NCBI GenBank assembly: GCA_903853805.1
Contig: CAINUN010000085.1
Span: 124,001-188,000 of the forward strand
Source of the DNA: an uncultured Bacteroidota bacterium
Lineage (GTDB): Bacteria > Bacteroidota > Bacteroidia > Chitinophagales > Chitinophagaceae
Reading direction: 5' to 3'
Length of the DNA: 64,000 bases
This document shows positions 1-64,000 of the stretch, piece by piece (within the stretch, counting starts at the first letter, position 1; every line of letters begins with the position of its first letter). Made by a program: the position numbers and the translations under genes. The notes under the pieces are model-generated. The model searched no databases, was not told the origin of the DNA, and saw nothing but the letters and a program-made list of their open reading frames with translations.

Positions 1-1
1 C

Positions 2-655
2 ATAAAACAAAATAGATTTAACCCACCTGTTGCTGCTCTTAAAAAATGCCTTGAAGAAGGCAAGCTTGGAAAGGTTTTGAGTTTTCAGCTGAGTTGTTTT
101 TGGAATAGAAATGAGGACTATTATAAAAACTCATGGAAAGGCACTAAAGAACTTGACGGTGGCACTTTATTTACACAGTTCAGTCATTTTATTGACTTGC
201 TTTATTGGATGCTTGGCGATGTGAAACAAATACAAGCTTTTAGAAAAAATTATACACACCAAAACATCATTGAGTTTGAAGACACAGGTGTTGTCATTCT
301 TGAGTTTTATAATGGAGCTATTGGAACTATTAATTACACAGTCAACAGTTATGGAAAAAACATGGAAGGTTCCTTAACATTATTTGGAGAAAAAGGAACA
401 GTAAAAATTGGAGGAGAATATTTGAATGAGTTAGAGTATCAAAATATTGATCAATACAAAATTGAAAACCTCCCTAAAGGAAATCGTGCTAATAATTACG
501 GAAGCTATCAAGGTTCTATGAGCAACCACGACAAAGTGTATGAAAATGTTGTAGACGTTTTGACCAACAATGCCTCCATTTCTACAAACTCTTTCGAAGG
601 CTTGAAAACTGTAGAAATTATCGAAAAAATATACAGCAGTTCCGTTTTCCTTTAA
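2..655 (+). CDS. Gfo/Idh/MocA-family oxidoreductase, C-terminal part (5' truncated by the window edge)
   Basis: The frame is open from the first bases of the window, so only about 217 C-terminal residues are present and the NAD-binding Rossmann domain lies outside. The visible part opens with NRFNPPV, followed by a GG-TLFTQFSHFIDLLYWMLGD stretch. This arrangement, with a conserved histidine after a glycine pair, is typical of sugar-nucleotide dehydrogenases of the WlbA/WbpB type, which oxidise the C3 position of UDP-N-acetyl-glucosaminuronate. The substrate is inferred from this resemblance only. The stop codon touches the stop of the convergent CpsB-type phosphatase with no gap. Together they suggest the edge of a surface polysaccharide locus to the left. 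A downstream TTG in the same frame near base 77 is internal, not a start. Confidence 0.8.
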   Translation: MKQNRFNPPVAALKKCLEEGKLGKVLSFQLSCFWNRNEDYYKNSWKGTKELDGGTLFTQFSHFIDLLYWMLGDVKQIQAFRKNYTHQNIIEFEDTGVVILEFYNGAIGTINYTVNSYGKNMEGSLTLFGEKGTVKIGGEYLNELEYQNIDQYKIENLPKGNRANNYGSYQGSMSNHDKVYENVVDVLTNNASISTNSFEGLKTVEIIEKIYSSSVFL

Positions 656-1411
656 CTATTTTGTAAGATAAACATTTCTGAATGGATATAATTTCAGTTG
701 TTTGAAAGCTTTATGCCCACTACTATATTTAATGATATCACAATGCTTAGCATGATGCATATCTGTTCCGCAATAATCATATTGACGTTCTTCTAGCAAC
801 TCTTCAGCCATTTGTTGCTCTCTTTTGCCATAATATCCAAAAAGAGAAAGGGTATTTAACTGAAGCATACAACCCCTATCTTTCAACTCTCTATAAACTT
901 CTGGTTTCTGATGAAAGTAAACATAACGTTCAGGATGAGCAAGGATTGGACGATAACCTTTTGTTTGAATTCTAAAAATGGTGTTCATCAAATTTACTGG
1001 TTCGAACATAAATGAAAATTCGATCAACACTTCATTTTTGTGGATAGTAAGCAATTGATTTGATTCGAGCATGTCCATAAATACATCATCAACAAAATAC
1101 TCTGCTGCAGCATGAATATCTATGTCAATTTCATTCACTTTCAATTCTTGTCTTACATCGTTCAAACCTTTTAGTATTATTTCAGAGGTGTTTTTGTAGT
1201 GATCGTGTTTGATATGGGGTGTAGTGATAATTTTTTTGAACCCCATTTCTTTCAACTCTCTAATCATTGACAAACTATCAGTCATTGTAGCAGCGCCATC
1301 ATCAATACCAGGTATTAAATGAGAGTGCATATCTGCAACCAAAAAAGACCAGTCTGCCTTTTCAAATTCTAAGTTTGTTTCTTTCTTTCGGTTGAATAGT
1401 TTGGCGAACAT
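656..1411 (-). CDS. CpsB/YwqE-type tyrosine-protein phosphatase (PHP domain)
   Basis: This 251-residue protein carries PHP-domain metal ligands: DMHSHLIPGIDDG near residue 28, TTPHIKHDHY near 65, then AHPERY and GTDMHH further on. That order matches the CpsB/YwqE manganese-dependent phosphatases, which dephosphorylate the bacterial tyrosine kinases controlling capsule and exopolysaccharide export. It is cytoplasmic, with no signal peptide. I chose the ATG at 1411; a TTG one codon upstream is the alternative. It converges head-on with the sugar oxidoreductase, and the two stop codons are directly adjacent. The tyrosine kinase partner is not in the window. Family assignment is confident; the polysaccharide role is inferred from the family and neighbour. 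Confidence 0.85.
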   Translation of the reverse strand: MFAKLFNRKKETNLEFEKADWSFLVADMHSHLIPGIDDGAATMTDSLSMIRELKEMGFKKIITTPHIKHDHYKNTSEIILKGLNDVRQELKVNEIDIDIHAAAEYFVDDVFMDMLESNQLLTIHKNEVLIEFSFMFEPVNLMNTIFRIQTKGYRPILAHPERYVYFHQKPEVYRELKDRGCMLQLNTLSLFGYYGKREQQMAEELLEERQYDYCGTDMHHAKHCDIIKYSSGHKAFKQLKLYPFRNVYLTK

Positions 1412-1605
1412 CAATATTTCTTTATTGGTGTGAAGATACTACTTATCTACTTGTTGATTTTCTAAGAAAATCGACTAATCCCTACAGTAATGACTTGGGT
1501 CACAAATTAACATGAGCAGTGTCAGTTTTTTTGGGGGGGTTCAAAATTATTTTTACTTCCAAATAATTTCTAAAATAGAAAACTGATTAGCTTTTTTAAT
1601 TAACA

Positions 1606-1983
1606 ATGTCGGAACAATTTTTTGAACAGCTTAAACACGAGACAATTACATGGTTGCGTTCGCTTGATTTTCTACAAGTGGAAAACATCATGCTTAAAAA
1701 TAGATTGGCAGAAATATTGAGATTAAACGTATCAAACGAAATCCTTGATAAGTTGGAACATTATCAGAACATTTTTCTAAGCAAGGATGCTGTAATTTCA
1801 ATACTTCGACACGATATTAAAGAACATAAAAAAGGGCTTCAGAATTCTCTTGCAATCAATGATAAAAATGATCCACTCTTTCAAAGACAACAACTTTTAA
1901 GATCAGATATGGAAAAGATGGAAAAAGAATTCAGCCGTTTAAAGGCTGAATTCAATAACTATCTTGCGCAATGTTGTGATTAA
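1606..1983 (+). CDS. Small conserved coiled-coil protein of unknown function
   Basis: A 125-residue, highly charged and mostly helical protein with no signal peptide or membrane segment. The first half has a regular leucine/isoleucine spacing (around residues 20-60), and the last 30 residues (LLRSDMEKMEKEFSRLKAEF) look like a coiled coil. I do not recognise a domain. It starts at ATG 1606 about 190 bases after the CpsB gene, and its stop overlaps the stop of the convergent receiver-Crp regulator by four bases. A role alongside that two-component pair is only suggested by position. Confidence 0.7.
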   Translation: MSEQFFEQLKHETITWLRSLDFLQVENIMLKNRLAEILRLNVSNEILDKLEHYQNIFLSKDAVISILRHDIKEHKKGLQNSLAINDKNDPLFQRQQLLRSDMEKMEKEFSRLKAEFNNYLAQCCD

Positions 1984-3038
1984 TTAAACATGTTCTCCAA
2001 CTTTTTTAAGTTAAGAACTTTTATATCGCCGCCACTAATATCAATAAGGTGTTCATCTTTAAAATCACTCAAAGTTCGAATGAGCGATTCCTTTGCGGTT
2101 CCTGCAATTGTTGCTAGGTTTTCACGGCTCAAATCAATGAGGAAGCTTTCCTTGTTTTCAGGATTGAACTTCTTGTAAAGATAAACTAGCGCTTCTGCCA
2201 CTTTTTTTCTAAGCGAGTTATAAGCTAGTCCTAATAATTGTTCTTCACGAACTGTAATATTTTTTGCAAGAAGTTGAATAAATTTATGCATCACCTCACG
2301 GTTATTATTGGTGAGGTCTTCAAACTCATCTTTTGGAATTACTGCTAATTCTGTTTCCTCAAGTGCTTCAGTCGTTTCTCTATAATTACCTCCTTCTAAT
2401 AAAGCAATGTAACCAAGAAAATCACCTTCGTTGTAGAGCCCTATAATCAACTCTTTTCCGTCGTCATTGGTTTTATACGCTTTCACCTTGCCTTTCATTA
2501 CATAATAAAGACGTAAAGGATGATTGCCTTCGTTGTATACAATCTGTTTTTTCTTATAGCGATTAATGCTGCGATTTTCCTTTATTTTTTGCAACATTTC
2601 ATCACCACTTGCTGTTCGAATGAGTGTATTTAGTCCATCAATATTTGAAGGAAGTTCCTGACGAGCAATTTCAGCTTTTTTAAGACGACTTTCAATAGCA
2701 CTTAGCAACTCAGACCCATTGAATGGTTTAGTAATATAATCGTCTGCACCTAATTCCATTCCTTTTCTTATTTCAGCTCTTTCAGCCTTTGCAGAAAGGA
2801 ATATGAAAGGAATATTTTTGGTGTCTGTATTTTTTTGAAGCATGTGAATCACGCCATAACCATCTAATACGGGCATCATAATGTCGCATACAATCAAGTC
2901 TGGTTTATGTTGGATAGCAAGTTCTACGCCTTGTTTTCCATCAGCAGCAGTAAATACCTTGTAGTTGGAAAGCTCAAGAATTTCCGCAGTGTTTTCTCTA
3001 ATTTCTATATTATCTTCAATGAGTAATATGGTTTTCAT
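1980..3038 (-). CDS. Response regulator: receiver domain fused to a Crp/Fnr-type DNA-binding module
   Basis: The 352-residue protein has a receiver domain at residues 1-120 with the acidic pair E8/D9, phospho-acceptor D52 in VCDIMMP, S82 and K104 in TKPF. A cyclic-nucleotide-binding-like beta roll follows at about 145-265, then a winged helix at about 285-345 (SRENLATIAGTAKESLIRTL). The regulator is therefore a Crp-family transcription factor whose activity is probably set by phosphorylation. Whether the roll binds a nucleotide cannot be told. The ATG at 3038 lies 5 bases after the stop of the histidine kinase gene, so the two form an operon and a likely cognate pair. A TTG three codons upstream is a weaker start. 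Confidence 0.9.
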   Translation of the reverse strand: MKTILLIEDNIEIRENTAEILELSNYKVFTAADGKQGVELAIQHKPDLIVCDIMMPVLDGYGVIHMLQKNTDTKNIPFIFLSAKAERAEIRKGMELGADDYITKPFNGSELLSAIESRLKKAEIARQELPSNIDGLNTLIRTASGDEMLQKIKENRSINRYKKKQIVYNEGNHPLRLYYVMKGKVKAYKTNDDGKELIIGLYNEGDFLGYIALLEGGNYRETTEALEETELAVIPKDEFEDLTNNNREVMHKFIQLLAKNITVREEQLLGLAYNSLRKKVAEALVYLYKKFNPENKESFLIDLSRENLATIAGTAKESLIRTLSDFKDEHLIDISGGDIKVLNLKKLENMFN

Positions 3039-3043
3039 AAAGC

Positions 3044-4204
3044 TCAATTATTTTTTCTAAAATTAATGACAAATTCAGTTCCTTTTCCAATCTCACTATT
3101 ACAAACAATATTACCATTCATTAACTCGGCATATTTTGCAACAATGTGCAAACCTAAGCCTGTTCCTTGAATATTGGTAACATTTGCTCCGCGGAAAAAC
3201 CTTTCGAATAAATGCTCCTGATCATCCGTTGAAATTCCTAAGCCACTATCTTTTACAGTAAGCATACTTTGCCCATCTACATAAGAGAAAGAACGTATGT
3301 GAATAACAGATTTTTCGGGAGAAAATTTAATGGCGTTACTAATGAGGTTCATAACAATATGCTTAAGTAATGTAGCGTCGAGAAATACATGTACATTACC
3401 TTCATGACTATATTCTATACTTTGTCCAGGTTTCATTATAGTTTGCATTTCTGTAATCAAAACCCTAATAATATCGCCCATATCAAACTCAGAAAAACGC
3501 ACTTGTATTTTGCCTTCTTCAATTTTTCCAACAGATAGAAAATCATTAAGAATATCAGTAAGCATATTTACTGAAGATACAATTCTCTGAATGTGTTTTT
3601 CACGTTTTCCTTGATCATCAGTAGTTTCATATTTAGTGACAAGATATGCTGATGAAAGAATAGTGCTTAACGGAGTTCTAAATTCATGAGAAGCCATAGA
3701 AACAAATCGAGACTTCAATTCATTAAGTTCCTTTTCTTTCTCCAAGGCTTCTTGAAGTGAAGCTGTTCTTTCATGAACTTTTTGTTCTAATTCCTCATTA
3801 AGTTTCAATAAACTATCTTCAGCTTTCTTCCTTATAGTAATGTCGTTAATAAATGAAATGACAAACTCGTTGCCGTCTTTTTTATAAAAACTTAGACTTA
3901 CTTCTACTGGAAATTCTGAACCATCTTTCTTTCTACCAAAAAGGTCAATACCCATGCCCATTGGGCGACTATGTGCATTACCACCATGATAATTTTTCCG
4001 GTGTTCAATATGATTATGCGCATACCTCTGCGGAATTAAAATTTCAATTTGCTCTCCAATCAATTCAGTAGTGTGATACCCAAATTGTCTATGAGCATAT
4101 TGATTGGCTTTTGTAATTATTCCTGAGCTATCAACAATAATAATTCCAATGGCTGCATTGTTAAACAACGCATCAAATTGTTGCACAGTAGTATTTGATG
4201 TCAT
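3044..4204 (-). CDS. PAS-domain sensor histidine kinase
   Basis: A 386-residue kinase without membrane segments, so probably cytoplasmic. Residues 1-125 form a PAS domain (FNNAAIGIIIVDSSGIITKA, then YKKDGNEFVISFINDITIRK). A coiled-coil linker covers 128-165, and the HisKA helix carries H173 in SHEFRTP. The ATPase domain shows the N box (NLISNAIKFSP), G1 (VKDSGLGIS) and G2 (GTGLGLHI). The PAS layout resembles FixL-type sensors, but no heme ligand can be asserted. It is the first gene of an operon with the receiver-Crp regulator just downstream. A consensus -7 element sits 10 bases before the ATG. Confidence 0.92.
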   Translation of the reverse strand: MTSNTTVQQFDALFNNAAIGIIIVDSSGIITKANQYAHRQFGYHTTELIGEQIEILIPQRYAHNHIEHRKNYHGGNAHSRPMGMGIDLFGRKKDGSEFPVEVSLSFYKKDGNEFVISFINDITIRKKAEDSLLKLNEELEQKVHERTASLQEALEKEKELNELKSRFVSMASHEFRTPLSTILSSAYLVTKYETTDDQGKREKHIQRIVSSVNMLTDILNDFLSVGKIEEGKIQVRFSEFDMGDIIRVLITEMQTIMKPGQSIEYSHEGNVHVFLDATLLKHIVMNLISNAIKFSPEKSVIHIRSFSYVDGQSMLTVKDSGLGISTDDQEHLFERFFRGANVTNIQGTGLGLHIVAKYAELMNGNIVCNSEIGKGTEFVINFRKNN

Positions 4205-4214
4205 AGAAAGGGAG

Positions 4215-4222
4215 CAAAAATA
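4215..4222 (-). promoter_or_regulatory. Promoter -7 element (TATTTTTG) of the histidine kinase operon
   Basis: The minus strand reads TATTTTTG, a full match to the Bacteroidota TAnnTTTG motif, ending 10 bases before the kinase ATG. No clear -33 TTG was found. Confidence 0.55.
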
Positions 4223-4257
4223 ATTTTTTTAAACAAAGAATTATTCCTTATTAAATT

Positions 4258-4293
4258 AAAAAACCTTCGGGTTATCCTCCGAAGGTTTTTTTT
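4258..4293 (-). terminator. Intrinsic terminator after the beta-propeller lipoprotein gene
   Basis: Inverted repeat CCTTCGG / CCGAAGG (4264-4270 and 4279-4285) extended by A:T pairs, loop of 8 bases, with a run of A on the left and T on the right, so it can work in both directions. It lies just past the stop of the lipoprotein gene at 4311. Confidence 0.8.
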
Positions 4294-4310
4294 AAACAAA
4301 TTTTCAAAAA

Positions 4311-5450
4311 TTAGTAAACTGAATTTCCACTGATAGATGCTATATGAGAAGGTTTACCATCCATATTGTCTGCCGAAGGTGAACATTCAATTAAACCGTT
4401 AATATTTTGTTTCCATTTAATGTCACCATTAACTGGATCGAGGCAATAGAGGAACTTATCATGACTACCAAAATAAAGCTTTGAGTCATAAACCATAGGT
4501 GAAGATTTGATAATTGCACCTGTTTTAAACTGCCATTTTATAGTACCATCAATAATGTTTACTGCATACATATTGTAATCATAACTTCCTACATAAATCA
4601 ATTGATTATAAGCGTATGGTGAAGAAACAATTCGGTCATGCAAATTGATTGGTGCCCAACGAGGAAACCCCGAAGCTGTGTCAATACAATAAAGATTATA
4701 ATCGTTGCTTCCAAAAATCACATTTCCACCATAAACAATGGGTGAACTCTGAATGCCGCCTCCTGTTGGATATCCCCATTTCAAGTTTCCACTAAATACA
4801 TTAAGGCAATACATTACACCATCATTCAACCCACCTATATAAACATAATTTCCAGACACAACAGGTGAAGAATAAAACTGATTTCCTGCAGAAGGTGACG
4901 CGTAAGTCCAGACAGAACTTCCATCAACCCTATCAGTAGCATAAACATTACCATCATAGCAACCATAAATCAAAAGCGTATCGAAAACAGTAGGAGAAGA
5001 ATAGAGATTAGACCCAATATTTTTGGACCACGCAGTAATACCAGAATTAACATCTATTGCATACATTGTGCCACTTGCTCCAACATAAAGCGTGTCTTTT
5101 TCAATTACTGGTGTAGCTAAAATTTGTCCCCCTAAAATGAAGGTATCTAATGCTTTTCCTGTTTTTAAACTAAGCTTATAAATATTTCCAGCTTCTTCCG
5201 CAACGAAAAGAAAATCTTTATAAACTACCGGAGTTGATTGAACATTGGATGAAGCATGGAACTCCCATTTTTTAACACTACTAACAGGATTCAAAGCATA
5301 AATAAACGCATTCTGACTGCTTATAAAAACAGATGGAGAATATACGCTTGATAAAGGATCATCCTTACTCATATTCTTACTACAAGAAGTGTATAAAATG
5401 GATGTTAGTCCAACAAGAAAAAGAATAAAATAAGCTAAACGATTTTGCAT
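4311..5450 (-). CDS. PQQ-like beta-propeller repeat lipoprotein
   Basis: A 379-residue protein that starts with a type II signal peptide; the lipobox ends SILYTSC with Cys23, so it should be lipid-anchored. The rest consists of about seven repeats of roughly 40 residues with the pattern SSPVVYGGNVIFGSNDYNLYCIDTxSG...W. This is the PQQ/BamB-like WD40-type propeller. BamB itself belongs to the outer-membrane assembly complex, but propellers of this kind are common in Bacteroidota lipoproteins of unknown role, and I cannot assign BamB function. The gene stands alone between two terminators. Confidence 0.85.
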   Translation of the reverse strand: MQNRLAYFILFLVGLTSILYTSCSKNMSKDDPLSSVYSPSVFISSQNAFIYALNPVSSVKKWEFHASSNVQSTPVVYKDFLFVAEEAGNIYKLSLKTGKALDTFILGGQILATPVIEKDTLYVGASGTMYAIDVNSGITAWSKNIGSNLYSSPTVFDTLLIYGCYDGNVYATDRVDGSSVWTYASPSAGNQFYSSPVVSGNYVYIGGLNDGVMYCLNVFSGNLKWGYPTGGGIQSSPIVYGGNVIFGSNDYNLYCIDTASGFPRWAPINLHDRIVSSPYAYNQLIYVGSYDYNMYAVNIIDGTIKWQFKTGAIIKSSPMVYDSKLYFGSHDKFLYCLDPVNGDIKWKQNINGLIECSPSADNMDGKPSHIASISGNSVY

Positions 5451-5520
5451 GATGCTAAAATTCTAAAGTAGTAATGATGCAAAATAGCCATTTTCAGCTT
5501 TTGTTGCATGGTTATCAATA

Positions 5521-5555
5521 AAAAATCCGGTCATTTTCTTAAGACCGGATTTTTT
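5521..5555 (-). terminator. Intrinsic terminator of the rpsU-xerC-hpf operon
   Basis: Stem AAAAATCCGGTC / GACCGGATTTTT (5521-5532 and 5543-5554) with a 10-base loop, located about 25 bases after the hpf stop codon. Confidence 0.8.
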
Positions 5556-5581
5556 AACACGTGGTTTGGAGCATGCTTGGC

Positions 5582-5881
5582 TTATGCAGCAGCTCTTTCT
5601 TTTTGTTTTTTTAATTGACTAATCATAGACTCCATTGACTTCTCAAAAGATTCTTCAAAGCTTTTGCTTGATTGTTTTACAAAGAATGTATGCTTAGGTA
5701 CATTCACTTTAATCTCTACAATTTTGTCTTTGATAGTATGCACTACATTGTCAAGTTTGAGATAAACTTCAATGCCAATAATTCGGTCATGAAAAGTACC
5801 AAGCTTCGAAATTTTTCCATTTACTAATTCAAGTAATTTACTGTCTGCATCAAAGTGCACTGATTGAATTTGCACGTTCAT
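5582..5881 (-). CDS. hpf: Ribosome hibernation-promoting factor, short HPF/RaiA family
   Basis: A 99-residue protein beginning MNVQIQSVHFDADSKLLELV, typical of the HPF/RaiA fold, followed by beta strands (IGIEVYLKLDN, KIVEIKVNVP) and a lysine-rich C-terminal helix. It is the short type and lacks the dimerisation domain of long HPF. Family members bind the decoding region of the 30S subunit and inactivate ribosomes in stationary phase. The ATG at 5881 is preferred over an upstream in-frame start because the family begins exactly there. It follows xerC by 27 bases and should be transcribed with it. Confidence 0.9.
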   Translation of the reverse strand: MNVQIQSVHFDADSKLLELVNGKISKLGTFHDRIIGIEVYLKLDNVVHTIKDKIVEIKVNVPKHTFFVKQSSKSFEESFEKSMESMISQLKKQKERAAA

Positions 5882-5908
5882 AGATATATAATTTACGGTT
5901 AACAAATA

Positions 5909-6799
5909 TTACCCTCTAGGGTGATTTTTACGATGAATTTCTTTGAGTTGATCAATATTGTTGTGTGTATAGACTTGTGTTGCAGCCAGACTACTGTGTC
6001 CTAATAGTTCTTTGATTGCCTGGATATTGGCGCCATTATTTAAAAGGTGTGTCGCAAAACTATGGCGCATTACGTGTGGACTTCTCTTGTTTAAAGTTGT
6101 AACCATTGTCAAATACTTCTTCACAACACTGTAAACATATTCTGCGTAGAGTGGTTTTCCATTTTCCAAAACAAGCAGAAATTCTCTGTTACTGTTTTCT
6201 TGGGTTTTCTTAACCTCAAGGTAGTCATTTATTTTTTCTAAAAGAAGAAAATTTATGGGAATTAACCGTTCTTTTTTCCCCTTGCCAAAAACTCTAATTT
6301 GTTTCAAGCTAAATTCGATATCATTTTTTTGGAGAGACACTAATTCACTACGGCGCATTCCTGTTTCGTAAAGCAATTCGCAAATCAATCTGTCTGTTTT
6401 CCCTTTGAAGCCTTCTTCAAAATCGATTTCTTCCAAAAGAATTTCTGCCTCATTTTCTTTAATAAAAGTAGGCAGTCTTTCAGGTAATTTTAAAGAACGA
6501 ATTTGCGATGCAGGATTTTTTTTGAGAAAATTATTTTTTAAAAGAAAAACGAAAAAAGAATTCAATGAAGATAATTTGCGGTTGATTGTTCGTGCCACCT
6601 GTTTCTTCGCCTTCAAAGTAGCAAGCCAACTTCTGATGTGATAATTTTCGAGAGAATTTTCTTCTTCAAGTTCAAATTGTTCTCTAAGAAAATAAATGAA
6701 ATGATTTAGGTCATTTTGGTAGGCAAGCAAAGTGTGCGCTGAATAACGTTTCTCGAAACGTAGGTATTGCAAATAATCTTCGAGCCTGTTTGTGAGCAT
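5909..6799 (-). CDS. xerC: Tyrosine recombinase XerC/XerD type
   Basis: The 296-residue protein has the N-terminal SAM-like core-binding domain (YLRFEKRYSAHTLLAYQNDL, residues 10-95) and a catalytic domain with the arginine in ETGMRRSEL, the HVMRHSFATHLL box, LGHSSLAATQVYTH and the final tyrosine. Xer recombinases resolve chromosome dimers at dif sites. Position between rpsU and hpf is the conserved Bacteroidota arrangement, which supports a housekeeping Xer rather than an integrase. XerC or XerD cannot be settled from sequence alone. Its ATG directly follows the U-run of an intrinsic terminator placed after rpsU. Confidence 0.9.
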   Translation of the reverse strand: MLTNRLEDYLQYLRFEKRYSAHTLLAYQNDLNHFIYFLREQFELEEENSLENYHIRSWLATLKAKKQVARTINRKLSSLNSFFVFLLKNNFLKKNPASQIRSLKLPERLPTFIKENEAEILLEEIDFEEGFKGKTDRLICELLYETGMRRSELVSLQKNDIEFSLKQIRVFGKGKKERLIPINFLLLEKINDYLEVKKTQENSNREFLLVLENGKPLYAEYVYSVVKKYLTMVTTLNKRSPHVMRHSFATHLLNNGANIQAIKELLGHSSLAATQVYTHNNIDQLKEIHRKNHPRG

Positions 6800-6844
6800 A
6801 AAAAATACCTGAACTGTAAATTTAGTAACTTACAAGTTCAGGTA
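6800..6844 (-). terminator. Intrinsic terminator/attenuator between rpsU and xerC
   Basis: Inverted repeat TACCTGAACT / AGTTCAGGTA (6806-6815 and 6835-6844), extended inward by GTAA/TTAC with a one-base bulge. On the minus strand it is followed immediately by six T (6800-6805), and the next three bases are the xerC ATG. It should end most transcripts after rpsU and let only read-through reach xerC-hpf. Confidence 0.75.
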
Positions 6845-6874
6845 CAAGATATTTTTTATTCGGAAGAGGGAATA

Positions 6875-7072
6875 TTAATCCTCAATCTTTCCAGATAAGA
6901 TTTGCTGACGGTAAACCGCTTTCAAAACTTCTTTACGACGACGAACAGATGGTTTTGTAAAAGACTGGCGGTCGCGCAATTGAGTCAACGTGCGTGATTT
7001 TTCGAATTTCTTCTTGTATTTCTTCAGCGCCTTGTCAATATTTTCGCAATCTTTAGAGTCGATGATTAACAT
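6875..7072 (-). CDS. rpsU: 30S ribosomal protein bS21
   Basis: A 65-residue basic protein beginning MLIIDSKDCENIDKALKKYK, with the conserved SFTKPSVRRRKEVLKAVYRQQ tail helix. bS21 is part of the 30S platform. In Flavobacterium ribosomes it helps bury the anti-SD end of 16S rRNA, and Tyr54, the residue I recall as important there, is present here. The ATG at 7072 is chosen over a longer frame because a GGGAGG SD sequence sits seven bases before it, unlike other genes in the window. The gene leads the rpsU-xerC-hpf operon and has a complete -33/-7 promoter. Confidence 0.95.
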   Translation of the reverse strand: MLIIDSKDCENIDKALKKYKKKFEKSRTLTQLRDRQSFTKPSVRRRKEVLKAVYRQQILSGKIED

Positions 7073-7079
7073 AATTATA

Positions 7080-7104
7080 CCTCCCTTTTTAATTTTTCGG
7101 GAGG
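7080..7104 (-). promoter_or_regulatory. Strong SD of rpsU within a potential SD-sequestering hairpin
   Basis: On the minus strand GGGAGG (7085 to 7080) lies seven bases before the rpsU ATG. A perfect complement CCTCCC (7104 to 7099) lies 13 bases upstream, near the expected 5' end of the mRNA, so the two can form a 6-bp stem. Strong SD sequences are exceptional in this phylum; here it probably serves bS21 autoregulation. Confidence 0.7.
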
Positions 7105-7105
7105 G

Positions 7106-7113
7106 CAAAGGTA
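7106..7113 (-). promoter_or_regulatory. Promoter -7 element (TACCTTTG) of rpsU
   Basis: Full TAnnTTTG match on the minus strand. A TTTG -33 element lies 19 bases upstream, giving the standard Bacteroidota promoter spacing. The start of transcription would be near 7100-7102. Confidence 0.75.
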
Positions 7114-7157
7114 AAAAGATTTCCTTTCCAACCAAATAATTTATCCGACAATATTTT

Positions 7158-7165
7158 TATCTTTG
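7158..7165 (+). promoter_or_regulatory. Promoter -7 element (TATCTTTG) of the lipoprotein-ribE operon
   Basis: Full TAnnTTTG match ending 16 bases before the ATG at 7182. It is divergent from the rpsU promoter about 45 bases away. Confidence 0.65.
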
Positions 7166-7181
7166 TTTTCGTTTAGAAATC

Positions 7182-7778
7182 ATGTCAACTTCAAAGTTTT
7201 CTTCCTGTATTATACTTACTATCTACATTTTTGTAGTGCTTCTTACCTTTTCTTCTTGCAAGAAATGGAAAGATAGTATTGCTACGGATGACCCAAGACT
7301 TCACGACCGAAAATATTGCAATGACCCCGAAGCTGTGAATTACAATTGGGAATTCCCTGGTGTGCCTGATAACTCCATTTGCATTTTTCCTTCCGATCTT
7401 TATAAAGGCATTTATACTTTTACTGATTCAGTTTACAATTCCAACGAAATTTTCGACAGTCTTTTGTCAAAACAAACATATACCATTCAGGTTCTTGCAA
7501 TGTCAAAAAAACACCTTGCCATCATTGGCTTTTGTTCCAATGACACTTTGTTTTTTACTGCAGGACGAACAACTTACTCCGCTTCAGCCGACTCGACCTT
7601 AAAATTGAATGATTCTACAAAAGCATTTGGTCAACCAATGTGTAGAATGCTCGACACATTGACTGGAACAATTACTAAAAACAGTCTCGACACTACCAAT
7701 ACAAAAATAAAGTTTAACTGGAAAGTTGTGAGTGATACTGGCATTAATTATCACAAAGGAACTTCTGTAAAGCAGTAA
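7182..7778 (+). CDS. Secreted lipoprotein of unknown function
   Basis: A 198-residue protein with a hydrophobic signal and a lipobox LLTFSSC ending at Cys26. Just after it comes YCNDPEAVNYNWEFPGVPDN and a cysteine. This resembles the DPxAxNYNxxxxxDDxSC motif often seen near the N-terminus of Bacteroidota surface proteins. The remainder is beta-rich with threonine/serine runs and fits a small extracellular sandwich domain, but I recognise no family. It is preceded by a perfect -7 element and followed after 10 bases by ribE, so the two are probably one transcript, although no functional link is apparent. Confidence 0.8.
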   Translation: MSTSKFSSCIILTIYIFVVLLTFSSCKKWKDSIATDDPRLHDRKYCNDPEAVNYNWEFPGVPDNSICIFPSDLYKGIYTFTDSVYNSNEIFDSLLSKQTYTIQVLAMSKKHLAIIGFCSNDTLFFTAGRTTYSASADSTLKLNDSTKAFGQPMCRMLDTLTGTITKNSLDTTNTKIKFNWKVVSDTGINYHKGTSVKQ

Positions 7779-7788
7779 TTTCGCTTTC

Positions 7789-8379
7789 ATGTTCACTGGC
7801 ATTATTGAAACTACAGGCATTATCCGCAAAATCATTACAGAAGGTTCTAACTTAAGTTTTTGGGTAGAAAGCTATATCGCTTCCGAGCTAAAAATAGATC
7901 AATCTTTAGCTCATAATGGTGTTTGTTTAACAGTTGTTGGAATTGAAGGAAATCAACATTGTGTTACAGCAGTTGCTGAAACTATTTCCAAAACTAATCT
8001 TGGTGAATGGAAGATCAATTCGGTTATCAATCTTGAAAGGGCGTTGAAAGTTGGTGACCGACTCGATGGACATTTTGTGCAAGGACATGTGGACGCAACA
8101 GGCATTTGCACTTCAGCAAAAGCACTAGAAGGTAGTTGGTTGTTTCAATTCACTTTTCCTGAAGAGTTTGCTACATTGATGATTGAAAAGGGTTCCATTT
8201 GCATCAATGGTGTGAGTTTAACTGTATTCAATGTTATGCGCAATTCATTTACCGTTACCATTATTCCTTACACGCATGAACACACCAATTTCGACAATAT
8301 TAAACCCAAAGACGAAGTGAATCTTGAGTTTGATGTTTTAGGTAAATATTTACTGAGAAAACAAGACGTTACTAGCTGA
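7789..8379 (+). CDS. ribE: Riboflavin synthase (alpha chain)
   Basis: The 196-residue protein begins MFTGIIETTGIIRKI, the hallmark of riboflavin synthase, and contains two tandem lumazine-binding barrels at roughly residues 1-95 and 96-190; the second contains GHVDATG and SICINGVSLTVF. It dismutates two molecules of 6,7-dimethyl-8-ribityllumazine to riboflavin and a pyrimidinedione. The length is normal. It follows a lipoprotein gene closely, and its end overlaps the convergent uppP by 8 bases. No FMN riboswitch is visible upstream, and no other rib gene is in the window. Confidence 0.95.
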   Translation: MFTGIIETTGIIRKIITEGSNLSFWVESYIASELKIDQSLAHNGVCLTVVGIEGNQHCVTAVAETISKTNLGEWKINSVINLERALKVGDRLDGHFVQGHVDATGICTSAKALEGSWLFQFTFPEEFATLMIEKGSICINGVSLTVFNVMRNSFTVTIIPYTHEHTNFDNIKPKDEVNLEFDVLGKYLLRKQDVTS

Positions 8380-9169
8380 TTACACCAAAGTAAATTAAAG
8401 TCAATATTGTAATTCCTGCAATGATTCTGTAAATGCCAAAAACTTTGAAGCTATGCTTTTGAACGTAGCTTATAAAGGTTTTGATGGCAATTAACGCAAC
8501 AAAAAAAGCCACTACATTCCCAACGCCTAACGCCAGCAAATTGTTTTTGTCTTTGAGCATTTCTGGGTTTGTTTTAAATGCTTTTAAAAGTTTGTACCCT
8601 GTTGCCGCGCACATAGTGGGCACTGCTAAAAAAAAGGAAAACTCGGCAGCCAATTTCCTTGAGAGTTTTTGTTGCATTCCACCAATAATTGAAGCCGCAC
8701 TTCTACTAACACCTGGTATCATTGCCAACACTTGCCATAAGCCAATAATGAATGCGTTGATGGGGCTTATTTTTTCTTCTTTTTCTATTTCTGAAACAGT
8801 AAAAACTTTGTCGATAAACATTAGGATGATACCGCCAACAAGTAAAGAAACACCAACGGTAGTTGGGCTTTCAAGCAACGCATCAATTTTATCAGATAGT
8901 AGATATCCTAACAACAACGCAGGAATAACTGCAATAATCAACTTCACATAAAATTGAAGTTTAGAAAAGTCGAAAAACTTTTTCCAATAAAGCACTACCA
9001 CCGATAAAATTGCTCCTAACTGTACGCAGACTTCAAACAATTTGGTGAATTTTTCTTTGCTGATTCCCAAAAGCGAGCTTGTGATAATCATGTGTCCTGT
9101 TGATGAAATTGGAAGGAACTCAGTGATGCCTTCTACGATACCAATTATGATTGCTTGAAGTGTGGTCAT
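8372..9169 (-). CDS. uppP: Undecaprenyl-diphosphatase
   Basis: A 265-residue membrane protein with about eight hydrophobic segments and the two active-site motifs of the BacA/UppP family, EGITEFLPISSTGH near the N-terminus and PGVSRSAASI near residue 150. The enzyme removes the outer phosphate of undecaprenyl pyrophosphate to recycle the peptidoglycan and polysaccharide carrier lipid. It is the last gene of folD-queE-uppP, starting two bases after queE. Its stop lies inside the end of ribE on the opposite strand. Confidence 0.95.
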   Translation of the reverse strand: MTTLQAIIIGIVEGITEFLPISSTGHMIITSSLLGISKEKFTKLFEVCVQLGAILSVVVLYWKKFFDFSKLQFYVKLIIAVIPALLLGYLLSDKIDALLESPTTVGVSLLVGGIILMFIDKVFTVSEIEKEEKISPINAFIIGLWQVLAMIPGVSRSAASIIGGMQQKLSRKLAAEFSFFLAVPTMCAATGYKLLKAFKTNPEMLKDKNNLLALGVGNVVAFFVALIAIKTFISYVQKHSFKVFGIYRIIAGITILTLIYFGVIS

Positions 9170-9171
9170 TT

Positions 9172-9798
9172 TTATGGGATGTTGATATACTTATGTGTCT
9201 GTAAAGATAATTGCCACCTTGGGTTTTGTTGAATAAAAGAAATGATTTGCGGAGTCATCTCTACTTTTTTATCCCACTCTGGTTGCAAATAAAGTTTGCA
9301 TTGAGTGTTTACTCGCGCAGCATATTTTTCTGCCCAAGCAAAATCAGATTGATTGTAAACTATCACTTTCAATTCATTTGCAAGAGGCAGATTTTCAGCA
9401 AGAGAAAAAGAGAACTTTTTAGGAGATAACGTTATCCAATCAAAATTCCCTTTTAGAGGATGTGTTCCCGATGTTTCAATGTGAACTCTAAATCCTACTT
9501 CATGTAATGCTTTGCACAAGTCTACCATGTCGTGCATTGAAGGTTCGCCGCCAGTAATTACTGCAATTCTTCCTGGATGATTTTGAGCTTCTTCAAGAAT
9601 TTCTTTAACTGTCAAAGATGGATGTTTTGTAGCATCCCAACTGTCTTTCACATCACACCAAACACACTGCACATCACATCCTCCTAAACGAATGAAATAT
9701 GCCGCTTTACCAGCATAAAAACCTTCGCCCTGTAAGGTGTAAAAATGTTCCATTACAGGGTAAATTGTTTGCAAAATTTCTTTGTTAAGAAAGTTCAA
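9172..9798 (-). CDS. queE: 7-carboxy-7-deazaguanine synthase (radical SAM)
   Basis: A 208-residue radical SAM protein with GGCDVQCVWCDVKDSW carrying the CX3CX2C iron-sulfur motif, TLQGEGFYAGKAAYFIRLGG before it and AVITGGEPSMHD after it. QueE makes the deazaguanine core of queuosine from carboxy-tetrahydropterin. The reading frame begins with TTG at 9798. The first ATG is 15 codons later (9753), directly before EHFYTLQGEG, and cannot be excluded. It follows folD by 15 bases and precedes uppP by 2. Confidence 0.92.
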   Translation of the reverse strand: MNFLNKEILQTIYPVMEHFYTLQGEGFYAGKAAYFIRLGGCDVQCVWCDVKDSWDATKHPSLTVKEILEEAQNHPGRIAVITGGEPSMHDMVDLCKALHEVGFRVHIETSGTHPLKGNFDWITLSPKKFSFSLAENLPLANELKVIVYNQSDFAWAEKYAARVNTQCKLYLQPEWDKKVEMTPQIISFIQQNPRWQLSLQTHKYINIP

Positions 9799-9813
9799 TT
9801 TTTTGGTAGGAGA

Positions 9814-10686
9814 TTATTTGCCTCTTGCTGCAAGTAAGGTGTTTTTCATCAATCCACAAATCGTCATTGGACCTACTCCTTTCGGAACAGGGGTGATGAA
9901 ACTACATTTAGGTGCTACATTGTCAAAATCAACATCCCCTACTAAACGAAAACCTGATTTTTTACTTGCATCGTCAATGCGATTAATTCCCACATCAATG
10001 ACTACAGCGCCATCGCGAACCATATCCTCTTTTAAAAAGAATGGGCGACCGATTGCAGCAACAATAATATCAGCTTGCAGACAAATTTCTTTAAGATTAC
10101 TTGTTTTAGAGTGACACATTGTAACTGTTGCGTTCCCCGGGTTGCTATTCCGACTCATTAATAAAGTCATTGGTGTACCCACTATATTGCTTCTTCCGAT
10201 TACTACACAATGCTTTCCAACAGTATCAATTTTGTAATGCTCCAACATAAGCATGATGCCATAAGGAGTAGCTGGTAAAAAAGTTGGTAAGCCTAACACC
10301 ATTTTCCCTTGACTTATAGGATGAAAACCATCCACGTCTTTTGTAGGATTAATGGCATTGATAACCGCATTTTCTTCAATATGCTTTGGTAATGGCAGTT
10401 GTACTAAAATACCATCCACATCCTTGTCCTCATTCAATTTATTAACTACACTTAAAAGTTCTTCTTCAGAAATTGTAGCATCTAAACGAATAAGTGAAGA
10501 GCCAAATCCAACTTCACCACAACTCTTTACTTTGTTGCTTACGTATGATTCGCTCGCGGGGTTATTGCCCACAATGATTACTGCCAAATGAGGCACTTTT
10601 TTCCCGTCACTTTTAAGTTCAACAACTTCTTGCCTTATTTGTTCTTTGATATGCGCAGAAACTGCGGCTCCGTCTAAGATTTGCAT
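9814..10686 (-). CDS. folD: Bifunctional methylenetetrahydrofolate dehydrogenase / methenyltetrahydrofolate cyclohydrolase
   Basis: The 290-residue protein shows the FolD signatures: [15 protein letters not shown] with the catalytic lysine, [12 protein letters not shown], the nucleotide-binding [12 protein letters not shown] segment and [15 protein letters not shown] near the end. It interconverts 5,10-methylene- and 10-formyl-tetrahydrofolate in one-carbon metabolism, which feeds purH elsewhere in the window. It heads the folD-queE-uppP operon. The perfect -7 element lies only four bases before the ATG, so the mRNA may be leaderless. Confidence 0.96.
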
Positions 10687-10690
10687 GGAG

Positions 10691-10698
10691 CAAAGATA
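10691..10698 (-). promoter_or_regulatory. Promoter -7 element (TATCTTTG) of folD, unusually close to the start codon
   Basis: Full TAnnTTTG match on the minus strand, with only four bases between it and the folD ATG. The other promoters in the window leave 10-52 bases. This predicts a transcript beginning at or next to the start codon. Confidence 0.6.
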
Positions 10699-10759
10699 AT
10701 TTTACTTGGAAATGAAAATGGTAGTTTTGGTCATTATTTTTTAATTCCAAAAACTGGAA

Positions 10760-11893
10760 TTATTTCAACACTTCTGATAATTTAGCTTCTAATTCACCAC
10801 CATGTAAATTCTTGGCAATGATTTTCCCACTAGGGTCAAGAAGAAAATTGGCAGGAATTGCATTAACACCATAATTCCTCACTGGCAAAGATTGCCATCT
10901 TTGAAAATCGGAAACCTGTGTCCAAGTCAGTCCATCTTTTTGAATTGCCTCTAACCATTTATCCTTTTTTTCATCGAGTGAAACGGCATAAATGGTAAAT
11001 TTTTTATTTTTAAATAAGTTATAAGCAGCGACAACATTTGGATTTTCAGCTCTACATGGCGGACACCAAGATGCCCAAAAATCTACTAACACATACTTGC
11101 CCCTAAATGAACTCAAGGTGATGGATTTACCTTCAAGTGTTTGCAAACTAATTTCAGGAGCAATTGTCCCAACAGCTATTCCATTTTCTTCTTCCTGATT
11201 TTTACTTTGTGACATGTTTTTTACTTTTCCGTCAAAATCATGCGCAAGTTTACTATTAGGAAATCTTTTTACTAGCGACTGGTTAAACAAATTGATATAA
11301 TCTTTCTCGACTGCAGGGTTTAGTAATTGAACTGCACATAAGGCATTAGGCAAATATTGACAGGTATCTGAATACGTCTCACAATAACGAGTAAAGTGTT
11401 GATTAATTTCCTGAAGTTGGTCTTTAGCTTTTACAAGAAGGCTATCATTTTTTTTCGCTTCCATTGTGTCTGCAATAACACACAAAGTATTATAGTCTTT
11501 TATGTGTTGACGGTAAGTAAAAATTAAAGAGCGTAAACTTGATGATGATGGCGAACCAGTGAAATTATAGGTTTCTGCAAGATTATTCCAATTACCTGTT
11601 ATTCCTATGGCTCCTTTATCAAAAGACAATAAAATGAACTTACTCTTATCGCTTGAAAACCTAAGTCTAAACAACTTATTTTCACCGGTGGAACCTGTTA
11701 TGGTAAATTTCCCATCAGGCTCTGTTTTTACAGAATCAAGAATAATAACATCGCTAATTCCTAATTCTTCAAGAATAACGACTTGAGCAGGCATATTGTC
11801 AATATTACCATTGAGAGTAAAGCTATTCTTTTTATCTCCGCATGATGTAAACCATATGATTAATAAGAAAACGGCAAATAAACGAAACCTCAT
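10760..11893 (-). CDS. TlpA-like thioredoxin-fold lipoprotein with N-terminal DUF4369-type domain
   Basis: A 377-residue protein with a lipobox (IIWFTSC, Cys18). Residues 25-120 resemble the DUF4369 beta domain (FTLNGNIDNMPAQVVILEEL), a helical middle follows, and a redoxin domain begins near 245 with WASWCPPCRAENPNVV, the CxxC active site. Such proteins act as periplasmic thiol-disulfide oxidoreductases. The ATG at 11893 fits the signal peptide and lies about 23 bases from a consensus -7 element; the frame continues upstream into the neighbouring terminator, which is not coding. The gene appears monocistronic. Confidence 0.88.
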   Translation of the reverse strand: MRFRLFAVFLLIIWFTSCGDKKNSFTLNGNIDNMPAQVVILEELGISDVIILDSVKTEPDGKFTITGSTGENKLFRLRFSSDKSKFILLSFDKGAIGITGNWNNLAETYNFTGSPSSSSLRSLIFTYRQHIKDYNTLCVIADTMEAKKNDSLLVKAKDQLQEINQHFTRYCETYSDTCQYLPNALCAVQLLNPAVEKDYINLFNQSLVKRFPNSKLAHDFDGKVKNMSQSKNQEEENGIAVGTIAPEISLQTLEGKSITLSSFRGKYVLVDFWASWCPPCRAENPNVVAAYNLFKNKKFTIYAVSLDEKKDKWLEAIQKDGLTWTQVSDFQRWQSLPVRNYGVNAIPANFLLDPSGKIIAKNLHGGELEAKLSEVLK

Positions 11894-11916
11894 AGAGTTC
11901 TTTAGTTTGGAAAGTG

Positions 11917-11924
11917 CAAACCTA
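11917..11924 (-). promoter_or_regulatory. Promoter -7 element (TAGGTTTG) of the TlpA-like gene
   Basis: Full TAnnTTTG match on the minus strand, 23 bases before the ATG at 11893. It supports the shorter start. Confidence 0.6.
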
Positions 11925-11970
11925 AAAAAAACCAATAGTTGAAGAGGTAGAAGAAACGTTAAGGTTCTAA

Positions 11971-11995
11971 AATAAAAAAGAGCCTTTCGGCTCTT
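11971..11995 (-). terminator. Intrinsic terminator after the zinc ribbon gene
   Basis: Stem AAGAGCC / GGCTCTT (11978-11984 and 11989-11995) with a TTTC loop, followed on the minus strand by a T-rich run. It begins three bases after the stop codon. Confidence 0.8.
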
Positions 11996-11998
11996 CAA

Positions 11999-12760
11999 TT
12001 ATTTTCCAGAAATTTTTACGGAATCATTTAAGTCTGTATCAACAAGCACTCTTCCACAATGCTCACATACTAGAATTTTTTTGTGTTGTCGAATTTCAGA
12101 TTGACGTTGAGGGGGAATAATATTGAAACATCCTCCACAAGAATCTCGTAATATGGACACTACTGCTAACCCGTTTTTATAACTATTGCGAATGCGCTCG
12201 TAAGCAGACAAAAGGCGTTCATCTACTTTTGTTTTTGCTTCATTTGATTTTGCCTGTAATTGCTTTTCTTCTTTCTCTGTATCGGCAATAATCTTTTCTA
12301 ACTCCGCTTTTTTCACTTTCAAGGCGTCATTAAGTACACCCAAACGATCTTCTGTTTTAGTACGTTGTGCTTGACGCTCTTTGACTTCGAAACTAGCATC
12401 CTTCATGTGCTTTTCAGTGAGTTTCACTTCTAGCTCTTGCATTTCAATTTCTTTATTAATTGCTTCAAACTCACGGTTGTTCTTCACATTGTCCTGCTGC
12501 TTTTCATATTTTTTAATCAAAGCCTGAGCCTCTTTTTTGGCATCATTGCGAGACGTGATATATTTATTAATGCTGTCAATTTCAGCGTCAATATTGTTCA
12601 ATCTTGTTTGCAGTCCCTCAAGTTCATCTTCGAGGTCTTTCACTTCCATAGGAAGTTCGCCTTTCAAAATTTTGATCTCATCTATTTTAGAATCAATCTT
12701 TTGAAGCAATAAAACTGCCGATAGTTTTTCCTCGATAGAAAAGTCTTTTACACTAGCCAT
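11999..12760 (-). CDS. Coiled-coil protein with C-terminal C4-type zinc ribbon
   Basis: A 253-residue cytoplasmic protein. Residues 15-185 are almost entirely charged heptad-like helices (long coiled-coil hairpin). The end carries CGGC and CEHC, a four-cysteine zinc ribbon. This matches the widespread CT398/zf-RING_7 family, whose members are thought to bind nucleic acid or act as chaperone-like partners; the function remains poorly defined. It begins one base after the nif3-like gene ends, and this pairing is common in Bacteroidota, which suggests a functional connection. Confidence 0.88.
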   Translation of the reverse strand: MASVKDFSIEEKLSAVLLLQKIDSKIDEIKILKGELPMEVKDLEDELEGLQTRLNNIDAEIDSINKYITSRNDAKKEAQALIKKYEKQQDNVKNNREFEAINKEIEMQELEVKLTEKHMKDASFEVKERQAQRTKTEDRLGVLNDALKVKKAELEKIIADTEKEEKQLQAKSNEAKTKVDERLLSAYERIRNSYKNGLAVVSILRDSCGGCFNIIPPQRQSEIRQHKKILVCEHCGRVLVDTDLNDSVKISGK

Positions 12761-12761
12761 A

Positions 12762-13862
12762 TTAGTAGAAATAATTTACAGGATTTGTGTCCGTTTTTGA
12801 TAAAAGAGTGGCGAAAGTAGGTTTTTTTTCAGTAAGAATTCGCTGAATTAATTCTTTTGTGTACTGTTCACTCTCATAATGTCCGATATCTGCAATCACA
12901 ATTTTTCTTTCAGCATCAAAAAATTGATGGTATTTATAGTCGCCAGTAATAAAAATATCAGCATTTGAATTCATGGCTTCTTTCAACAAAAAACTTCCTG
13001 CTCCACCACAAACAGCCACTTTCTTCACTGGCTTATTCAATAATTCTGTATGACGAATGCAAGCAACTTTCATTTTATTTTTCAGGAAAGAAAGAAAATC
13101 GTTTTCCAACATTTCCTCTGACAAAAAGCCCACTATTCCCGCCCCAATATCTTGGTTGGTGTTTCTTAAAAGAATGAGTTCATACGCCACTTCTTCATAA
13201 GGATGACTCGAAAATAATGCTTGCAGAACTTTCTTTTCCTGATGTTGTTGTACCAACACTTCAAGTTTTACTTCTTCAACCCATTCCGTTGGTCCTCCAG
13301 CTTTTCCAATGGTAGGATTTGAATTAGGCTGAGGTTTAAAACTTCCTTTTCCTTCAAGATTGAAACTACACTCTTCGTATTTTCCTAAACTCCCCGCACC
13401 GGCTGCAAATAATGCGGTACGTACTTTTTCAACCGAACCTTTCGGAACATAAGTATACAGTTTGCAAAGTGTGTTTTCTTTAGGGGAAAGGATTTGGGTA
13501 TTTACTAAGCCTAATTTAGATGCAATCTTGGCATTGACACCATCAAGCATATTGTCGAGGTTAGTATGAATGGCATAAATGGCAATATCCTTTTTGATAG
13601 CCATCTCCACTATTCGCTCTATATTATTCCTTCCAATGACCTTCTTTAGTCCTGAGAATATTAAAGGGTGATGCGCAATCACGAGGTTACAACCACAAGC
13701 AACGGCTTCATTCATTACTTCTTCAGTGACATCGAGTGTAATGAGTGCTTTGGTCACCTCAGCATTAGGATTGCCTACTTGAAGCCCACAGTTGTCATAA
13801 CTTTCTTGATAAGCAAGCGGTGCAAAACTTTCTAAGACGGCGGCAATTTCTTTTACTTTCAT
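12762..13862 (-). CDS. Nif3-like dinuclear metal-centre protein
   Basis: A 366-residue member of the Nif3/YbgI/YqfO family. Metal ligands are seen in AHHPLIFSGLKK (near residue 63), IHTNLDNM, and towards the end GDYKYHQFFDA and IADIGHYESEQY. The extra length compared with YbgI (about 250) is the central PII-like insertion around residues 130-230. Family members form hexameric toroids with a two-metal site. The annotation GTP cyclohydrolase I type 2 is often used but is not well supported. It lies between the endonuclease and zinc ribbon genes with gaps of 9 and 1 bases. Confidence 0.9.
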   Translation of the reverse strand: MKVKEIAAVLESFAPLAYQESYDNCGLQVGNPNAEVTKALITLDVTEEVMNEAVACGCNLVIAHHPLIFSGLKKVIGRNNIERIVEMAIKKDIAIYAIHTNLDNMLDGVNAKIASKLGLVNTQILSPKENTLCKLYTYVPKGSVEKVRTALFAAGAGSLGKYEECSFNLEGKGSFKPQPNSNPTIGKAGGPTEWVEEVKLEVLVQQHQEKKVLQALFSSHPYEEVAYELILLRNTNQDIGAGIVGFLSEEMLENDFLSFLKNKMKVACIRHTELLNKPVKKVAVCGGAGSFLLKEAMNSNADIFITGDYKYHQFFDAERKIVIADIGHYESEQYTKELIQRILTEKKPTFATLLSKTDTNPVNYFY

Positions 13863-13871
13863 AAAAAGGAA

Positions 13872-14945
13872 CTATTGAACCAAGATTTTTCGGTAGGTGG
13901 TTTGCTGTTGATTTTTGATTTGAAGAAAATAAACTCCTTTCGCCCAATCAGCCACTTCAATTTTCATTGTCTTTTCACTATGAGTTGTTTGCTCAAAAAC
14001 CTTTTGCCCTTGCAGGGTTAAGCAAGAAATAGTTAGGTTTTCTTTTACTCCCAAAGGAAACTGAAGATTGATTTCTTTGCTTGAAGGATTGGGGAAGATT
14101 GCCACAGGAATTTCATGAAAGACATTTGCTACATCAAGAAAAGCGCAATCGGCAGTGCCCCAAATGCAGTCGGCAAAAATGGGGTAGTCAATAAATGGAT
14201 TGCGGTTGTGCTGCGATGCATAAACGGAATCGTTTCTGTTAATTTCTTTCATGCTCACGGTGTCGGCATGATGCCAATCGAGGAGCATTTGCACTGCCCA
14301 AGGTTTGAGTTCGGCACCTGTGGCCATGTCCCAATCTGCCCAACCATTGTCTTGGGTATAATATCTTGTGGCATAATAGAAGTAGGTTCTTGCCAAATCT
14401 CCTTTGAATGAATCAATGGGTTCGAAGGCAGTATTTGCTGGCGCGCCCGAATAAGAATTGATACCCACCTTCGAGCCGTTTTGACTTGTCCAAGTAGGGG
14501 TAGACACTATGCCATAAGCGAAGTTGTTACGCTTGTTGTTCACCCAACCATCTGTAGGATAGACCACAAACAAATCGGAACGCATGGGCTCGGAGGCATT
14601 GAAGTAAGTTTCGGGGATGGTGTGCTCGCGGTTGTAGCAATCGCCTTCGCTATTATAGGTGCCACACTGTTGTGCGCCGAAGGTGTATTCGTAGGGAGGT
14701 ATTTGCCCAGGGATGTCGGAATAAATATCGGCTACTTTTCCATTCGGTTTTGCATCGGTATGATAATAGGCTGTCCATAAGCCTGCATAGCCAACGGATG
14801 AATGATTTTGGATAATGTAGTGCAATTCTTGACGAAGGGATTGACCATTTAAGCCTAATGCGGTGACGTAATAGCTTGGTGGTTGGGCAGAAGAGAGAAT
14901 GGGATGTAAGGCACTAAGTGCAAATAGTGCAATCAGTTTTTTCAA
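13872..14945 (-). CDS. Secreted endonuclease I family nuclease with T9SS sorting domain
   Basis: The mature protein has the endonuclease I core: CYNREHTIPETYF, then SDLFVVYPTDGWVNNKRNN and FAYG, the pattern of EndA-type non-specific DNases. The last 75 residues (IFPNPSSKEINLQF ... GVYFLQIKNQQ) are a type A T9SS sorting domain, so it should be exported and surface-attached or released. The start is a TTG at 14945, which gives MKKLIALFALSAL..., a normal signal peptide, 17 bases after a full promoter. An ATG further upstream would put the promoter inside the gene. It heads an operon with the Nif3-like and zinc ribbon genes. Confidence 0.9.
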   Translation of the reverse strand: MKKLIALFALSALHPILSSAQPPSYYVTALGLNGQSLRQELHYIIQNHSSVGYAGLWTAYYHTDAKPNGKVADIYSDIPGQIPPYEYTFGAQQCGTYNSEGDCYNREHTIPETYFNASEPMRSDLFVVYPTDGWVNNKRNNFAYGIVSTPTWTSQNGSKVGINSYSGAPANTAFEPIDSFKGDLARTYFYYATRYYTQDNGWADWDMATGAELKPWAVQMLLDWHHADTVSMKEINRNDSVYASQHNRNPFIDYPIFADCIWGTADCAFLDVANVFHEIPVAIFPNPSSKEINLQFPLGVKENLTISCLTLQGQKVFEQTTHSEKTMKIEVADWAKGVYFLQIKNQQQTTYRKILVQ

Positions 14946-14962
14946 GGTTGGATGAATTTGGA

Positions 14963-14970
14963 CAAAGGTA
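14963..14970 (-). promoter_or_regulatory. Promoter -7 element (TACCTTTG) of the endonuclease operon
   Basis: Full TAnnTTTG match on the minus strand with a TTG -33 element 19 bases upstream. It lies 17 bases before the TTG start at 14945. Confidence 0.75.
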
Positions 14971-15057
14971 GGAGAATGAGCGAAAGCAGCAAGGTGCCTA
15001 CATGGCAATTCAATTGGCAATAAGGGGAAAATACTTGTGATGATGGTATGAAAATTG

Positions 15058-15094
15058 GGAGCGCTCGAAATTAGAAACAGGAGCGCTCGAAATT
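15058..15094. repeat. Direct repeat of a GAGCGCTC palindrome
   Basis: GGAGCGCTCGAAATT occurs at 15058-15072 (first base in that copy is G) and again at 15080-15094, so the 8-bp palindromes are 22 bases apart, about two helical turns. It lies in the divergent region between the endonuclease and outer-membrane protein genes. Confidence 0.7.
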
Positions 15095-15159
15095 TTTAAG
15101 GGTGCAAGGACGGTGGATTTTTGATTGGTGTTGAGGGACTGAATGAAGGCTGAGGTAAG

Positions 15160-15285
15160 TGATGAAGCCCGCGTGAGGGATGGCAGCCCTTCGACTCCGC
15201 TCAGGATAAACTATAAGCACACAGCCGTAGGCGAGGACTTATAGCGCACAGCCCGACCCGCAGGGGCACGCCCAAATAACGGCAA
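15160..15285. repeat. GC-rich intergenic element with inverted and direct repeats
   Basis: This stretch is far richer in GC than its surroundings. CTATAAG (15211-15217) and CTTATAG (15238-15244) form an inverted repeat, and each is followed by a copy of GC(A/G)CACAGCC (15217-15226 and 15244-15253). The segment CCCTTCGACTCCGCTCAGG (15187-15205) resembles intergenic repeats I have seen in Bacteroidota genomes, but I cannot check copy number here. No open reading frame fits it. Confidence 0.5.
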
Positions 15286-15345
15286 AAGGAAAGTGGTTTT
15301 TGATGGTGGTTTTGTATTGATGTGTGCTTTTTTGTCTGCTGCGCT

Positions 15346-15353
15346 TACTTTTG
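15346..15353 (+). promoter_or_regulatory. Promoter -7 element (TACTTTTG) of the outer-membrane protein gene
   Basis: Full TAnnTTTG match ending 20 bases before the ATG at 15374. It supports this start over a longer upstream one. Confidence 0.65.
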
Positions 15354-15373
15354 CGTTTCAAAATATTTCGACT

Positions 15374-16180
15374 ATGAATAAATTAATAGCGCTGCTTTCT
15401 TTCATTCAGCAATTAGCATTTGTTGGCCCATCAGTAGCCCAGCCCGAAGTAAAAACCAAGAAGAACCATAGCTTTTATTTTTCTTGGGGTTATAACCAAG
15501 AGTGGTATACCAAAAGCAATGTGCATGTGAAGCAAGAAGAATTGGGGAATGACTATACCCTCAACCAAGTAGATGCGCACAATAGACCGGGGTGGAATAC
15601 GGGCATTTTCAACAAGGCAATCAGCATTCCGCAATACAATTATCGCCTTGGTTATATGTTTAATGAAGAAAAAGGATGGGGTGTTGAAATAAATTTTGAC
15701 CATACAAAATACATCATCACCGAGCCGCAAAATGTGCACATAACGGGCACACACAATCATCAGTCGGTAGATACGACGGTTAATTTCCAAGAGAGTAATG
15801 GTTTTTATTACTACTTAAATAACGGCGCCAACTTTTTGCTTTTCAACTTTGTGAAACGCTGGCATGTGATGGCAGATAAGAAACATCATTTTGCCATTGA
15901 TGGTTTTGGGAAGTTTGGTGTAGGTCCGTTGATACCGCATGTCGAGAATATGTTGTGGGGAGTGGAAAACAATCCACATTTTCAAATAGGCGGATGGAAC
16001 ACCGGACTTGAAGGTGCTTTGCGGGTTACCTACCGAAACCTTGTTTATTTAGAGTATGCCAATAAGTTGGATTATGCTCGTTATTCAGGAATGACCATCA
16101 ACAATGGCGGAAAAATCAATCAAGCTTTTGGCACTTACGAAATGATTTTGAGTCTTGGAGTGAATATCTCGAAGAAGTAA
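15374..16180 (+). CDS. Putative outer-membrane beta-barrel protein
   Basis: A 268-residue protein with a signal peptide (MNKLIALLSFIQQLAFVGPSVAQ). The body alternates short hydrophobic strands rich in aromatic residues with polar turns (FYFSWGYNQEWY, YNYRLGYMF, GWGVEINFDHTKY, LEGALRVTYRNLVYLEYANK) and ends with a strand finishing ILSLGVNISKK, as expected for an outer-membrane barrel. Several histidines (HITGTHNHQS) stand out. I do not recognise a specific family. It has its own promoter and a long terminator, so it is monocistronic. Confidence 0.8.
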   Translation: MNKLIALLSFIQQLAFVGPSVAQPEVKTKKNHSFYFSWGYNQEWYTKSNVHVKQEELGNDYTLNQVDAHNRPGWNTGIFNKAISIPQYNYRLGYMFNEEKGWGVEINFDHTKYIITEPQNVHITGTHNHQSVDTTVNFQESNGFYYYLNNGANFLLFNFVKRWHVMADKKHHFAIDGFGKFGVGPLIPHVENMLWGVENNPHFQIGGWNTGLEGALRVTYRNLVYLEYANKLDYARYSGMTINNGGKINQAFGTYEMILSLGVNISKK

Positions 16181-16192
16181 TTCAATACAAAA

Positions 16193-16232
16193 ACAAAGCG
16201 GGTGTGCTTTCCAATAAGCACACCCGCTTTGT
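16193..16232. terminator. Bidirectional hairpin terminator between convergent genes
   Basis: A perfect 17-bp stem (16193-16209 and 16216-16232) with a 6-base TCCAAT loop separates the outer-membrane protein gene from the convergent sugar kinase gene. The flanking T/A runs are weak. Confidence 0.75.
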
Positions 16233-16249
16233 AAATTTATTAAAACAGC

Positions 16250-17173
16250 CTACACCAAATTAATATCAAAGTTCACCAACTCCACAAACTCATTGATGCG
16301 ATCGGTGATATCTTCCATTGTAATTTCTTGAAGGCGAGATGGTCCAAATTTTTCCACACAGAAACTAGCCATTGCAGAACCTACAATGATGGCGGTCTTC
16401 ATGTTGCTGTAAGAAATATCTTTGGTTTTGGCCAAGTGTCCAATGAACCCACCAGCAAAAGTATCGCCTGCCCCTGTCGGGTCGAACACATCTTCCAAAG
16501 GCAATGCCGGTGCATAGAACACTTGATTATTGTGGAATAGCAAAGCGCCATGCTCTCCTTTCTTAATGATAAGGAACTTAGGACCCATTGCTTGAATTTT
16601 AGCCGCTGCTTTCACAATGCTGAACTCACCGCTCAACTGACGCGCTTCGCTATCGTTTACCAACAACACATCAACCATTCCAATTACTTCTTTCAATTCA
16701 TCCAATGCAGATTCCATCCAAAAGTTCATGGTATCCATTACAATCAACTTCGGACGTTTCTTCAATTGATTGATGACAGACTTTTGAACCGCAGGGACTA
16801 AGTTGCCCAACATGAGGAATTCGCAATCTTGATAAGCATCTGGCAATTGAGGATTGAATTGAGCCAACACATTCAAGTCAGTAACCAATGTGTCGCGGGT
16901 GTTCATATCCATGTGATAGCGACCGCTCCAGAAAAAGCTTTTTCCATCTTTCACTACTTCAACACCTTCAAACGCAACGCCTCTTTTGGCTAGAGCATCC
17001 ATTTCCTTTTGAGGGAAATCTCCCCCTACGATGGACACTTGTTTGATGTTATTGCAAAAATTGGAAGCCGACCAGGCAACATAGGTAGCAGAACCACCAA
17101 TGATTTTGTCCACTTTTCCGAAAGGAGTTTCTAAAGCATCAAAGGCCATAGTGCCCACAACTATCAACGACAT
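16250..17173 (-). CDS. PfkB-family carbohydrate kinase
   Basis: A 307-residue ribokinase-fold protein. It has the glycine-rich entry IIGGSATYVAWSA near residue 25 and the C-terminal anion-hole motif FDPTGAGDTFAGGF with the catalytic aspartate, plus IIKKGEHGALLF before it. The family phosphorylates sugars or nucleosides. The substrate cannot be read from the sequence, and the gap to kbl (60 bases) gives no hint. It may be transcribed from the kbl promoter, since no separate -7 motif is visible. Confidence 0.88.
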   Translation of the reverse strand: MSLIVVGTMAFDALETPFGKVDKIIGGSATYVAWSASNFCNNIKQVSIVGGDFPQKEMDALAKRGVAFEGVEVVKDGKSFFWSGRYHMDMNTRDTLVTDLNVLAQFNPQLPDAYQDCEFLMLGNLVPAVQKSVINQLKKRPKLIVMDTMNFWMESALDELKEVIGMVDVLLVNDSEARQLSGEFSIVKAAAKIQAMGPKFLIIKKGEHGALLFHNNQVFYAPALPLEDVFDPTGAGDTFAGGFIGHLAKTKDISYSNMKTAIIVGSAMASFCVEKFGPSRLQEITMEDITDRINEFVELVNFDINLV

Positions 17174-17233
17174 TTTTATTGAATTTTTAAGTTTGAAGTA
17201 ATTATTGAAAGAATGATTTGCTAATGGATTGGT

Positions 17234-18424
17234 TTATTTGATTACGCCCAATTCTTTACCAATTTTGGTAAATGCTGCAATGGCTTTGTCTAAATGTTCA
17301 CGCGTGTGTGCTGCTGAAATTTGCACACGAATTCTTGCTTGACCTTTAGCAACAACTGGATAGAAGAAGCCAATAACATAGATGCCTTCTTCTAGCATTT
17401 TTGCCGCCATTTGTTGCGCCAAAACTGCATCATACAACATTAATGGAGCAATAGGATGTGTTCCCGGTTTGATATCAAAATCTGCAGCTGTCATTTGTTG
17501 GCGGAAGTACATGGTGTTTTCTTCAAGACGGTCTCTTAGTTCTGTGGTTTCGCTGAGCATATCAAGTACTGCAATCGAAGCACCAACAACTGAAGGAGCA
17601 ACTGTATTGGAGAACAAATAGGGGCGACTGCGCTGACGAAGCATGTCAATCACTTCTTTTTTTCCAGATGTAAAACCACCCGATGCGCCACCTAAAGCCT
17701 TACCTAAAGTGCCAGTAATAATATCAACTCTATCCATTACGCCACAAAGCTCATGCACCCCACGACCTGTCTTTCCCATAAAACCCGAAGAGTGACTTTC
17801 GTCTATCATCACAATGGCATCATATTTATCGGCGAGGTCACAAATTTTATCCAATTGTGCAATGGTTCCGTCCATTGAAAACACAGAATCGGTGACAATG
17901 AAACGGGTTCTTGCATCCATGTTTGCTTGCAATTGTGCTTCAAGGTCGGCAAGGTCGTTGTGTTTATAACGAGCACGTTTGCTTTTACACAAACGAACAC
18001 CATCAATTATAGAAGCATGGTTCAGTTCATCGCTGATGATGATGTCATCATCGCCCAATAAAGGTTCGAACATGCCGCCATTTGCATCAAAACAAGCAAC
18101 GTATAAAATAGTGTCTTCAACACCGAGGAACTTAGAAAGTTTGACTTCCAACTCTTTATGAATATCCTGAGTGCCGCAAATAAAACGAACGGAACTCATA
18201 CCATAACCGCGTGCATCAATTGTTTTATGTGCTGCTTCAATAACTTTAGGATGTGATGAAAGTCCGAGGTAGTTATTAGCACAAAAGTTCAACACTTTTT
18301 TGCCGTTCACCAAAATTTCAGGTCCTTGCTCCGATTCAATAATGCGCTCTTTTTTAAAAAGACCTGCACTTTCAATTTCCTTTAATTCTCCTTGTAAACG
18401 ACTATAAAAAGATTGACTGGACAT
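17234..18424 (-). CDS. kbl: Glycine C-acetyltransferase (2-amino-3-ketobutyrate CoA ligase)
   Basis: A 396-residue alpha-oxoamine synthase. The PLP lysine is in [14 protein letters not shown], with [13 protein letters not shown] near residue 47, [12 protein letters not shown] and [34 protein letters not shown] matches Kbl better than serine palmitoyltransferase, a related enzyme in this phylum. Kbl cleaves 2-amino-3-oxobutanoate with CoA to glycine and acetyl-CoA in threonine degradation. The partner threonine dehydrogenase is not here. A consensus promoter lies 16 bases upstream. Confidence 0.93.
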
Positions 18425-18440
18425 CTTATAAATTTTGGCG

Positions 18441-18448
18441 CAAAAGTA
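18441..18448 (-). promoter_or_regulatory. Promoter -7 element (TACTTTTG) of kbl
   Basis: Full TAnnTTTG match on the minus strand, 16 bases before the kbl ATG. Confidence 0.65.
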
Positions 18449-18472
18449 AATATGATTGATTGGATTTCCGAT

Positions 18473-19633
18473 TTAAAAAATTCGGTTGATTATCGGCACG
18501 GTTTCTAGGTTTGTAATTTGAAGAATGCCAGGTTTTTTACCCAACTCAAAACTACCCAATTCATCCTCCATTTGAAGTGCTTTGGCTCCATTGATAGTAG
18601 CCCATTGTAGCAAGGTTTCCCAATTCAAGAAGGTAAAATGCTTTTTCAAAACAAGCATTTCATTCATTATAGAAAGTTGATGATTGGAAGCAAGACTGTC
18701 TGTACCCAAACAAAGCGTTGCATTTTCTTCCATCATCATGCACACCTCTGGCAATTTGTTTTCAAGAAATAGATTGGCATTAGGACATAAACACCAAAAG
18801 GTTTGATGGAAATGCTTTTGGGCAATTTGAATATCCGCTCGATTGCTACATGTGTTATGAACAAAAATCATTGGATGAGTTGCGGAAAACCATTCGATAT
18901 ACGTAGGCAATGAATTTTTACCCGATGGAACAAAGTCTTTATCATCTATGCCTAAGCCCTGCAAAAGCTCCCTCACTTTTCCTTGCTTTGATTTATAGAA
19001 AAGATTTTCTTCTGCTGATTCTTGATTATGAATCGAAATCAAGGAGCCTTCTTGCTCTTTATTAATTAACCCAAATAGTGTTTTGGAAACCGAATAAGGT
19101 GCATGAGGCACCAAAGTTTGTCGTAGTTTTTTGGTATTTCCTTTTTGAGTTGCAAAAGCCTCCAATACATCTTTACTCACTTGAAATCTTTGAGCAGCAT
19201 TGAAATCCAAGAACCCCATACATTCCACAAAAGTCTGCACATGAAGTTTGTCCGATACCCGAACATCAAGCGTATCGTCAACATTCGCAATATCACCTAC
19301 GGCCACCACGCCATTTTTTAACAGCTCATCATAAGCTGCCAACCTTGCTAGCTTTTTTTCTTCTTCAGAAAACTTTATTCTCAATGATGGTACTTTTTGC
19401 AAAAAAGGAATCAATCCTTTCCCTTCTTCAAAACAACCTTTTAAGTGCGATAACTCCAAATGGCAATGCACATTCACAAATCCCGGACAAAGAATGCCTT
19501 CCATGTGTTTTGCCTCCATATTGCCAAGTGATTCGTGAACCGCCACTACAGTACCATCATCGCTTACTTCTAATGCAGCACCCTTTGGCAGAAAACGAAA
19601 CCCATCATGAATACTATCGGCAGTGAGGAACAT
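18473..19633 (-). CDS. Amidohydrolase-superfamily protein, possible purine or aminofutalosine deaminase
   Basis: A 386-residue metal-dependent hydrolase: GFVNVHCHLELSHLKG gives the HxH pair, PHAPYSVS, the histidine in SIHNQESAEE, VHNTCSN, and LGTDSLASNH with the metal aspartate. This is the ATZ/TRZ/SsnA deaminase branch. The HLELSHLKG segment resembles Bacteroidota proteins sometimes assigned as aminodeoxyfutalosine deaminase in the alternative menaquinone pathway, but no other mqn gene is in the window. S-adenosylhomocysteine or guanine deaminase are alternatives. It is divergent from the membrane protein gene at 19730. Confidence 0.82.
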   Translation of the reverse strand: MFLTADSIHDGFRFLPKGAALEVSDDGTVVAVHESLGNMEAKHMEGILCPGFVNVHCHLELSHLKGCFEEGKGLIPFLQKVPSLRIKFSEEEKKLARLAAYDELLKNGVVAVGDIANVDDTLDVRVSDKLHVQTFVECMGFLDFNAAQRFQVSKDVLEAFATQKGNTKKLRQTLVPHAPYSVSKTLFGLINKEQEGSLISIHNQESAEENLFYKSKQGKVRELLQGLGIDDKDFVPSGKNSLPTYIEWFSATHPMIFVHNTCSNRADIQIAQKHFHQTFWCLCPNANLFLENKLPEVCMMMEENATLCLGTDSLASNHQLSIMNEMLVLKKHFTFLNWETLLQWATINGAKALQMEDELGSFELGKKPGILQITNLETVPIINRIF

Positions 19634-19652
19634 GCTGCAAAGAAAAGAAAAA

Positions 19653-19668
19653 GCAAATTTCCATTTGC
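19653..19668. repeat. Inverted repeat GCAAAT-N4-ATTTGC in a divergent promoter region
   Basis: Perfect 6-bp half sites separated by TTCC, located between the divergent amidohydrolase and membrane protein genes, 20 bases from the amidohydrolase ATG. It could be an operator; no regulator gene is adjacent. Confidence 0.4.
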
Positions 19669-19701
19669 CATCTTATACTTTTTCCTTTTGCTGCTGACCT
19701 T

Positions 19702-19709
19702 TATATTTG
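19702..19709 (+). promoter_or_regulatory. Promoter -7 element (TATATTTG) of the DUF6580-like gene
   Basis: Full TAnnTTTG match ending 20 bases before the ATG at 19730. Confidence 0.65.
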
Positions 19710-19729
19710 CAGCCTAACCGATTTTTAAA

Positions 19730-20275
19730 ATGAAATACACCAACATAATTTTAGCCAGCATCCTTATCATTCTAGCTGCTGCATCAAGGGTTATTTTTAG
19801 TGAAGCTCACCTCTACAACTTCGCTCCCATCGGTGCATTGGGCTTGTTTAGCGGTTCAATTTTGAAGAACAAGCGCTATGCTTTTATCCTACCTTTGCTA
19901 GCTATGTTTGCTGCCGATTTATTTTTCCAATTATTCACCAACACGCCTGGCTTTTACGACATTTCGCAGTTTTTCACTTACGGAGGATTGACTATTGCTA
20001 CAGTTCTTGGCTTCCGCATGAATAGCATTAAACCCACTAATGTGTTGGGTTATGCATTGGGGGCTTCTACTATTTTCTTCATCGTTTCCAACTTTGGTTT
20101 TTGGTTGCACGGATGGAACGGTTATACTTTTGGAGGCTTGAGCAAAACCTATATAGATGCCATTCCTTTCTATAAAAACACCTTGATTGGTGACCTTGCA
20201 GGAAGCATTTTCCTCTTTGGTATGTATTCCATTTTGCAAAAAGAAACTGCAATTCCTCAAGAAGCCAAAGCTTAA
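19730..20275 (+). CDS. DUF6580-like integral membrane protein
   Basis: A 181-residue protein with about five hydrophobic segments. The order AAASRVIF ... NFAPIGALGLFSGS ... RYAFILPLLAMFAADLFFQLF and later NFGFWLHGW ... DAIPFYKNTLIGDLAGSIFLFG is characteristic of the DUF6580 family, which resembles substrate-binding (S) components of ECF transporters. The cargo is unknown, and no ECF ATPase lies nearby. The gene has its own promoter and is followed after 62 bases by a small two-helix membrane protein with an independent promoter. Confidence 0.85.
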   Translation: MKYTNIILASILIILAAASRVIFSEAHLYNFAPIGALGLFSGSILKNKRYAFILPLLAMFAADLFFQLFTNTPGFYDISQFFTYGGLTIATVLGFRMNSIKPTNVLGYALGASTIFFIVSNFGFWLHGWNGYTFGGLSKTYIDAIPFYKNTLIGDLAGSIFLFGMYSILQKETAIPQEAKA

Positions 20276-20311
20276 GCTCACACCGAATTTTATTTTATCG
20301 AACCACACAAT

Positions 20312-20319
20312 TATATTTG
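20312..20319 (+). promoter_or_regulatory. Promoter -7 element (TATATTTG) of the 2TM gene
   Basis: Full TAnnTTTG match ending 18 bases before the ATG at 20338. Confidence 0.65.
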
Positions 20320-20337
20320 CCACTCAAAATTTTTTAG

Positions 20338-20589
20338 ATGTCACGCAAACTGAAACCTACAGCAAGTCAAACGCGCAATTTTCTGATTCATTTCATCATA
20401 TTTGCCATTGCAACCGTAGCTATGGTCATGGTTCATAAAAAACAAGGCGAGCACCATTGGGCTTATCCTTGGCATGCTTGGATTATTGCCGCTTGGGGTC
20501 TTTCTTTAATCGGACATTGGTGCTCAGTTTACACCAACTATGAAGACCATGGATTGGAAGACTTTCATCGCCAAGAAAAAAACGGATAA
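20338..20589 (+). CDS. Small 2TM-domain membrane protein
   Basis: An 83-residue protein with two hydrophobic helices (about residues 16-34 and 47-64) separated by a short HKKQGEHHWAYPWHAW linker, fitting the 2TM-domain family found in Bacteroidota, often attached to LytTR or histidine kinase genes but also free-standing. The function is unknown. It has its own promoter and terminator. A longer frame on the same strand in this area is a shadow of this gene and its neighbour. Confidence 0.8.
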   Translation: MSRKLKPTASQTRNFLIHFIIFAIATVAMVMVHKKQGEHHWAYPWHAWIIAAWGLSLIGHWCSVYTNYEDHGLEDFHRQEKNG

Positions 20590-20944
20590 TCATTCTTTTT
20601 CAACATAAAAAAACCTTCTTACAGTTTTGTAAGAAGGTTTTTTTATGCATGCAATTTGGTTGCTTTGAATAAAAAAAGGCATTAAACGAAGGGGTTTATT
20701 TCATATGAAAATCTGTTCTGTAAAACTAAGCAAAAGAAGGGTATAGAAATGTTATTTGTGTATTGCCTTTAAAATCGTAAATCATCATTACAAAAGTCAA
20801 AAGGTTCATCCTAGTCCTATAAATAATAGGCTTTAGAAGTTAGGCATAAATATAGTTTCGGTTCGACAATAAAGATACAAGAATATTAATAGCGTTGTAG
20901 CAAACATAATTTATTAGAAGATAGATAGAATTCTTTGGACTTTT
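20590..20944. other. Intergenic region of 355 bases
   Basis: Apart from the terminator at 20607-20644 I see nothing functional. The sequence is AT-rich and lies at the left border of the vWA operon. A GGTTCGA at 20860 is not part of a tRNA fold. Confidence 0.5.
20607..20644 (+). terminator. Intrinsic terminator of the 2TM gene
   Basis: Stem AACCTTCTTAC / GTAAGAAGGTT (within 20607-20622 and 20629-20644) with a 6-base loop and T-run on the right; the A-run on the left allows use in both directions. Confidence 0.85.
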
Positions 20945-21517
20945 TTATTCCATTGAGGCTGTATAAATAACTATTATACTATAGCTCCCGGGCTCCATAT
21001 TAAAGCCCGGTATAAATTGGTACATCAATGAAAATGTTTGATCAAACCCATTTATACCATTAGCAATAATAGTTTGTTCTTTTTCTGGCACAAAATGATA
21101 ATCTACCGAACTAAAGGGAGGCATTACATTACCAGTTGTGTTATTTTCTACCATTTTTAAGCCAAAATGGTTAAAACAAATTTCTGCTAGAGGAATACTA
21201 TTTCCATTCAATTTTTGGGCTGAATTAATTACCATTTTAACATCAACCTTGAAATTATTATCGGAACATACATGTAATACTTGTGGTTCAGAGTACTTTC
21301 CTTTAACTAATTCATTAACTGAATTAAAATTGAAAATTACATTTTTAGCCCCCTCCTCGTGAAAACCAATATCAATGACGCCACCTAAAATCAACTCTAC
21401 TCTTTGACTGCCACAAGCATTTTGTTGCGCATTTGCTCCCAACCAAGTAAGTAATATAAGGAGACAAACTAGGAAATACAACTTCTCTCTTTTTAAAATA
21501 ATTACACCACTTCTCAA
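20945..21517 (-). CDS. Secreted protein of unknown function, third gene of the vWA lipoprotein operon
   Basis: A 190-residue protein with an N-terminal hydrophobic signal (LYFLVCLLILLTWLGANAQ) and a beta-rich body. The end, MYQFIPGFNMEPGSYSIIVIYTAS, resembles the last strands of Ig-like or pilin-like secreted domains, in which a PGxY turn precedes the final strand. No family can be named. No ATG is available; TTG at 21517 keeps basic residues (KREK) before the hydrophobic core and is my choice. It follows the three-helix membrane protein gene by 22 bases. Confidence 0.65.
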   Translation of the reverse strand: MRSGVIILKREKLYFLVCLLILLTWLGANAQQNACGSQRVELILGGVIDIGFHEEGAKNVIFNFNSVNELVKGKYSEPQVLHVCSDNNFKVDVKMVINSAQKLNGNSIPLAEICFNHFGLKMVENNTTGNVMPPFSSVDYHFVPEKEQTIIANGINGFDQTFSLMYQFIPGFNMEPGSYSIIVIYTASME

Positions 21518-21539
21518 TATTTTTGAATTAATAATTCAT

Positions 21540-21965
21540 TTAGAATGGCACTTTTTTATTGTCGGTACTAAACCATTTGAAAATCATTGAAAAAACGAAA
21601 ATTATAAAGCTACTGTAAGCGAAAGTGGTAAGCCCAAATAATATACAATCCGTTCTATAAAAAGATAATTCAGAGCAATGATTATAAGGAGACAAGCCAT
21701 TTGCAGCTTTATAATATGCAAATAGTCCCAATAAAGCAGAAACAACTATTGAACTAGAGATCCAATATGTTATGCTACTGAACTTTGGTCTATCCAAAAA
21801 TCCAAAATAATAGTTTACTGTAACCACTAAACAAACACCAAATATCCAAATTGAGATTAATTGATAGATATTTTGGTTAGTATAATCACTACAATCAATA
21901 GCCATACCCAATAAATATTGGTGAAGACCATCGGAATAGCTAAAATGTGGGAGTTTATTAAACAT
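21540..21965 (-). CDS. Three-helix membrane protein of unknown function in the vWA lipoprotein operon
   Basis: A 141-residue protein with three predicted membrane helices (about residues 33-54, 64-85 and 107-129), a 30-residue N-terminal tail with Cys25, and a loop between helices 2 and 3 with two cysteines (NHCSELSFYRTDC). It has no signal peptide and no recognisable domain. It starts 11 bases after the vWA lipoprotein gene and is very AT-rich like its neighbours. I infer a shared envelope role with them. Confidence 0.65.
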   Translation of the reverse strand: MFNKLPHFSYSDGLHQYLLGMAIDCSDYTNQNIYQLISIWIFGVCLVVTVNYYFGFLDRPKFSSITYWISSSIVVSALLGLFAYYKAANGLSPYNHCSELSFYRTDCILFGLTTFAYSSFIIFVFSMIFKWFSTDNKKVPF

Positions 21966-21976
21966 TATAAACTGTC

Positions 21977-23260
21977 TTATTTTTTAAATTTTATTGTTTT
22001 GCTAAAATAGCAATTCATTAGATTTCTATCTTTATACCCACTATAAATTCCATTCATGATATGGTCATATCCTAAGGTTTTTCCTTCCAGTTGCTCTTCA
22101 TTCAAATTGATATCGTTTTCAATAACACAATTCATACACCATTCTGGTTTTTTATATGGCAAAGAAATTATGATTGAATCGTAGTAATAAGGGTTATTAA
22201 TAGTAAAGCTGAACTTGTGAGTAAACCCTTTATTAGACGGGTTGTTTAAATCGATTATTGGCGTAATGTTTATGTTTTCAGGTTTAAAATTAAAAGTATA
22301 ATTATTGGTGTTGACAAGTTGAGAATCTGAAAGCTGAAGGTCATTCAAATTCAAAAGTAAATTCAGATGGATATTGTAAGCGTTTTTGTTTATTATAATG
22401 CTATTATTATGTGCCGAACCATCAAACTTGTAATTGTTTCCCAACAATATTTTTGATGAAAAAGTATTATTATTCAAGTTATTAAATGTAATTATGTTAG
22501 AAAAATCTGTTGTAGAGATTGAGTTTTTTATAGTACTCACCAATTCATTCGACGCACGGGCATTTCCAAAAATAAAAATATAATATGGTCTTTGTGCATT
22601 TTCTAATTTTACCCCCTTATTGTTCATGTAAATATACAGCCCTGTAAAATCTGACATGCATTGAATCACGGTTGTTTGAAACAAAAAGCTATCAAGTTTA
22701 GAATAAACGGTTTTGTAAAGCGCATTTTCAATAATGTTGAAATAATCTGTGTTAATCAAGCTAAAATCGGAAGGAGATAAGATTCCATCCGTAACCAAAA
22801 TTTTCACTTCATTATCTTTTAGTGTACTAATCATGTCTTTGATTACAACATGTAAATCACTGTAGCCTCTGTTTTTATTACTGTCATTTGAAGAGAGGTT
22901 GTTCAAAACACTCAATGCATGATCTAAGTTGTTTTGATTGATAGAATCTATTTTAGTAAGGCTGTTATTAAAAAAGTATACAGGGCAATTGTTATGGTTA
23001 TCTTCTGCTTTATTGGCAAGAATTGTAGTAAATTTATTGAGTGTGGGCAGAAACTTTGATTTGCTATTGAAATACCCCATCATACTAAGTGAATTGTCAA
23101 TAAACAAAGAATACTGAACTGATTTTGGAGCAATAGTTGTTGCATCAGAATGTTTAGCCTGAAGGTTATCATCTCCATCATTACTTTCTGAAGAAAAAGT
23201 ACAGGATGAAATAACCAAAAAAGGGATAACCAAGAAAAAGAATAAAATATTATTGACCAT
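21977..23260 (-). CDS. Lipoprotein with von Willebrand factor A-type domain
   Basis: A 427-residue protein with lipobox VISSC (Cys20). Residues about 48-225 resemble a vWA fold: the metal-site motif LFIDNSLSMMGY (DxSxS) and VTDGILS further on. The C-terminal half is asparagine-rich and beta-like, with FSFTINNPYYYDSIIISLPY. It should sit on a membrane surface facing the periplasm or outside and bind a partner through a divalent cation. It is the first gene of a three-gene operon. Base composition is lower in GC than the flanking genes. No MoxR ATPase is adjacent; the nearest is about 28 kb away. Confidence 0.72.
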   Translation of the reverse strand: MVNNILFFFLVIPFLVISSCTFSSESNDGDDNLQAKHSDATTIAPKSVQYSLFIDNSLSMMGYFNSKSKFLPTLNKFTTILANKAEDNHNNCPVYFFNNSLTKIDSINQNNLDHALSVLNNLSSNDSNKNRGYSDLHVVIKDMISTLKDNEVKILVTDGILSPSDFSLINTDYFNIIENALYKTVYSKLDSFLFQTTVIQCMSDFTGLYIYMNNKGVKLENAQRPYYIFIFGNARASNELVSTIKNSISTTDFSNIITFNNLNNNTFSSKILLGNNYKFDGSAHNNSIIINKNAYNIHLNLLLNLNDLQLSDSQLVNTNNYTFNFKPENINITPIIDLNNPSNKGFTHKFSFTINNPYYYDSIIISLPYKKPEWCMNCVIENDINLNEEQLEGKTLGYDHIMNGIYSGYKDRNLMNCYFSKTIKFKK

Positions 23261-23716
23261 GAACTTTATAATAACTTAAAAACCGCGTTGCGGCAAAGCT
23301 TAATAATATTTAGTGCCCCAAAAATAACTATAACTAGCTATTCCTACGTTAGTCATTCTAGCATAATCAGCTTAGGTAGGCAAAGAGCACTTCTTTTAAG
23401 AGTTCTTTAACAATTCATTATGTATAGAAAATATAATTGTCTAATTTATCACATTGCTATTGCCATTTTCATCATGTAATAACTTTTTTTTATTTTTAGT
23501 AATTCTTACTGATATTTTTTTAAATTATTTTCAAATAAATTCTTTAATATTTCTTTTAACTCGAGTTTTCATTCAGCAAACAACATTATTTATTTTTCAT
23601 TCAGTGAAATTCTATGATAAAACCCGCCCTATTCTGTTTTCTTTAGAGGCTAGTTTACTATGATATTTCACTATAACATTACCGCTTTTCTTACTTTTAC
23701 CCCATATTCGCCAAGC
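23261..23716. other. Divergent intergenic region of 456 bases
   Basis: Strongly AT-rich. It contains a short GC hairpin CCGC-GTT-GCGG (23283-23293) upstream of the vWA operon and two copies of TTTTCATTCAG in the 23560-23610 region. A near-consensus -7 element TACTTTTA lies at 23692-23699, 17 bases before the hybrid kinase ATG. Open frames here are AT-rich shadows. Confidence 0.5.
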
Positions 23717-26350
23717 ATGGAAACACCAAAACTCATACAACTTCAACAAGAACTTACACTCATAAAAGACGAAAGACTGCGTATTGATATTTTAGTGGAT
23801 ATAGCTGTAGAAATTCGCAGTTTCGACGCCGAAAAAGCATCGGAAATGGCAGATGAAATCCTAGATCTTGCCAAAAAAGCTAATTATCTCAAAGGGCAAG
23901 GAAGGGCTTACAACTTGAAGGGTGGTTGTTATTGGTTGCATGGGGATTATGAACTTGGCATTGAATTCTTGCAAAAAGCCCACTTCATTTCAAGACAAGT
24001 AAAAGACAAAAGGCTAGAGGCAAGGGTGCTCAATAACTTCGGCAATATATATCGCGATCTTGGTGACCTTGCTACAGCACTCACTTACTACGAAAACGCC
24101 CTAGTCATCAACGAAGAATTGGAAGATGAGTTTGCACAATCAATTAACCTTCACAGCATTGCTAATCTGTTGTATGATCTTAATGATTTTGAAAGTGCGC
24201 TTGAATACGCCCTACGTTGTCTGCCAATTTTTGATAGTGAACACGATGAAGTGCGTCTCATTGCCATAAAAAACACACTGGGCAACATTTATTTCAAGCA
24301 AGGTCAGTTCCAAGAAGCGCTTCAGTTCTTTGAAGAAAACCTCAAACAATCCGAAATAGAAACCATTCCCCATGTGCTTGCCGAAAGTGGCTTGGGCAAG
24401 GTGTATTACAAGATGAGCAAGTTTGCAGAGGCAAGAAATTATCTTGGGGATTCTTTAGAGAAAGCACAACGTTTGGGCAATATCGAAGTGCAAATCATCA
24501 CTCATTACTACCTCGGCAGGCTAATGATGAAAGAAGAAAACCTGTTAGGCTCTTTGCATAACTTAGAAGCAGCATTTGGTCTTGCAGATGAATATTCACG
24601 CAAGCACGATGTGATGAGTATTCATGAAACGCTTTCAGTGGTGTATGATAAGCTTGGTGATATTCCTAAAGCCTTTCATCACCTCAAAACTTATGAAAAA
24701 CTAAAAGAAGAAATTTTCCAACAAACCACATTTAATCAGCTACGCAATCTTCAAATTCGTCAGCAAATAGAGTTAGCACAAAAGGAGAAAGAAGTAGCAG
24801 AAAAGACCGCACAACTCAAACAACAGTTCATGGCCAATATGAGCCATGAGATTCGTACGCCAATGAATGCCATTGTGGGTATGACTAGATTGTTGTTGGG
24901 CAAAGAACCCCGCCTCGACCAACTTAGATACCTTCAAGCCATTAGAATGAGTGCCGACAATTTGCTCGTTATCATTAATGATATTCTTGACCTTTCAAAA
25001 ATAGAGGCTGGCAAAATAATCATCGAACAAACCGACTTTGCCCTGCGCGAAGTGATGCAAAGCATGCGCGATATGCTTTTGCTAAAAGCAGAAGAAAAGA
25101 AGATTGAATTCTTGCTTCAAATAGCTGAAGACGTTCCCTATAAACTCATTGGTGACCCTACTCGTCTTAATCAAATCCTCATCAATCTTGCAGGCAATGC
25201 TGTGAAGTTTACAGAGAATGGTTTTGTGTGTGTGAAAGCAACTGTGACAAAAAGAGAAGAGAAAAAATTATGGGTTCAATTTGATATCATGGACACAGGC
25301 ATTGGCATTGCAGCAGATTATGTAGATAAAATATTCGACAGTTTTACACAAGCTGGTAGTGATGTGGCACGCAAGTTCGGAGGTACTGGATTGGGCTTGA
25401 CAATCTCAAAACAATTAGTGGGACTCATGGAAGGTGAAATCAGTGTAAAAAGTGTATTGGGTCAAGGCACCACTTTCACCATCATCTTACCATTAGAAGA
25501 GTCAGCAATACAAACTTCAACCCCATCTCAAAACGTATTAGACAGTGGCGTTATGCAGCAACTTAGTCACGTAAAAATATTGTTGGTAGAAGACAATGAA
25601 TTTAACCGCATGGTTGCAGAAGACACTCTGAAAGAGATCCTACCTGACAGCACCATAGACATTGCAGTAAATGGAAAAGAAGCTGTTGCTCGTGTAGCGG
25701 AAGGGCATTATGATATTGTGTTGATGGACATTCAAATGCCTTTAATGGATGGTGTGGCAGCAACTAAAGCAATTCGAGATACACTTCCTTCTCCGTCGAA
25801 AGATACCAAGATCATTGCTATGACTGCTAATGTTTTTCAAGAAGATGTGCAAGCCTATTTTGCCGCAGGCATGAATGCCTATGTCAGCAAGCCATTTCAA
25901 ACTGATGAATTACTACTGAAAATGGGCAATGTGATGGAAGGAAAAACAGTTGATCCACAAGCTCAAAAACCTATTGAAAGTAAACCCGCAGAAACGCTTG
26001 CTCCCTTACCAAACATTGTAACAGATATGCAATTTCTCAAACAGTTTACCGGAGGCAACACAGAAAAAATCAACAAATACATTGGTATGTTTTTAGATAA
26101 TGCACCAAGACTTTTAAAACAAATTGACGTTGCTTTTGAACAGAAAGATTTTACACAAGTAAAAATTGCAGCACATTCACTCAAGCCACAACTTTCATAT
26201 ATGGGTGTAAAAGAAGAAATCAGTCATGTTTTTCTAATTGAACAAACTGCCAGTGAAGCTGGTCACTCAGATAGATTGCCACCGCTTATCAAAAACTTAA
26301 ATAGAGTTTGTCTCCAAGCTTTCAAAGAACTTAATGAAAGAAGAAACTAA
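23717..26350 (+). CDS. Hybrid sensor histidine kinase with TPR sensor, receiver and Hpt domains
   Basis: An 877-residue cytoplasmic protein. TPR repeats fill about residues 25-335 (for example LNNFGNIYRDLGDLATALTY), a helix follows, and HisKA carries H377 in SHEIRTP. The ATPase domain shows NLAGNAVKF, DTGIGI and GTGLGL. The receiver domain has VEDNEFNRMV and the acceptor in VLMDIQMPLMDG, and an Hpt domain near residue 820 has AAHSLKPQ. It therefore holds a complete phosphorelay in one chain, with no output domain. Start at ATG 23717 is preferred because a near-consensus promoter lies just upstream; an earlier in-frame ATG at 23660 is less likely. Confidence 0.92.
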   Translation: METPKLIQLQQELTLIKDERLRIDILVDIAVEIRSFDAEKASEMADEILDLAKKANYLKGQGRAYNLKGGCYWLHGDYELGIEFLQKAHFISRQVKDKRLEARVLNNFGNIYRDLGDLATALTYYENALVINEELEDEFAQSINLHSIANLLYDLNDFESALEYALRCLPIFDSEHDEVRLIAIKNTLGNIYFKQGQFQEALQFFEENLKQSEIETIPHVLAESGLGKVYYKMSKFAEARNYLGDSLEKAQRLGNIEVQIITHYYLGRLMMKEENLLGSLHNLEAAFGLADEYSRKHDVMSIHETLSVVYDKLGDIPKAFHHLKTYEKLKEEIFQQTTFNQLRNLQIRQQIELAQKEKEVAEKTAQLKQQFMANMSHEIRTPMNAIVGMTRLLLGKEPRLDQLRYLQAIRMSADNLLVIINDILDLSKIEAGKIIIEQTDFALREVMQSMRDMLLLKAEEKKIEFLLQIAEDVPYKLIGDPTRLNQILINLAGNAVKFTENGFVCVKATVTKREEKKLWVQFDIMDTGIGIAADYVDKIFDSFTQAGSDVARKFGGTGLGLTISKQLVGLMEGEISVKSVLGQGTTFTIILPLEESAIQTSTPSQNVLDSGVMQQLSHVKILLVEDNEFNRMVAEDTLKEILPDSTIDIAVNGKEAVARVAEGHYDIVLMDIQMPLMDGVAATKAIRDTLPSPSKDTKIIAMTANVFQEDVQAYFAAGMNAYVSKPFQTDELLLKMGNVMEGKTVDPQAQKPIESKPAETLAPLPNIVTDMQFLKQFTGGNTEKINKYIGMFLDNAPRLLKQIDVAFEQKDFTQVKIAAHSLKPQLSYMGVKEEISHVFLIEQTASEAGHSDRLPPLIKNLNRVCLQAFKELNERRN

Positions 26351-26356
26351 AAAAGA

Positions 26357-26388
26357 AAAGCGGCGAAGTTGAAGTGCTTCGCCGCTTT
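26357..26388. terminator. Bidirectional terminator between the hybrid kinase and ahcY
   Basis: Stem AAAGCGGCGAAG / CTTCGCCGCTTT (26357-26368 and 26377-26388) with an 8-base loop between convergent genes. Confidence 0.85.
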
Positions 26389-26408
26389 AGTATCCATTAA
26401 TCATACGA

Positions 26409-27737
26409 TTAATAACGATAGTGATCTGCTTTATATGGGCCACTTTTTGCAATGCCAAGATAATTGGCTTGCTCATTAGTAAGCTCTTCTAAAACTACAC
26501 CAATTTTAGCAAGGTGAAGTCGGGCAACTTTCTCATCTAAATGTTTTGGCAATACATACACTTTGTTTTCGTAGTTGCTGTGGTTGTTCCATAATTCCAA
26601 TTGCGCCAAAGTTTGGTTAGTAAATGAATTACTCATCACAAAACTTGGGTGGCCAGTAGCACAACCCAAATTCACCAAACGTCCTTCTGCCAAAAGAATA
26701 ATGTCTTTACCATCAATGGTGTACATATCCACTTGTGGTTTAATGGTGTTTTTAGTATCTCCGTAATTGTCGTTCAACCAAGCCACATCAATTTCTATAT
26801 CAAAGTGACCAATGTTGCACACAATGGCTTTGTCTTTCATGAGTTTGAAATGCTCACCTGTTATCAAATCGCGACAACCGGATGCGGTAACAATAATGTC
26901 TGCTTCTTTTACAGCATCCACCATTTTCTTCACTTCAAAACCATCCATAGCTGCTTGGAGCGCACAAATCGGATCAATTTCTGTAACAATTACACGAGCG
27001 CCAGCACCTCGTAATGATTCTGCAGAACCTTTTCCCACATCGCCATAACCGCCAACAACAGCTACTTTACCAGCCATCATCACATCTGTAGCACGACGAA
27101 TAGAGTCAACTAATGATTCTTTACAACCGTATTTGTTATCAAACTTAGATTTAGTAACAGAGTCGTTTACGTTGATTGCAGGAATGGGCAACGTGCCTTT
27201 TTGCATTCTTTCATAAAGACGATGAACACCTGTTGTCGTTTCTTCACTCAAACCTTTGATGTGTTGAATCAATTCAGTGTAGTTGTCAAATACCATGTTG
27301 GTAAGGTCGCCACCATCATCGAGAATCATATTCAATGGACGGTTTTCGCCACCAAAGAAAAGAGTTTGCTCAATACACCAATCTGCTTCTGCTTGGGTTT
27401 GTCCTTTCCATGCGAAAACACCAATACCAGCGGCAGCAATTGCGGCAGCAGCATGGTCTTGTGTAGAGAAGATATTGCAAGAACTCCAACGAACTTCAGC
27501 ACCCAATTCTACCAATGTTTCAATTAAAACAGCAGTTTGAATGGTCATATGCAGACAACCTGCAACGCGCGCACCTTTCAATGGTTTTTGAGCTCCATAT
27601 TCTGCACGAAGCGACATCAAGCCTGGCATTTCTGCCTCAGCGAGTTTTATTTCTTTACGCCCCCATTCAGCAAGGCTCATGTCCTTTACTTTATAAGGCA
27701 TTTTAAAGTCTATTTGACTGCGAGTGGTTGTACTCAT
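26409..27737 (-). CDS. ahcY: Adenosylhomocysteinase
   Basis: A 442-residue enzyme with all family landmarks: [32 protein letters not shown], the NAD-binding [26 protein letters not shown] and the C-terminal [12 protein letters not shown]. It hydrolyses S-adenosylhomocysteine to adenosine and homocysteine, completing the methyl cycle. The ATG at 27737 ([11 protein letters not shown]) is chosen because a perfect -7 element ends 22 bases before it; a longer frame upstream would include that promoter. Monocistronic. Confidence 0.96.
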
Positions 27738-27759
27738 ATAAATTACTTTTTTTAGGAGG

Positions 27760-27767
27760 CAAAGATA
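27760..27767 (-). promoter_or_regulatory. Promoter -7 element (TATCTTTG) of ahcY
   Basis: Full TAnnTTTG match on the minus strand, 22 bases before the ATG at 27737. Confidence 0.65.
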
Positions 27768-27842
27768 GAAAAAGGGATTGGAACGAATGTTAATGAGTCG
27801 CGAATAAAATATGCTCAATTACAGAAATTACCGCATTATTAT

Positions 27843-28436
27843 TTATCCCTTTATCTTCTTCCAAGTTTCAAAAAGTAATTCCTGTGAAGGAAGATTGTCA
27901 GGAATGTCTGAGAGCGGTTCACAAATTTTTAAAAATTGAAAACATTCCTTAGGAAGACTTTGATATAACGATGTACCTTTTGTTTTCCAAGTAAGCATTT
28001 CATCACTTACTTCTTTAATGATTCTTCCTGGATTACCTACTACTAATGAACGTCTCGGAATTTTGGTATTTGCTTGAATAAAAGTCAAAGCACCGATAAT
28101 AGACTCATCTCCTATTTCAGCCTCATCCATCACCACTGCATTCATTCCTACCAAAACATTTTCTCCAATATTTGCACCATGAATAATTGCGCCATGACCT
28201 ATGTGAGCTCCCTTTTTTAAATTAATTACAAGTCCGGGAAACATATGCACTATACAGTTTTCTTGTACATTACATCCGTCTTCTATCACAACACCTCCCC
28301 AGTCACCACGAATAGCAGCGCCCGGGCCAACATACACATCTTTTCCAATCACTACGTTGCCAATAATGCAAGCTTGCTGATGAATATAAGCACTTGGATG
28401 AACTACAGGTGTAAAGCCTTTAAAAGAATAAAACAT
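27843..28436 (-). CDS. Gamma-carbonic-anhydrase-like hexapeptide protein, PaaY-type
   Basis: A 197-residue left-handed beta-helix protein with hexapeptide repeats (IIGNVVIGKDVYVGPGAAIRGD). The three metal histidines are in ENCIVHMFPG and GHGAIIHGA. The C-terminal LVVGNPGRIIKEVSDEMLTWKTKG is typical of PaaY/CaiE rather than of short YrdA proteins. PaaY is a thioesterase that rescues blocked CoA intermediates in phenylacetate degradation. A PaaG-like hydratase is about 18 kb away, but no other paa gene is seen, so the physiological role stays open. It lies 19 bases after yidD. Confidence 0.85.
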   Translation of the reverse strand: MFYSFKGFTPVVHPSAYIHQQACIIGNVVIGKDVYVGPGAAIRGDWGGVVIEDGCNVQENCIVHMFPGLVINLKKGAHIGHGAIIHGANIGENVLVGMNAVVMDEAEIGDESIIGALTFIQANTKIPRRSLVVGNPGRIIKEVSDEMLTWKTKGTSLYQSLPKECFQFLKICEPLSDIPDNLPSQELLFETWKKIKG

Positions 28437-28455
28437 TGTTTCAATTTTTCAGGAA

Positions 28456-28677
28456 CTAAGGTACAGGGTCAAAGCCACTTTTCCCCCAAGGGTGGCAGGA
28501 AAAAAATCTTTTTAAAGCAAGCCAACCACCTTTCATCGGGCCATGTTTTTTGATTGCATGAAGCCCGTATTCGGAACAGGTTGGTGTGAAGCGACATTTG
28601 GCTCCCAAAAGAGGAGATAGGAGTGCTTGGTAAAACCTTATTAAGAAAATAAACAACCATGAAAACAATCTACCCAT
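28456..28677 (-). CDS. yidD: Membrane protein insertion efficiency factor
   Basis: A 73-residue protein with the YidD pattern: an amphipathic/hydrophobic N-terminus ([22 protein letters not shown]), then [19 protein letters not shown] and [13 protein letters not shown] at the end. YidD assists YidC-dependent membrane insertion. Its start overlaps the end of rnpA by eight bases, the conserved rpmH-rnpA-yidD arrangement; yidC is not adjacent here. Confidence 0.94.
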
Positions 28678-29062
28678 TTTCAGAAAATTGTTTTTTAAGT
28701 TGCTCTATTCCTTTAATAACGGCTAGTTGAATTGTTTCAAAATTCTGTTTGCTGTCCCCTGTATAGATAAGAAAAATATGGAGTTGTATATCAGCAGGAA
28801 TGACTTGGTAAAGCTCAACTTTTTGTAATCGCCAACCCTCTCTTAAAAGTCGTTTATACCTATTTCTAAGAACTGCTTTTTTAAATTTCTTTTTAGGAAC
28901 AGAAAAGCCAATTCTCACAGGAGCATTTTCATTTGCTGTTCTATTTGTTTTCAAAAAAAGGACCCTTACTGGAAAAACAGAAAGCGCTTTCCCAGTAAGG
29001 AAAAGCGCGTCAATATGCTGCTCGCGTTTAAGCCGCTCGTATGGTTTAAAAGTAGTACGAAT
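28670..29062 (-). CDS. rnpA: Ribonuclease P protein component, with a probable ATT start codon
   Basis: The conserved RnpA sequence begins [20 protein letters not shown] and continues through [20 protein letters not shown] and [10 protein letters not shown], the RNA-binding signature. The protein pairs with RNase P RNA to mature tRNA 5' ends. From the in-frame stop at 29081-29083 down to the TTG at 28954 there is no ATG, GTG, TTG or CTG. That TTG lies about 36 residues into the conserved protein, so it cannot be the start. The best fit is ATT at 29062, giving 130 residues, the usual length; ATT at 29080 is the alternative. It follows rpmH closely and overlaps yidD. Confidence 0.9.
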
Positions 29063-29087
29063 GGCAGTTGATTTTTTAATTTAATAA

Positions 29088-29243
29088 TTATTTGAGTGAC
29101 CGCTCATCGGATACGGTTAATTTATGGCGTCCTTTTGCACGACGAGAAGCCAAAACTTTACGACCATTTGCTGTTTGCATACGTTGACGAAAACCATGAA
29201 CTGATTTACGACGGCGACCATGTGGTTGATATGTACGTTTCAT
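29088..29243 (-). CDS. rpmH: 50S ribosomal protein bL34
   Basis: A 51-residue, very basic protein starting [20 protein letters not shown] and continuing [20 protein letters not shown], unmistakably bL34. It has a seven-residue C-terminal extension (TVSDERSLK end). It heads the rpmH-rnpA-yidD cluster, and its TAA lies 7 bases before the first possible ATT of rnpA. A near-consensus -7 element (TACTTTCG, 29298-29305 on the minus strand) lies 54 bases upstream. Confidence 0.96.
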
Positions 29244-29350
29244 AACTTAATTTCTTTTCTCCCACAAGTGTGAGAACTGTTTCTAAAAAAAGGAGTGCGA
29301 AAGTAAGGGGATTTTTTAAAAGTAAAAATTAAAAGGCAAAAAACTTCCTT

Positions 29351-30112
29351 TTACCTTTCAAAATGAGCTTGAACTGTTTTTGCAGCTTGCGCCATTTCCA
29401 TTATTAATAGGGCATCTTTTTCAATAGCATTTCCTACTATCACCAAATTAGCCCCTGCTTTTCCATTCAAATATACCTTCTCTGGTGAATTAATACCACC
29501 GCCAACAATCAAAGGCACTTCCAAATTATCGTTTAGTTTTTCAATCATTTCTTCTGAAACAGGGTTTCTTGCCCCACTGCCTGCATCCAAATAAATCGCT
29601 TGCTTGCCTTGCATTTCTGCCGCCCAAGCTGTACATAAAGCTATGTCAGACTTGTTTGCTGGAATTGGATTTGAATGACTCATATAAGAAACTGTTGTAG
29701 GCTTGCCTCCATCAATGAGCATATATCCTGTTGAAATTATTTCCAATCCACTTGCTTTTACTTTAGGTGCAGAAACCACATGTTGTCCAATTAAATATTC
29801 AGGGTTTCTTCCAGAAATCAAAGAAAGATAAAGTAGTGCGTCAGCTTTAGGCGTCACTTGTTCAGGGCTGCCAGGAAAAAGTACAACGGAAATGTTTGAT
29901 TCTTTTTTAAAAATCTCAATACAAATCTCGACATGATTAGTAAGCATTAAACTTCCACCCAAAAATAGAAAATCCACTTTCGAATCGTTGCACTGCCTCG
30001 CAAGCGCTTCCATTTCATTGGGTTTTACCGAGTCCGGGTCAACCAAAACAGCAAATCCGCAGCTATTTTGCTGCTTAAACTGTCGTAATTTTTCTAAAAC
30101 ATTTCTTTTCAT
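29351..30112 (-). CDS. Geranylgeranylglyceryl phosphate synthase-like protein (PcrB family)
   Basis: A 253-residue TIM-barrel with FAVLVDPDSV near residue 20, LFLGGSLML, FPGSPEQV, STGYMLIDGG, YLDAGSGA and PLIVGGGINSPEK, the phosphate-binding motifs of the GGGP synthase family. In archaea the enzyme makes the first ether bond of membrane lipids. Bacteroidota homologues of group II are known to have prenyltransferase activity, but their physiological lipid is unclear. The ATG at 30112 is chosen over an earlier TTG. It is divergent from the tetR-led efflux operon. Confidence 0.9.
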   Translation of the reverse strand: MKRNVLEKLRQFKQQNSCGFAVLVDPDSVKPNEMEALARQCNDSKVDFLFLGGSLMLTNHVEICIEIFKKESNISVVLFPGSPEQVTPKADALLYLSLISGRNPEYLIGQHVVSAPKVKASGLEIISTGYMLIDGGKPTTVSYMSHSNPIPANKSDIALCTAWAAEMQGKQAIYLDAGSGARNPVSEEMIEKLNDNLEVPLIVGGGINSPEKVYLNGKAGANLVIVGNAIEKDALLIMEMAQAAKTVQAHFER

Positions 30113-30173
30113 TGCCTTTCGATACAAAAGAAAGAAAATATCCCCATAGAAACTTTCTTTTGAAAAAATCCAG

Positions 30174-30203
30174 TGGAAACTTTTTTCGCAATAAACGTTT
30201 CCA
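30174..30203. promoter_or_regulatory. Candidate operator: TGGAAAC-N16-GTTTCCA over the tetR promoter
   Basis: Perfect 7-bp inverted repeat (30174-30180 and 30197-30203) that ends directly at the tetR -7 element. Its position between the divergent GGGPS and tetR genes suits autorepression by the TetR protein, but binding is inferred. Confidence 0.5.
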
Positions 30204-30211
30204 TAGTTTTG
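30204..30211 (+). promoter_or_regulatory. Promoter -7 element (TAGTTTTG) of the tetR-efflux operon
   Basis: Full TAnnTTTG match ending 11 bases before the ATG at 30223, abutting the inverted repeat. Confidence 0.65.
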
Positions 30212-30222
30212 CCACCGCTTTT

Positions 30223-30849
30223 ATGGAAGTACTAGAAAAAATATTATTGGCATCAGTAGAAATGTTCCGACAATATGGTTTTAAAACCATAACCATGGAT
30301 GACATTGCCCGCAAAAGTGGCGTATCCAAAAAAACACTTTATCAACATTTTGCCAACAAAACGGAAGTGGTAAATGAATCGGTGACGTGGTACCAAAGTA
30401 AAATTTCTGAGAACTGCCTCAGCATGATGAATAATTCCGAAAATGCTGTGGAAGGAATGGTGAAAGTGATGGAAATGTTTGACCAAATTTATCGTCAAAT
30501 TAATCCTACTGCTTTATTAGAATTAGAAAGATTTTATCCAGAAGGTTTTCAAAAATTCAAAGAAAATATACTTTCTAAAGACGTATTAGCCATTAAAGAG
30601 AACATTCAAAAAGGCGTAAGTGAAGGTTTGTATAGGGACGGAATTGATGCTGAATTTTTATCTCGTTTCCGTGTGGAGTTATTCATGATCATGTTTCACA
30701 CAAATCTTTTGGTTAACGACCGATTTGACTTAAAAACAGTTGCTTACAAAATCAGCGAGCATTTTCTTTTCGGTATCATGACACCAAAAGGCGAAAAGCT
30801 CTATGCTAAATACAAAGAAAAATACCTAACAGATATCGTAAAAATATGA
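30223..30849 (+). CDS. TetR/AcrR-family transcriptional regulator of the efflux operon
   Basis: A 208-residue regulator. The N-terminal helix-turn-helix is clear (FRQYGFKTITMDDIARKSGV then SKKTLYQHFANK), and the C-terminal ligand domain is not classifiable. TetR proteins next to RND pumps usually repress the pump and respond to its substrates. The ATG at 30223 fits both the family N-terminus and the promoter 11 bases upstream; a longer frame from 30112 would include the operator. Its stop overlaps the TolC gene start in ATGA, so regulator and pump are translationally coupled. Confidence 0.92.
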   Translation: MEVLEKILLASVEMFRQYGFKTITMDDIARKSGVSKKTLYQHFANKTEVVNESVTWYQSKISENCLSMMNNSENAVEGMVKVMEMFDQIYRQINPTALLELERFYPEGFQKFKENILSKDVLAIKENIQKGVSEGLYRDGIDAEFLSRFRVELFMIMFHTNLLVNDRFDLKTVAYKISEHFLFGIMTPKGEKLYAKYKEKYLTDIVKI

Positions 30850-32243
30850 GACCCCAATTTGTTAAACTATTGCTGCTTGCAGCATTTACTCCCTTTAGCT
30901 TAATAGCTCAAGACACTATGAGGCTTAGCTTGAAAGATTGCCTTGATTTTGCGGAAAAAAATCAAGTAAAAATCAAAAATGCTTTACTTAATGAAAAGAC
31001 TTCTTTAGCATTAAATAGAGAAGTAACAGGGTTAGCAATGCCGCATGTAAACGCAAAAGCAGGTATGACGAATGCGCCTTTGGTTGCAGCATTTCAAGTA
31101 CCCAATTTTATTAAAACTATTATCGCCGGTGATGGAACAAATCCTGGTTTAGTAAGCAATCAATACCTCGATTCAAATACAGTGGCAAATATGCCAAACA
31201 CAATGTCACTTGCTTTTCAACCCAAGTGGACAACAACTGGAACAATAGAAGCTTCTCAAATTCTTTTTGACCCATCAGTAATGGTAGCGTTGCAAGCAAG
31301 AAAAGCTTTAGAAGATTTAGCAAGAAAAGGTGTGGAGCTTACCATACAAGATGTGAAAGTTTCTCTGACAAAATCTTATTACAGTCTTATAGTCGCTGAA
31401 AAACAAAAATCGTTGGTACAACAAAATATTGTTCGTTTAGAGCAATTAGAAAAAGAGTTGAAAGAAATGTATAAAACAGGTTTTGCTGAGAAGTTGGATG
31501 TTGATAAAATCACAGTTGCACTCAATAACCTTAAAACACAAAAAGCAAAGGTTGACCAAATGGTTGGCTTAGCATATCTCTCCCTAAAATTTCAAATGGG
31601 AATGAGTTTGTATCAACCAATAAAACTCACAGAAAATATTTCGGAAGAAAACCTTGGTAGCGACTTATTGAAAGAAAGCATTCGTTTCGAAAATCGCTTT
31701 GAATACCAAATGATAGAAACCATGCGAAATATCAATGCCTATGATTTGAAAAGATACAAACTTGGTTGGTTGCCAACAGTTTTCTTGTTTGGTAATTATG
31801 GATATACGCTTTACAATTCTGCAAAGCCCTTTGAAACAGGAAGCAGTTGGCAAAGTACGGCAATTGTTGGGGGCAATATTTCAATGCCTTTGTTTGATGG
31901 ATTTCAAAGAAGACAGAAGATAAAGCAAGCTGAATTTAATTTGGAAAAATCTCAGAACAATCTTGACAACTTAAAAACCGCACTATCGCTTGAGGAAGAA
32001 AGTGCTAAAATTTCTCTGAGCAATAACCTTCGATCATTAGAAACGCAAAGAGACAACATGAAGCTTGCCGAAGACGTGTATAATACTACTCGCACAAAAT
32101 ACAAAGAGGGCGTTGGCTCTAGTCTTGAAATTCTCAATGCAGAAACTGCTTTAAAAGAAGCACAAACCAATTATTTCACTGCTTTATATGATGTCATTAC
32201 TTCAAATGTAGATCTTCAAAAAGCCCTTGGACAATTCAAATAA
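30846..32243 (+). CDS. TolC-family outer-membrane efflux protein
   Basis: A 465-residue protein with a signal peptide ending LIAQ and two outer-membrane-efflux repeats of long alpha-helical hairpins (for example AEKQKSLVQQNIVRLEQLEK, and in the second half LEEESAKISLSNNLRSLETQ). Family members form trimeric channels through the outer membrane. It is the second gene in tetR-tolC-MFP-RND and begins within the tetR stop. Substrate unknown. Confidence 0.92.
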   Translation: MRPQFVKLLLLAAFTPFSLIAQDTMRLSLKDCLDFAEKNQVKIKNALLNEKTSLALNREVTGLAMPHVNAKAGMTNAPLVAAFQVPNFIKTIIAGDGTNPGLVSNQYLDSNTVANMPNTMSLAFQPKWTTTGTIEASQILFDPSVMVALQARKALEDLARKGVELTIQDVKVSLTKSYYSLIVAEKQKSLVQQNIVRLEQLEKELKEMYKTGFAEKLDVDKITVALNNLKTQKAKVDQMVGLAYLSLKFQMGMSLYQPIKLTENISEENLGSDLLKESIRFENRFEYQMIETMRNINAYDLKRYKLGWLPTVFLFGNYGYTLYNSAKPFETGSSWQSTAIVGGNISMPLFDGFQRRQKIKQAEFNLEKSQNNLDNLKTALSLEEESAKISLSNNLRSLETQRDNMKLAEDVYNTTRTKYKEGVGSSLEILNAETALKEAQTNYFTALYDVITSNVDLQKALGQFK

Positions 32244-32273
32244 TTTCATAAAAAAATAAATCATCCATACCCA

Positions 32274-33368
32274 ATGAGACAGGTAATATATCTATCCCTT
32301 GCACTTATTTTTCTTATAGCATGCGGAGAAAAAAACATCAATAAGAAAGATGAACTCGTAGCACTAAAAAAGCAACGCTCTGAAATTGATTTAAAGATTG
32401 ATTCTCTTGAGAAAGAAATAACAAAAACTGATACGACAAAAGCCACTGCTGTTTCCATCGCCGTTCTTCAACCTCAAAACTTCACTTCTTACATTGAAGT
32501 ACAGGGACAAATTATTGGTGATGAAAATGTACTTGCCACTTCACAGTCTCCAGGAGTTGTAAAAGACATTTTGGTTCATGTTGGACAACGTGTAAGCAAA
32601 GGACAAACACTTGCTTTGCTTGATGCATCTGTTATCAAACAAAGTTTGATAACGCTTGATGCACAATTAAGTCTTGCCAAAGAACTTTATGAAAAGCAAC
32701 AAAAATTGTGGGAACAAAATATTGGATCACAGGTACAGTTGTTACAAGCTAAAACTAACTACGAAAGCTTGTTGAGTCAGCGAAAAACTGCAGGCGCACA
32801 AAAAGATATGTACACAATAAAATCACCGATTGATGGAGTAGTTGATGCAATGAATTTAAAAATTGGTGATGCTGTCGCTCCAGGGTTTTCAGGTATTCAT
32901 GTAACTAGTCATGATAAACTTAAAGCTGTTGCTTCTCTTGGGGAAAATTATATTGGAAAAGTGAAAGAAAATGACAACACCTTACTTGTGTTTCGTGATT
33001 TGAATGATTCCATCAAAACACATTTGAGTTATGTTGCGCAATCAGTTGATATCATTTCAAGAGCATTTAATGTGGAAGTGAAATTAGGCAGCAATGGCAA
33101 GTTACGTCCGAACATGAGCTGTATTATGAAGATAGCCAACTACCAAAATAAGAAAGCATTGGTGGTGCCAATTGCTGCTATTCAAAAAACAGCTGAAGGC
33201 GAAATGGTTTATGTAGCCAATGGAGAAACGGCTCATTCTGTAATCATTCAAATTGGAAGAAATTCAAATGGCAATGTAGAAGTATTGAGCGGGTTAAATG
33301 AAGGCGACAAAATAATTGTTGCCGGTTATGAAGACCTTGAAAATGGTGAACGCATTTCCGTGAAGTAA
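32274..33368 (+). CDS. RND efflux periplasmic adaptor (membrane fusion) lipoprotein
   Basis: A 364-residue adaptor with lipobox IFLIACG (Cys17), a short coiled coil at 25-45, a biotinyl-lipoyl-like segment (GVVKDILVHVGQRVSKGQTLALLD), a helical hairpin, the second lipoyl half (YTIKSPIDGVVDAMNLKIGD) and beta-barrel and membrane-proximal domains to the end (GLNEGDKIIVAGYEDL). It bridges the RND pump and the TolC channel. Spacing to neighbours is 30 and 24 bases. Confidence 0.92.
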   Translation: MRQVIYLSLALIFLIACGEKNINKKDELVALKKQRSEIDLKIDSLEKEITKTDTTKATAVSIAVLQPQNFTSYIEVQGQIIGDENVLATSQSPGVVKDILVHVGQRVSKGQTLALLDASVIKQSLITLDAQLSLAKELYEKQQKLWEQNIGSQVQLLQAKTNYESLLSQRKTAGAQKDMYTIKSPIDGVVDAMNLKIGDAVAPGFSGIHVTSHDKLKAVASLGENYIGKVKENDNTLLVFRDLNDSIKTHLSYVAQSVDIISRAFNVEVKLGSNGKLRPNMSCIMKIANYQNKKALVVPIAAIQKTAEGEMVYVANGETAHSVIIQIGRNSNGNVEVLSGLNEGDKIIVAGYEDLENGERISVK

Positions 33369-33392
33369 ACCCTTAATCCCAATTGCATTAAT

Positions 33393-36300
33393 ATGAAAGA
33401 CGTATTCAAAGAGTTTAAGCCATCGAGCTGGGCAATCAACAACCGAACGGCAATTTATATCATTACTATTATCATCACTTTTGCTGGCTTATTCACTTAT
33501 TTGAATTTGCCCAAAGAGAATTTTCCAGAAATCAAAATCCCCCAAATTTTTATTCAGACTTTTAACCCTGGAACTTCTCCTGAAAACATGGAGAACTTGG
33601 TTACAAAACCTATAGAAAAGCAAGTAAAGAATTTGACAGGGGTAAAAAAAGTAACGAGTAATTCCTTCCAAGATTTTTCTGTGGTAATTGTTGAATTCAA
33701 CACCGATGTAAAGATTGACAAGGCAAAACAAGAAGTAAAAGATGCTGTGGATAAAGCCAAAGCAGATCTGCCTCAAAATCTTCCTAACGAGCCAGAAGTG
33801 AAAGACATTGACCTTTCCGAATTGCCAATTCTGTATGTGAATATTTCAGGGAACTATGACCTTAATCGCCTGAAAAAATATGCCGATAAAATCAAGGACA
33901 ACATTGAAGGCATGAAAGAAATCAAGCGTGTAGATATGGTGGGCGCTTTGGAACGAGAAATTCAAATCAACGTTGACCTTTTCAAAATGCAGGCTGCGGG
34001 TTTAACCTTCGATGATATTGACAGAGGTATTGCAGGAGAAAATATTTCAGCAACGGCTGGTCAGGTTTCCATGAATAGGCAAAAGCGAATTTTGAGCGTG
34101 AAAAACGAATTCAAAACCGCGGAAGAAATAGGAAACATCATTGTGAAAAACCAAAACGGTGGCGCTATTTATTTAAGAGACATTGCTGAAATAATCGATG
34201 GTTTTGAAGAACAAAAAAGTTATGCACGCCTCAATGGACAAAATGTAATTACACTCAATGTTGTAAAAGCATCTGGCAAAAATCTTATTGAAGCATCCGA
34301 CAAAATAATGGCAATGCTTGATGTGATGAAGAAGAACGATTTACCTAAAGACATGAGCATAGTCATCACTGGTGACCAAAGCGACCAAACACGTTCTACT
34401 GTTCATGATTTGGTGAACACCATCATCATCGGTTTCATTTTGGTGACGTTGATTTTGATGTTCTTTATGGGTGTGACGAATGCATTGTTTGTAGCCATGT
34501 CTGTACCACTTTCCTGTGCTATTGCGTTCTTGTTTATGCCTACTATTGGTTTCACGCTCAACATGATTGTATTGTTCTCTTTCTTGTTGGCATTAGGAAT
34601 TGTAGTGGACGATGCGATTGTGGTTATTGAAAACACACACCGTATCTATGACAATGGAAAAGTCCCAATTAAGCAAGCCGCAAAAATGGCTGCAGGTGAA
34701 GTTTTTCTTCCAGTATTGACAGGCACATTAACGACACTTATTCCATTTATTCCGTTGGCATTTTGGAATAGTGTAATTGGCGAATTCATGTTCTTCCTAC
34801 CAATTACGCTTATTATCACATTGGTGGCGTCGTTGTTGGTTGCTTATATCATCAATCCTGTTTTTGCTGTTGATTTTATGAAACCAGAAGACCACGAAAA
34901 CCCACATATTCGCAGGATTTGGACAAAGGGCAACAAAATAATGACCATTATTTTCCTTGCGCTTGCAGCAATATTTTATTTGAGCAAAGCATGGGGAATG
35001 GGCAACTTCACCATGTTTGTTTACCTCTTTATTCTTGCTGAGAAATTTATTTTCTCAAAATGGATTCATAGTTTTCAAACAAAAGCTTGGCCTTCATTTA
35101 GAGAATGGTATACTAAATGGTTAAAGATATCATTAGCACACCCTGGAAAAGTATTGTTCATTACTTTGGTGTTGTTTGTGTTTGCATTTATGGCCGAGCA
35201 CTTCAATGGTAAATCGCCTGTCTTTTTCCCAGAACAAGAACCCAACTTCACTTATGTTTATCTCAACATGCCAGTTGGAACTGACCAATCTTATACAAAT
35301 GAAGTTCTTGGAAAATTAGAAGCAAGGGTTAATGAAGCATTGTTGGAAAAAGACGGCAAACGTTCGCCTGTTGTAAAGAGTGTGATTTCGAATGTTACTG
35401 TTGGTGCTGTTGACCCAAATAGCGGAGAAGTGGGCGACTTTCCTAACAAAGGAAAAATAACAGTGGCTTATGTAAAATTCTCAGAGCGACATGGCGCATC
35501 TACCGTTGATTTTATGGAACGTATTCGTCATGCTGTTCAGGATATACCAGGTGCTGAAGTAACAGTGGATAAAGAACAAGGCGGACCACCATTGCCTAAA
35601 CCAATTGTAGTGGAAATCACGGGCGACAATATTGACTCACTCCTTTCTGCTTCCGACAACATTAAACATTTTCTTGAAAAGAAAAACATAGCCGGCGTGG
35701 AAGAATTACGCAGCGATTTCCAAGCACGGAATCCTGAAATCATTTTCGACATTGACCGCCAAAGAATGAACAATGAAGGCATCAGCACTTTTAGTGTAGT
35801 AAATAATTTACGCACTGCCGTTTTTGGCAAAGAAATTTCTCGTTTTCGCGATCAGAATGATGATTATAAGATAACCCTTCGCCTCAAAAAAGACCAACGC
35901 GAAAACATTGATGCTGTTCGGAACATGCCGATTGTTTATCGCGATATGGGAATGGGCGGAAGAGTGCGTACAGTGCCTATGAGCGCCTTTGCCGACATCA
36001 AATACAATACTACTTATGGCGGCATCAAACGCTTGAACCAAAAACGGATTATTACCCTTTCCTCTAACGTGATAAATGGCTTTAATCCGAATGATGTAGT
36101 GGCAAATATTCAGCGCGAACTCAACAACTATAAAATGCCTTCTGGGGTAAGTATTAGAATGGGTGGGCAGCAAGAAGAAATGGCTGAAACTGCTGGATTT
36201 CTGGGCAAAGCTTTTTCCATTTCCATAGCATTAATTTTCTTGTTGATGGTCATTCAATTCAACTCATTTTCTCGCACCATTATTATTTTAAGTGAAGTTA

Positions 36301-36779
36301 TTTTCTCGGTGTTTGGTGTGATGTTAGGCATGGGTATTTTCCGCACCGATTTCTCTATTGCCATTTCAGGAATCGGCATTGTTGCTCTTGCTGGCATTGT
36401 TGTAAGAAATGGAATCCTTCTCATAGAATTTATGGACTTGCAACTATCGCAAGGCATGAAACCTTATGACGCCATTATTGAAGCAGGAAGAACAAGAATG
36501 ACACCAGTATTACTTACTGCTACTGCTGCTATACTAGGTTTGATTCCTTTGGCAGTGGGTTTAAATATTGACTTTGCCACCTTGTTTGGTGAATTCAATC
36601 CACATCTTTGGTTTGGTGGCGATAGTGCCGCTTTTTGGGGACCACTTGCTTGGACTATGATTTTCGGTCTTAGCTTTGCTACCTTCCTCACCCTCATTTT
36701 AGTACCAGTAATGATGCTTCTTGTTTTCCGATTAAAAGACTGGTTGAAAAGAAAAACTAAACGAAATGTAATTAGTTAA
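33393..36779 (+). CDS. RND-family efflux transporter permease
   Basis: A 1128-residue inner-membrane pump with the RND architecture of twelve membrane helices in two halves and two large periplasmic loops. The first loop starts near FNPGTSPENMENLVTKPIEK. Transmembrane helix 4 has LGIVVDDAIVVIENTHR with the paired aspartates of proton relay. It belongs to the AcrB/HAE-1 branch, more like MexF/CusA-unspecified Bacteroidota pumps than heavy-metal types. The C-terminus has an extra membrane-loop stretch (GEFNPHLWFGGDSAAFWG) before the last helix. It is the last gene of the operon. Confidence 0.94.
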   Translation: MKDVFKEFKPSSWAINNRTAIYIITIIITFAGLFTYLNLPKENFPEIKIPQIFIQTFNPGTSPENMENLVTKPIEKQVKNLTGVKKVTSNSFQDFSVVIVEFNTDVKIDKAKQEVKDAVDKAKADLPQNLPNEPEVKDIDLSELPILYVNISGNYDLNRLKKYADKIKDNIEGMKEIKRVDMVGALEREIQINVDLFKMQAAGLTFDDIDRGIAGENISATAGQVSMNRQKRILSVKNEFKTAEEIGNIIVKNQNGGAIYLRDIAEIIDGFEEQKSYARLNGQNVITLNVVKASGKNLIEASDKIMAMLDVMKKNDLPKDMSIVITGDQSDQTRSTVHDLVNTIIIGFILVTLILMFFMGVTNALFVAMSVPLSCAIAFLFMPTIGFTLNMIVLFSFLLALGIVVDDAIVVIENTHRIYDNGKVPIKQAAKMAAGEVFLPVLTGTLTTLIPFIPLAFWNSVIGEFMFFLPITLIITLVASLLVAYIINPVFAVDFMKPEDHENPHIRRIWTKGNKIMTIIFLALAAIFYLSKAWGMGNFTMFVYLFILAEKFIFSKWIHSFQTKAWPSFREWYTKWLKISLAHPGKVLFITLVLFVFAFMAEHFNGKSPVFFPEQEPNFTYVYLNMPVGTDQSYTNEVLGKLEARVNEALLEKDGKRSPVVKSVISNVTVGAVDPNSGEVGDFPNKGKITVAYVKFSERHGASTVDFMERIRHAVQDIPGAEVTVDKEQGGPPLPKPIVVEITGDNIDSLLSASDNIKHFLEKKNIAGVEELRSDFQARNPEIIFDIDRQRMNNEGISTFSVVNNLRTAVFGKEISRFRDQNDDYKITLRLKKDQRENIDAVRNMPIVYRDMGMGGRVRTVPMSAFADIKYNTTYGGIKRLNQKRIITLSSNVINGFNPNDVVANIQRELNNYKMPSGVSIRMGGQQEEMAETAGFLGKAFSISIALIFLLMVIQFNSFSRTIIILSEVIFSVFGVMLGMGIFRTDFSIAISGIGIVALAGIVVRNGILLIEFMDLQLSQGMKPYDAIIEAGRTRMTPVLLTATAAILGLIPLAVGLNIDFATLFGEFNPHLWFGGDSAAFWGPLAWTMIFGLSFATFLTLILVPVMMLLVFRLKDWLKRKTKRNVIS

Positions 36780-36792
36780 AAGATCACCAAAT

Positions 36793-36825
36793 AAAAAGCC
36801 CTGTATGAACTACAGGGCTTTTTTT
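36793..36825. terminator. Bidirectional terminator between the RND operon and ychF
   Basis: Stem AAAAAGCCCTGTA / TACAGGGCTTTTT (36793-36805 and 36811-36823), 5-base loop. The T-run overlaps the ychF stop codon. Confidence 0.88.
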
Positions 36826-37921
36826 AAACGTTAAATCTAAAGTGCATCACGTCGCCATCTTGAACAATGTATTCCTTGCCCTCAATGCGTAGTCTTCCGT
36901 TTTCGCGACAAGCAGCTTCGCTTTTATACTGAATGAAATCGTTGTAAGCAATCACTTCCGCTTTGATAAATCCTTTTTCAAAATCAGTATGAATTACACT
37001 TGCAGCTTGTGGAGCTTTCCAACCTCTGTGAATGGTCCACGCACGCACTTCTTGTACGCCTGCAGTGAAATAAGTAATAAGGTTGAGTAATTGATAGGCT
37101 GCACGAATCAAGCGATTTAAGCCGGGTTCTGTAAGTCCATATTCTCCAAGAAAAAGCTCTTTGTCTTCAGCGCCTTCCATCTCCGAAATCTGTGCTTCAA
37201 TAGAGTTGTTCATCACAATCACTTCAGCGCCTTCGTCATGAGCTGCTTTTGTCAATGCTTCGGAATATTGATTGCCAGTCAGTAATGCTTTCTCGTCCAC
37301 ATTAGCAACATAAAGCACTGGTTTTTCGGTCAATAAAAATAAATCTGCAACTGCTTCGCAGTCTTCTCCTTCTAATTGAAGGCTGCGAATATTTTTCCCT
37401 TGATACAAACAATCTTTGCAACGAACAAGTACATCAAAAATGCGCTTTGCCTTAGGGTCATTTTTGGCTAATTTTTCATAGCGTCCCATTTTCCTTTCCA
37501 CACTATCCAAGTCTTTCAATTGCAATTCAGTGTCAATAATTTCTTTATCGGAAATAGGATTGATTTCACCTTCTTCTCGAAGAATGTTTTCATCTTCAAA
37601 ACAACGAACAACATGCACAATGGCATCTACCTCACGAATATTAGCAAGAAATTTATTGCCAAGTCCTTCACCTTTGCTTGCTCCTTTTACGAGTCCTGCA
37701 ATGTCAACAAATTCAATGGAAGTGGGCACAGTGCGATTGGGTAAAACCAATTCAGCAAGTCTGTCCATACGCTCATCGGGCACATCCACCTGACCAACAT
37801 TGGGTTCTATGGTGCAAAACCTATAATTAGATGCTTGTGCCTTTGCGCTATTACTAACTGCGTTGAACAAAGTTGATTTTCCTACATTGGGAAGTCCTAC
37901 GATACCTACTTGTAAAGTCAT
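36824..37921 (-). CDS. ychF: Ribosome-binding ATPase YchF (Obg family)
   Basis: A 365-residue Obg-like P-loop protein: GIVGLPNVGKSTLFNAVSN (G1), FCTIEPNVGQV, DIAGLVKGASKGEGLGNKFL (G3) and a NVDE motif in place of the NKxD of true GTPases, which underlies its ATP preference. A coiled coil follows, and the TGS domain ends EGKEYIVQDGDVMHFRFNV. It binds ribosomes and responds to stress. The length is normal. A perfect -7 element lies 22 bases upstream of the ATG. Confidence 0.96.
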   Translation of the reverse strand: MTLQVGIVGLPNVGKSTLFNAVSNSAKAQASNYRFCTIEPNVGQVDVPDERMDRLAELVLPNRTVPTSIEFVDIAGLVKGASKGEGLGNKFLANIREVDAIVHVVRCFEDENILREEGEINPISDKEIIDTELQLKDLDSVERKMGRYEKLAKNDPKAKRIFDVLVRCKDCLYQGKNIRSLQLEGEDCEAVADLFLLTEKPVLYVANVDEKALLTGNQYSEALTKAAHDEGAEVIVMNNSIEAQISEMEGAEDKELFLGEYGLTEPGLNRLIRAAYQLLNLITYFTAGVQEVRAWTIHRGWKAPQAASVIHTDFEKGFIKAEVIAYNDFIQYKSEAACRENGRLRIEGKEYIVQDGDVMHFRFNV

Positions 37922-37943
37922 GCTGTTTTTTGAAAAATTTGCG

Positions 37944-37951
37944 CAAATGTA
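37944..37951 (-). promoter_or_regulatory. Promoter -7 element (TACATTTG) of ychF
   Basis: Full TAnnTTTG match on the minus strand, 22 bases before the ychF ATG. Confidence 0.65.
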
Positions 37952-37983
37952 GGGTAATGTAAATAATGTGGTAAAGAATCTGT

Positions 37984-38709
37984 TTATAGTTGCCTCAACG
38001 CCTCTGACATTATCTCCTTCACCCGCTCTCTTAGTTCCACCACATTTTCTAGAGTCATTCCCTCCACCGAAATAGGTTCTAGAAAAATAGCACGGTTTTT
38101 ACCAGGCCACAATTTCCACCAACCACTAAAGTGCCAACGATGAACAGTATCAGGAAACAACAGCGGAAGAATCGGCGTTTGTGCTTGAATAGCTAACCGA
38201 AACGCCCCATCATAAAAAGACTTCATCGTTTCTTCTGTTTGGTTGAAAGTGCCCTCAGGAAACACGGCAATACAACATTCTCTTTTTATTTGTCGCCACA
38301 TCAGCCTCATGCTTTTGGCACGGCTTTCGGGACTGCTTCTGTCCACTAAAATGGCAACTTGTTTATACACAAATCCAAAAATGGGCACCCGCACCATTTC
38401 TTTTTTGGCAAGCGTTCTAAAATAATCGGGAATAGATGCATAGAGGTTGATAGCATCGATATAAGAAATATGGTTAGCAACAATCACAAACTTCTGTCCT
38501 CGTGGAAAATGTCCGCTCACTTTTACACCCATGCCCACAAACCACATCCAGCCCTTTGCCCAATTATGAACTATAAGCCAAATAATGCTTCGAGCCTTGC
38601 CCGAATCTTTATAGCCAATGATAATAAAAAATGGAAACGTAATCAGTAAACTTATCGTAAAAGTTACCAACGCAAACAACATATAAAACGGTTGCAGTAT
38701 CCGCTTCAT
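37984..38709 (-). CDS. 1-acyl-sn-glycerol-3-phosphate acyltransferase (PlsC family)
   Basis: A 241-residue protein with an N-terminal membrane helix (MLFALVTFTISLLITFPFFI). The acyltransferase motifs are NHISYIDAI (HX4D), then VFPEGTFNQ and later TPILPLLFPD. PlsC enzymes acylate lysophosphatidic acid to phosphatidic acid; related members acylate ornithine lipids or lipid A precursors, so the exact acceptor is not proven. The ATG at 38709 is preferred; a TTG two codons upstream touches the end of the preceding gene. It follows the four-helix membrane protein gene by six bases and is probably cotranscribed. Confidence 0.9.
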   Translation of the reverse strand: MKRILQPFYMLFALVTFTISLLITFPFFIIIGYKDSGKARSIIWLIVHNWAKGWMWFVGMGVKVSGHFPRGQKFVIVANHISYIDAINLYASIPDYFRTLAKKEMVRVPIFGFVYKQVAILVDRSSPESRAKSMRLMWRQIKRECCIAVFPEGTFNQTEETMKSFYDGAFRLAIQAQTPILPLLFPDTVHRWHFSGWWKLWPGKNRAIFLEPISVEGMTLENVVELRERVKEIMSEALRQL

Positions 38710-38715
38710 ACCCAA

Positions 38716-39180
38716 TTAATTCATTCCAGGAAACCAAGGACGACCAATGCCTTCAACACGGAATGGCCAAGGGATAGTGGCAAGAATGATCACCAAAGCA
38801 ATCAGCGTAAACCAAAACAGTTTTTTGAACTTAGTCGCATCATCCGTGTTCTTTTTTGCTGCGCTAAATCCAAGATGAATCAACACAAGAGCAACCACCA
38901 TTCCGAAAATATGTTCAACAGCCCAAAAGCGCGAAACAGCATTAGCCATCACACCACCTTGCGAAAAAGAACTCATCCAGCCCTTCATCATGTAAAGCAA
39001 TAAGCCCAACAACAACTGAACATCAGCACTAATCATCAAAAACAAAGCAGTTTTTCTATCGCCTGCCGTGAATGCTTTTTTATTGCTCATACCCGAGAAA
39101 CTTTTTACGAGCGTAAGCACCGCAAGGATTAAGATAACCCAGCGCATCAAATTGTGTAAGTGTTGTAAGCCTTGTACCAT
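38716..39180 (-). CDS. Four-helix membrane protein, possibly cytochrome b-like
   Basis: A 154-residue protein with four hydrophobic helices and histidines placed in or near them (QHLHNLMRW at the N-terminus, VEHIFGMVVALVLIHLG in the third). This spacing resembles small diheme cytochrome b-type proteins of Bacteroidota, but heme binding is inferred only. It starts at ATG 39180, with a near-consensus -7 element (TACCTTAG, 39208-39215) upstream. It probably forms a two-gene operon with plsC. Confidence 0.7.
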   Translation of the reverse strand: MVQGLQHLHNLMRWVILILAVLTLVKSFSGMSNKKAFTAGDRKTALFLMISADVQLLLGLLLYMMKGWMSSFSQGGVMANAVSRFWAVEHIFGMVVALVLIHLGFSAAKKNTDDATKFKKLFWFTLIALVIILATIPWPFRVEGIGRPWFPGMN

Positions 39181-39455
39181 AAGTGGGAAGTATTTTTTTT
39201 GTGGCGGCTAAGGTAATAAAAGGATTGGGGTTTAAACGTGCTTAGGCTTAGTTATTCGTGATAGGGTTATTGGAAGTTTTTTCAATTCCAACAATTTCAC
39301 TCCTCTGAATGGGTGCTTTTAGTAGAGGCGGTCATAAATCTTCACCACCGTCCCAATAGCCCCAAAACTTAATCCTTAACACATTTCTTTGTAATGAAAT
39401 AGCCCCCCCGAGACCTTAATTTCCTTAAAACTATCCCTGCCCCCTGTTCGTGCCC

Positions 39456-41381
39456 TTATTTCCCATTCGCTCCCTCCGCCGTCAGCCGATTATGAATCAC
39501 AGCAAACCTGTACAATTGAAGAAAAGCCTTGAAATAAGGCAAATGCTCTTGTTGCATTTTGGCGTTCTCCGTTTGAATAAGGTTGTTTTGGCAAAGACTA
39601 TCTCTTTTAAAATCATAAAAAGCATCGGGGTTCGTTTCGTTAGCGGTCATTAAATAATCGTTCATAAACCACTGATATTTTCCCGAAAGCTCATTCACCA
39701 AATAACGAGGTTGCGCCGGTTGAAAAATGCTATTGCCAAAAGCAAAGAAAGGCTGTTCATAACCCAAATAATCCATCACCGTAGGCAGCACGTCCAATTG
39801 CTGCACGAGTTCATAATTCCTTCCTTTCAAGGACGTATCTCCCGGAGCAAAGAAAACAATGGGAATAGCATACATCCCCATTTTCAAAGAAGAATAATAT
39901 TCGTCTTTGCTTTCAGGCGAACAATGATCGGGGGTAAGCACAAACAAGGTATTTTGAAACCACGGCTCCTTTGCTGCCGATTCAAAAAACTTTTTCAAAG
40001 CAAGGTCAGTGTATGCAATACATTGCTCCACAGGAATAGCTCCTTTGGGTAAAGTGTTTTTATATTGAGTAGGCACCTTAAAAGGGTCATGCGAACTGAG
40101 TGTAAAAACCGAAGCCATAAACGGCTGTTTCATCTTAGAGCATTCCTTGGAGAAATACTGTAGAAAAGGTTCGTCCCAAATACCCCAATTGCCATCATAG
40201 TCAGCTTCATTATTATACTCTTTGCGTCCATAATAATGTTGGAAACCCGCTGCTGCAGCATAAAGGTCAAAACTCATTGTGCCGTTGGTGCCGCCATGAA
40301 AAAAAGCGGTTTCATAGCCTTTCTCTTTCAACAAAGAAGGAATTGAAGTAAGCTTATTGGTGCCGTAAGAAGAGGTAGTAATAGGCTCTTCCATCAACGA
40401 TGGCATCCCCGACAACACACAAGGAATCCCGTCGGCAGATGTCAATGAATTGGCATAAGCATTCGTGCAAACCAAGCTGTGTTGCATCAGGCTATCAAGG
40501 AAAGGAGTATAACTTTTTCTTCCCCCAATGCCTGTATATTGTTTCGAAAAACTCTCTAAAATAATCACAACCACATTCTTGGCTTTAAACGCCGAATGAG
40601 CATATTGCTTGATAGGGTTGAAATAATGTTTCAGCTCCTTTTCTTCATAGAAATGTACTTCCTCCATTTTACCCGAATAGCTATGCATGATGCTAAACGG
40701 AGTATTCAACACGATGGGCACAAACTGAACATCGGCTACTTGCAGCGCATTGCCATTACCAATAGGAATATATTGCAATCCGCCTCTTATTGCTAACAAA
40801 CTTAATCCTGTGATAAACACAAATCTAAAAGGATAAATTATCAGCATCGAACTCGTCTTCAGTTCAATAGGTTGAAGATATGGTGTATCTCGACCAATTT
40901 TTTGGCTGGCTTTGTTAAAGAGAAAAGCAAACCCAATAATCCCCAGAGGCACAAACCAATAATCAACCAAAAAGTGAGGGAGTAAGTTCAAAAAATCTCC
41001 TTTTCGCGACACCATATCAAATACATCAATCGTGGTGCGTTTTTGGGTGAAAGGAAAGTATGCCCAATCACTTATTTCAAAAAGAAAAGCAATCATATTG
41101 CTCACCACAAACCAACCTTGCAATCCCTTTTCCAACCATTTCCATTTTTGAAAAGGAAACGGAAGCATCTGCACTGAAAAATAAAGTGCATTTACAGCAG
41201 CAATCGTAGAAATATCAAACCGCAAAGCCTGCAAGCAAAGTCTGAGAAATTCATTAAGAGAAAGTCCTTGAAACTTATTGAGGTTGATAATCGTAAAAAC
41301 TGTTCGGCTCAACCAATAGCAAAGCAGAAGCAAAAGGGTTTGCCTTAAAATCCTTTGTATGGGTTGTAGCCAAAACTTCAT
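39456..41381 (-). CDS. LTA synthase-like membrane sulfatase-fold phosphoglycerol transferase
   Basis: A 641-residue protein. Residues 1-225 hold five membrane helices, and residues about 265-570 form an extracytoplasmic sulfatase/alkaline phosphatase domain with VVVIILESFSKQ (metal glutamate), SLTSADGIPCVLSG (nucleophile threonine or serine) and LTPDHCSPES (metal Asp-His). This is the LtaS architecture. Bacteroidota lack lipoteichoic acid, so transfer of phosphoglycerol or phosphoethanolamine to a glycan or lipid is more likely. The start lies seven bases after the YfiT-like gene, suggesting an operon. Confidence 0.9.
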   Translation of the reverse strand: MKFWLQPIQRILRQTLLLLLCYWLSRTVFTIINLNKFQGLSLNEFLRLCLQALRFDISTIAAVNALYFSVQMLPFPFQKWKWLEKGLQGWFVVSNMIAFLFEISDWAYFPFTQKRTTIDVFDMVSRKGDFLNLLPHFLVDYWFVPLGIIGFAFLFNKASQKIGRDTPYLQPIELKTSSMLIIYPFRFVFITGLSLLAIRGGLQYIPIGNGNALQVADVQFVPIVLNTPFSIMHSYSGKMEEVHFYEEKELKHYFNPIKQYAHSAFKAKNVVVIILESFSKQYTGIGGRKSYTPFLDSLMQHSLVCTNAYANSLTSADGIPCVLSGMPSLMEEPITTSSYGTNKLTSIPSLLKEKGYETAFFHGGTNGTMSFDLYAAAAGFQHYYGRKEYNNEADYDGNWGIWDEPFLQYFSKECSKMKQPFMASVFTLSSHDPFKVPTQYKNTLPKGAIPVEQCIAYTDLALKKFFESAAKEPWFQNTLFVLTPDHCSPESKDEYYSSLKMGMYAIPIVFFAPGDTSLKGRNYELVQQLDVLPTVMDYLGYEQPFFAFGNSIFQPAQPRYLVNELSGKYQWFMNDYLMTANETNPDAFYDFKRDSLCQNNLIQTENAKMQQEHLPYFKAFLQLYRFAVIHNRLTAEGANGK

Positions 41382-41388
41382 TGTGCAA

Positions 41389-41928
41389 CTACCAGTTCAT
41401 TCTATTTCTTAGCGAGCGTATTTGCTCCATGTGGTGACGACCATGCCAAGCATACAAATCCGTCATTTCCCAAAGCTGTACATACTTTTCATACTCAGGG
41501 TGGTAATAAGTGCGATGCCAATCGTTTTCATCCATATTTCGCAAAACTTGCCCCCAACGATGATGGAGTGCATGCAACAAAGTGATGGATACATTCACCG
41601 GAACGATATTTACATCGGGCAATTCTGCCCATAATTTTTCATCGTAGGGTTTAATTACAGGGCTTTCTTCTGTCAATGTTAGTTTCAAACGAATATACGC
41701 ATTCATATGGCTGTCGGCAATATGATGAATCACTTGATTCACAGTCCAACCACCTGTGCGGTAAGGTGTATCTAATTGGTCTTTGTCTAAGTTTTCTATG
41801 CAGTGATCAAGCCATTTAGGAAGGGCTTCGATGGAGGCAATCCATTCAGTTTGTAATTCGTGGGAATAAATTTCAGGGGTTTCGTATCTGCCTATCGGAT
41901 AGACCCCCTGTTCATGACTGTCGTCCAT
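41389..41928 (-). CDS. YfiT/DinB-family metal-dependent protein, bacillithiol transferase-like
   Basis: A 179-residue four-helix-bundle protein beginning YPIGRYETPEIYS and carrying the metal histidines in HHIADSHMNAYIR and WHGRHHMEQI. GGWTVNQVIHHIADSH is the signature of YfiT/BstA-type proteins, which in Firmicutes are thiol S-transferases using bacillithiol; many Bacteroidota make bacillithiol too, so the same role is plausible. It is the first gene of an operon with the LTA synthase-like gene. A perfect -7 element lies 24 bases upstream. Confidence 0.88.
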   Translation of the reverse strand: MDDSHEQGVYPIGRYETPEIYSHELQTEWIASIEALPKWLDHCIENLDKDQLDTPYRTGGWTVNQVIHHIADSHMNAYIRLKLTLTEESPVIKPYDEKLWAELPDVNIVPVNVSITLLHALHHRWGQVLRNMDENDWHRTYYHPEYEKYVQLWEMTDLYAWHGRHHMEQIRSLRNRMNW

Positions 41929-41952
41929 AACTTTTTATATGTTGGTATAAAG

Positions 41953-41960
41953 CAAACTTA
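41953..41960 (-). promoter_or_regulatory. Promoter -7 element (TAAGTTTG) of the yfiT-LTA synthase operon
   Basis: Full TAnnTTTG match on the minus strand, 24 bases before the ATG at 41928. Confidence 0.65.
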
Positions 41961-42086
41961 ATAAGAAATATGGAAAGTCGTTTTTTAGTGTTTTTTGATA
42001 GTTTCTTCTCGATGTAACTCAAATAAAAAAGCTATTCAAAAAAACTGCTACAATTCCCATATTATTATTGCCCAAAGCTAGATAAG

Positions 42087-42989
42087 CTACTTGTTTGCAT
42101 CCAAAATTACCGGAGTGCCTTTGCCCATCATAATGATTTTAGCATTTGTAGAGCCAGCCAAATCTTTCATGGCTTTTATTTGCTCGTATTGCAATTGTTT
42201 GTCGGTAAGACTTTCGTTAATGATGCGTTGATAGTCAGCAATCCCTTGTGCTTCTACACGTTTCCGTTCAGCTTCTTGTTTTTCTTTTTGAAGAACAAAC
42301 TGCATTTTTTGAGCGTCTTGCTCAGCACTAATTTTTTGTTCAATGCTGCTACGCACAGATGCAGGAAGGGTGATGTTTCTTACCAATAAATTCTCTAAAA
42401 ACAAACCACGTTTTTTAAACTCATCTTCAATACCATTAAAAATTCTTGTTTGAAATTCATCTCTTCTTGTAGAATAAAGAGCAATTGCTTCGTAATAAAC
42501 CGCATTGTCTCTGATCTTGGTTCTACTGATTGGACGTACAATTTTGTCAACATAATCCAAGCCTATATGTCTCAATAATTTTGGAGCTTCATCGGGTACT
42601 ACTCTATATAAAACTGTAAGGTCAATGGTTACTTCAAGTCCATCAGCAGTTAAGACTTTGATAGCATCATCACCACTTTTTTGACCTTCATCATTCACGC
42701 CACTCATGGTGTAGTTTTGGGTTTGAATATCCATTTCTTCCACTGTTACCAATGGATTTATAAAATGAAGCCCACTTGGTAAAATGTTAGATTGAATATT
42801 ACCAAACAGTTTTTGCACACCCACATGTCCTGCATCAATCTGAACTACACATGCCACAACAATACCAATCAACAAAAAAATGCCAGAAAGCGAACGAAGT
42901 ATTTTTCCGAGAAAAGCAATATTGGTGTTTATTTTGGGAATAATAAGCGCAGCAACAAACATCAAAATAGCAATAACAATGAAGCCCAT
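42087..42989 (-). CDS. Prohibitin-type SPFH/Band 7 protein
   Basis: A 300-residue protein with two N-terminal membrane helices (residues 1-20 and 27-48), an SPFH domain (VDAGHVGV-like IDAGHVGVQKLFGN onwards, to about 230) and a coiled coil rich in glutamate and lysine (QKEKQEAERKRVEAQG), ending in a short hydrophobic tail. This is the prohibitin layout. Such proteins form membrane rings that scaffold proteases or lipids. No FtsH or NfeD partner is adjacent. The gene is monocistronic with its own consensus promoter. Confidence 0.9.
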   Translation of the reverse strand: MGFIVIAILMFVAALIIPKINTNIAFLGKILRSLSGIFLLIGIVVACVVQIDAGHVGVQKLFGNIQSNILPSGLHFINPLVTVEEMDIQTQNYTMSGVNDEGQKSGDDAIKVLTADGLEVTIDLTVLYRVVPDEAPKLLRHIGLDYVDKIVRPISRTKIRDNAVYYEAIALYSTRRDEFQTRIFNGIEDEFKKRGLFLENLLVRNITLPASVRSSIEQKISAEQDAQKMQFVLQKEKQEAERKRVEAQGIADYQRIINESLTDKQLQYEQIKAMKDLAGSTNAKIIMMGKGTPVILDANK

Positions 42990-43008
42990 AAAGGAGATTT
43001 AATTTCTA

Positions 43009-43016
43009 CAAACTTA
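43009..43016 (-). promoter_or_regulatory. Promoter -7 element (TAAGTTTG) of the SPFH gene
   Basis: Full TAnnTTTG match on the minus strand, 19 bases before the ATG at 42989. Confidence 0.65.
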
Positions 43017-43041
43017 GGAGAAAAGAAATTGGTAACAACAA

Positions 43042-43070
43042 AAAAGACACGTTGTGGTTTCGTGTCTTTC
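43042..43070 (-). terminator. Intrinsic terminator of the 2-oxoacid:ferredoxin oxidoreductase operon
   Basis: Stem AAAGACACG / CGTGTCTTT (43043-43051 and 43061-43069), 9-base loop, A-run on the left that becomes the T-run of the minus strand. It lies 24 bases after the gamma subunit stop. Confidence 0.75.
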
Positions 43071-43093
43071 TTTTATAACTTTTTCAGTAAACT

Positions 43094-43648
43094 TTAGTTC
43101 AAAACAAAACGTTCGGTTACCAATTCTTTTCCTTTTGCAATTGCTTTTTCATTTTCTGGAATAAGGTTATGGCGGCGTAGCGGTAACGATTTTTCTAAGC
43201 CTTTATGCACGTATTCATCGTCAATCAATGGTTTTATTTTCAAAAAAGCTCCGAGCACAAACATGTTAAAGATTTTAGCGAGTCCAAGTTTGGCTGCTTC
43301 ATCAGCAGCATCAATGGTGTAGATGTTGATGTCAGTTCGGGTAGGATGATGCACAATTCCATTTGGATCGTAAATCAACAATCCGCCGGGCTTCACTGAA
43401 CTTTCAAACTTATCCATCGATTGTTGGTTAAGTATGATGGCAGTATCGAATTTATTGAGGATGGGCGAGCTAATTCTTTCATCGCTGATGATGACGGTGA
43501 CGTTGGCCGTTCCACCGCGCATCTCCGGTCCGTAAGAAGGGAACCAACTCACTTCTTTATCCTGCATCATTCCTGAATAAGCAAGAATTTTTCCCATCGA
43601 AAGAACGCCTTGTCCGCCAAAACCTGCAATGATTATTTCTTCGGTCAT
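43094..43648 (-). CDS. 2-oxoacid:ferredoxin oxidoreductase, gamma subunit
   Basis: A 184-residue protein starting MTEEIIIAGFGGQGVLSMGK, the hallmark of the gamma domain, followed by SWFPSYGPEMRGGTANVTVI. It is the last gene of a four-gene operon in the order delta-alpha-beta-gamma. The complex oxidatively decarboxylates a 2-oxoacid, reducing ferredoxin. Subunit sequence is closest in my judgement to branched-chain (Vor) or 2-oxoglutarate (Kor) types. Substrate cannot be settled. Confidence 0.92.
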   Translation of the reverse strand: MTEEIIIAGFGGQGVLSMGKILAYSGMMQDKEVSWFPSYGPEMRGGTANVTVIISDERISSPILNKFDTAIILNQQSMDKFESSVKPGGLLIYDPNGIVHHPTRTDINIYTIDAADEAAKLGLAKIFNMFVLGAFLKIKPLIDDEYVHKGLEKSLPLRRHNLIPENEKAIAKGKELVTERFVLN

Positions 43649-43668
43649 GATTATTTCTTTTTTAAAAA

Positions 43669-44448
43669 TTAGAGTTTAGGAAGTTTGATATCGCCTAAAG
43701 GATAAGTAGGGAACATGTTGGCTTCCATCCAATCATTTGATTCTTGTGGTGTCATTTTCCAACCCGAATTGCAATTGGAAACAATTTCTACAAAACACAA
43801 ACCACGATTGAGTTTTTGGTACTCAAATGCTTTTTCGATCGCCTTTTTTGTTTTGCGTACATTGGCAGGAGTATGCACTGATTGTCGTGTTACATAAAAG
43901 GTTCCAGGAAGTTGAGCAACAAGTTCTGTAATTTTCAATGGATAACCCATACTTGCCGTATCACGCCCAAAAGGAGATGTAGCGGTTTTCATTCCAGGTA
44001 AAGTTGTAGGTGCCATTTGTCCGCCAGTCATTCCATAAATACCATTGTTGACAAAGAAGATGGCAATGTTTTCTCCTCGATTACATGTGTGTAAAGTTTC
44101 CCCAGTCCCAATTGCTGCAAGGTCGCCATCTCCTTGATAAGTAAATACAAACTTGTTGGGATAAAGACGCTTGATGCCAGTAGCTACAGCAGGCGCACGA
44201 CCGTGTGCTGCTTGCTGCATGTCTATATCCATAAATTCATAAGCAAGTACCGAGCAACCAACAGGAGCAACGCCAATGGTTTCAGATTGAATATTCATCT
44301 CTTCAATCGTTTCCATAATGAGCCGATGTGCAGTACCGTGCCCACAACCTGGGCAATAGGAAAGTGCACAATCCGTCAATAGACAAGTCCTTTCATAGAC
44401 AATATTTTCAGGTGCTATTATTTCTTCGCGAGTAAGTATATCATTCAT
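43669..44448 (-). CDS. 2-oxoacid:ferredoxin oxidoreductase, beta (TPP-binding) subunit
   Basis: A 259-residue subunit with CPGCGHGTAHRLI near the N-terminus and the thiamine pyrophosphate motif GDGDLAAIGTGETLHTCNRG ... NNGIYGMTGGQ. Unlike many beta subunits it has no C-terminal iron-sulfur extension, which is normal for four-subunit enzymes whose clusters reside in the delta ferredoxin. The ATG at 44448 (MNDILTREE) is preferred; a longer frame runs back into the alpha gene. The gap to the alpha subunit gene is 13 bases. Confidence 0.93.
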   Translation of the reverse strand: MNDILTREEIIAPENIVYERTCLLTDCALSYCPGCGHGTAHRLIMETIEEMNIQSETIGVAPVGCSVLAYEFMDIDMQQAAHGRAPAVATGIKRLYPNKFVFTYQGDGDLAAIGTGETLHTCNRGENIAIFFVNNGIYGMTGGQMAPTTLPGMKTATSPFGRDTASMGYPLKITELVAQLPGTFYVTRQSVHTPANVRKTKKAIEKAFEYQKLNRGLCFVEIVSNCNSGWKMTPQESNDWMEANMFPTYPLGDIKLPKL

Positions 44449-44461
44449 AACATGTGGGTCT

Positions 44462-45544
44462 TTAAGAGTGAATAAAATTTTGTTCAAGAACATGAAGCAC
44501 TTCATCGGGCGCTGGAATGATGCCACCCAAACGACCATAATGCTCTACTGGCACAGCTCCATTTACAGCTAGACGAACATCTTCCACCATTTGTCCAGCA
44601 CTCATTTCTATTGCTTGCATTCCTTTCACTTGTTTAGCAAGTCTTGCTAATTCTTTTGACGGGAAAGGGAATAATGTAATAGGGCGTAACAAGCCAACTT
44701 TAATGCCTTTTTCTCTACCAATTGCAACAGCTTTTTGACAAACCCGAGCACTGGATCCATACGCTACAAATAAGTATTCAGCATCATCGCACATAAACTC
44801 TTCAAAGCGAACTTCTGTTTCTTCAATATGCCTGAATTTCTTTTGAAGATTTTGGTTGATAATTTCTTGCTTTACAGGATTGAGGTCAAGGGAAGTAATA
44901 ATGTTACGCTCACGATCAGGTGTTTTTCCAGTAGTAGCCCAAGGATGTAATTTTACAATTTCTTCGTCTGACCAACGAGGAACAGCATCATCAAGTTCAA
45001 CCTTTTCCATCATTTGCCCGATAGCACCATCCGACAACACCATTACTTGAATGCGATGTTTGAATGCCAATTCAAAACCAAGCTTAGCAAAGTCATACAT
45101 TTCTTGAACCGAAGCTGGCGCCAACACAATCATCTTGTAATCACCATGACCTCCACCTTTTACCGATTGAAAATAATCAGACTGAGAGGGTTGAATGGTT
45201 CCCAATCCAGGACCACCTCTGACTACATTTAATAATAAGCAAGGCAACTCAGTTCCCGCCATAAATGAAATGCCTTCCTGCATCAAGCTAATGCCAGGGC
45301 TTGAAGAGGATGTCATTACCCTTTTCCCTGCAGCAGCGCCTCCATAAACCATATGTATAGACGCAATTTCGCTTTCAGCTTGCAGCGTTACCATACCTGT
45401 GCGTTGCTCTGTTGCAGTTGCCATTAAATATTCTAGCACTTCCGATTGTGGTGTGATAGGATAACCAAAATAACCATCGCAGCCAGCGCGGATAACACCT
45501 TCGGCAATGGCTTCATTGCCTTTCATGAGTCTTATTTCTTTCAT
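44462..45544 (-). CDS. 2-oxoacid:ferredoxin oxidoreductase, alpha subunit
   Basis: A 360-residue subunit with LMKGNEAIAEGVIRAGCDGY and FGYPITPQSEVLEYL at the N-terminus, then AESEIASIHMVYGGAAAGKR and TSSSSPGISLMQEG. This is the pyrimidine-binding and core domain of the family; the second half holds the transketolase C-terminal-like domain. It is the separate alpha chain type (VorB/KorA). The ATG at 45544 gives the usual start MKEIRLMKGNEA. Confidence 0.93.
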   Translation of the reverse strand: MKEIRLMKGNEAIAEGVIRAGCDGYFGYPITPQSEVLEYLMATATEQRTGMVTLQAESEIASIHMVYGGAAAGKRVMTSSSSPGISLMQEGISFMAGTELPCLLLNVVRGGPGLGTIQPSQSDYFQSVKGGGHGDYKMIVLAPASVQEMYDFAKLGFELAFKHRIQVMVLSDGAIGQMMEKVELDDAVPRWSDEEIVKLHPWATTGKTPDRERNIITSLDLNPVKQEIINQNLQKKFRHIEETEVRFEEFMCDDAEYLFVAYGSSARVCQKAVAIGREKGIKVGLLRPITLFPFPSKELARLAKQVKGMQAIEMSAGQMVEDVRLAVNGAVPVEHYGRLGGIIPAPDEVLHVLEQNFIHS

Positions 45545-45563
45545 CGTGAAACGATTTTCTATT

Positions 45564-45788
45564 TTAAGCAACTTTTACTCTATATACGGTGATTGCTCCA
45601 TCAGGACAAACCAAACCGCAGTTAGTACAACCATTACAATCTTCATTTACAGTAGTTGCAAAATGATAACCTTTACTGTTTAATCCTGAAGACATAGCGA
45701 TTGTTTTTTCTTTACATACAGGCACACAAAGTTCGCAGCCTTTACATCTTTCGGTATTGACAACGATTTCGCCTTTTACTTTTGCCAT
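45564..45788 (-). CDS. Ferredoxin-like delta subunit with two 4Fe-4S clusters
   Basis: A 74-residue protein with two CxxCxxCxxxCx(K/P) motifs (CKGCELCVPVC and CNGCTNCGLVC), the electron-carrying delta subunit of the oxidoreductase (VorD/KorD type). It starts MAKVKGEIVVNTERC and is the first gene of the operon, 19 bases before the alpha subunit. A longer upstream frame is not supported. Confidence 0.93.
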   Translation of the reverse strand: MAKVKGEIVVNTERCKGCELCVPVCKEKTIAMSSGLNSKGYHFATTVNEDCNGCTNCGLVCPDGAITVYRVKVA

Positions 45789-45919
45789 TTGAAATAAATT
45801 AAGTGGTTCAAAAAAACTAAGTGGATGGTGATGGCTACGAGAAATAGAATGCACCAATTGAGAAACAAAATTATTTGCGAAGTACCGCCCAAAGCATGAT
45901 TTCGGTCAGCGTTTGAAGA

Positions 45920-45944
45920 AATTTTGTAGTTCAATTTTGTAGTT
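45920..45944. repeat. Tandem duplication of AATTTTGTAGTT at the 5' end of the CWC gene
   Basis: Two exact 12-base copies (45920-45931 and 45933-45944) separated by one base. The second copy directly abuts the ATG at 45945. Confidence 0.7.
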
Positions 45945-46133
45945 ATGGAATCAAAAACATTAATCGACGAGCAAAAGATTTGTCCTAGTTGCAAGACAAG
46001 TTTTATTTGCAATCCTGCTGAATGTTGGTGCAGCAATCTTCCTGAAAAATTGCCGATGCTTGAAACAGGGGAATGTTATTGCCCTTCATGCATCGAAGAA
46101 ATTCTTGACAAGAAAAAAGGTGCACCGATGTAG
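45945..46133 (+). CDS. Cysteine-rich CWC family small protein
   Basis: A 62-residue protein with eight cysteines arranged CPSCKTSFICNPAECWCSNL ... CYCPSCIEE, the cysteine-rich CWC family (the middle CWC triplet is present). Probably it binds zinc; the function is unknown. The ATG at 45945 follows two exact 12-base repeats. It is divergent from the oxidoreductase operon and ends 119 bases before the PaaG-like gene. Confidence 0.88.
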   Translation: MESKTLIDEQKICPSCKTSFICNPAECWCSNLPEKLPMLETGECYCPSCIEEILDKKKGAPM

Positions 46134-46252
46134 TGTTATTAAAGGATTGTTATTGGGGTTCCCTTTTTAGTATCAATTATTGTAAGAAACTGATGTTAAT
46201 TGATTAAGTTAACTACAAAAATTAATTGCACATTTGCAACAATCCACCATTT

Positions 46253-47029
46253 ATGAGTTCCATCTTATTTCATAAAGAAAATGGGGTTGGCTACATTTCT
46301 CTCAACCGCCCTGAAAAATTCAACAGTTTTAATCGAGAAATGGCATTGGCATTGCAAGTGGCACTTGATGATTGTGAGCAAGACGATGCTGTTCGTTGTA
46401 TTTATATCACTGGTATTGGCAAAGCTTTTTGTGCTGGACAAGACCTTAGTGAAGCAACAGATGCTACTGGACCCAACCTCGAAACTATTGTGTCAGAACA
46501 TTACAACCCAATAGTGTTACGCATTCGACAAATTGAGAAACCAATTGTGGCTGCTGTAAATGGAGTGGCTGCTGGCGCTGGCGCCAATATTGCCCTTGCA
46601 TGTGATGTTGTCGTTGCTTGTGAGTCTGCTTGTTTTATTCAAGCTTTCAGTAAAATAGCTTTGATACCTGATAGTGGTGGAACATATACTCTGCCAAGAT
46701 TGATTGGTTTACAAAGAGCTTCTGCACTTATGATGACAGGCGAAAAAGTGATCGCTACCGAGGCCTTGAATATGGGTATGATATTCAAGGTTTATAGTGA
46801 TGCTTCATTTGAAATCGAAAGTAAAAAGATGTCCTTACAATTGTCTCAAATGCCTACCAAAGGGCTTGGGCTAACAAAAAGGCTACTCAACGAAACATAC
46901 ATAAATAATTTAGCACAGCAACTTGAAAGAGAAAAGGAGCTGCAAGTTGAAGCTGGTGCTAGTGAAGATTTTAAGGAAGGAGTAAGTGCTTTTCTAGAAA
47001 AAAGAAAACCTGATTTTAAAGGAAAATAA
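46253..47029 (+). CDS. Enoyl-CoA hydratase/isomerase family protein, PaaG-like
   Basis: A 258-residue crotonase: GVGYISLNRPEKFNSFNREM, FCAGQDLSEA, AAVNGVAAGAGANIALACD (oxyanion hole) and IALIPDSGGTYTLPRLIG with the catalytic acidic residue. The GQDL and PDSGGTYTLPR pattern points to PaaG, the ring-opening isomerase of phenylacetate catabolism, rather than FadB-type hydratases. A PaaY-like gene is about 18 kb away, but the paaABCDE oxygenase is absent here. The ATG at 46253 is favoured; a TTG-type near-consensus -7 element (CACATTTG) lies 16 bases before it. Confidence 0.88.
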   Translation: MSSILFHKENGVGYISLNRPEKFNSFNREMALALQVALDDCEQDDAVRCIYITGIGKAFCAGQDLSEATDATGPNLETIVSEHYNPIVLRIRQIEKPIVAAVNGVAAGAGANIALACDVVVACESACFIQAFSKIALIPDSGGTYTLPRLIGLQRASALMMTGEKVIATEALNMGMIFKVYSDASFEIESKKMSLQLSQMPTKGLGLTKRLLNETYINNLAQQLEREKELQVEAGASEDFKEGVSAFLEKRKPDFKGK

Positions 47030-47040
47030 TCTGCGTTTAT

Positions 47041-47580
47041 TCACAACCAATCTTTTTTCAGAATACCCGCAACAATAATATCTTTAAACACAGCATTCTG
47101 TAAATAACTTTCGCGAAGAACACCTTCTACTTTTGCATGAAGTCTGTTGGCTAGGTTCGCACTTCTTAAGTTTTCTGGTACAAACCTAATTTCAATTTTA
47201 TTTAGGTCAAGTTCTTGGAAAATGTAGTTAATAAAATGCTTTGCGCATTGATGCATTAAGCCTTTCCCTTCATAATCTTTGTCAAGCCAATAGCCAATGT
47301 GCGCTTGTCTTAGATGATGATTCCAGTTCAACATGCCAATCCCACCAATTATAAATCCTTTGAAGAAAATGCCCATTGCAATACCTTCTTGCATTTCCAA
47401 TTGATAAAGAGAATCAAGAATAAATTTTTCAGAATCTTTTACAGTTTGTGTAGCATCCACCCATTGAAGCCAAAGACGAAGATGCTCACGATTGTTATTG
47501 ATTGCAGCAAATAAATTTTCAGCATCAACAACTTCATAATTTCGCAGAACCAAATCTTCACTAAATTTGATAAGGGGCAT
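47041..47580 (-). CDS. RimJ/RimL-type GNAT N-acetyltransferase
   Basis: A 179-residue GNAT protein. It begins LVLRNYEVVDAENLFAAINN like ribosomal-protein-serine acetyltransferases (RimL), with the HIGYWLDKDYEGKGLMHQCAK acetyl-CoA loop and the C-terminal IEIRFVPENLRSANLANRLH. Substrate unknown; ribosomal protein, aminoacyl or peptide acetylation are all possible. It follows purH by 12 bases on the same strand and may be cotranscribed. Confidence 0.9.
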   Translation of the reverse strand: MPLIKFSEDLVLRNYEVVDAENLFAAINNNREHLRLWLQWVDATQTVKDSEKFILDSLYQLEMQEGIAMGIFFKGFIIGGIGMLNWNHHLRQAHIGYWLDKDYEGKGLMHQCAKHFINYIFQELDLNKIEIRFVPENLRSANLANRLHAKVEGVLRESYLQNAVFKDIIVAGILKKDWL

Positions 47581-47592
47581 AATACTTAAATA

Positions 47593-49107
47593 TTAGTGTT
47601 TGAAATGGCGCATACCTGTCATTACCAACGCCATCCCTTTTTCTTTGCAGAAGGTAAATGTATCGTTATCACGCACTGAACCACCTGGTTGAATGATGGC
47701 TGTTATGCCTGCTTCATGAGCCATTCGAGCACAATCATCAAACGGGAAGAAAGCATCGGAAGCCAATACTGCACCCTCTAATGAAAATCCAAATTGCTTT
47801 GACTTGTCAATTGCTTGACGAAGCGCGTCCACTCGACTAGTTTGCCCACAACCTTTCCCCAATAACATACCATCTTTCACCAAGGCAATTGCATTGCTCT
47901 TCAAATGTTTGCAAATAATGTTTGCAAATTCCAAGTCTTGTTTTTCTGTTTTAATTGTTGTGCGCCCACCTTGTTCTTGCCAATATTCATGGTTGCCTTT
48001 ATCAGCTGCTTGAACAAGGACACCGTTTAATATACGCTTAAATTCTCTCTCTGGATAGAGGGATTTTTTCTGAAAAAGGAGAATTCTGTTTTTCTTTTTG
48101 CTCAACAATTCCAATGCATCATCATCGTATCCAGGAGAAATTAAAATTTCAAAAAATAATTCATTAACTTTTTGAGCAATTTCAAGTCGAATAATTTGGT
48201 TAGTCACCAGTACTCCACCAAATGCGCTTTCAGGATCACAAGACAAAGCTTTATCCCATGCTGCCAAGCCATTTTCAGCAATTGCAATACCACAAACATT
48301 TGTATGTTTGATAATGGCAAATGTCGGCTCAGATAATTCAGCAATTATCTGACAAGCAGCATCAACATCCACAAGGTTATTATAAGAAAGTTCTTTGCCA
48401 TTGAGCTTATCAAACAATTCATCTATATCACCATAAAATGCTGCTTGTTGATGAGGATTTTCTCCATAACGAAGTGATTGGCGATTGCCTAATGAAAGTT
48501 GGAAAGAACTTCCTCCCATTTGTTTTAAAAAGTAATCAGAAATAGCAACATCGTAATGAGCAACTATTTCAAAAGCTTTTACAGCGAAGAGTTTTCTTTG
48601 TTCGAGTGAAGTAGTGCCTTTTTGTTCTTGCAATAAATTCACCAAAGTTTCGTACTCAATTTTTGCTGCCACTACCAACACATCTTGATGATTTTTAGCA
48701 GCTGCGCGAATCATTGACGGACCACCAATGTCTATCTTCTCAATAATTGCTTTTTCATCGCTTGTGTTTTTTACTGTTTCTTCAAATGGATAGAGGTCAA
48801 CAATCACCAAATCCATCAAAGGAATTTCAAACTCAACAACATGTTTTTGGTCATCATCAAAATCTCTTCTTGCCAAAATGCCTCCAAAAATCTTTGGATG
48901 TAAGGTCTTAACACGTCCTCCTAAAATACTTGGATAATTCGTAACAGATTCAGCTGAAACACAAGGCAAACCAAGTCCCTCTATAAAGGCTTGAGTACCA
49001 CCTGTACTAAAAATGGTAACACCCAACTCATGCAAAGTACGAACGACCGGTTCTAAACCATCTTTATAAAAAACGGAGATAAGGGCAGATTGAATTTTTC
49101 GGTTCAT
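47593..49107 (-). CDS. purH: Bifunctional AICAR formyltransferase / IMP cyclohydrolase
   Basis: A 504-residue protein. The N-terminal MGS-like IMP cyclohydrolase domain (residues 1-190) has STGGTQAFIE and GGRVKTLHPKIFGGIL, and the AICAR transformylase domain carries the conserved LRYGENPHQQAAFYG, IKHTNVCGIA and DAFFPFDD. It performs the last two steps of de novo IMP synthesis using 10-formyl-THF, the product of FolD. The ATG at 49107 lies 25 bases after a perfect -7 element. Confidence 0.96.
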   Translation of the reverse strand: MNRKIQSALISVFYKDGLEPVVRTLHELGVTIFSTGGTQAFIEGLGLPCVSAESVTNYPSILGGRVKTLHPKIFGGILARRDFDDDQKHVVEFEIPLMDLVIVDLYPFEETVKNTSDEKAIIEKIDIGGPSMIRAAAKNHQDVLVVAAKIEYETLVNLLQEQKGTTSLEQRKLFAVKAFEIVAHYDVAISDYFLKQMGGSSFQLSLGNRQSLRYGENPHQQAAFYGDIDELFDKLNGKELSYNNLVDVDAACQIIAELSEPTFAIIKHTNVCGIAIAENGLAAWDKALSCDPESAFGGVLVTNQIIRLEIAQKVNELFFEILISPGYDDDALELLSKKKNRILLFQKKSLYPEREFKRILNGVLVQAADKGNHEYWQEQGGRTTIKTEKQDLEFANIICKHLKSNAIALVKDGMLLGKGCGQTSRVDALRQAIDKSKQFGFSLEGAVLASDAFFPFDDCARMAHEAGITAIIQPGGSVRDNDTFTFCKEKGMALVMTGMRHFKH

Positions 49108-49132
49108 AATTCAGTTGTTTGAAAAGACGGCG

Positions 49133-49140
49133 CAAAGTTA
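49133..49140 (-). promoter_or_regulatory. Promoter -7 element (TAACTTTG) of purH
   Basis: Full TAnnTTTG match on the minus strand, 25 bases before the ATG. No purine riboswitch or other regulatory structure was noticed. Confidence 0.65.
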
Positions 49141-49160
49141 ATTAAAACCAAGCGTGAGTT

Positions 49161-51236
49161 TTACTCAAAAACGAAGGCTCCATCCAACATTACTAAATGT
49201 AAAGGTATTTGTAATCGGTTGCAACTGTCTTTCCATTGCTCCATGATATATCTCTTTTGCTTGCCAGCAATTATGAGTTTTTTGAAGGCAAAGGATTTTT
49301 GTAAGTCAACCGCATTGAATTTTTTCAAAGGATATTTCAACACCAAATAATCTATGGGAAAGGTTTGCAAAGAATCTAAGCTTAAAGGTTCATTCAAGAA
49401 CAAAAAATTCTTTCCATTCAATGAAATAATTGGCTGAACCCAATCATTCCCTTTTTGCCAAGAACGCAAAGCAATATGTGCTTCTTTAGTTGCGAAATCT
49501 TTGTCGGCATTGAAAGCACTGTCTTCTATTAGAGGGTAATATTTTCTTCCGGAAATCAATTCAGCGTAATTTCTTTTCCCTGTGTTATAAACTATTAGTT
49601 TTTGTTGATGGATTGCTTTCCAATTATCATGAGTAATGAAGCCTAGCAAAAGCAATAAAGCTAGCTCACCCAATAGCAAAGCTTTGCCTATTTTCTTCAT
49701 TACGAAAACGGCGAAGCAGGTAATGGTAATGTATAATAGAGTGACTTCCGTGAGTGATAGAAAAAGATGCCGTAAAAAATCAGGATTTAAAGATTGAAAC
49801 CATTGAACCAAACCATTGAACACAACTACTATGAATGTGATTATTGCTGCTAGCAATTTTGCAAGCAAACCAAACTTACTTACTAGCACCAAGACAAGCC
49901 CAAGAATCAAAACCGCACCCATGAACATGTAAGCAAACAAATTGGCGAATAAAAACATAGTGGGTAAAAGATGATAGTAGAAAATGACCAGTGGCGCCAC
50001 TAAGATTTCTGCCGCTATACTTGCTGCCATTGCTTGCCACAAAGAGCGAAAAATTTTATTACGGGGAGTCCACCAATTGCAAATGGGAAGGTAGAATAGA
50101 ATGAGCGATAACACTGCAATAAATGACAATTGAAATCCTACAGCAAACAACCACATAGGTTCATAAAGCAACATGAAAAAACCTGTTGCTAATAATTGAT
50201 TGAGTGGCTGTTTGTTTTTTTGAACAATCATGCCTAATGCAAGGAATGAAAACATGACCGCAGCTCTAACTGCTGAAGTGGGCGCACCGGCAACTGCCAC
50301 ATAAAAACACACTAAAGGCACAGCAATCAAATACTTTACTGCTTCGTATCTTTTGTTTTTTATCCAAAACAACAAAACAGAAATGAACCAAAAGAAGACC
50401 ATCACGTGTGAACCAGAAATGGCGACGATATGAATAATACCAGTTTCGGAATAACTTTGACGTAGCCCAGCATCAAAATTTACTTCATCGCCAAGAAGCA
50501 TTGCCTGCATTAAACCAAGGGTTGCACTGTCTTTGATATATTGTTCCAAAGCAGCCATTGCCCAATCATGTGTTGCCTGAATCACTTGAGGTTCGTTAGG
50601 TGCAGCTTGAATTAATGCAATATCTTTTCTTGCGATAAACTCCTGCAAACCGATTCCATTCCAACGGCAAAACCTAGCAAAATCAAACTCAAAAGGATTG
50701 CCTGAATTTTTGATGAGCGTCCACTTGTTGGGAACCAATATATTATCTCCTTGATGAAAATTAAAGGGCAAACTATCTCGATAAACATACACGAACGCTA
50801 TGCCTTTTGTTGCTGATGCTTCTTTCGATGAAACTGCTTTTTCAATAGCAATTTTCAGTTTCCATGTTTTCTCCCGCAACAAAGGCTTGTCTAATATTCT
50901 TCCAGCAAAAACATCAGCACTTTTAGTAAAATTTCCAAACCATAAAGGGTTGTGAGTAAAGTTGTTTTTAGCGCACACCCACCACCCCAATAGAAATACT
51001 GCACAATGAAGCAAAATGAATTGACTGAACTTGATAAAACTGGTTCTATGCTTGAAGAAATTGAAGACAAGAATAAACACCCAAAAGAATGAAAATGCTA
51101 TAAGTAAATACCTTTCTCCAATACAAGGCAACCAGTTTAATTCATAGAAAACAATAGACAAAATGAGAGGCAGCAGGAACTTGAAGAAGGGTGCTTCTTC
51201 CCAAAAAAATACTTTGGTTTTTTTCCATGCTTGCAT
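49161..51236 (-). CDS. comEC: ComEC/Rec2-family DNA uptake channel
   Basis: A 691-residue membrane protein. Two or three N-terminal helices lead to a DUF4131 (OB-like) domain at about 90-200, and the competence domain spans about 230-510 with the motif HIVAISGSHVMVF and AGAPTSAVRAAVMF. The C-terminal 170 residues have only a weak metallo-beta-lactamase-like look and no HxHxDH signature, as is usual for Bacteroidota ComEC. Homologues transport single-stranded DNA during natural transformation. It precedes purH on the same strand but has a separate upstream region. Confidence 0.9.
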   Translation of the reverse strand: MQAWKKTKVFFWEEAPFFKFLLPLILSIVFYELNWLPCIGERYLLIAFSFFWVFILVFNFFKHRTSFIKFSQFILLHCAVFLLGWWVCAKNNFTHNPLWFGNFTKSADVFAGRILDKPLLREKTWKLKIAIEKAVSSKEASATKGIAFVYVYRDSLPFNFHQGDNILVPNKWTLIKNSGNPFEFDFARFCRWNGIGLQEFIARKDIALIQAAPNEPQVIQATHDWAMAALEQYIKDSATLGLMQAMLLGDEVNFDAGLRQSYSETGIIHIVAISGSHVMVFFWFISVLLFWIKNKRYEAVKYLIAVPLVCFYVAVAGAPTSAVRAAVMFSFLALGMIVQKNKQPLNQLLATGFFMLLYEPMWLFAVGFQLSFIAVLSLILFYLPICNWWTPRNKIFRSLWQAMAASIAAEILVAPLVIFYYHLLPTMFLFANLFAYMFMGAVLILGLVLVLVSKFGLLAKLLAAIITFIVVVFNGLVQWFQSLNPDFLRHLFLSLTEVTLLYITITCFAVFVMKKIGKALLLGELALLLLLGFITHDNWKAIHQQKLIVYNTGKRNYAELISGRKYYPLIEDSAFNADKDFATKEAHIALRSWQKGNDWVQPIISLNGKNFLFLNEPLSLDSLQTFPIDYLVLKYPLKKFNAVDLQKSFAFKKLIIAGKQKRYIMEQWKDSCNRLQIPLHLVMLDGAFVFE

Positions 51237-51279
51237 GCATTCTCTTTATCGTAGAAAAATACAAACTCTTTTTAAGAAA

Positions 51280-51315
51280 CAAAAATGGCAATAATCTTTT
51301 CAGACAATTGCCATT
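51280..51315 (-). terminator. Intrinsic terminator of the moxR gene
   Basis: Stem AATGGCAAT / ATTGCCATT (51284-51292 and 51307-51315), 14-base loop, with A-run on the left. It lies 25 bases after the MoxR stop. Confidence 0.65.
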
Positions 51316-51339
51316 GAATATTTTTAAAAATAAAACCTA

Positions 51340-52347
51340 CTAAGGTACTTCAACTGAATTCAAGATTTCGTTGAGGATATTGACGCTTGTTACGTTTTCG
51401 GCTTCGGCTTCGTAAGTGATGCCTATGCGGTGGCGCATCACATCGTGGCACACTGCGCGCACATCTTCAGGAATTACATATCCACGGCGCTTAATAAATG
51501 CATAGGCTTTTGCTGCCAATGCCAAACTAATGCTTGCGCGTGGCGATGCACCATAACTTATCAACGGCTTGAGGCGTGGCAACTTATAATCTTCAGGGAA
51601 GCGAGTAGCAAAAACGATGTCGAGAATGTATTGTTCAATTTTCTCGTCCATATACACCTCGCGCACGAGTTTTCTTGCCTTAATAATGTCATCGGTCGTC
51701 ACCACAGGGTTAATTTTTGCCATTCCCTGCGGGTTCAGGTTATAGCGAATGATTTGTTTTTCCTCTTCTTGTCGAGGATAAGAAATCACCACCTTCAACA
51801 TGAAACGATCTACCTGCGCTTCGGGCAATTCGTAAGTTCCTTCTTGCTCAATAGGGTTTTGCGTGGCAAGCACCAAGAAAGGCTCTTCGAGTTTGTAGGT
51901 ATAATCGCCAATAGTTACCTGCTTTTCTTGCATGGCTTCGAGCAAAGCACTTTGCACTTTTGCCGGTGCGCGGTTAATCTCATCTGCCAACACAAAATTG
52001 GCGAAGATGGGACCTTTTCTCACCGCAAACTTGTGCTCTTGAGGGTTATAAATCATAGTACCCAACACATCGGCAGGCAGTAAGTCGGGCGTAAACTGAA
52101 TACGTGCAAAACGACCATGAATAGCTGCTGCCAAAGACTTGATGGCAAGTGTTTTAGCCAAGCCAGGTACGCCTTCAAGCAACACATGCCCGTTGGCTAA
52201 TAAGCCAATGAGTAATCGTTCTACCATGTGTTTTTGACCCACCACGGCTTTGTTGAGTTCCATCATCAACAAGTCAATGAAAGCACTTTGTTGATTGATT
52301 CGTTCGTTTAATTCTCTGATGTCAACTGAAGAAGCTGTCTGCTCCAT
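51340..52347 (-). CDS. MoxR-family AAA+ ATPase
   Basis: A 335-residue AAA ATPase: LLEGVPGLAKTLAIK (Walker A), VLADEINRAPAKVQSALLEAM (Walker B and MoxR signature), LVLATQNPIEQEGTYELPEAQ and DRFMLKV. MoxR proteins act as chaperones that mature other proteins together with vWA partners. In Bacteroidota moxR is usually followed by DUF58 and BatA/BatB vWA genes; here it stands alone between a consensus promoter and a terminator. The ATG at 52347 is chosen because the upstream frame runs through the -7 element. Confidence 0.9.
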   Translation of the reverse strand: MEQTASSVDIRELNERINQQSAFIDLLMMELNKAVVGQKHMVERLLIGLLANGHVLLEGVPGLAKTLAIKSLAAAIHGRFARIQFTPDLLPADVLGTMIYNPQEHKFAVRKGPIFANFVLADEINRAPAKVQSALLEAMQEKQVTIGDYTYKLEEPFLVLATQNPIEQEGTYELPEAQVDRFMLKVVISYPRQEEEKQIIRYNLNPQGMAKINPVVTTDDIIKARKLVREVYMDEKIEQYILDIVFATRFPEDYKLPRLKPLISYGASPRASISLALAAKAYAFIKRRGYVIPEDVRAVCHDVMRHRIGITYEAEAENVTSVNILNEILNSVEVP

Positions 52348-52381
52348 ATCTATTTGTTTTTCTAAGAAAATAAGTGAAAGC

Positions 52382-52389
52382 CAAAAGTA
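52382..52389 (-). promoter_or_regulatory. Promoter -7 element (TACTTTTG) of moxR
   Basis: Full TAnnTTTG match on the minus strand, 34 bases before the moxR ATG. Confidence 0.6.
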
Positions 52390-52474
52390 AAAACTCGTAG
52401 CATAAAAAGACAAACAAGTTGGCGATTTAACGTTTTTTAAAAAAAGAAGGATTTGTCATGAAAGCATAGGGGAT

Positions 52475-52502
52475 GGAATTTGGAATTTGGAATTTAGAAT
52501 TT
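52475..52502. repeat. Four tandem 7-bp repeats upstream of a small gene
   Basis: GGAATTT occurs three times in a row (52475-52495) followed by AGAATTT (52496-52502). It immediately precedes a near-consensus -7 element GACTTTTG (52503-52510) and the ATG at 52517. Confidence 0.75.
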
Positions 52503-52516
52503 GACTTTTGTATTTA

Positions 52517-52852
52517 ATGGAAAACTTTGAAACCCGCTGGGAAGCCGTAGAAAAAATGCTTCAAGACCGATTTGGAAAACTGCCCGACATGGAAGCTATA
52601 CTATTTCTTGTGGGGATGAATGAGGTAGGAAAAATATCTTCTACACAAAAATGGTCGAAGGAACAGAAGCAAGATCTGATGCACGTAGGAGCTTGCACGC
52701 TGCTTAGCAAAAAAGGTTTGTATGAACTGGAAAGAAAAGATGAGGAAGGTTGGCCACATTTCAAGATACTTACGCCCATTGAAGCACATGGATTGAAAGA
52801 ACAAGAAATATTGTTGAAAGAAGGTGTGGTAGAATATTTTGAAGGGAGTTGA
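52517..52852 (+). CDS. Conserved hypothetical protein
   Basis: A 111-residue soluble protein, acidic and helical (MENFETRWEAVEKMLQDRFG ... LPDMEAILFLVGMNE). No signal peptide or membrane helix is visible and I recognise no domain. The ATG at 52517 lies only six bases after a near-consensus -7 element, so its mRNA may have a very short leader. The four 7-bp repeats just before that element may affect its expression. No genes are close enough to be in operon with it. Confidence 0.7.
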   Translation: MENFETRWEAVEKMLQDRFGKLPDMEAILFLVGMNEVGKISSTQKWSKEQKQDLMHVGACTLLSKKGLYELERKDEEGWPHFKILTPIEAHGLKEQEILLKEGVVEYFEGS

Positions 52853-52933
52853 AAGTGTAAGTTACTAGTTGATGCTTAAGTCGGTTTCGTATAGGACATG
52901 TGGAAAGATAAATGCAAAATAGATAGTTGAAAA

Positions 52934-53034
52934 ATTTCAGCACAGTGTGCAGAACAAAAACCACCTAACTGCAACCCTTCAGCACGGCATGCTGAACAAA
53001 TTCAACATACCCTTTAGCACAGCCTGCTGGAATA
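52934..53034. repeat. Three imperfect palindromic repeats (TTCAGCACxGxxTGCxGAACAAA)
   Basis: The units begin at 52934, 52976 and 53011. The second (TTCAGCA-CGGCA-TGCTGAA) is a perfect 7-bp inverted repeat with a 5-base loop; the first and third are variants (GCAC..GTGC, AGCA..TGCT). Each is followed by AACAAA or AATAAA. Spacing is 42 and 35 bases. Copies elsewhere in the genome cannot be checked here. Confidence 0.65.
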
Positions 53035-53178
53035 AAACATGAAGGAAATGGAGTAGAAAACAGCCTTGTTATTATTAAAGACCTAATGCATGATTTTCAC
53101 ATGTTTCTATTTTTTAATCCTCTGTTTCCGTCAAGCATATTTCTTGTAAAACAAACACGCTAAACAAAAAGGACAAAA

Positions 53179-53212
53179 AAAAGAAGCTGCCGTTTAGTGC
53201 GGCAGCTTCTTT
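53179..53212 (-). terminator. Intrinsic terminator of the first T9SS protein gene
   Basis: Stem AAAGAAGCTGCC / GGCAGCTTCTTT (53180-53191 and 53201-53212); the A-run on the left gives the T-run of the minus strand. It lies 30 bases after the stop. Confidence 0.85.
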
Positions 53213-53241
53213 AATAAAAAGAATGGAGTAAGTTGATAGTC

Positions 53242-55128
53242 TTATTTTACAACATTTAATCTTTCAGTAACCATTCCGTTTTCTGTGCGTATAGTTAAAT
53301 TGTAAAGACCAGAAGCAAGATTTGTGGTATTGATAGGAAGAATAACATTACCTGCATTGATTTGTTGAGTAGGTAAATTATAAACTTCGCGACCCAAATT
53401 GTCAACAATAGAAACGCTTACTTCAGAAGTTTTTTCAAGACTGAAAGCAACGCTAGTATGTTCGTTAGCAGGGTTAGGGTAGATGCTTAAGTTACCAATT
53501 CCAGAAGTTACATTAGCAACTGCTGCAGGCCAAGAAGCACGAACAGTTAAAGCTTGAATAATATCACCATTAGAATTATCTTGTACAAAAGCAACCATTG
53601 AACCAGCCATTGGGTGATTCCAGAACAGGAATGAATTTTGTGTAACTGTTCCAACTGTGTATTTGTATCTAAAAGTAAATGTTTGTTGAGTCCCAGCAAC
53701 AAATGTGTTGATAGTTGTACCATTTCCATCAGGTAACATTTTACGCATTACATGATAATATTCTAATTGACCAGTAGTGTTTCCTGGATTTTGGTAATGA
53801 TCTTCAACAGTAGCAACATGAAGTTTGAAACCAGCATTATTCAATGTGAAAGTAGGATTGATAATAACTGTAGCTATCAAAGAATCACCTTTTACAACAT
53901 AAGAACCTGTCATAGTCATATAAGCAGGTGTAGTTTTTGAAGCATCAATTTCTGCTTGATCTCCAGCTCCACCTTGAGCACCATTAGTAAAATGATCTGG
54001 AATTCCGCTAACTGCATAATAATTTCTGCGAGTTAAACCATCAGGATTGTAACTAACATCATTGCCTGGTGAAGGCCAGTTCATTTGATATTTAATAACA
54101 CTAAAACGAGAAGAACCTGAATTAGCATTGTTTGTTGCGCTAATAATCAATGGATCAAAAGTAGCATTAAATGAAGCACATGGTGCACAAGTAGAAGACG
54201 AGAACTCTTCAATTATACCCGTTCTTGTTGTAGAAGAAGTTGCAATTGTAAATGAAGTTGATTTAGTGTTGTTAGTAGTAATTGGATCTGTACTACCATT
54301 TGATTTAGTCAAATTTACAGTTACTGTATGAGGTCCAGAAGAAGCAGAAACAGTTGTAGTAAAAGTTACCCAAGTTTTTGCATATGGCGCAAGATTCACT
54401 GAAAAGGTTTGGCTAACTGGTGATCCTGCATCAATAGTATAATTAAGATCAACACTTGTTAAGGTAGTAGCACCAGTATTTTCAACCAATGCCTTTACTG
54501 CTGTTCCAGCAGAGGCTAATTTTGGAAAATCAACTGAATCTACTGCACCATCTACAGCAGGTAACACTGCAGTATTTGCATTGTCCATGAAAAGCAAATA
54601 CTTATCGTTTGAGTGGTTGCGGAATGCAATTCTAATAGTCTGTCCGTTATAAGCGCCCAAATTAATTCCGTGTCTTTCATAATCACCAGTAGCTCCAGAA
54701 GCATTGTAAAGTGATGTTGTAAAAGCAGAAGTTGTAGTACCTGCAGTTGCAGAAACTAACACCTCCATATTATCAGGAAAACTAGGGTCAGCTGTAAAAT
54801 CTTCCCAAGATAATACCATGTTAGTATTCGTTACTTGAAAAGAAGGTGTAATTAACCAACGGTCAGCAACTGCTGCTGATGTAAACCACGATGTAGTCAA
54901 GGCGGCAGAATCACCAGTTGCTCTTTGCCATGCCATCCAAGCGTTAGCAGTAAGACCAGAAACAATAGCTGCATTGAAAGCACTATTAGGAGTCAAACCA
55001 TCTACATTTATCTTAACCCAAGAAGAAGGAATACCAGAGTTAAAATTTTCTGACCAAACTTGTGAATTAGCTTGGTAACTACCGCCAAGCATAGCAATAG
55101 CTAATGCTGAGTAAAGGAGTTTTTTCAT
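53242..55128 (-). CDS. Omp28-type secreted protein with jelly-roll, thioredoxin-like and T9SS sorting domains
   Basis: A 628-residue protein. Signal peptide (MKKLLYSALAIAMLGGSYQA), then a choice-of-anchor-J-like domain with DRWLITPSFQV and MVLSWEDF, an Ig-like segment near 195-300, and the Omp28 domain beginning IIEEFSSSTCAPCASFNATF with a CxxC thiol motif and GIPDHFTNGAQG. A type A T9SS sorting domain closes it (YPNPANEHTSVAFSLEKTSE to the last lysine). It should be secreted through the outer membrane; the CxxC suggests a redox or disulfide role. It is a tandem paralogue of the neighbour at 55284, from which it is separated by a terminator and its own promoter. Confidence 0.9.
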   Translation of the reverse strand: MKKLLYSALAIAMLGGSYQANSQVWSENFNSGIPSSWVKINVDGLTPNSAFNAAIVSGLTANAWMAWQRATGDSAALTTSWFTSAAVADRWLITPSFQVTNTNMVLSWEDFTADPSFPDNMEVLVSATAGTTTSAFTTSLYNASGATGDYERHGINLGAYNGQTIRIAFRNHSNDKYLLFMDNANTAVLPAVDGAVDSVDFPKLASAGTAVKALVENTGATTLTSVDLNYTIDAGSPVSQTFSVNLAPYAKTWVTFTTTVSASSGPHTVTVNLTKSNGSTDPITTNNTKSTSFTIATSSTTRTGIIEEFSSSTCAPCASFNATFDPLIISATNNANSGSSRFSVIKYQMNWPSPGNDVSYNPDGLTRRNYYAVSGIPDHFTNGAQGGAGDQAEIDASKTTPAYMTMTGSYVVKGDSLIATVIINPTFTLNNAGFKLHVATVEDHYQNPGNTTGQLEYYHVMRKMLPDGNGTTINTFVAGTQQTFTFRYKYTVGTVTQNSFLFWNHPMAGSMVAFVQDNSNGDIIQALTVRASWPAAVANVTSGIGNLSIYPNPANEHTSVAFSLEKTSEVSVSIVDNLGREVYNLPTQQINAGNVILPINTTNLASGLYNLTIRTENGMVTERLNVVK

Positions 55129-55180
55129 TGTTTGTTATTTAATTAAAATTTGTTTAGGAAAACTTGTTTATTAATAAAGG

Positions 55181-55188
55181 CAAAAGTA
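55181..55188 (-). promoter_or_regulatory. Promoter -7 element (TACTTTTG) of the first T9SS protein gene
   Basis: Full TAnnTTTG match on the minus strand, 52 bases before the ATG at 55128, so the leader is longer than at other genes. Confidence 0.55.
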
Positions 55189-55230
55189 AGGGATAACACA
55201 ATTGATATTTCATTAGAAGGGTTTTTTTAA

Positions 55231-55266
55231 AAAAAATAGGCAGCCTATTTAGACTGCCTATTTTTT
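55231..55266 (-). terminator. Intrinsic terminator of the second T9SS protein gene
   Basis: Stem AATAGGCAG / CTGCCTATT extended by A/T pairs (55231-55243 and 55254-55266), 10-base loop, directly after the stop at 55284. Confidence 0.85.
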
Positions 55267-55283
55267 AAAAATGATGTTATATA

Positions 55284-57185
55284 TTATTTAGTAACTGTAA
55301 GTTTTACAGATTGGCTTGTCTCTTCTGTAGATACAGAAACATTATAAATACCTGTTTCCATGTTATTGGTTGGAATAAAAATGTTTTGTTCACCATTACC
55401 AAATTCATTAGAAGATGAATAAACAACACGACCTAAGGCATCAATAACATTAATAGAAAGAGTGGTTGCTTTTTCAAGATTAACATTTAGGTTAGTTCCG
55501 TTTGTAGCAGGATTTGGAAATAATGCTATCTGCTTGATATTGCCAGTAATATCATTTACACCAGACCAAGCAGCAGGGATAGAAACAGATTGAAGAATTT
55601 CTTTTGAAGAAACATCCTGTAAGAAAGCAACTAAATTACTATTAATTGGAGAACTCCAGAAAACATTAGACATCTGAGTTACAGCTCCAATTGTAAATTT
55701 ATAACGCTGAACAAAAGTTTGAGAAACTCCAGCGTTAAAACTTGTAATCGCAATACCATTACCATCAGGTAACATTTTACGCATAATATGGTAGTAATCT
55801 AATTGTCCAGTTGTATTTCCGGTGTTTTGGTAATGCTTTTCAGTAGTTGATAATAACAACTTATAGTTTACACCACTTAGACTGAAATTAGGAGTAACGA
55901 TAACTTTAGCAATAATTGAGTCATTCTTAATTTCGTAAGAACCACTTAGTGTAACATAAGCAGGTGATGTTTTAGACGCATCAATTTCAGATTGATTTCC
56001 AGAAGTTCCTTGGGCACCATTTGTGAAGTGGTCAGGAATTCCTGAAACATTATAATAAGTACGACGAGTCAGGCCATCATTGTTATAGCTAACATCATTT
56101 CCTGGTGAAGGCCAATTCATTTGATACTTAACAGCATTGAAATGTGAACTTGGAAGGTTTACATTATTGGTTTGAATAAGCGGGTCAAATGTTGCATTGA
56201 AAGACGCACAAGGAGCACAAGTTGAAGATGAGAACTCTTCAATTATCCCATTTCTTGGAACTGAACTTGTAGCTACCGCAAAGTTTGATGTTGCTTGGTT
56301 ATTAGTAGTAACGTTATCAGCACCTCCGTTTACTTGAAGAATATTAAATGTAATTGTGTGAGAACCTACTGAAGGGTTTGTAATTGGAGATGTAAAAGAT
56401 AAAGTACTTGATCCAAGAGGAGCAATATTTACAGTAAATGTTTGAGTAATTGGAGAACCAGCATCAACTTTATAACTTGCTTGAATAGAAGTAATGTTTG
56501 ATGAACCCATGTTAGTGACTTTTACAGTAACTGGGTTAGATGATGTTCCAGCTACAATGTTTGAAAAATTCACTTTTGTAGCAGCAGCGTCAAGAGCAGC
56601 ACTCATGTTTTGGGTCCCAACATTATCAACACGAACAGAACCTTGATTGTAAGTATTGTTTCTTATTGCAATTCTAATTGTTTGACCGTTGAAGGCTGCC
56701 AATGATGCTCCGTGAGTTTGATAAGGAGTTGGGTCATCATATAATGTAGCTGGCGCGTCATATATTTTTTGAGTAAAAGACGAGGTTGTTGTACCGGCTG
56801 TAGGTGAAACCCAAATTTGCAAATTGTCTACATAAGTAGCTCCTGCACTACACCAATCTTCCCATTTAATAATCATATTAGCGTTATTCACCGTAAAAGC
56901 TGGAGAAATTATCCACCTGTCTGCTGTTCCAACTGGGGTAAATGCAGATGCTGTTAACATCACAGAATCACCAGTTGCACGCAAACGTGTCATCCAAGCC
57001 TGAGCAGTAAGAGTTGCAGGGATTGGAGCTGAGAACATAGAAGCATTAACGGTAAGGTTATCATTGTTAACCATTGACCATGTAGCGGGGAAACCGCTGT
57101 TAAATGTTTCTGTAGCCAATTGTGCCGAAGCAAACTGACCGAAACCAAGCATAGCAATGCTTGACGCAAGTATAAGTTTTTTCAT
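55284..57185 (-). CDS. Omp28-type secreted protein with T9SS sorting domain, paralogue of the 53242 gene
   Basis: A 633-residue protein with the same domain order as its neighbour: signal peptide (MKKLILASSIAMLGFGQFAS), jelly-roll domain with DRWIISPAFTV, Ig-like region, Omp28 domain starting IIEEFSSSTCAPCASFNATF with the CAPC motif, GIPDHFTNGAQG, HYQNTGNTTGQLDYYHIMRK, and a T9SS sorting domain (FPNPATNGTNLNVNLE). The Omp28 cores of the two genes are nearly identical in long stretches, while the N-terminal third has diverged. It shares the divergent upstream region with the TPP riboswitch. Confidence 0.9.
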   Translation of the reverse strand: MKKLILASSIAMLGFGQFASAQLATETFNSGFPATWSMVNNDNLTVNASMFSAPIPATLTAQAWMTRLRATGDSVMLTASAFTPVGTADRWIISPAFTVNNANMIIKWEDWCSAGATYVDNLQIWVSPTAGTTTSSFTQKIYDAPATLYDDPTPYQTHGASLAAFNGQTIRIAIRNNTYNQGSVRVDNVGTQNMSAALDAAATKVNFSNIVAGTSSNPVTVKVTNMGSSNITSIQASYKVDAGSPITQTFTVNIAPLGSSTLSFTSPITNPSVGSHTITFNILQVNGGADNVTTNNQATSNFAVATSSVPRNGIIEEFSSSTCAPCASFNATFDPLIQTNNVNLPSSHFNAVKYQMNWPSPGNDVSYNNDGLTRRTYYNVSGIPDHFTNGAQGTSGNQSEIDASKTSPAYVTLSGSYEIKNDSIIAKVIVTPNFSLSGVNYKLLLSTTEKHYQNTGNTTGQLDYYHIMRKMLPDGNGIAITSFNAGVSQTFVQRYKFTIGAVTQMSNVFWSSPINSNLVAFLQDVSSKEILQSVSIPAAWSGVNDITGNIKQIALFPNPATNGTNLNVNLEKATTLSINVIDALGRVVYSSSNEFGNGEQNIFIPTNNMETGIYNVSVSTEETSQSVKLTVTK

Positions 57186-57261
57186 GTCTTTTGATTTTTG
57201 TAAAAATACAATTTTTGTGACATAAACTATTTTTTCTGAGAAATTATTTTCCTCATTCGCT

Positions 57262-57269
57262 TACCTTCG
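57262..57269 (+). promoter_or_regulatory. Probable promoter -7 element (TACCTTCG) of the TPP-controlled receptor gene
   Basis: One mismatch to TAnnTTTG. It lies about 20 bases before the riboswitch aptamer, as expected for a leader starting just upstream. Confidence 0.45.
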
Positions 57270-57286
57270 CCCTCTAACATTTTTTA

Positions 57287-57365
57287 TCACTCGGGGTGCC
57301 TCATAATAAAGGGCTGAGATCATACCCGCTGAACCTAGACCGGGTAATGCCGGTTAGGAAAGTAA
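57287..57365 (+). promoter_or_regulatory. TPP riboswitch (THI element)
   Basis: The conserved aptamer blocks appear in order: ACTCGGGGTGCC, GGCTGAGATCATACCC, CTGAACCTAGACCGGGTAAT, GCCGG and TTAGGAAAGT, closed by ACT/AGT pairing. The element binds thiamine pyrophosphate and should turn down the downstream TonB-dependent receptor when thiamine is plentiful. About 95 bases lie between the aptamer and the ATG. They include a TAACAG/CTGTTA hairpin (about 57395-57417) and a TCAACA/TGTTGA hairpin near 57422-57435, but no T-run, so translational control is more likely than termination. Confidence 0.95.
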
Positions 57366-57459
57366 CATTCAGCAGATATAGTCGTAATACTTGAGTAACA
57401 GAAAGAATTGCTGTTATTCATTCAACAAATGTTGATGCGCTCCGACTAAAACAATAGCC

Positions 57460-59658
57460 ATGCTTAGAAAAAAACTATTCGTCATTGCCAGTTTGGCAAC
57501 TTTTTCCTGGAATGCTTTTGCTCAAGTAAAAGATTCTATCTCTAAAACTCAAGAGCTTCAACCAGTGGAAGTTCGTGCCGTTCGAACTAATTCAAATGCA
57601 CCTTTTGCTAACACTGAAGTTACTGAAAAAGACATTGCCAAACAAAATTTGGGGCAAGACATCCCTTATCTACTTCAAAACACGCCTTCTTCGGTAATTA
57701 CTTCTGACGCAGGGGCTGGTGTGGGTTACACAGGTTTAAGAATTAGAGGAACCGACGGTACAAGAATTAATGTTACACTCAATGGAATTCCAGTGAACGA
57801 TGCCGAATCGCAAGGCACTTATTTTGTAGATTTTGTAGACGTAGCGTCTTCAACCAATTCCATTCAAATTCAACGAGGAGTTGGCACTTCTACCAATGGT
57901 TCGGGTGCTTTTGGTGCAACAATGAGTATCAGCAATCTTCAATTAAGCAACGAAGCAGGGGCAAGCGTAAATCTTTCCACAGGGTCTTTTAACACACAGA
58001 AATATACAGTCAAAGCTAGTTCTGGTTTGTTGCAAGGTGGTTGGCAGTTCGATGTTCGGATGAGTAAAGTCAATTCCGATGGGTTTATCGATCGTTCGAC
58101 ATCCGACCTAAAATCGCTTCAATTAAATGTTGGTTGGAAGATTAATGAAAAAACGCGCTTGCGTGGTATGATTATGACTGGCACTGAAAAAACTGGTCAA
58201 GCTTGGAATGGTGTGCCTCAAGATTCTTTGAGTACAAACAGAACTTACAACGAGCTCGGACTTAAATCGGATGGCACTTATTATCAAAACCAAACCGACA
58301 ATTACCAACAAGATTATTATCAGTTATTTCTAGATCATCAATACAATAGTCGTTGGACAGCAAGTTTGGCAACTTTTCTTACCAAAGGGAAAGGCTATTA
58401 TGAAGAGTATAAAACCGCACAAGCATTCAGCAGTTATGGTTTGCTGCCGTTTATTACGCCTTCCAATGATACTTTTTCGAGCACCGACCTTATTCGTCAA
58501 CTATGGCTCGACAATAATTTTTATGGTGCATTGGCTTCTGTATTTTATAACCAAAACAACACGCACCTCACTTTTGGTGGCGGCTACACCCAATATGATG
58601 GCAAGCAATATGGTTTTGTGAAATGGGCGCAATATGCTGTGCCCAATGACTATCGTTGGTATTACAACACTTCAAATAAAACCGATTTCAATAGTTTTAT
58701 AAAAGGCGAACAACAGTTAGGTAAGCTAAGTCTTTATGTTGATGTGCAACTAAGGGCAGTGAATTATGAAATTAATGGTTTTAGGAATAATCCCGAATTG
58801 AAGCCTTCCAACAATTATGTGTTTTTCAATCCTAAAGCCGGACTGAGTTATCATTTTGCTACTAATAATAGTAGTACACATAGAGTGTATGGATCAGTGG
58901 CTGTGGCTAACAAAGAACCCAACCATGATGATTTTGAAGCAGCGAAAACAGAAGCACCCAAAGCCGAAAAGCTGACAGACTTTGAAGGCGGTTACGAAAT
59001 TCGCAATGCCAAATGGACGGCTCATGCCAATATGTTTTACATGAACTATAAAGACCAACTAGTGCTAACAGGAAAAGTAAATGACGTAGGTGCCTACACC
59101 CGCACTAATGTGCCCAACAGTTTTAGAAGTGGTGTGGAGTTGATGGCTGGCTATCGGTTCAATGATTGGTTGCGTATAGATGCCAATGCTACTTTCTCTC
59201 AAAATAAAATCAAAGACTTCACAGAGTTTGTGGATGATTATGACAATGGTGGTCAATCGGCTATTCAACACGGAACAACTGACATATCTTTCTCTCCTGC
59301 GCATATGTATTTTGCTTCATTGCAAATGAAACCTTTTCCCAACCTTCATTTTTGGCGTCATTGGAGCGTAGATATCACACAGAAACAGGTAGGCAAACAA
59401 TACCTCGACAACACAAGTAATGATCAACGCAGCATCCATCCTTATAGCCTCACCGATATAAGTCTTCATTTTGCCATCAAAACCAAAATCGTAAAAGAAT
59501 TGGGTTTTTCGCTTGCCTTAAAAAACATCTTCAACAAGGTGTATGAAAGCAACGGCTACACCTTTAGCTATATTTATGGACAAACGTTTACAACGCAGAA
59601 CTATTACTATCCTCAGGCAGGATTTAATTGGTTGATGGGGTTGAATATGAAGTGGTAG
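57460..59658 (+). CDS. TonB-dependent outer-membrane receptor, probable thiamine uptake
   Basis: A 732-residue receptor. Signal peptide ending NAFA, an N-terminal plug (NAPFANTEVTEKDIAKQNLG ... GLRIRGTDGTRINVTLNGIP), then a barrel of alternating strands ending in the aromatic-rich GFNWLMGLNMKW. No carboxypeptidase-like N-terminal domain is present. Sequence alone resembles iron-siderophore receptors, but the TPP riboswitch in its leader points to thiamine or a thiamine precursor as cargo. No thi biosynthesis gene follows; the next gene is convergent. Confidence 0.92.
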   Translation: MLRKKLFVIASLATFSWNAFAQVKDSISKTQELQPVEVRAVRTNSNAPFANTEVTEKDIAKQNLGQDIPYLLQNTPSSVITSDAGAGVGYTGLRIRGTDGTRINVTLNGIPVNDAESQGTYFVDFVDVASSTNSIQIQRGVGTSTNGSGAFGATMSISNLQLSNEAGASVNLSTGSFNTQKYTVKASSGLLQGGWQFDVRMSKVNSDGFIDRSTSDLKSLQLNVGWKINEKTRLRGMIMTGTEKTGQAWNGVPQDSLSTNRTYNELGLKSDGTYYQNQTDNYQQDYYQLFLDHQYNSRWTASLATFLTKGKGYYEEYKTAQAFSSYGLLPFITPSNDTFSSTDLIRQLWLDNNFYGALASVFYNQNNTHLTFGGGYTQYDGKQYGFVKWAQYAVPNDYRWYYNTSNKTDFNSFIKGEQQLGKLSLYVDVQLRAVNYEINGFRNNPELKPSNNYVFFNPKAGLSYHFATNNSSTHRVYGSVAVANKEPNHDDFEAAKTEAPKAEKLTDFEGGYEIRNAKWTAHANMFYMNYKDQLVLTGKVNDVGAYTRTNVPNSFRSGVELMAGYRFNDWLRIDANATFSQNKIKDFTEFVDDYDNGGQSAIQHGTTDISFSPAHMYFASLQMKPFPNLHFWRHWSVDITQKQVGKQYLDNTSNDQRSIHPYSLTDISLHFAIKTKIVKELGFSLALKNIFNKVYESNGYTFSYIYGQTFTTQNYYYPQAGFNWLMGLNMKW

Positions 59659-59674
59659 TTTTCTAAAAAATAAT

Positions 59675-60400
59675 TCAGGAAGCGTAAGCAATGAAGTAAT
59701 AATCCTTGCTGCTATAATAGGTTTCGGTAAATTCTTTTAAAGAAAAAGGTGGCTCGTTTTGGAGCCATTTTTTCATGAGCGAAACTTTTAAACCGCAATC
59801 TGTAAGCAAATTGAAAACTTGTTCGGGCTTGGTGCCATAACAATCCGAAGCTCCCAATCCATGTTCGAAGATGATGGTGGGTTGGCAACGAGCAATTGTT
59901 TTTTTTGCGCCTTCTAAAACTAACAACTCACCGCCTTCAACATCAATCTTAATAAGGTCAACCAAAAACTTTTCATCTAAAACATTATCAAGCAATTCGG
60001 TGGTAACGTTGATACTTTCGTCCTTTTCGTTAGGGCGGTCATATTTTCGCTTAACGAGTCCACTGTAAGATGGATTGGATACCACTAGATTAAAAGATGC
60101 TGTTCCTGTGTTGTTGCTAAGCGCAATATCCTTCACAATAATTTTTGCATTGCCTGCGTATTTCTTTTTCAGGTTTTGAAACAAAAAAGGAATGGGCTCA
60201 AATGCAAAATGATTTCCCTCGGGTGCTGCATTGATTATTTGGTCAAGCACTTCTCCTTTGTGTGCGCCAATGTCTATGCAATTACTTCCACGCTTACATA
60301 CACGTTCAATCACTTTTTTTGTTTGCGCGTCATATTGTTGGTTCTTAGTGAAGTTGATGGGTATGGCTTTGATTATTTTCTTTAGGAAGTTTTTAAGCAT
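59675..60400 (-). CDS. FkbM-family SAM-dependent methyltransferase
   Basis: A 241-residue class I methyltransferase: GSNCIDIGAHKGEVLDQI gives the SAM-binding glycine-rich loop, FEPIPFLFQNLKKKY the acidic strand, and LIKIDVEGGELLVLEGA the FkbM signature. FkbM enzymes O-methylate hydroxyls in polysaccharides and polyketides. The ATG at 60400 (MLKNFLKKIIK) is preferred over an upstream GTG-like frame. Acceptor unknown. It converges with the TonB receptor and is divergent from lpxH. Confidence 0.88.
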   Translation of the reverse strand: MLKNFLKKIIKAIPINFTKNQQYDAQTKKVIERVCKRGSNCIDIGAHKGEVLDQIINAAPEGNHFAFEPIPFLFQNLKKKYAGNAKIIVKDIALSNNTGTASFNLVVSNPSYSGLVKRKYDRPNEKDESINVTTELLDNVLDEKFLVDLIKIDVEGGELLVLEGAKKTIARCQPTIIFEHGLGASDCYGTKPEQVFNLLTDCGLKVSLMKKWLQNEPPFSLKEFTETYYSSKDYYFIAYAS

Positions 60401-60508
60401 CGTGTAATTGTTTCGTGGAAACGACTGCAAAGTAAATGAAACTTCAATTGTCCTTGACAAAACAGGCATTGTTTTACATTTCCTAAATTGCAGCGTTTTC
60501 CATCCTAC

Positions 60509-61261
60509 ATGATTTTACCGCAAGGCAAGAAAATTTATTTCGCTTCCGATTTTCATTTCGGCATTCCTGACAAGGCATCAAGTATTGCACGGGAAAAGCG
60601 TGTTTGCCTATGGCTTGATGAAATCAAAAAAGACGCAGCCCACTTATACCTTGTCGGCGACATTTTTGATGCTTGGTTTGAATATAAAAACGTGGTACCT
60701 AAGGGATATACTCGTTTCTTGGGTAAACTAGCTGAATTAAGCGATGCAGGGCTACCTATCGAAGCCTTTACGGGCAATCATGACCTTTGGATGCGAGGCT
60801 ATTTTCAAGAAGAATTGAACATTCCTATTCATCATGAGCCCATCAAAAGAGAATTCAATGGCAAGCAATTCTTCATTGGTCATGGCGATGGATTAGGACC
60901 TGGTGATAATGGCTATAAGATTTTGAAGACGGTGTTGCGCAATCCTTTTTCTCAATGGCTTTACCGAAGAATTCATCCCGATACGGGCGTGGGTATTGCA
61001 AGTTGGTTGAGCCATAAAGGTCCAAAGCATATTGCAGCAGACGATCCTTTTCTTGGTCCTGATAAAGAGTTTTTAGTACAGTTTTGCTTACAGCATTTGC
61101 AACAAGAGCATATCGACTATTTCATCTTCGGGCATCGTCATATTGCCATCGAATATCCTTTGCCTCAAAATAGCTTGTATGTAAACCTTGGCGACTGGCT
61201 TAGGTTTAATAGCTATGCTGTGTTTGATGGCGTTGATTTAAAACTTCAATATTACAAGTGA
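60509..61261 (+). CDS. lpxH: UDP-2,3-diacylglucosamine diphosphatase (LpxH-type metallophosphoesterase)
   Basis: A 250-residue calcineurin-like phosphoesterase with FASDFHFGI (DxH), VGDIFDAWFEY (GDxxD), FTGNHDLWM (GNHD), IGHGDGLGPGDNGYK (GHGD) and FGHRHIAIEYPL (GHRH). The GDxFDxW and GHGDGxGPGD forms are characteristic of LpxH, which hydrolyses UDP-diacylglucosamine in lipid A synthesis. The ATG at 60509 matches the family start. Its stop overlaps the sixA ATG by one base (TGATG), so the two are coupled. Confidence 0.92.
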   Translation: MILPQGKKIYFASDFHFGIPDKASSIAREKRVCLWLDEIKKDAAHLYLVGDIFDAWFEYKNVVPKGYTRFLGKLAELSDAGLPIEAFTGNHDLWMRGYFQEELNIPIHHEPIKREFNGKQFFIGHGDGLGPGDNGYKILKTVLRNPFSQWLYRRIHPDTGVGIASWLSHKGPKHIAADDPFLGPDKEFLVQFCLQHLQQEHIDYFIFGHRHIAIEYPLPQNSLYVNLGDWLRFNSYAVFDGVDLKLQYYK

Positions 61262-61770
61262 TGGAACGCAAGGTTTTTTTGATTCGTCATGCAAAATCTA
61301 GTTGGGCAAACGCCTTTGAAAAAGATTTTGATCGCTCGCTCAATGACCGTGGTTTTCATGATGCTCCCTTAATGGGAAAAGTGCTGAAAGAGCAAGGAAT
61401 TTTCCCTGATGCTATTCTTGCAAGTGCCGCTAAAAGAACCACACAGACCGCAACATTAATTGCCGAAGGGCTGCATTTTGAAAGCAAGAACATTCAATTT
61501 ACACAGCAGCTTTACCACGCATCGGCTGCAACTATTGCTGACATTATTGCTTGCTTGAATGACGAATGGAAATCGGTTTTTATTGTTACTCACAACCCGG
61601 GGATTACCGATTTTGTCAATCAACTTTCCAATAAATTTTTAATTGCCAACATGCCTACATGTGGTATTGTTGGTGCAAGTTTTCATGCCGATCATTGGTA
61701 TGATTTCGGCAATCAACCTAAAGACGTATTTCTATTTGAGTTTCCTAAAAAATACTATGACAGTAAATAA
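61261..61770 (+). CDS. sixA: SixA-type histidine phosphatase
   Basis: A 169-residue histidine phosphatase: FLIRHAKSSWAN with the catalytic R9-H10, FDRSLNDRGFHDAPLMG and FIVTHNPGITDFVNQL with the second histidine. Such proteins dephosphorylate phosphohistidine in relay domains. It could target the many Hpt/REC proteins of the genome; that is inference. The ATG at 61261 overlaps the lpxH stop, and its end overlaps the next gene by 14 bases. Confidence 0.9.
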   Translation: MERKVFLIRHAKSSWANAFEKDFDRSLNDRGFHDAPLMGKVLKEQGIFPDAILASAAKRTTQTATLIAEGLHFESKNIQFTQQLYHASAATIADIIACLNDEWKSVFIVTHNPGITDFVNQLSNKFLIANMPTCGIVGASFHADHWYDFGNQPKDVFLFEFPKKYYDSK

Positions 61771-63223
61771 GACCACCGCTATCGCAATTACTAACTTAGA
61801 GAAATTATTTGAAGAGCATTTCGGTGTTGCTGCCGAGCATATTGAATTGTTGCCCGTTTCTGGCTCCGACAGAAGATATTATCGCTTGCGCAACGGAAAC
61901 AAAACTGCAATTGGTACCTACAACACCAATGTAGCCGAGAACAATACCTATTTCTATTTCACCGAGCTTTTTAAGAAGCACGAAATCAACGTGCCCGAAA
62001 TTTATAAAACAAGTAAAGACCGCCGTTGTTATTTACAACAAGATTTAGGTAGCAATTCTTTGTTCGACCAAGTGATGAAGGAAGGCTATACTGAAAGTGT
62101 AAGGCAGCAATACCACATAGCTATCGAGCAGCTTGTGCGTGCGCAATGGATTGCAGGACGAGAAGCCAATTTCAACCAATGTTTTTCTACCAAAGCCTTT
62201 GACGAAAAAGCCATTATGGCCGATTTGTTTTACTTCAAATACTACTTTGCCGACCTCCAAAAAGTGCATTACGACAAGAATGCATTGATGGATGAAATGG
62301 AGCGAATGAGTAAAGAACTTGCCAATGTGCAACCGCAAATGCTGATGTATCGCGACTTTCAAAGCCGCAATGTGATGCTGCATGAAGGCAAGGCATTCCT
62401 CATCGATTTTCAGGGATGTATGAAAGGCTCGGTGCAATATGATTTGGCTTCGCTTCTTTGGCAAGCAAAGGCACAATTGCCCGAAGCTTGGAAGGAAGAC
62501 ATGCTGAATCATTATGTATCTACCCTACATAAGTTGCACATTCCAAGGATGGATGAAATATTCTTCCGCAAAGGCTATGCTCAGTTTGTATTGCTGCGTT
62601 TGTTGCAGGTGTTAGGTGCTTATGGTTTCCGTGGCTTGTTGCAGCGCAAACCTCATTTCATTTCTAGCATTGCCCCTGCTTTAAAAAACCTCGAAACCTT
62701 CCTTTCCATTTATCCGCAAATACCCAATCATCCCGAACTGCGTTCCTTGCTCGAAAAACTTTCGACTAAGGAAATGCAAGAGATGTATGCCCAACCCGTT
62801 CGTAAAGAACAATCGAAACTACAAGTGACCGTCAATAGTTTTTCTTATAAACAAGGCATTCCTAAAGACAAGAGTGCGCATGGCGGCGGCTTTGTTTTCG
62901 ATTGCAGAGGCATCCTCAATCCGGGAAGATTTGCGGCATACAAACACCTCACAGGAAAGGACGCTGCGGTGCAAGATTTTTTAAGAATTGAATCGAAGAT
63001 GCCCGACTTTTTAGACCATGTTTATGCCCTTGTTTCCATCAATGTAGATGATTATCTCTCGCGCGGTTTTGATAACCTCAGTATCAATTTTGGTTGCACC
63101 GGCGGACAACATCGTTCTGTTTTTGCTGCCGAGCAATTGGCTGCTTACTTAACCAATCGCTATCAAATTCAAGTGAGTGTAAACCACTTAAATGAAGAAC
63201 GTTGGATGTTGGAGGCGGAGTAG
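61757..63223 (+). CDS. Fusion of an APH/AmgK-like sugar kinase with a RapZ C-terminal domain
   Basis: A 488-residue two-domain protein. Residues 1 to about 340 form an aminoglycoside-phosphotransferase-fold kinase with ELLPVSGSDRRYYRLRNG at the start, YRDFQSRNVML (catalytic aspartate and asparagine) and FLIDFQGCMKG (metal aspartate), similar to AmgK-type N-acetylmuramate/GlcNAc kinases. Residues about 350-488 match the RapZ C-terminal domain: FSYKQGIPKDKSAHGGGFVF, GRFAAYKHLTGKDAAV and GCTGGQHRSVFAAEQLA. In E. coli RapZ this domain binds glucosamine-6-phosphate and small RNAs, but there it is joined to a P-loop domain instead. Start at ATG 61757, overlapping sixA. Confidence 0.88.
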   Translation: MTVNKTTAIAITNLEKLFEEHFGVAAEHIELLPVSGSDRRYYRLRNGNKTAIGTYNTNVAENNTYFYFTELFKKHEINVPEIYKTSKDRRCYLQQDLGSNSLFDQVMKEGYTESVRQQYHIAIEQLVRAQWIAGREANFNQCFSTKAFDEKAIMADLFYFKYYFADLQKVHYDKNALMDEMERMSKELANVQPQMLMYRDFQSRNVMLHEGKAFLIDFQGCMKGSVQYDLASLLWQAKAQLPEAWKEDMLNHYVSTLHKLHIPRMDEIFFRKGYAQFVLLRLLQVLGAYGFRGLLQRKPHFISSIAPALKNLETFLSIYPQIPNHPELRSLLEKLSTKEMQEMYAQPVRKEQSKLQVTVNSFSYKQGIPKDKSAHGGGFVFDCRGILNPGRFAAYKHLTGKDAAVQDFLRIESKMPDFLDHVYALVSINVDDYLSRGFDNLSINFGCTGGQHRSVFAAEQLAAYLTNRYQIQVSVNHLNEERWMLEAE

Positions 63224-63257
63224 TGGCTGTAATGTGCGGCATGTAAAAGGAAAAATC

Positions 63258-63296
63258 AAAAAAGCCATCTCTTTTTTAGTAGAGATGGCTTTTTTT
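63258..63296. terminator. Bidirectional terminator after the kinase-RapZ gene
   Basis: Stem AAAAAAGCCATCTCT / AGAGATGGCTTTTTT (63258-63272 and 63281-63295) with an 8-base loop, between convergent genes. Confidence 0.88.
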
Positions 63297-63311
63297 AAAT
63301 AGCACCAAAGA

Positions 63312-63665
63312 TTATTTGGTAGCCTTTTTGGTTGGTTTCTTTTTTTCCGATTTACGAACGCCACCTGCCTTTTCATACTCACTGCTATCTTTGCCGTAAG
63401 CTGAACCGACACCACTTAACATACGTTCGTTCCAATCCCTTAATTTGGTTACTTCAGCCTTAAACTTGTTGTATAAATCATCAAGTGTGCTTAAACCGCT
63501 GTTGTAATCATTCATTGAATCCCCTACTTTTTTAATTTGTAAGGCATAATTGTCCACCGTTTGCCCTTTTCCAAGGTCAAGTTTAGGGTCAATACTTTTA
63601 ATTCCAGCCATTCTTACATTGGCTTTATCCAGCGTTGGATTCTTTTCTAATTTTCTTCTTCCCAT
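63312..63665 (-). CDS. Small conserved basic protein of unknown function
   Basis: A 117-residue protein. The middle is a helical region (VDNYALQIKKVGDSMNDYNS), the later part contains NERMLSGVGSAYGKDSSEYE, followed by AGGVRKSEKKKPTKKATK, a basic tail. The LSGVGxxYGKDSxEYExAGG motif recurs in small Bacteroidota and cyanobacterial proteins, but I know of no function. Start at ATG 63665. It converges with the kinase-RapZ gene. Confidence 0.75.
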   Translation of the reverse strand: MGRRKLEKNPTLDKANVRMAGIKSIDPKLDLGKGQTVDNYALQIKKVGDSMNDYNSGLSTLDDLYNKFKAEVTKLRDWNERMLSGVGSAYGKDSSEYEKAGGVRKSEKKKPTKKATK

Positions 63666-64000
63666 GATTTTCTTATGCTTAGAAGTTAATAATTATTTTA
63701 ATGTTTTAAAATGAGGTTGCTGTTTTTGTTGAAAATGCTTGAATGTTTCTTTGTAATGCTTAAGTGTTCTTTAGTAACGTTGGAATGTTTTTTAGAACAA
63801 CTTGAGTAATCGTTAGAAACGTTGAAGCATTTCTTAGTAACGCTTGAATGTTCTTTAGAAACACTTGAATGCTCGTTAGGAAAGTTGAAGCTATACTTAG
63901 TAACACTTGAGTGTTCTTTAGGAAGGCTTGAATATTTCTTAGGAATGAGGCAGCAAAACTGGGTTTCCTTCAAGCTATTACACCCGCCCTAAATACACCC
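63666..64000. other. Right edge of the window without a recognised gene
   Basis: About 335 bases dominated by a 21-bp tandem repeat (63717-63947). Outside it I see nothing that can be called a gene. Confidence 0.55.
63717..63947. repeat. Eleven-unit degenerate 21-bp tandem repeat, open in one frame on the minus strand
   Basis: Units such as CTTGAATGTTCTTTAGAAACA follow each other with an exact 21-base period, ten clear copies from 63738 plus a diverged one before. The minus strand stays open through the array (heptads like KEHSSVT) but has no ATG. The plus strand gives heptads LECSLET from ATG 63711, interrupted by one TAA at 63807. Whether either is translated is unclear. Confidence 0.75.

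Follow-up and report, generated by a model that had tools for sequence, protein, structure and literature searches.

Within the window, a 64,000-nucleotide stretch of a Chitinophagaceae genome (assembly of 3.5 Mb in 106 contigs), rpsU lies on the minus strand behind a promoter, a C-rich run (C-run) and a strong Shine-Dalgarno sequence (SD). Throughout, "position n" denotes the n-th base after the TAnnTTTG promoter box and "the family" denotes genome group f1. The features of the locus are as follows.

7133..7136, minus strand: −33 element TTTG, 19 bases before the box, assigned by its fit to the published consensus
7106..7113, minus strand: −7 box TACCTTTG (TAnnTTTG), read directly and conserved in relatives
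7099..7105, minus strand: CCCTCCC, the first seven bases after the box (+1 to +7), a probable discriminator/start region judging from family leaders and a tRNA-His match
7100..7101, minus strand: predicted rpsU transcription start at box+5 or +6 (leader of 28-29 nt), from the published spacing and the edge of an rpsA stem at box+5
7077..7089, minus strand: extended SD AAAAGGGAGGUAU, core GGGAGG at 7080-7085, pairing over 13 bp, one G-U included, with the 16S tail of the family (−18.0 kcal/mol)
6875..7072, minus strand: rpsU, ribosomal protein bS21, 65 aa (PF01165, E=3e-14; NCBIfam S21p, E=7.9e-12)

Read directly 5′→3′ on the minus strand, TTTG (7136-7133) is followed by 19 bases, TACCTTTG (7113-7106) and CCCTCCC (7105-7099), and then by GAAAAATTAAAAA (7098-7086), GGGAGG (7085-7080), TATAATT (7079-7073) and the ATG (7072-7070). 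This reading confirmed the spacings given in a preliminary description of this DNA, namely the promoter TTTG-N19-TACCTTTG before rpsU, GGGAGG seven bases before the ATG, and CCTCCC (7104-7099) 13 bases upstream of GGGAGG, the last also in its letters. The encoded bS21 carries Tyr54 of the 16S-tail pocket, which is invariant in a six-sequence alignment, and the closest bS21 proteins among named relatives come from Chitinophagaceae and Taibaiella-labelled MAGs. Genes for a phage-integrase-family recombinase and an S30AE/HPF-type protein lie 3′ of rpsU. Elsewhere, a TPP riboswitch (RF00059, 57282-57377, plus strand, 56.4 bits) is the sole Rfam match of the whole window.

The strength of the rpsU SD was computed against the family 16S tail, taken from other genomes, the source assembly having no 16S tail of its own. 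By pairing with this tail rpsU heads the list of the window's 62 ORFs (runner-up −10.1 kcal/mol) and that of the 198 ORFs on its 215,623-bp contig, where the runner-up (−14.9 kcal/mol) precedes a 75-codon ORF. The earlier remark that no comparable SD was seen at the other starts inspected in the window holds among these ranked ORFs; the ranking covers the rpsU contig, and rpsA of the same genome also has an SD. Matches to bS21 were found in 190 of 194 genomes, and leaders were fetched from among the matches listed; the family set, which leaves out L062, L164 and L190, contains 147 distinct rpsU leaders. GG[AG]GG is present in 116 of these and missing from 31, and the SD pairing is −13 kcal/mol or stronger in 117. 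McNutt et al (PMC9976891) described an extended rpsU SD in many Bacteroidota, including about half of the Chitinophagales, together with genetics and biochemistry of rpsU SD feedback in F. johnsoniae. With the family tail, the −18.0 kcal/mol of the present SD lies on the strong side of the −13 kcal/mol that delimits the bS21-autoregulation class. The proposal that a strong, rare SD at rpsU fits autoregulation by ribosomes lacking bS21 is supported; this reading of the SD is right and already known, and by its sequence rpsU would be a further member of the bS21-feedback class.

The rpsU promoter fits the motif TANCTTTG followed by C-N-N-Y-C-C. Position 1 is C in 147/147 family leaders and in 51/51 leaders of a second set from named genomes (80 loci less L356, L366, L375 and L387). 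Among the 147 family leaders, C occupies position 5 in 127 and position 6 in 128, and a pyrimidine (C or T) stands at position 4 in 140; the box begins with TT in two. The complete C-N-N-Y-C-C was found in 105/147 family leaders, comprising 81 of the 116 with GG[AG]GG and 24 of the 31 without. Because the C-run is equally common with and without an SD, it is tied to the promoter and not to the SD.

The same arrangement recurs at other genes. The pattern TANCTTTGCNNYCC occurs 17 times in the source genome versus three times for the reversed pattern, and 34 versus 4 times and 45 versus 1 time in two genus-mates. Eight of the 17 source-genome sites precede tRNA genes, four are arranged as two tandem pairs at the ends of contigs and are putatively rRNA-like, and the remaining five are those of rpsU, valS and three others. 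Among the 34 of 79 genus-mate sites that were examined, the downstream genes encode S20, S12, S10, L24, L28, S6, L13, IF-1 and tRNAs, and also products outside translation. Upstream of 16S genes in the family or order, four of five loci have at least two boxes with a C-run, and at the fifth a single box precedes TGTCCC. A tRNA-His promoter of the source genome reads TATCTTTG-CCCTCCC, with seven bases identical to those at rpsU and no SD to hide. TANCTTTG-C-N-N-Y-C-C is a promoter sub-motif common to tRNA, 16S, ribosomal-protein and rpsU genes in this family (e.g. L203, L212, L230, L047-L050). The idea that the C-run belongs to all promoters was rejected: only one of 40 upstream TAnnTTTG sites on the contig, a list that does not contain the rpsU site, fits C..YCC (a parallel scan of 220 kb from genome G010 gave five upstream sites, too few to judge, of which none fit). 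The most likely role of the rpsU C-run is that of a discriminator/start region, in a promoter whose growth type is inferred from this gene content and which is presumably served by the housekeeping sigma factor. The sub-motif may correspond to the GC-rich discriminators found elsewhere at promoters of stable RNAs.

The position of the C-run bears directly on what the rpsU mRNA may contain. The promoter box occupies −12 to −5 both in F. johnsoniae (PMC6847099, whose authors picked 4-5-base spacings as probable promoters) and in F. psychrophilum (PMC9723704), with a gap of 4 or 5 bases between box and start; the literature consulted gave no mapped start for a Chitinophagaceae member. Because of this published spacing in two flavobacteria, the rpsU start is predicted to fall inside CCTCCC, and by analogy the mRNA would keep at most CCC of the C-run, leaving no more than 3 bp of a helix with the SD. 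In PMC9976891 the rpsU start is predicted 25 nt before the ATG. Purine starts are preferred in B. thetaiotaomicron (PMC7366714); the first purine after the rpsU box is at position 8, and a start there would remove the 5′ arm entirely. Folding the leader from different assumed starts gave −10.9 kcal/mol and a full helix for position 1, −7.9 kcal/mol for position 3, −4.8 kcal/mol for position 4 and −3.2 kcal/mol with 3 bp for position 5, and no leader stem for position 6 or later. In these stemless leaders the predicted fold still engages the SD with early codons, although weakly (mean pairing 0.69 at −2.4 kcal/mol), so the SD is not predicted to be fully open.

The preliminary description proposed that a 6-bp hairpin, in which CCUCCC would be transcribed and pair with GGGAGG, could hide the SD and so add a second layer of control or tune it. 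The complement is indeed perfect, would be worth −10.9 kcal/mol if transcription began at position 1, and is rare in base shuffles of the leader, of which 1/20,000 gave a 6-bp helix containing five or more G/C pairs and 171/5,000 gave any 6-bp helix. It is also the longest complementarity of its kind in the leader set. When G-U is allowed, however, the C-runs of 8 of the other 115 family leaders with an SD likewise form a 6-bp helix with the rpsU SD of the source genome. The complementarity is real, yet unsurprising once the promoter and SD constraints on the separate arms are known. For the hairpin to form, the start would have to lie at most three bases after the box, against the published gap of 4-5 bases, and the stem would compete with a stronger SD:16S duplex (−18.0 kcal/mol). 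In the register of this helix, all six Watson-Crick pairs occur in only 1/116 SD-bearing leaders, that of the source genome. Covariation of the arms in relatives had been put forward as a check; at four of the six pairs the G on the SD side is fixed, making covariation impossible by construction, and at the two pairs free on both sides the 116 aligned leaders show none (0.35 vs 0.37 expected, and 0.38 vs 0.50). The rpsU leader matches no Rfam family at gathering score, the only match being at chance level (14.5 bits) on the opposite strand. A start inside CCTCCC and a lack of covariation were the two observations that the preliminary description named as refuting the hairpin; as far as the sequence shows, with the start predicted from published spacing, both apply, and the proposed stem and its role as a second control layer are left unsupported; we consider such a masking hairpin very unlikely, and the apparent stem is most likely a coincidence of the promoter C-run and the SD.

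A swap test, in which each arm was matched with cognate and non-cognate SDs, was also considered as evidence for the hairpin. Cognate helices were slightly longer (4.36 vs 4.27 bp, P about 0.004; P 0.11 by score), and this excess was present within similarity clusters as well. However, P values of the same size (0.0027 and 0.0007) came from a control stretch lying 9-16 bases before the box, which is not transcribed, and the result was dropped; in two further controls, untranscribed or reversed, P ranged from 0.07 to 0.35.

The leaders of rpsA served as a comparison in which the covariation method detects a real hairpin. From 60 loci, less L270, L274, L275, L277, L279, L280 and L292, 47 distinct leaders were obtained, of which 36 are SD-less and start with ATG (35 assigned by script and L267 by hand). 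These 36 come from the family and, in two cases, from the order; in 35 of them a helix begins at position 5 and spans 4 bp or more. Stem positions 7, 8 and 9 covary, pairing at 1.00, 1.00 and 0.86 versus 0.84, 0.75 and 0.63 expected (0/5,000 permutations each, relatedness being ignored in the permutations), whereas position 4 pairs at chance (0.29 vs 0.27). Since helices were sought with position 5 as the anchor, pairing there is partly a matter of choice; the level at position 4 is free of this. Because this stem covaries, it acts as a positive control for the analysis of rpsU. Its edge suggests, independently of the published spacing, that such transcripts begin near position 5. The SD-less type comprises L261, L262, L264, L265, L267-L269, L271-L273, L278 and most of L281-L310; five rpsA loci gave no Rfam match.

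The remaining 11/47 distinct rpsA leaders are of an SD type, each with a TTG start and encoding bS1. This combination was observed in 7/7 genus genomes, two of which share one leader, and in five other family members. The loci, with the same promoter type as rpsU, are L255 (the source genome itself, G000:C100), L251-L254, L256-L260, L263 and L266; L274 and L279, outside the 47-leader count, show an SD plus TTG by eye. The SD reads AAAAGGAGGAC in SD-type leaders and AAAGGGAGGAC in the source genome, where rpsA also has a CTCCC/GGGAG complement.

An alternative account of both the C-run and GGGAGG is that the 16S tail of this species is altered (CCUCCC...) and the SD followed the rRNA, which requires an own 16S 3′ end other than ...ATACCTCCTTTTT. 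In its favour, both rpsU and rpsA of the source genome have GGGAGG, the corresponding SDs of six genus-mates are GGGGG (rpsU) and GGAGG (rpsA), and SD/anti-SD covariation is reported for some Flavobacteriales (PMC9976891). The replacement of GGAGG by GGGGG in the rpsU SD of these genus-mates (L020, L021, L022, L025, L030, L033) implies a G-U pair with a standard anti-SD. Such pairing appears to be tolerated, as nine family genomes combine these SDs with the standard CCTCCTTTTT tail: GGGAGG in G111 and G186, and GGGGG in G192, G120, G039, G214, G087, G142 and G075. Of 394 family genomes searched, 71 gave a match, and 69 of these read GGAATACCTCCTTTTTAGAG (G359 and G393 differ); the search pattern left the middle base open and required TTT right after CNCC, such that a CCTCCCTTT tail could not match. 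A 16S match was absent from 7/7 genus genomes. An altered genus anti-SD as the cause of GGGGG and GGGAGG was accordingly rejected on finding only CCTCC with the middle base open, in a search that CCTCCCTTT would escape. An altered tail would, moreover, leave the C-run unexplained, and we regard it as about as unlikely as the masking hairpin. Similarly unlikely is a chance or relic SD match with no bearing on translation, as might be suggested by the 31/147 family leaders and several order-level relatives without GG[AG]GG, given the rank of rpsU among 198 ORFs, the pairing of −13 kcal/mol or stronger in 117/147 family leaders, and the genetic and biochemical support published for F. johnsoniae (PMC9976891).

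We therefore favour, with considerable confidence, a model in which the C-run promoter and the extended SD are independent signals that are complementary by chance, with transcription starting within the C-run, no stem hiding the SD, and feedback exerted through the SD. Transcription would proceed from the growth-type promoter TTTG-N19-TACCTTTG, whose C-rich start region CCCTCCC is common to tRNA, 16S and ribosomal-protein promoters of the family. Starting within CCCTCCC, the leader would be approximately 28 nt long and keep at most CCC, precluding a 6-bp SD-hiding stem. Translation of rpsU would then be governed by the extended SD AAAAGGGAGGUAU: the 16S tail would normally be held by bS21-bS18-bS6, and ribosomes lacking bS21 would read rpsU best and refill bS21. 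The strength of the SD, the promoter motif, its independence of the SD and the lack of covariation are direct observations. The ribosome behaviour and the box-to-start distance would carry over to this species by analogy with flavobacteria.

The proposed control shares with bS21 autoregulation in F. johnsoniae (PMC9976891) an extended SD well below −13 kcal/mol, a short leader, Y54 and the strongest SD among the tested ORFs; it differs in belonging to the Chitinophagaceae and in having an SD with a G-U pair, and its dependence on bS21 is putative. The word "hairpin" is absent from the main text of that paper, and rpsA is named there once, for cloning. The box, spacing and −33 element are those of the TTTG/TAnnTTTG −33/−7 promoters of Bacteroidota (PMC6847099, PMC9723704, PMC7366714), to which the present family adds C-N-N-Y-C-C after the box, in common with its tRNA, 16S and ribosomal-protein genes, a feature absent from the descriptions in the accessible parts of these papers, the supplementary information of PMC9723704 aside. 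The proposed stem resembles structured ribosomal-protein leaders (20 candidates in PMC7247131) in being placed in a ribosomal-protein leader, but in rpsU it has neither covariation nor an Rfam match; the ribosomal-protein leader table of PMC7247131 has an entry for neither S1 nor S21. Literature identified by title or the start of the abstract contained no SD-hiding rpsU hairpin in Bacteroidia, no rpsA leader-type switch and no specific description of the C-run (the supplementary information of PMC9723704 lying outside that scope).

The rpsU case sets a known control signal, the SD, apart from a look-alike hairpin. In this family the C-rich bases after TAnnTTTG would often complement an SD by coincidence, and promoter-adjacent hairpins that seem to hide an SD should therefore be checked against the transcription start first. 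The analysis further suggests that genes for stable RNAs and ribosomal proteins share a promoter sub-motif and that rpsA has switched between leader types. Tentatively, SD-reading feedback in the genus may extend to two genes, with rpsA (strong SD, UUG start) also read best by ribosomes with a free tail, although we think this rather doubtful. If true, an SD with UUG and a covarying 5′-end hairpin with AUG would be two solutions for the rpsA leader that swap within one family.
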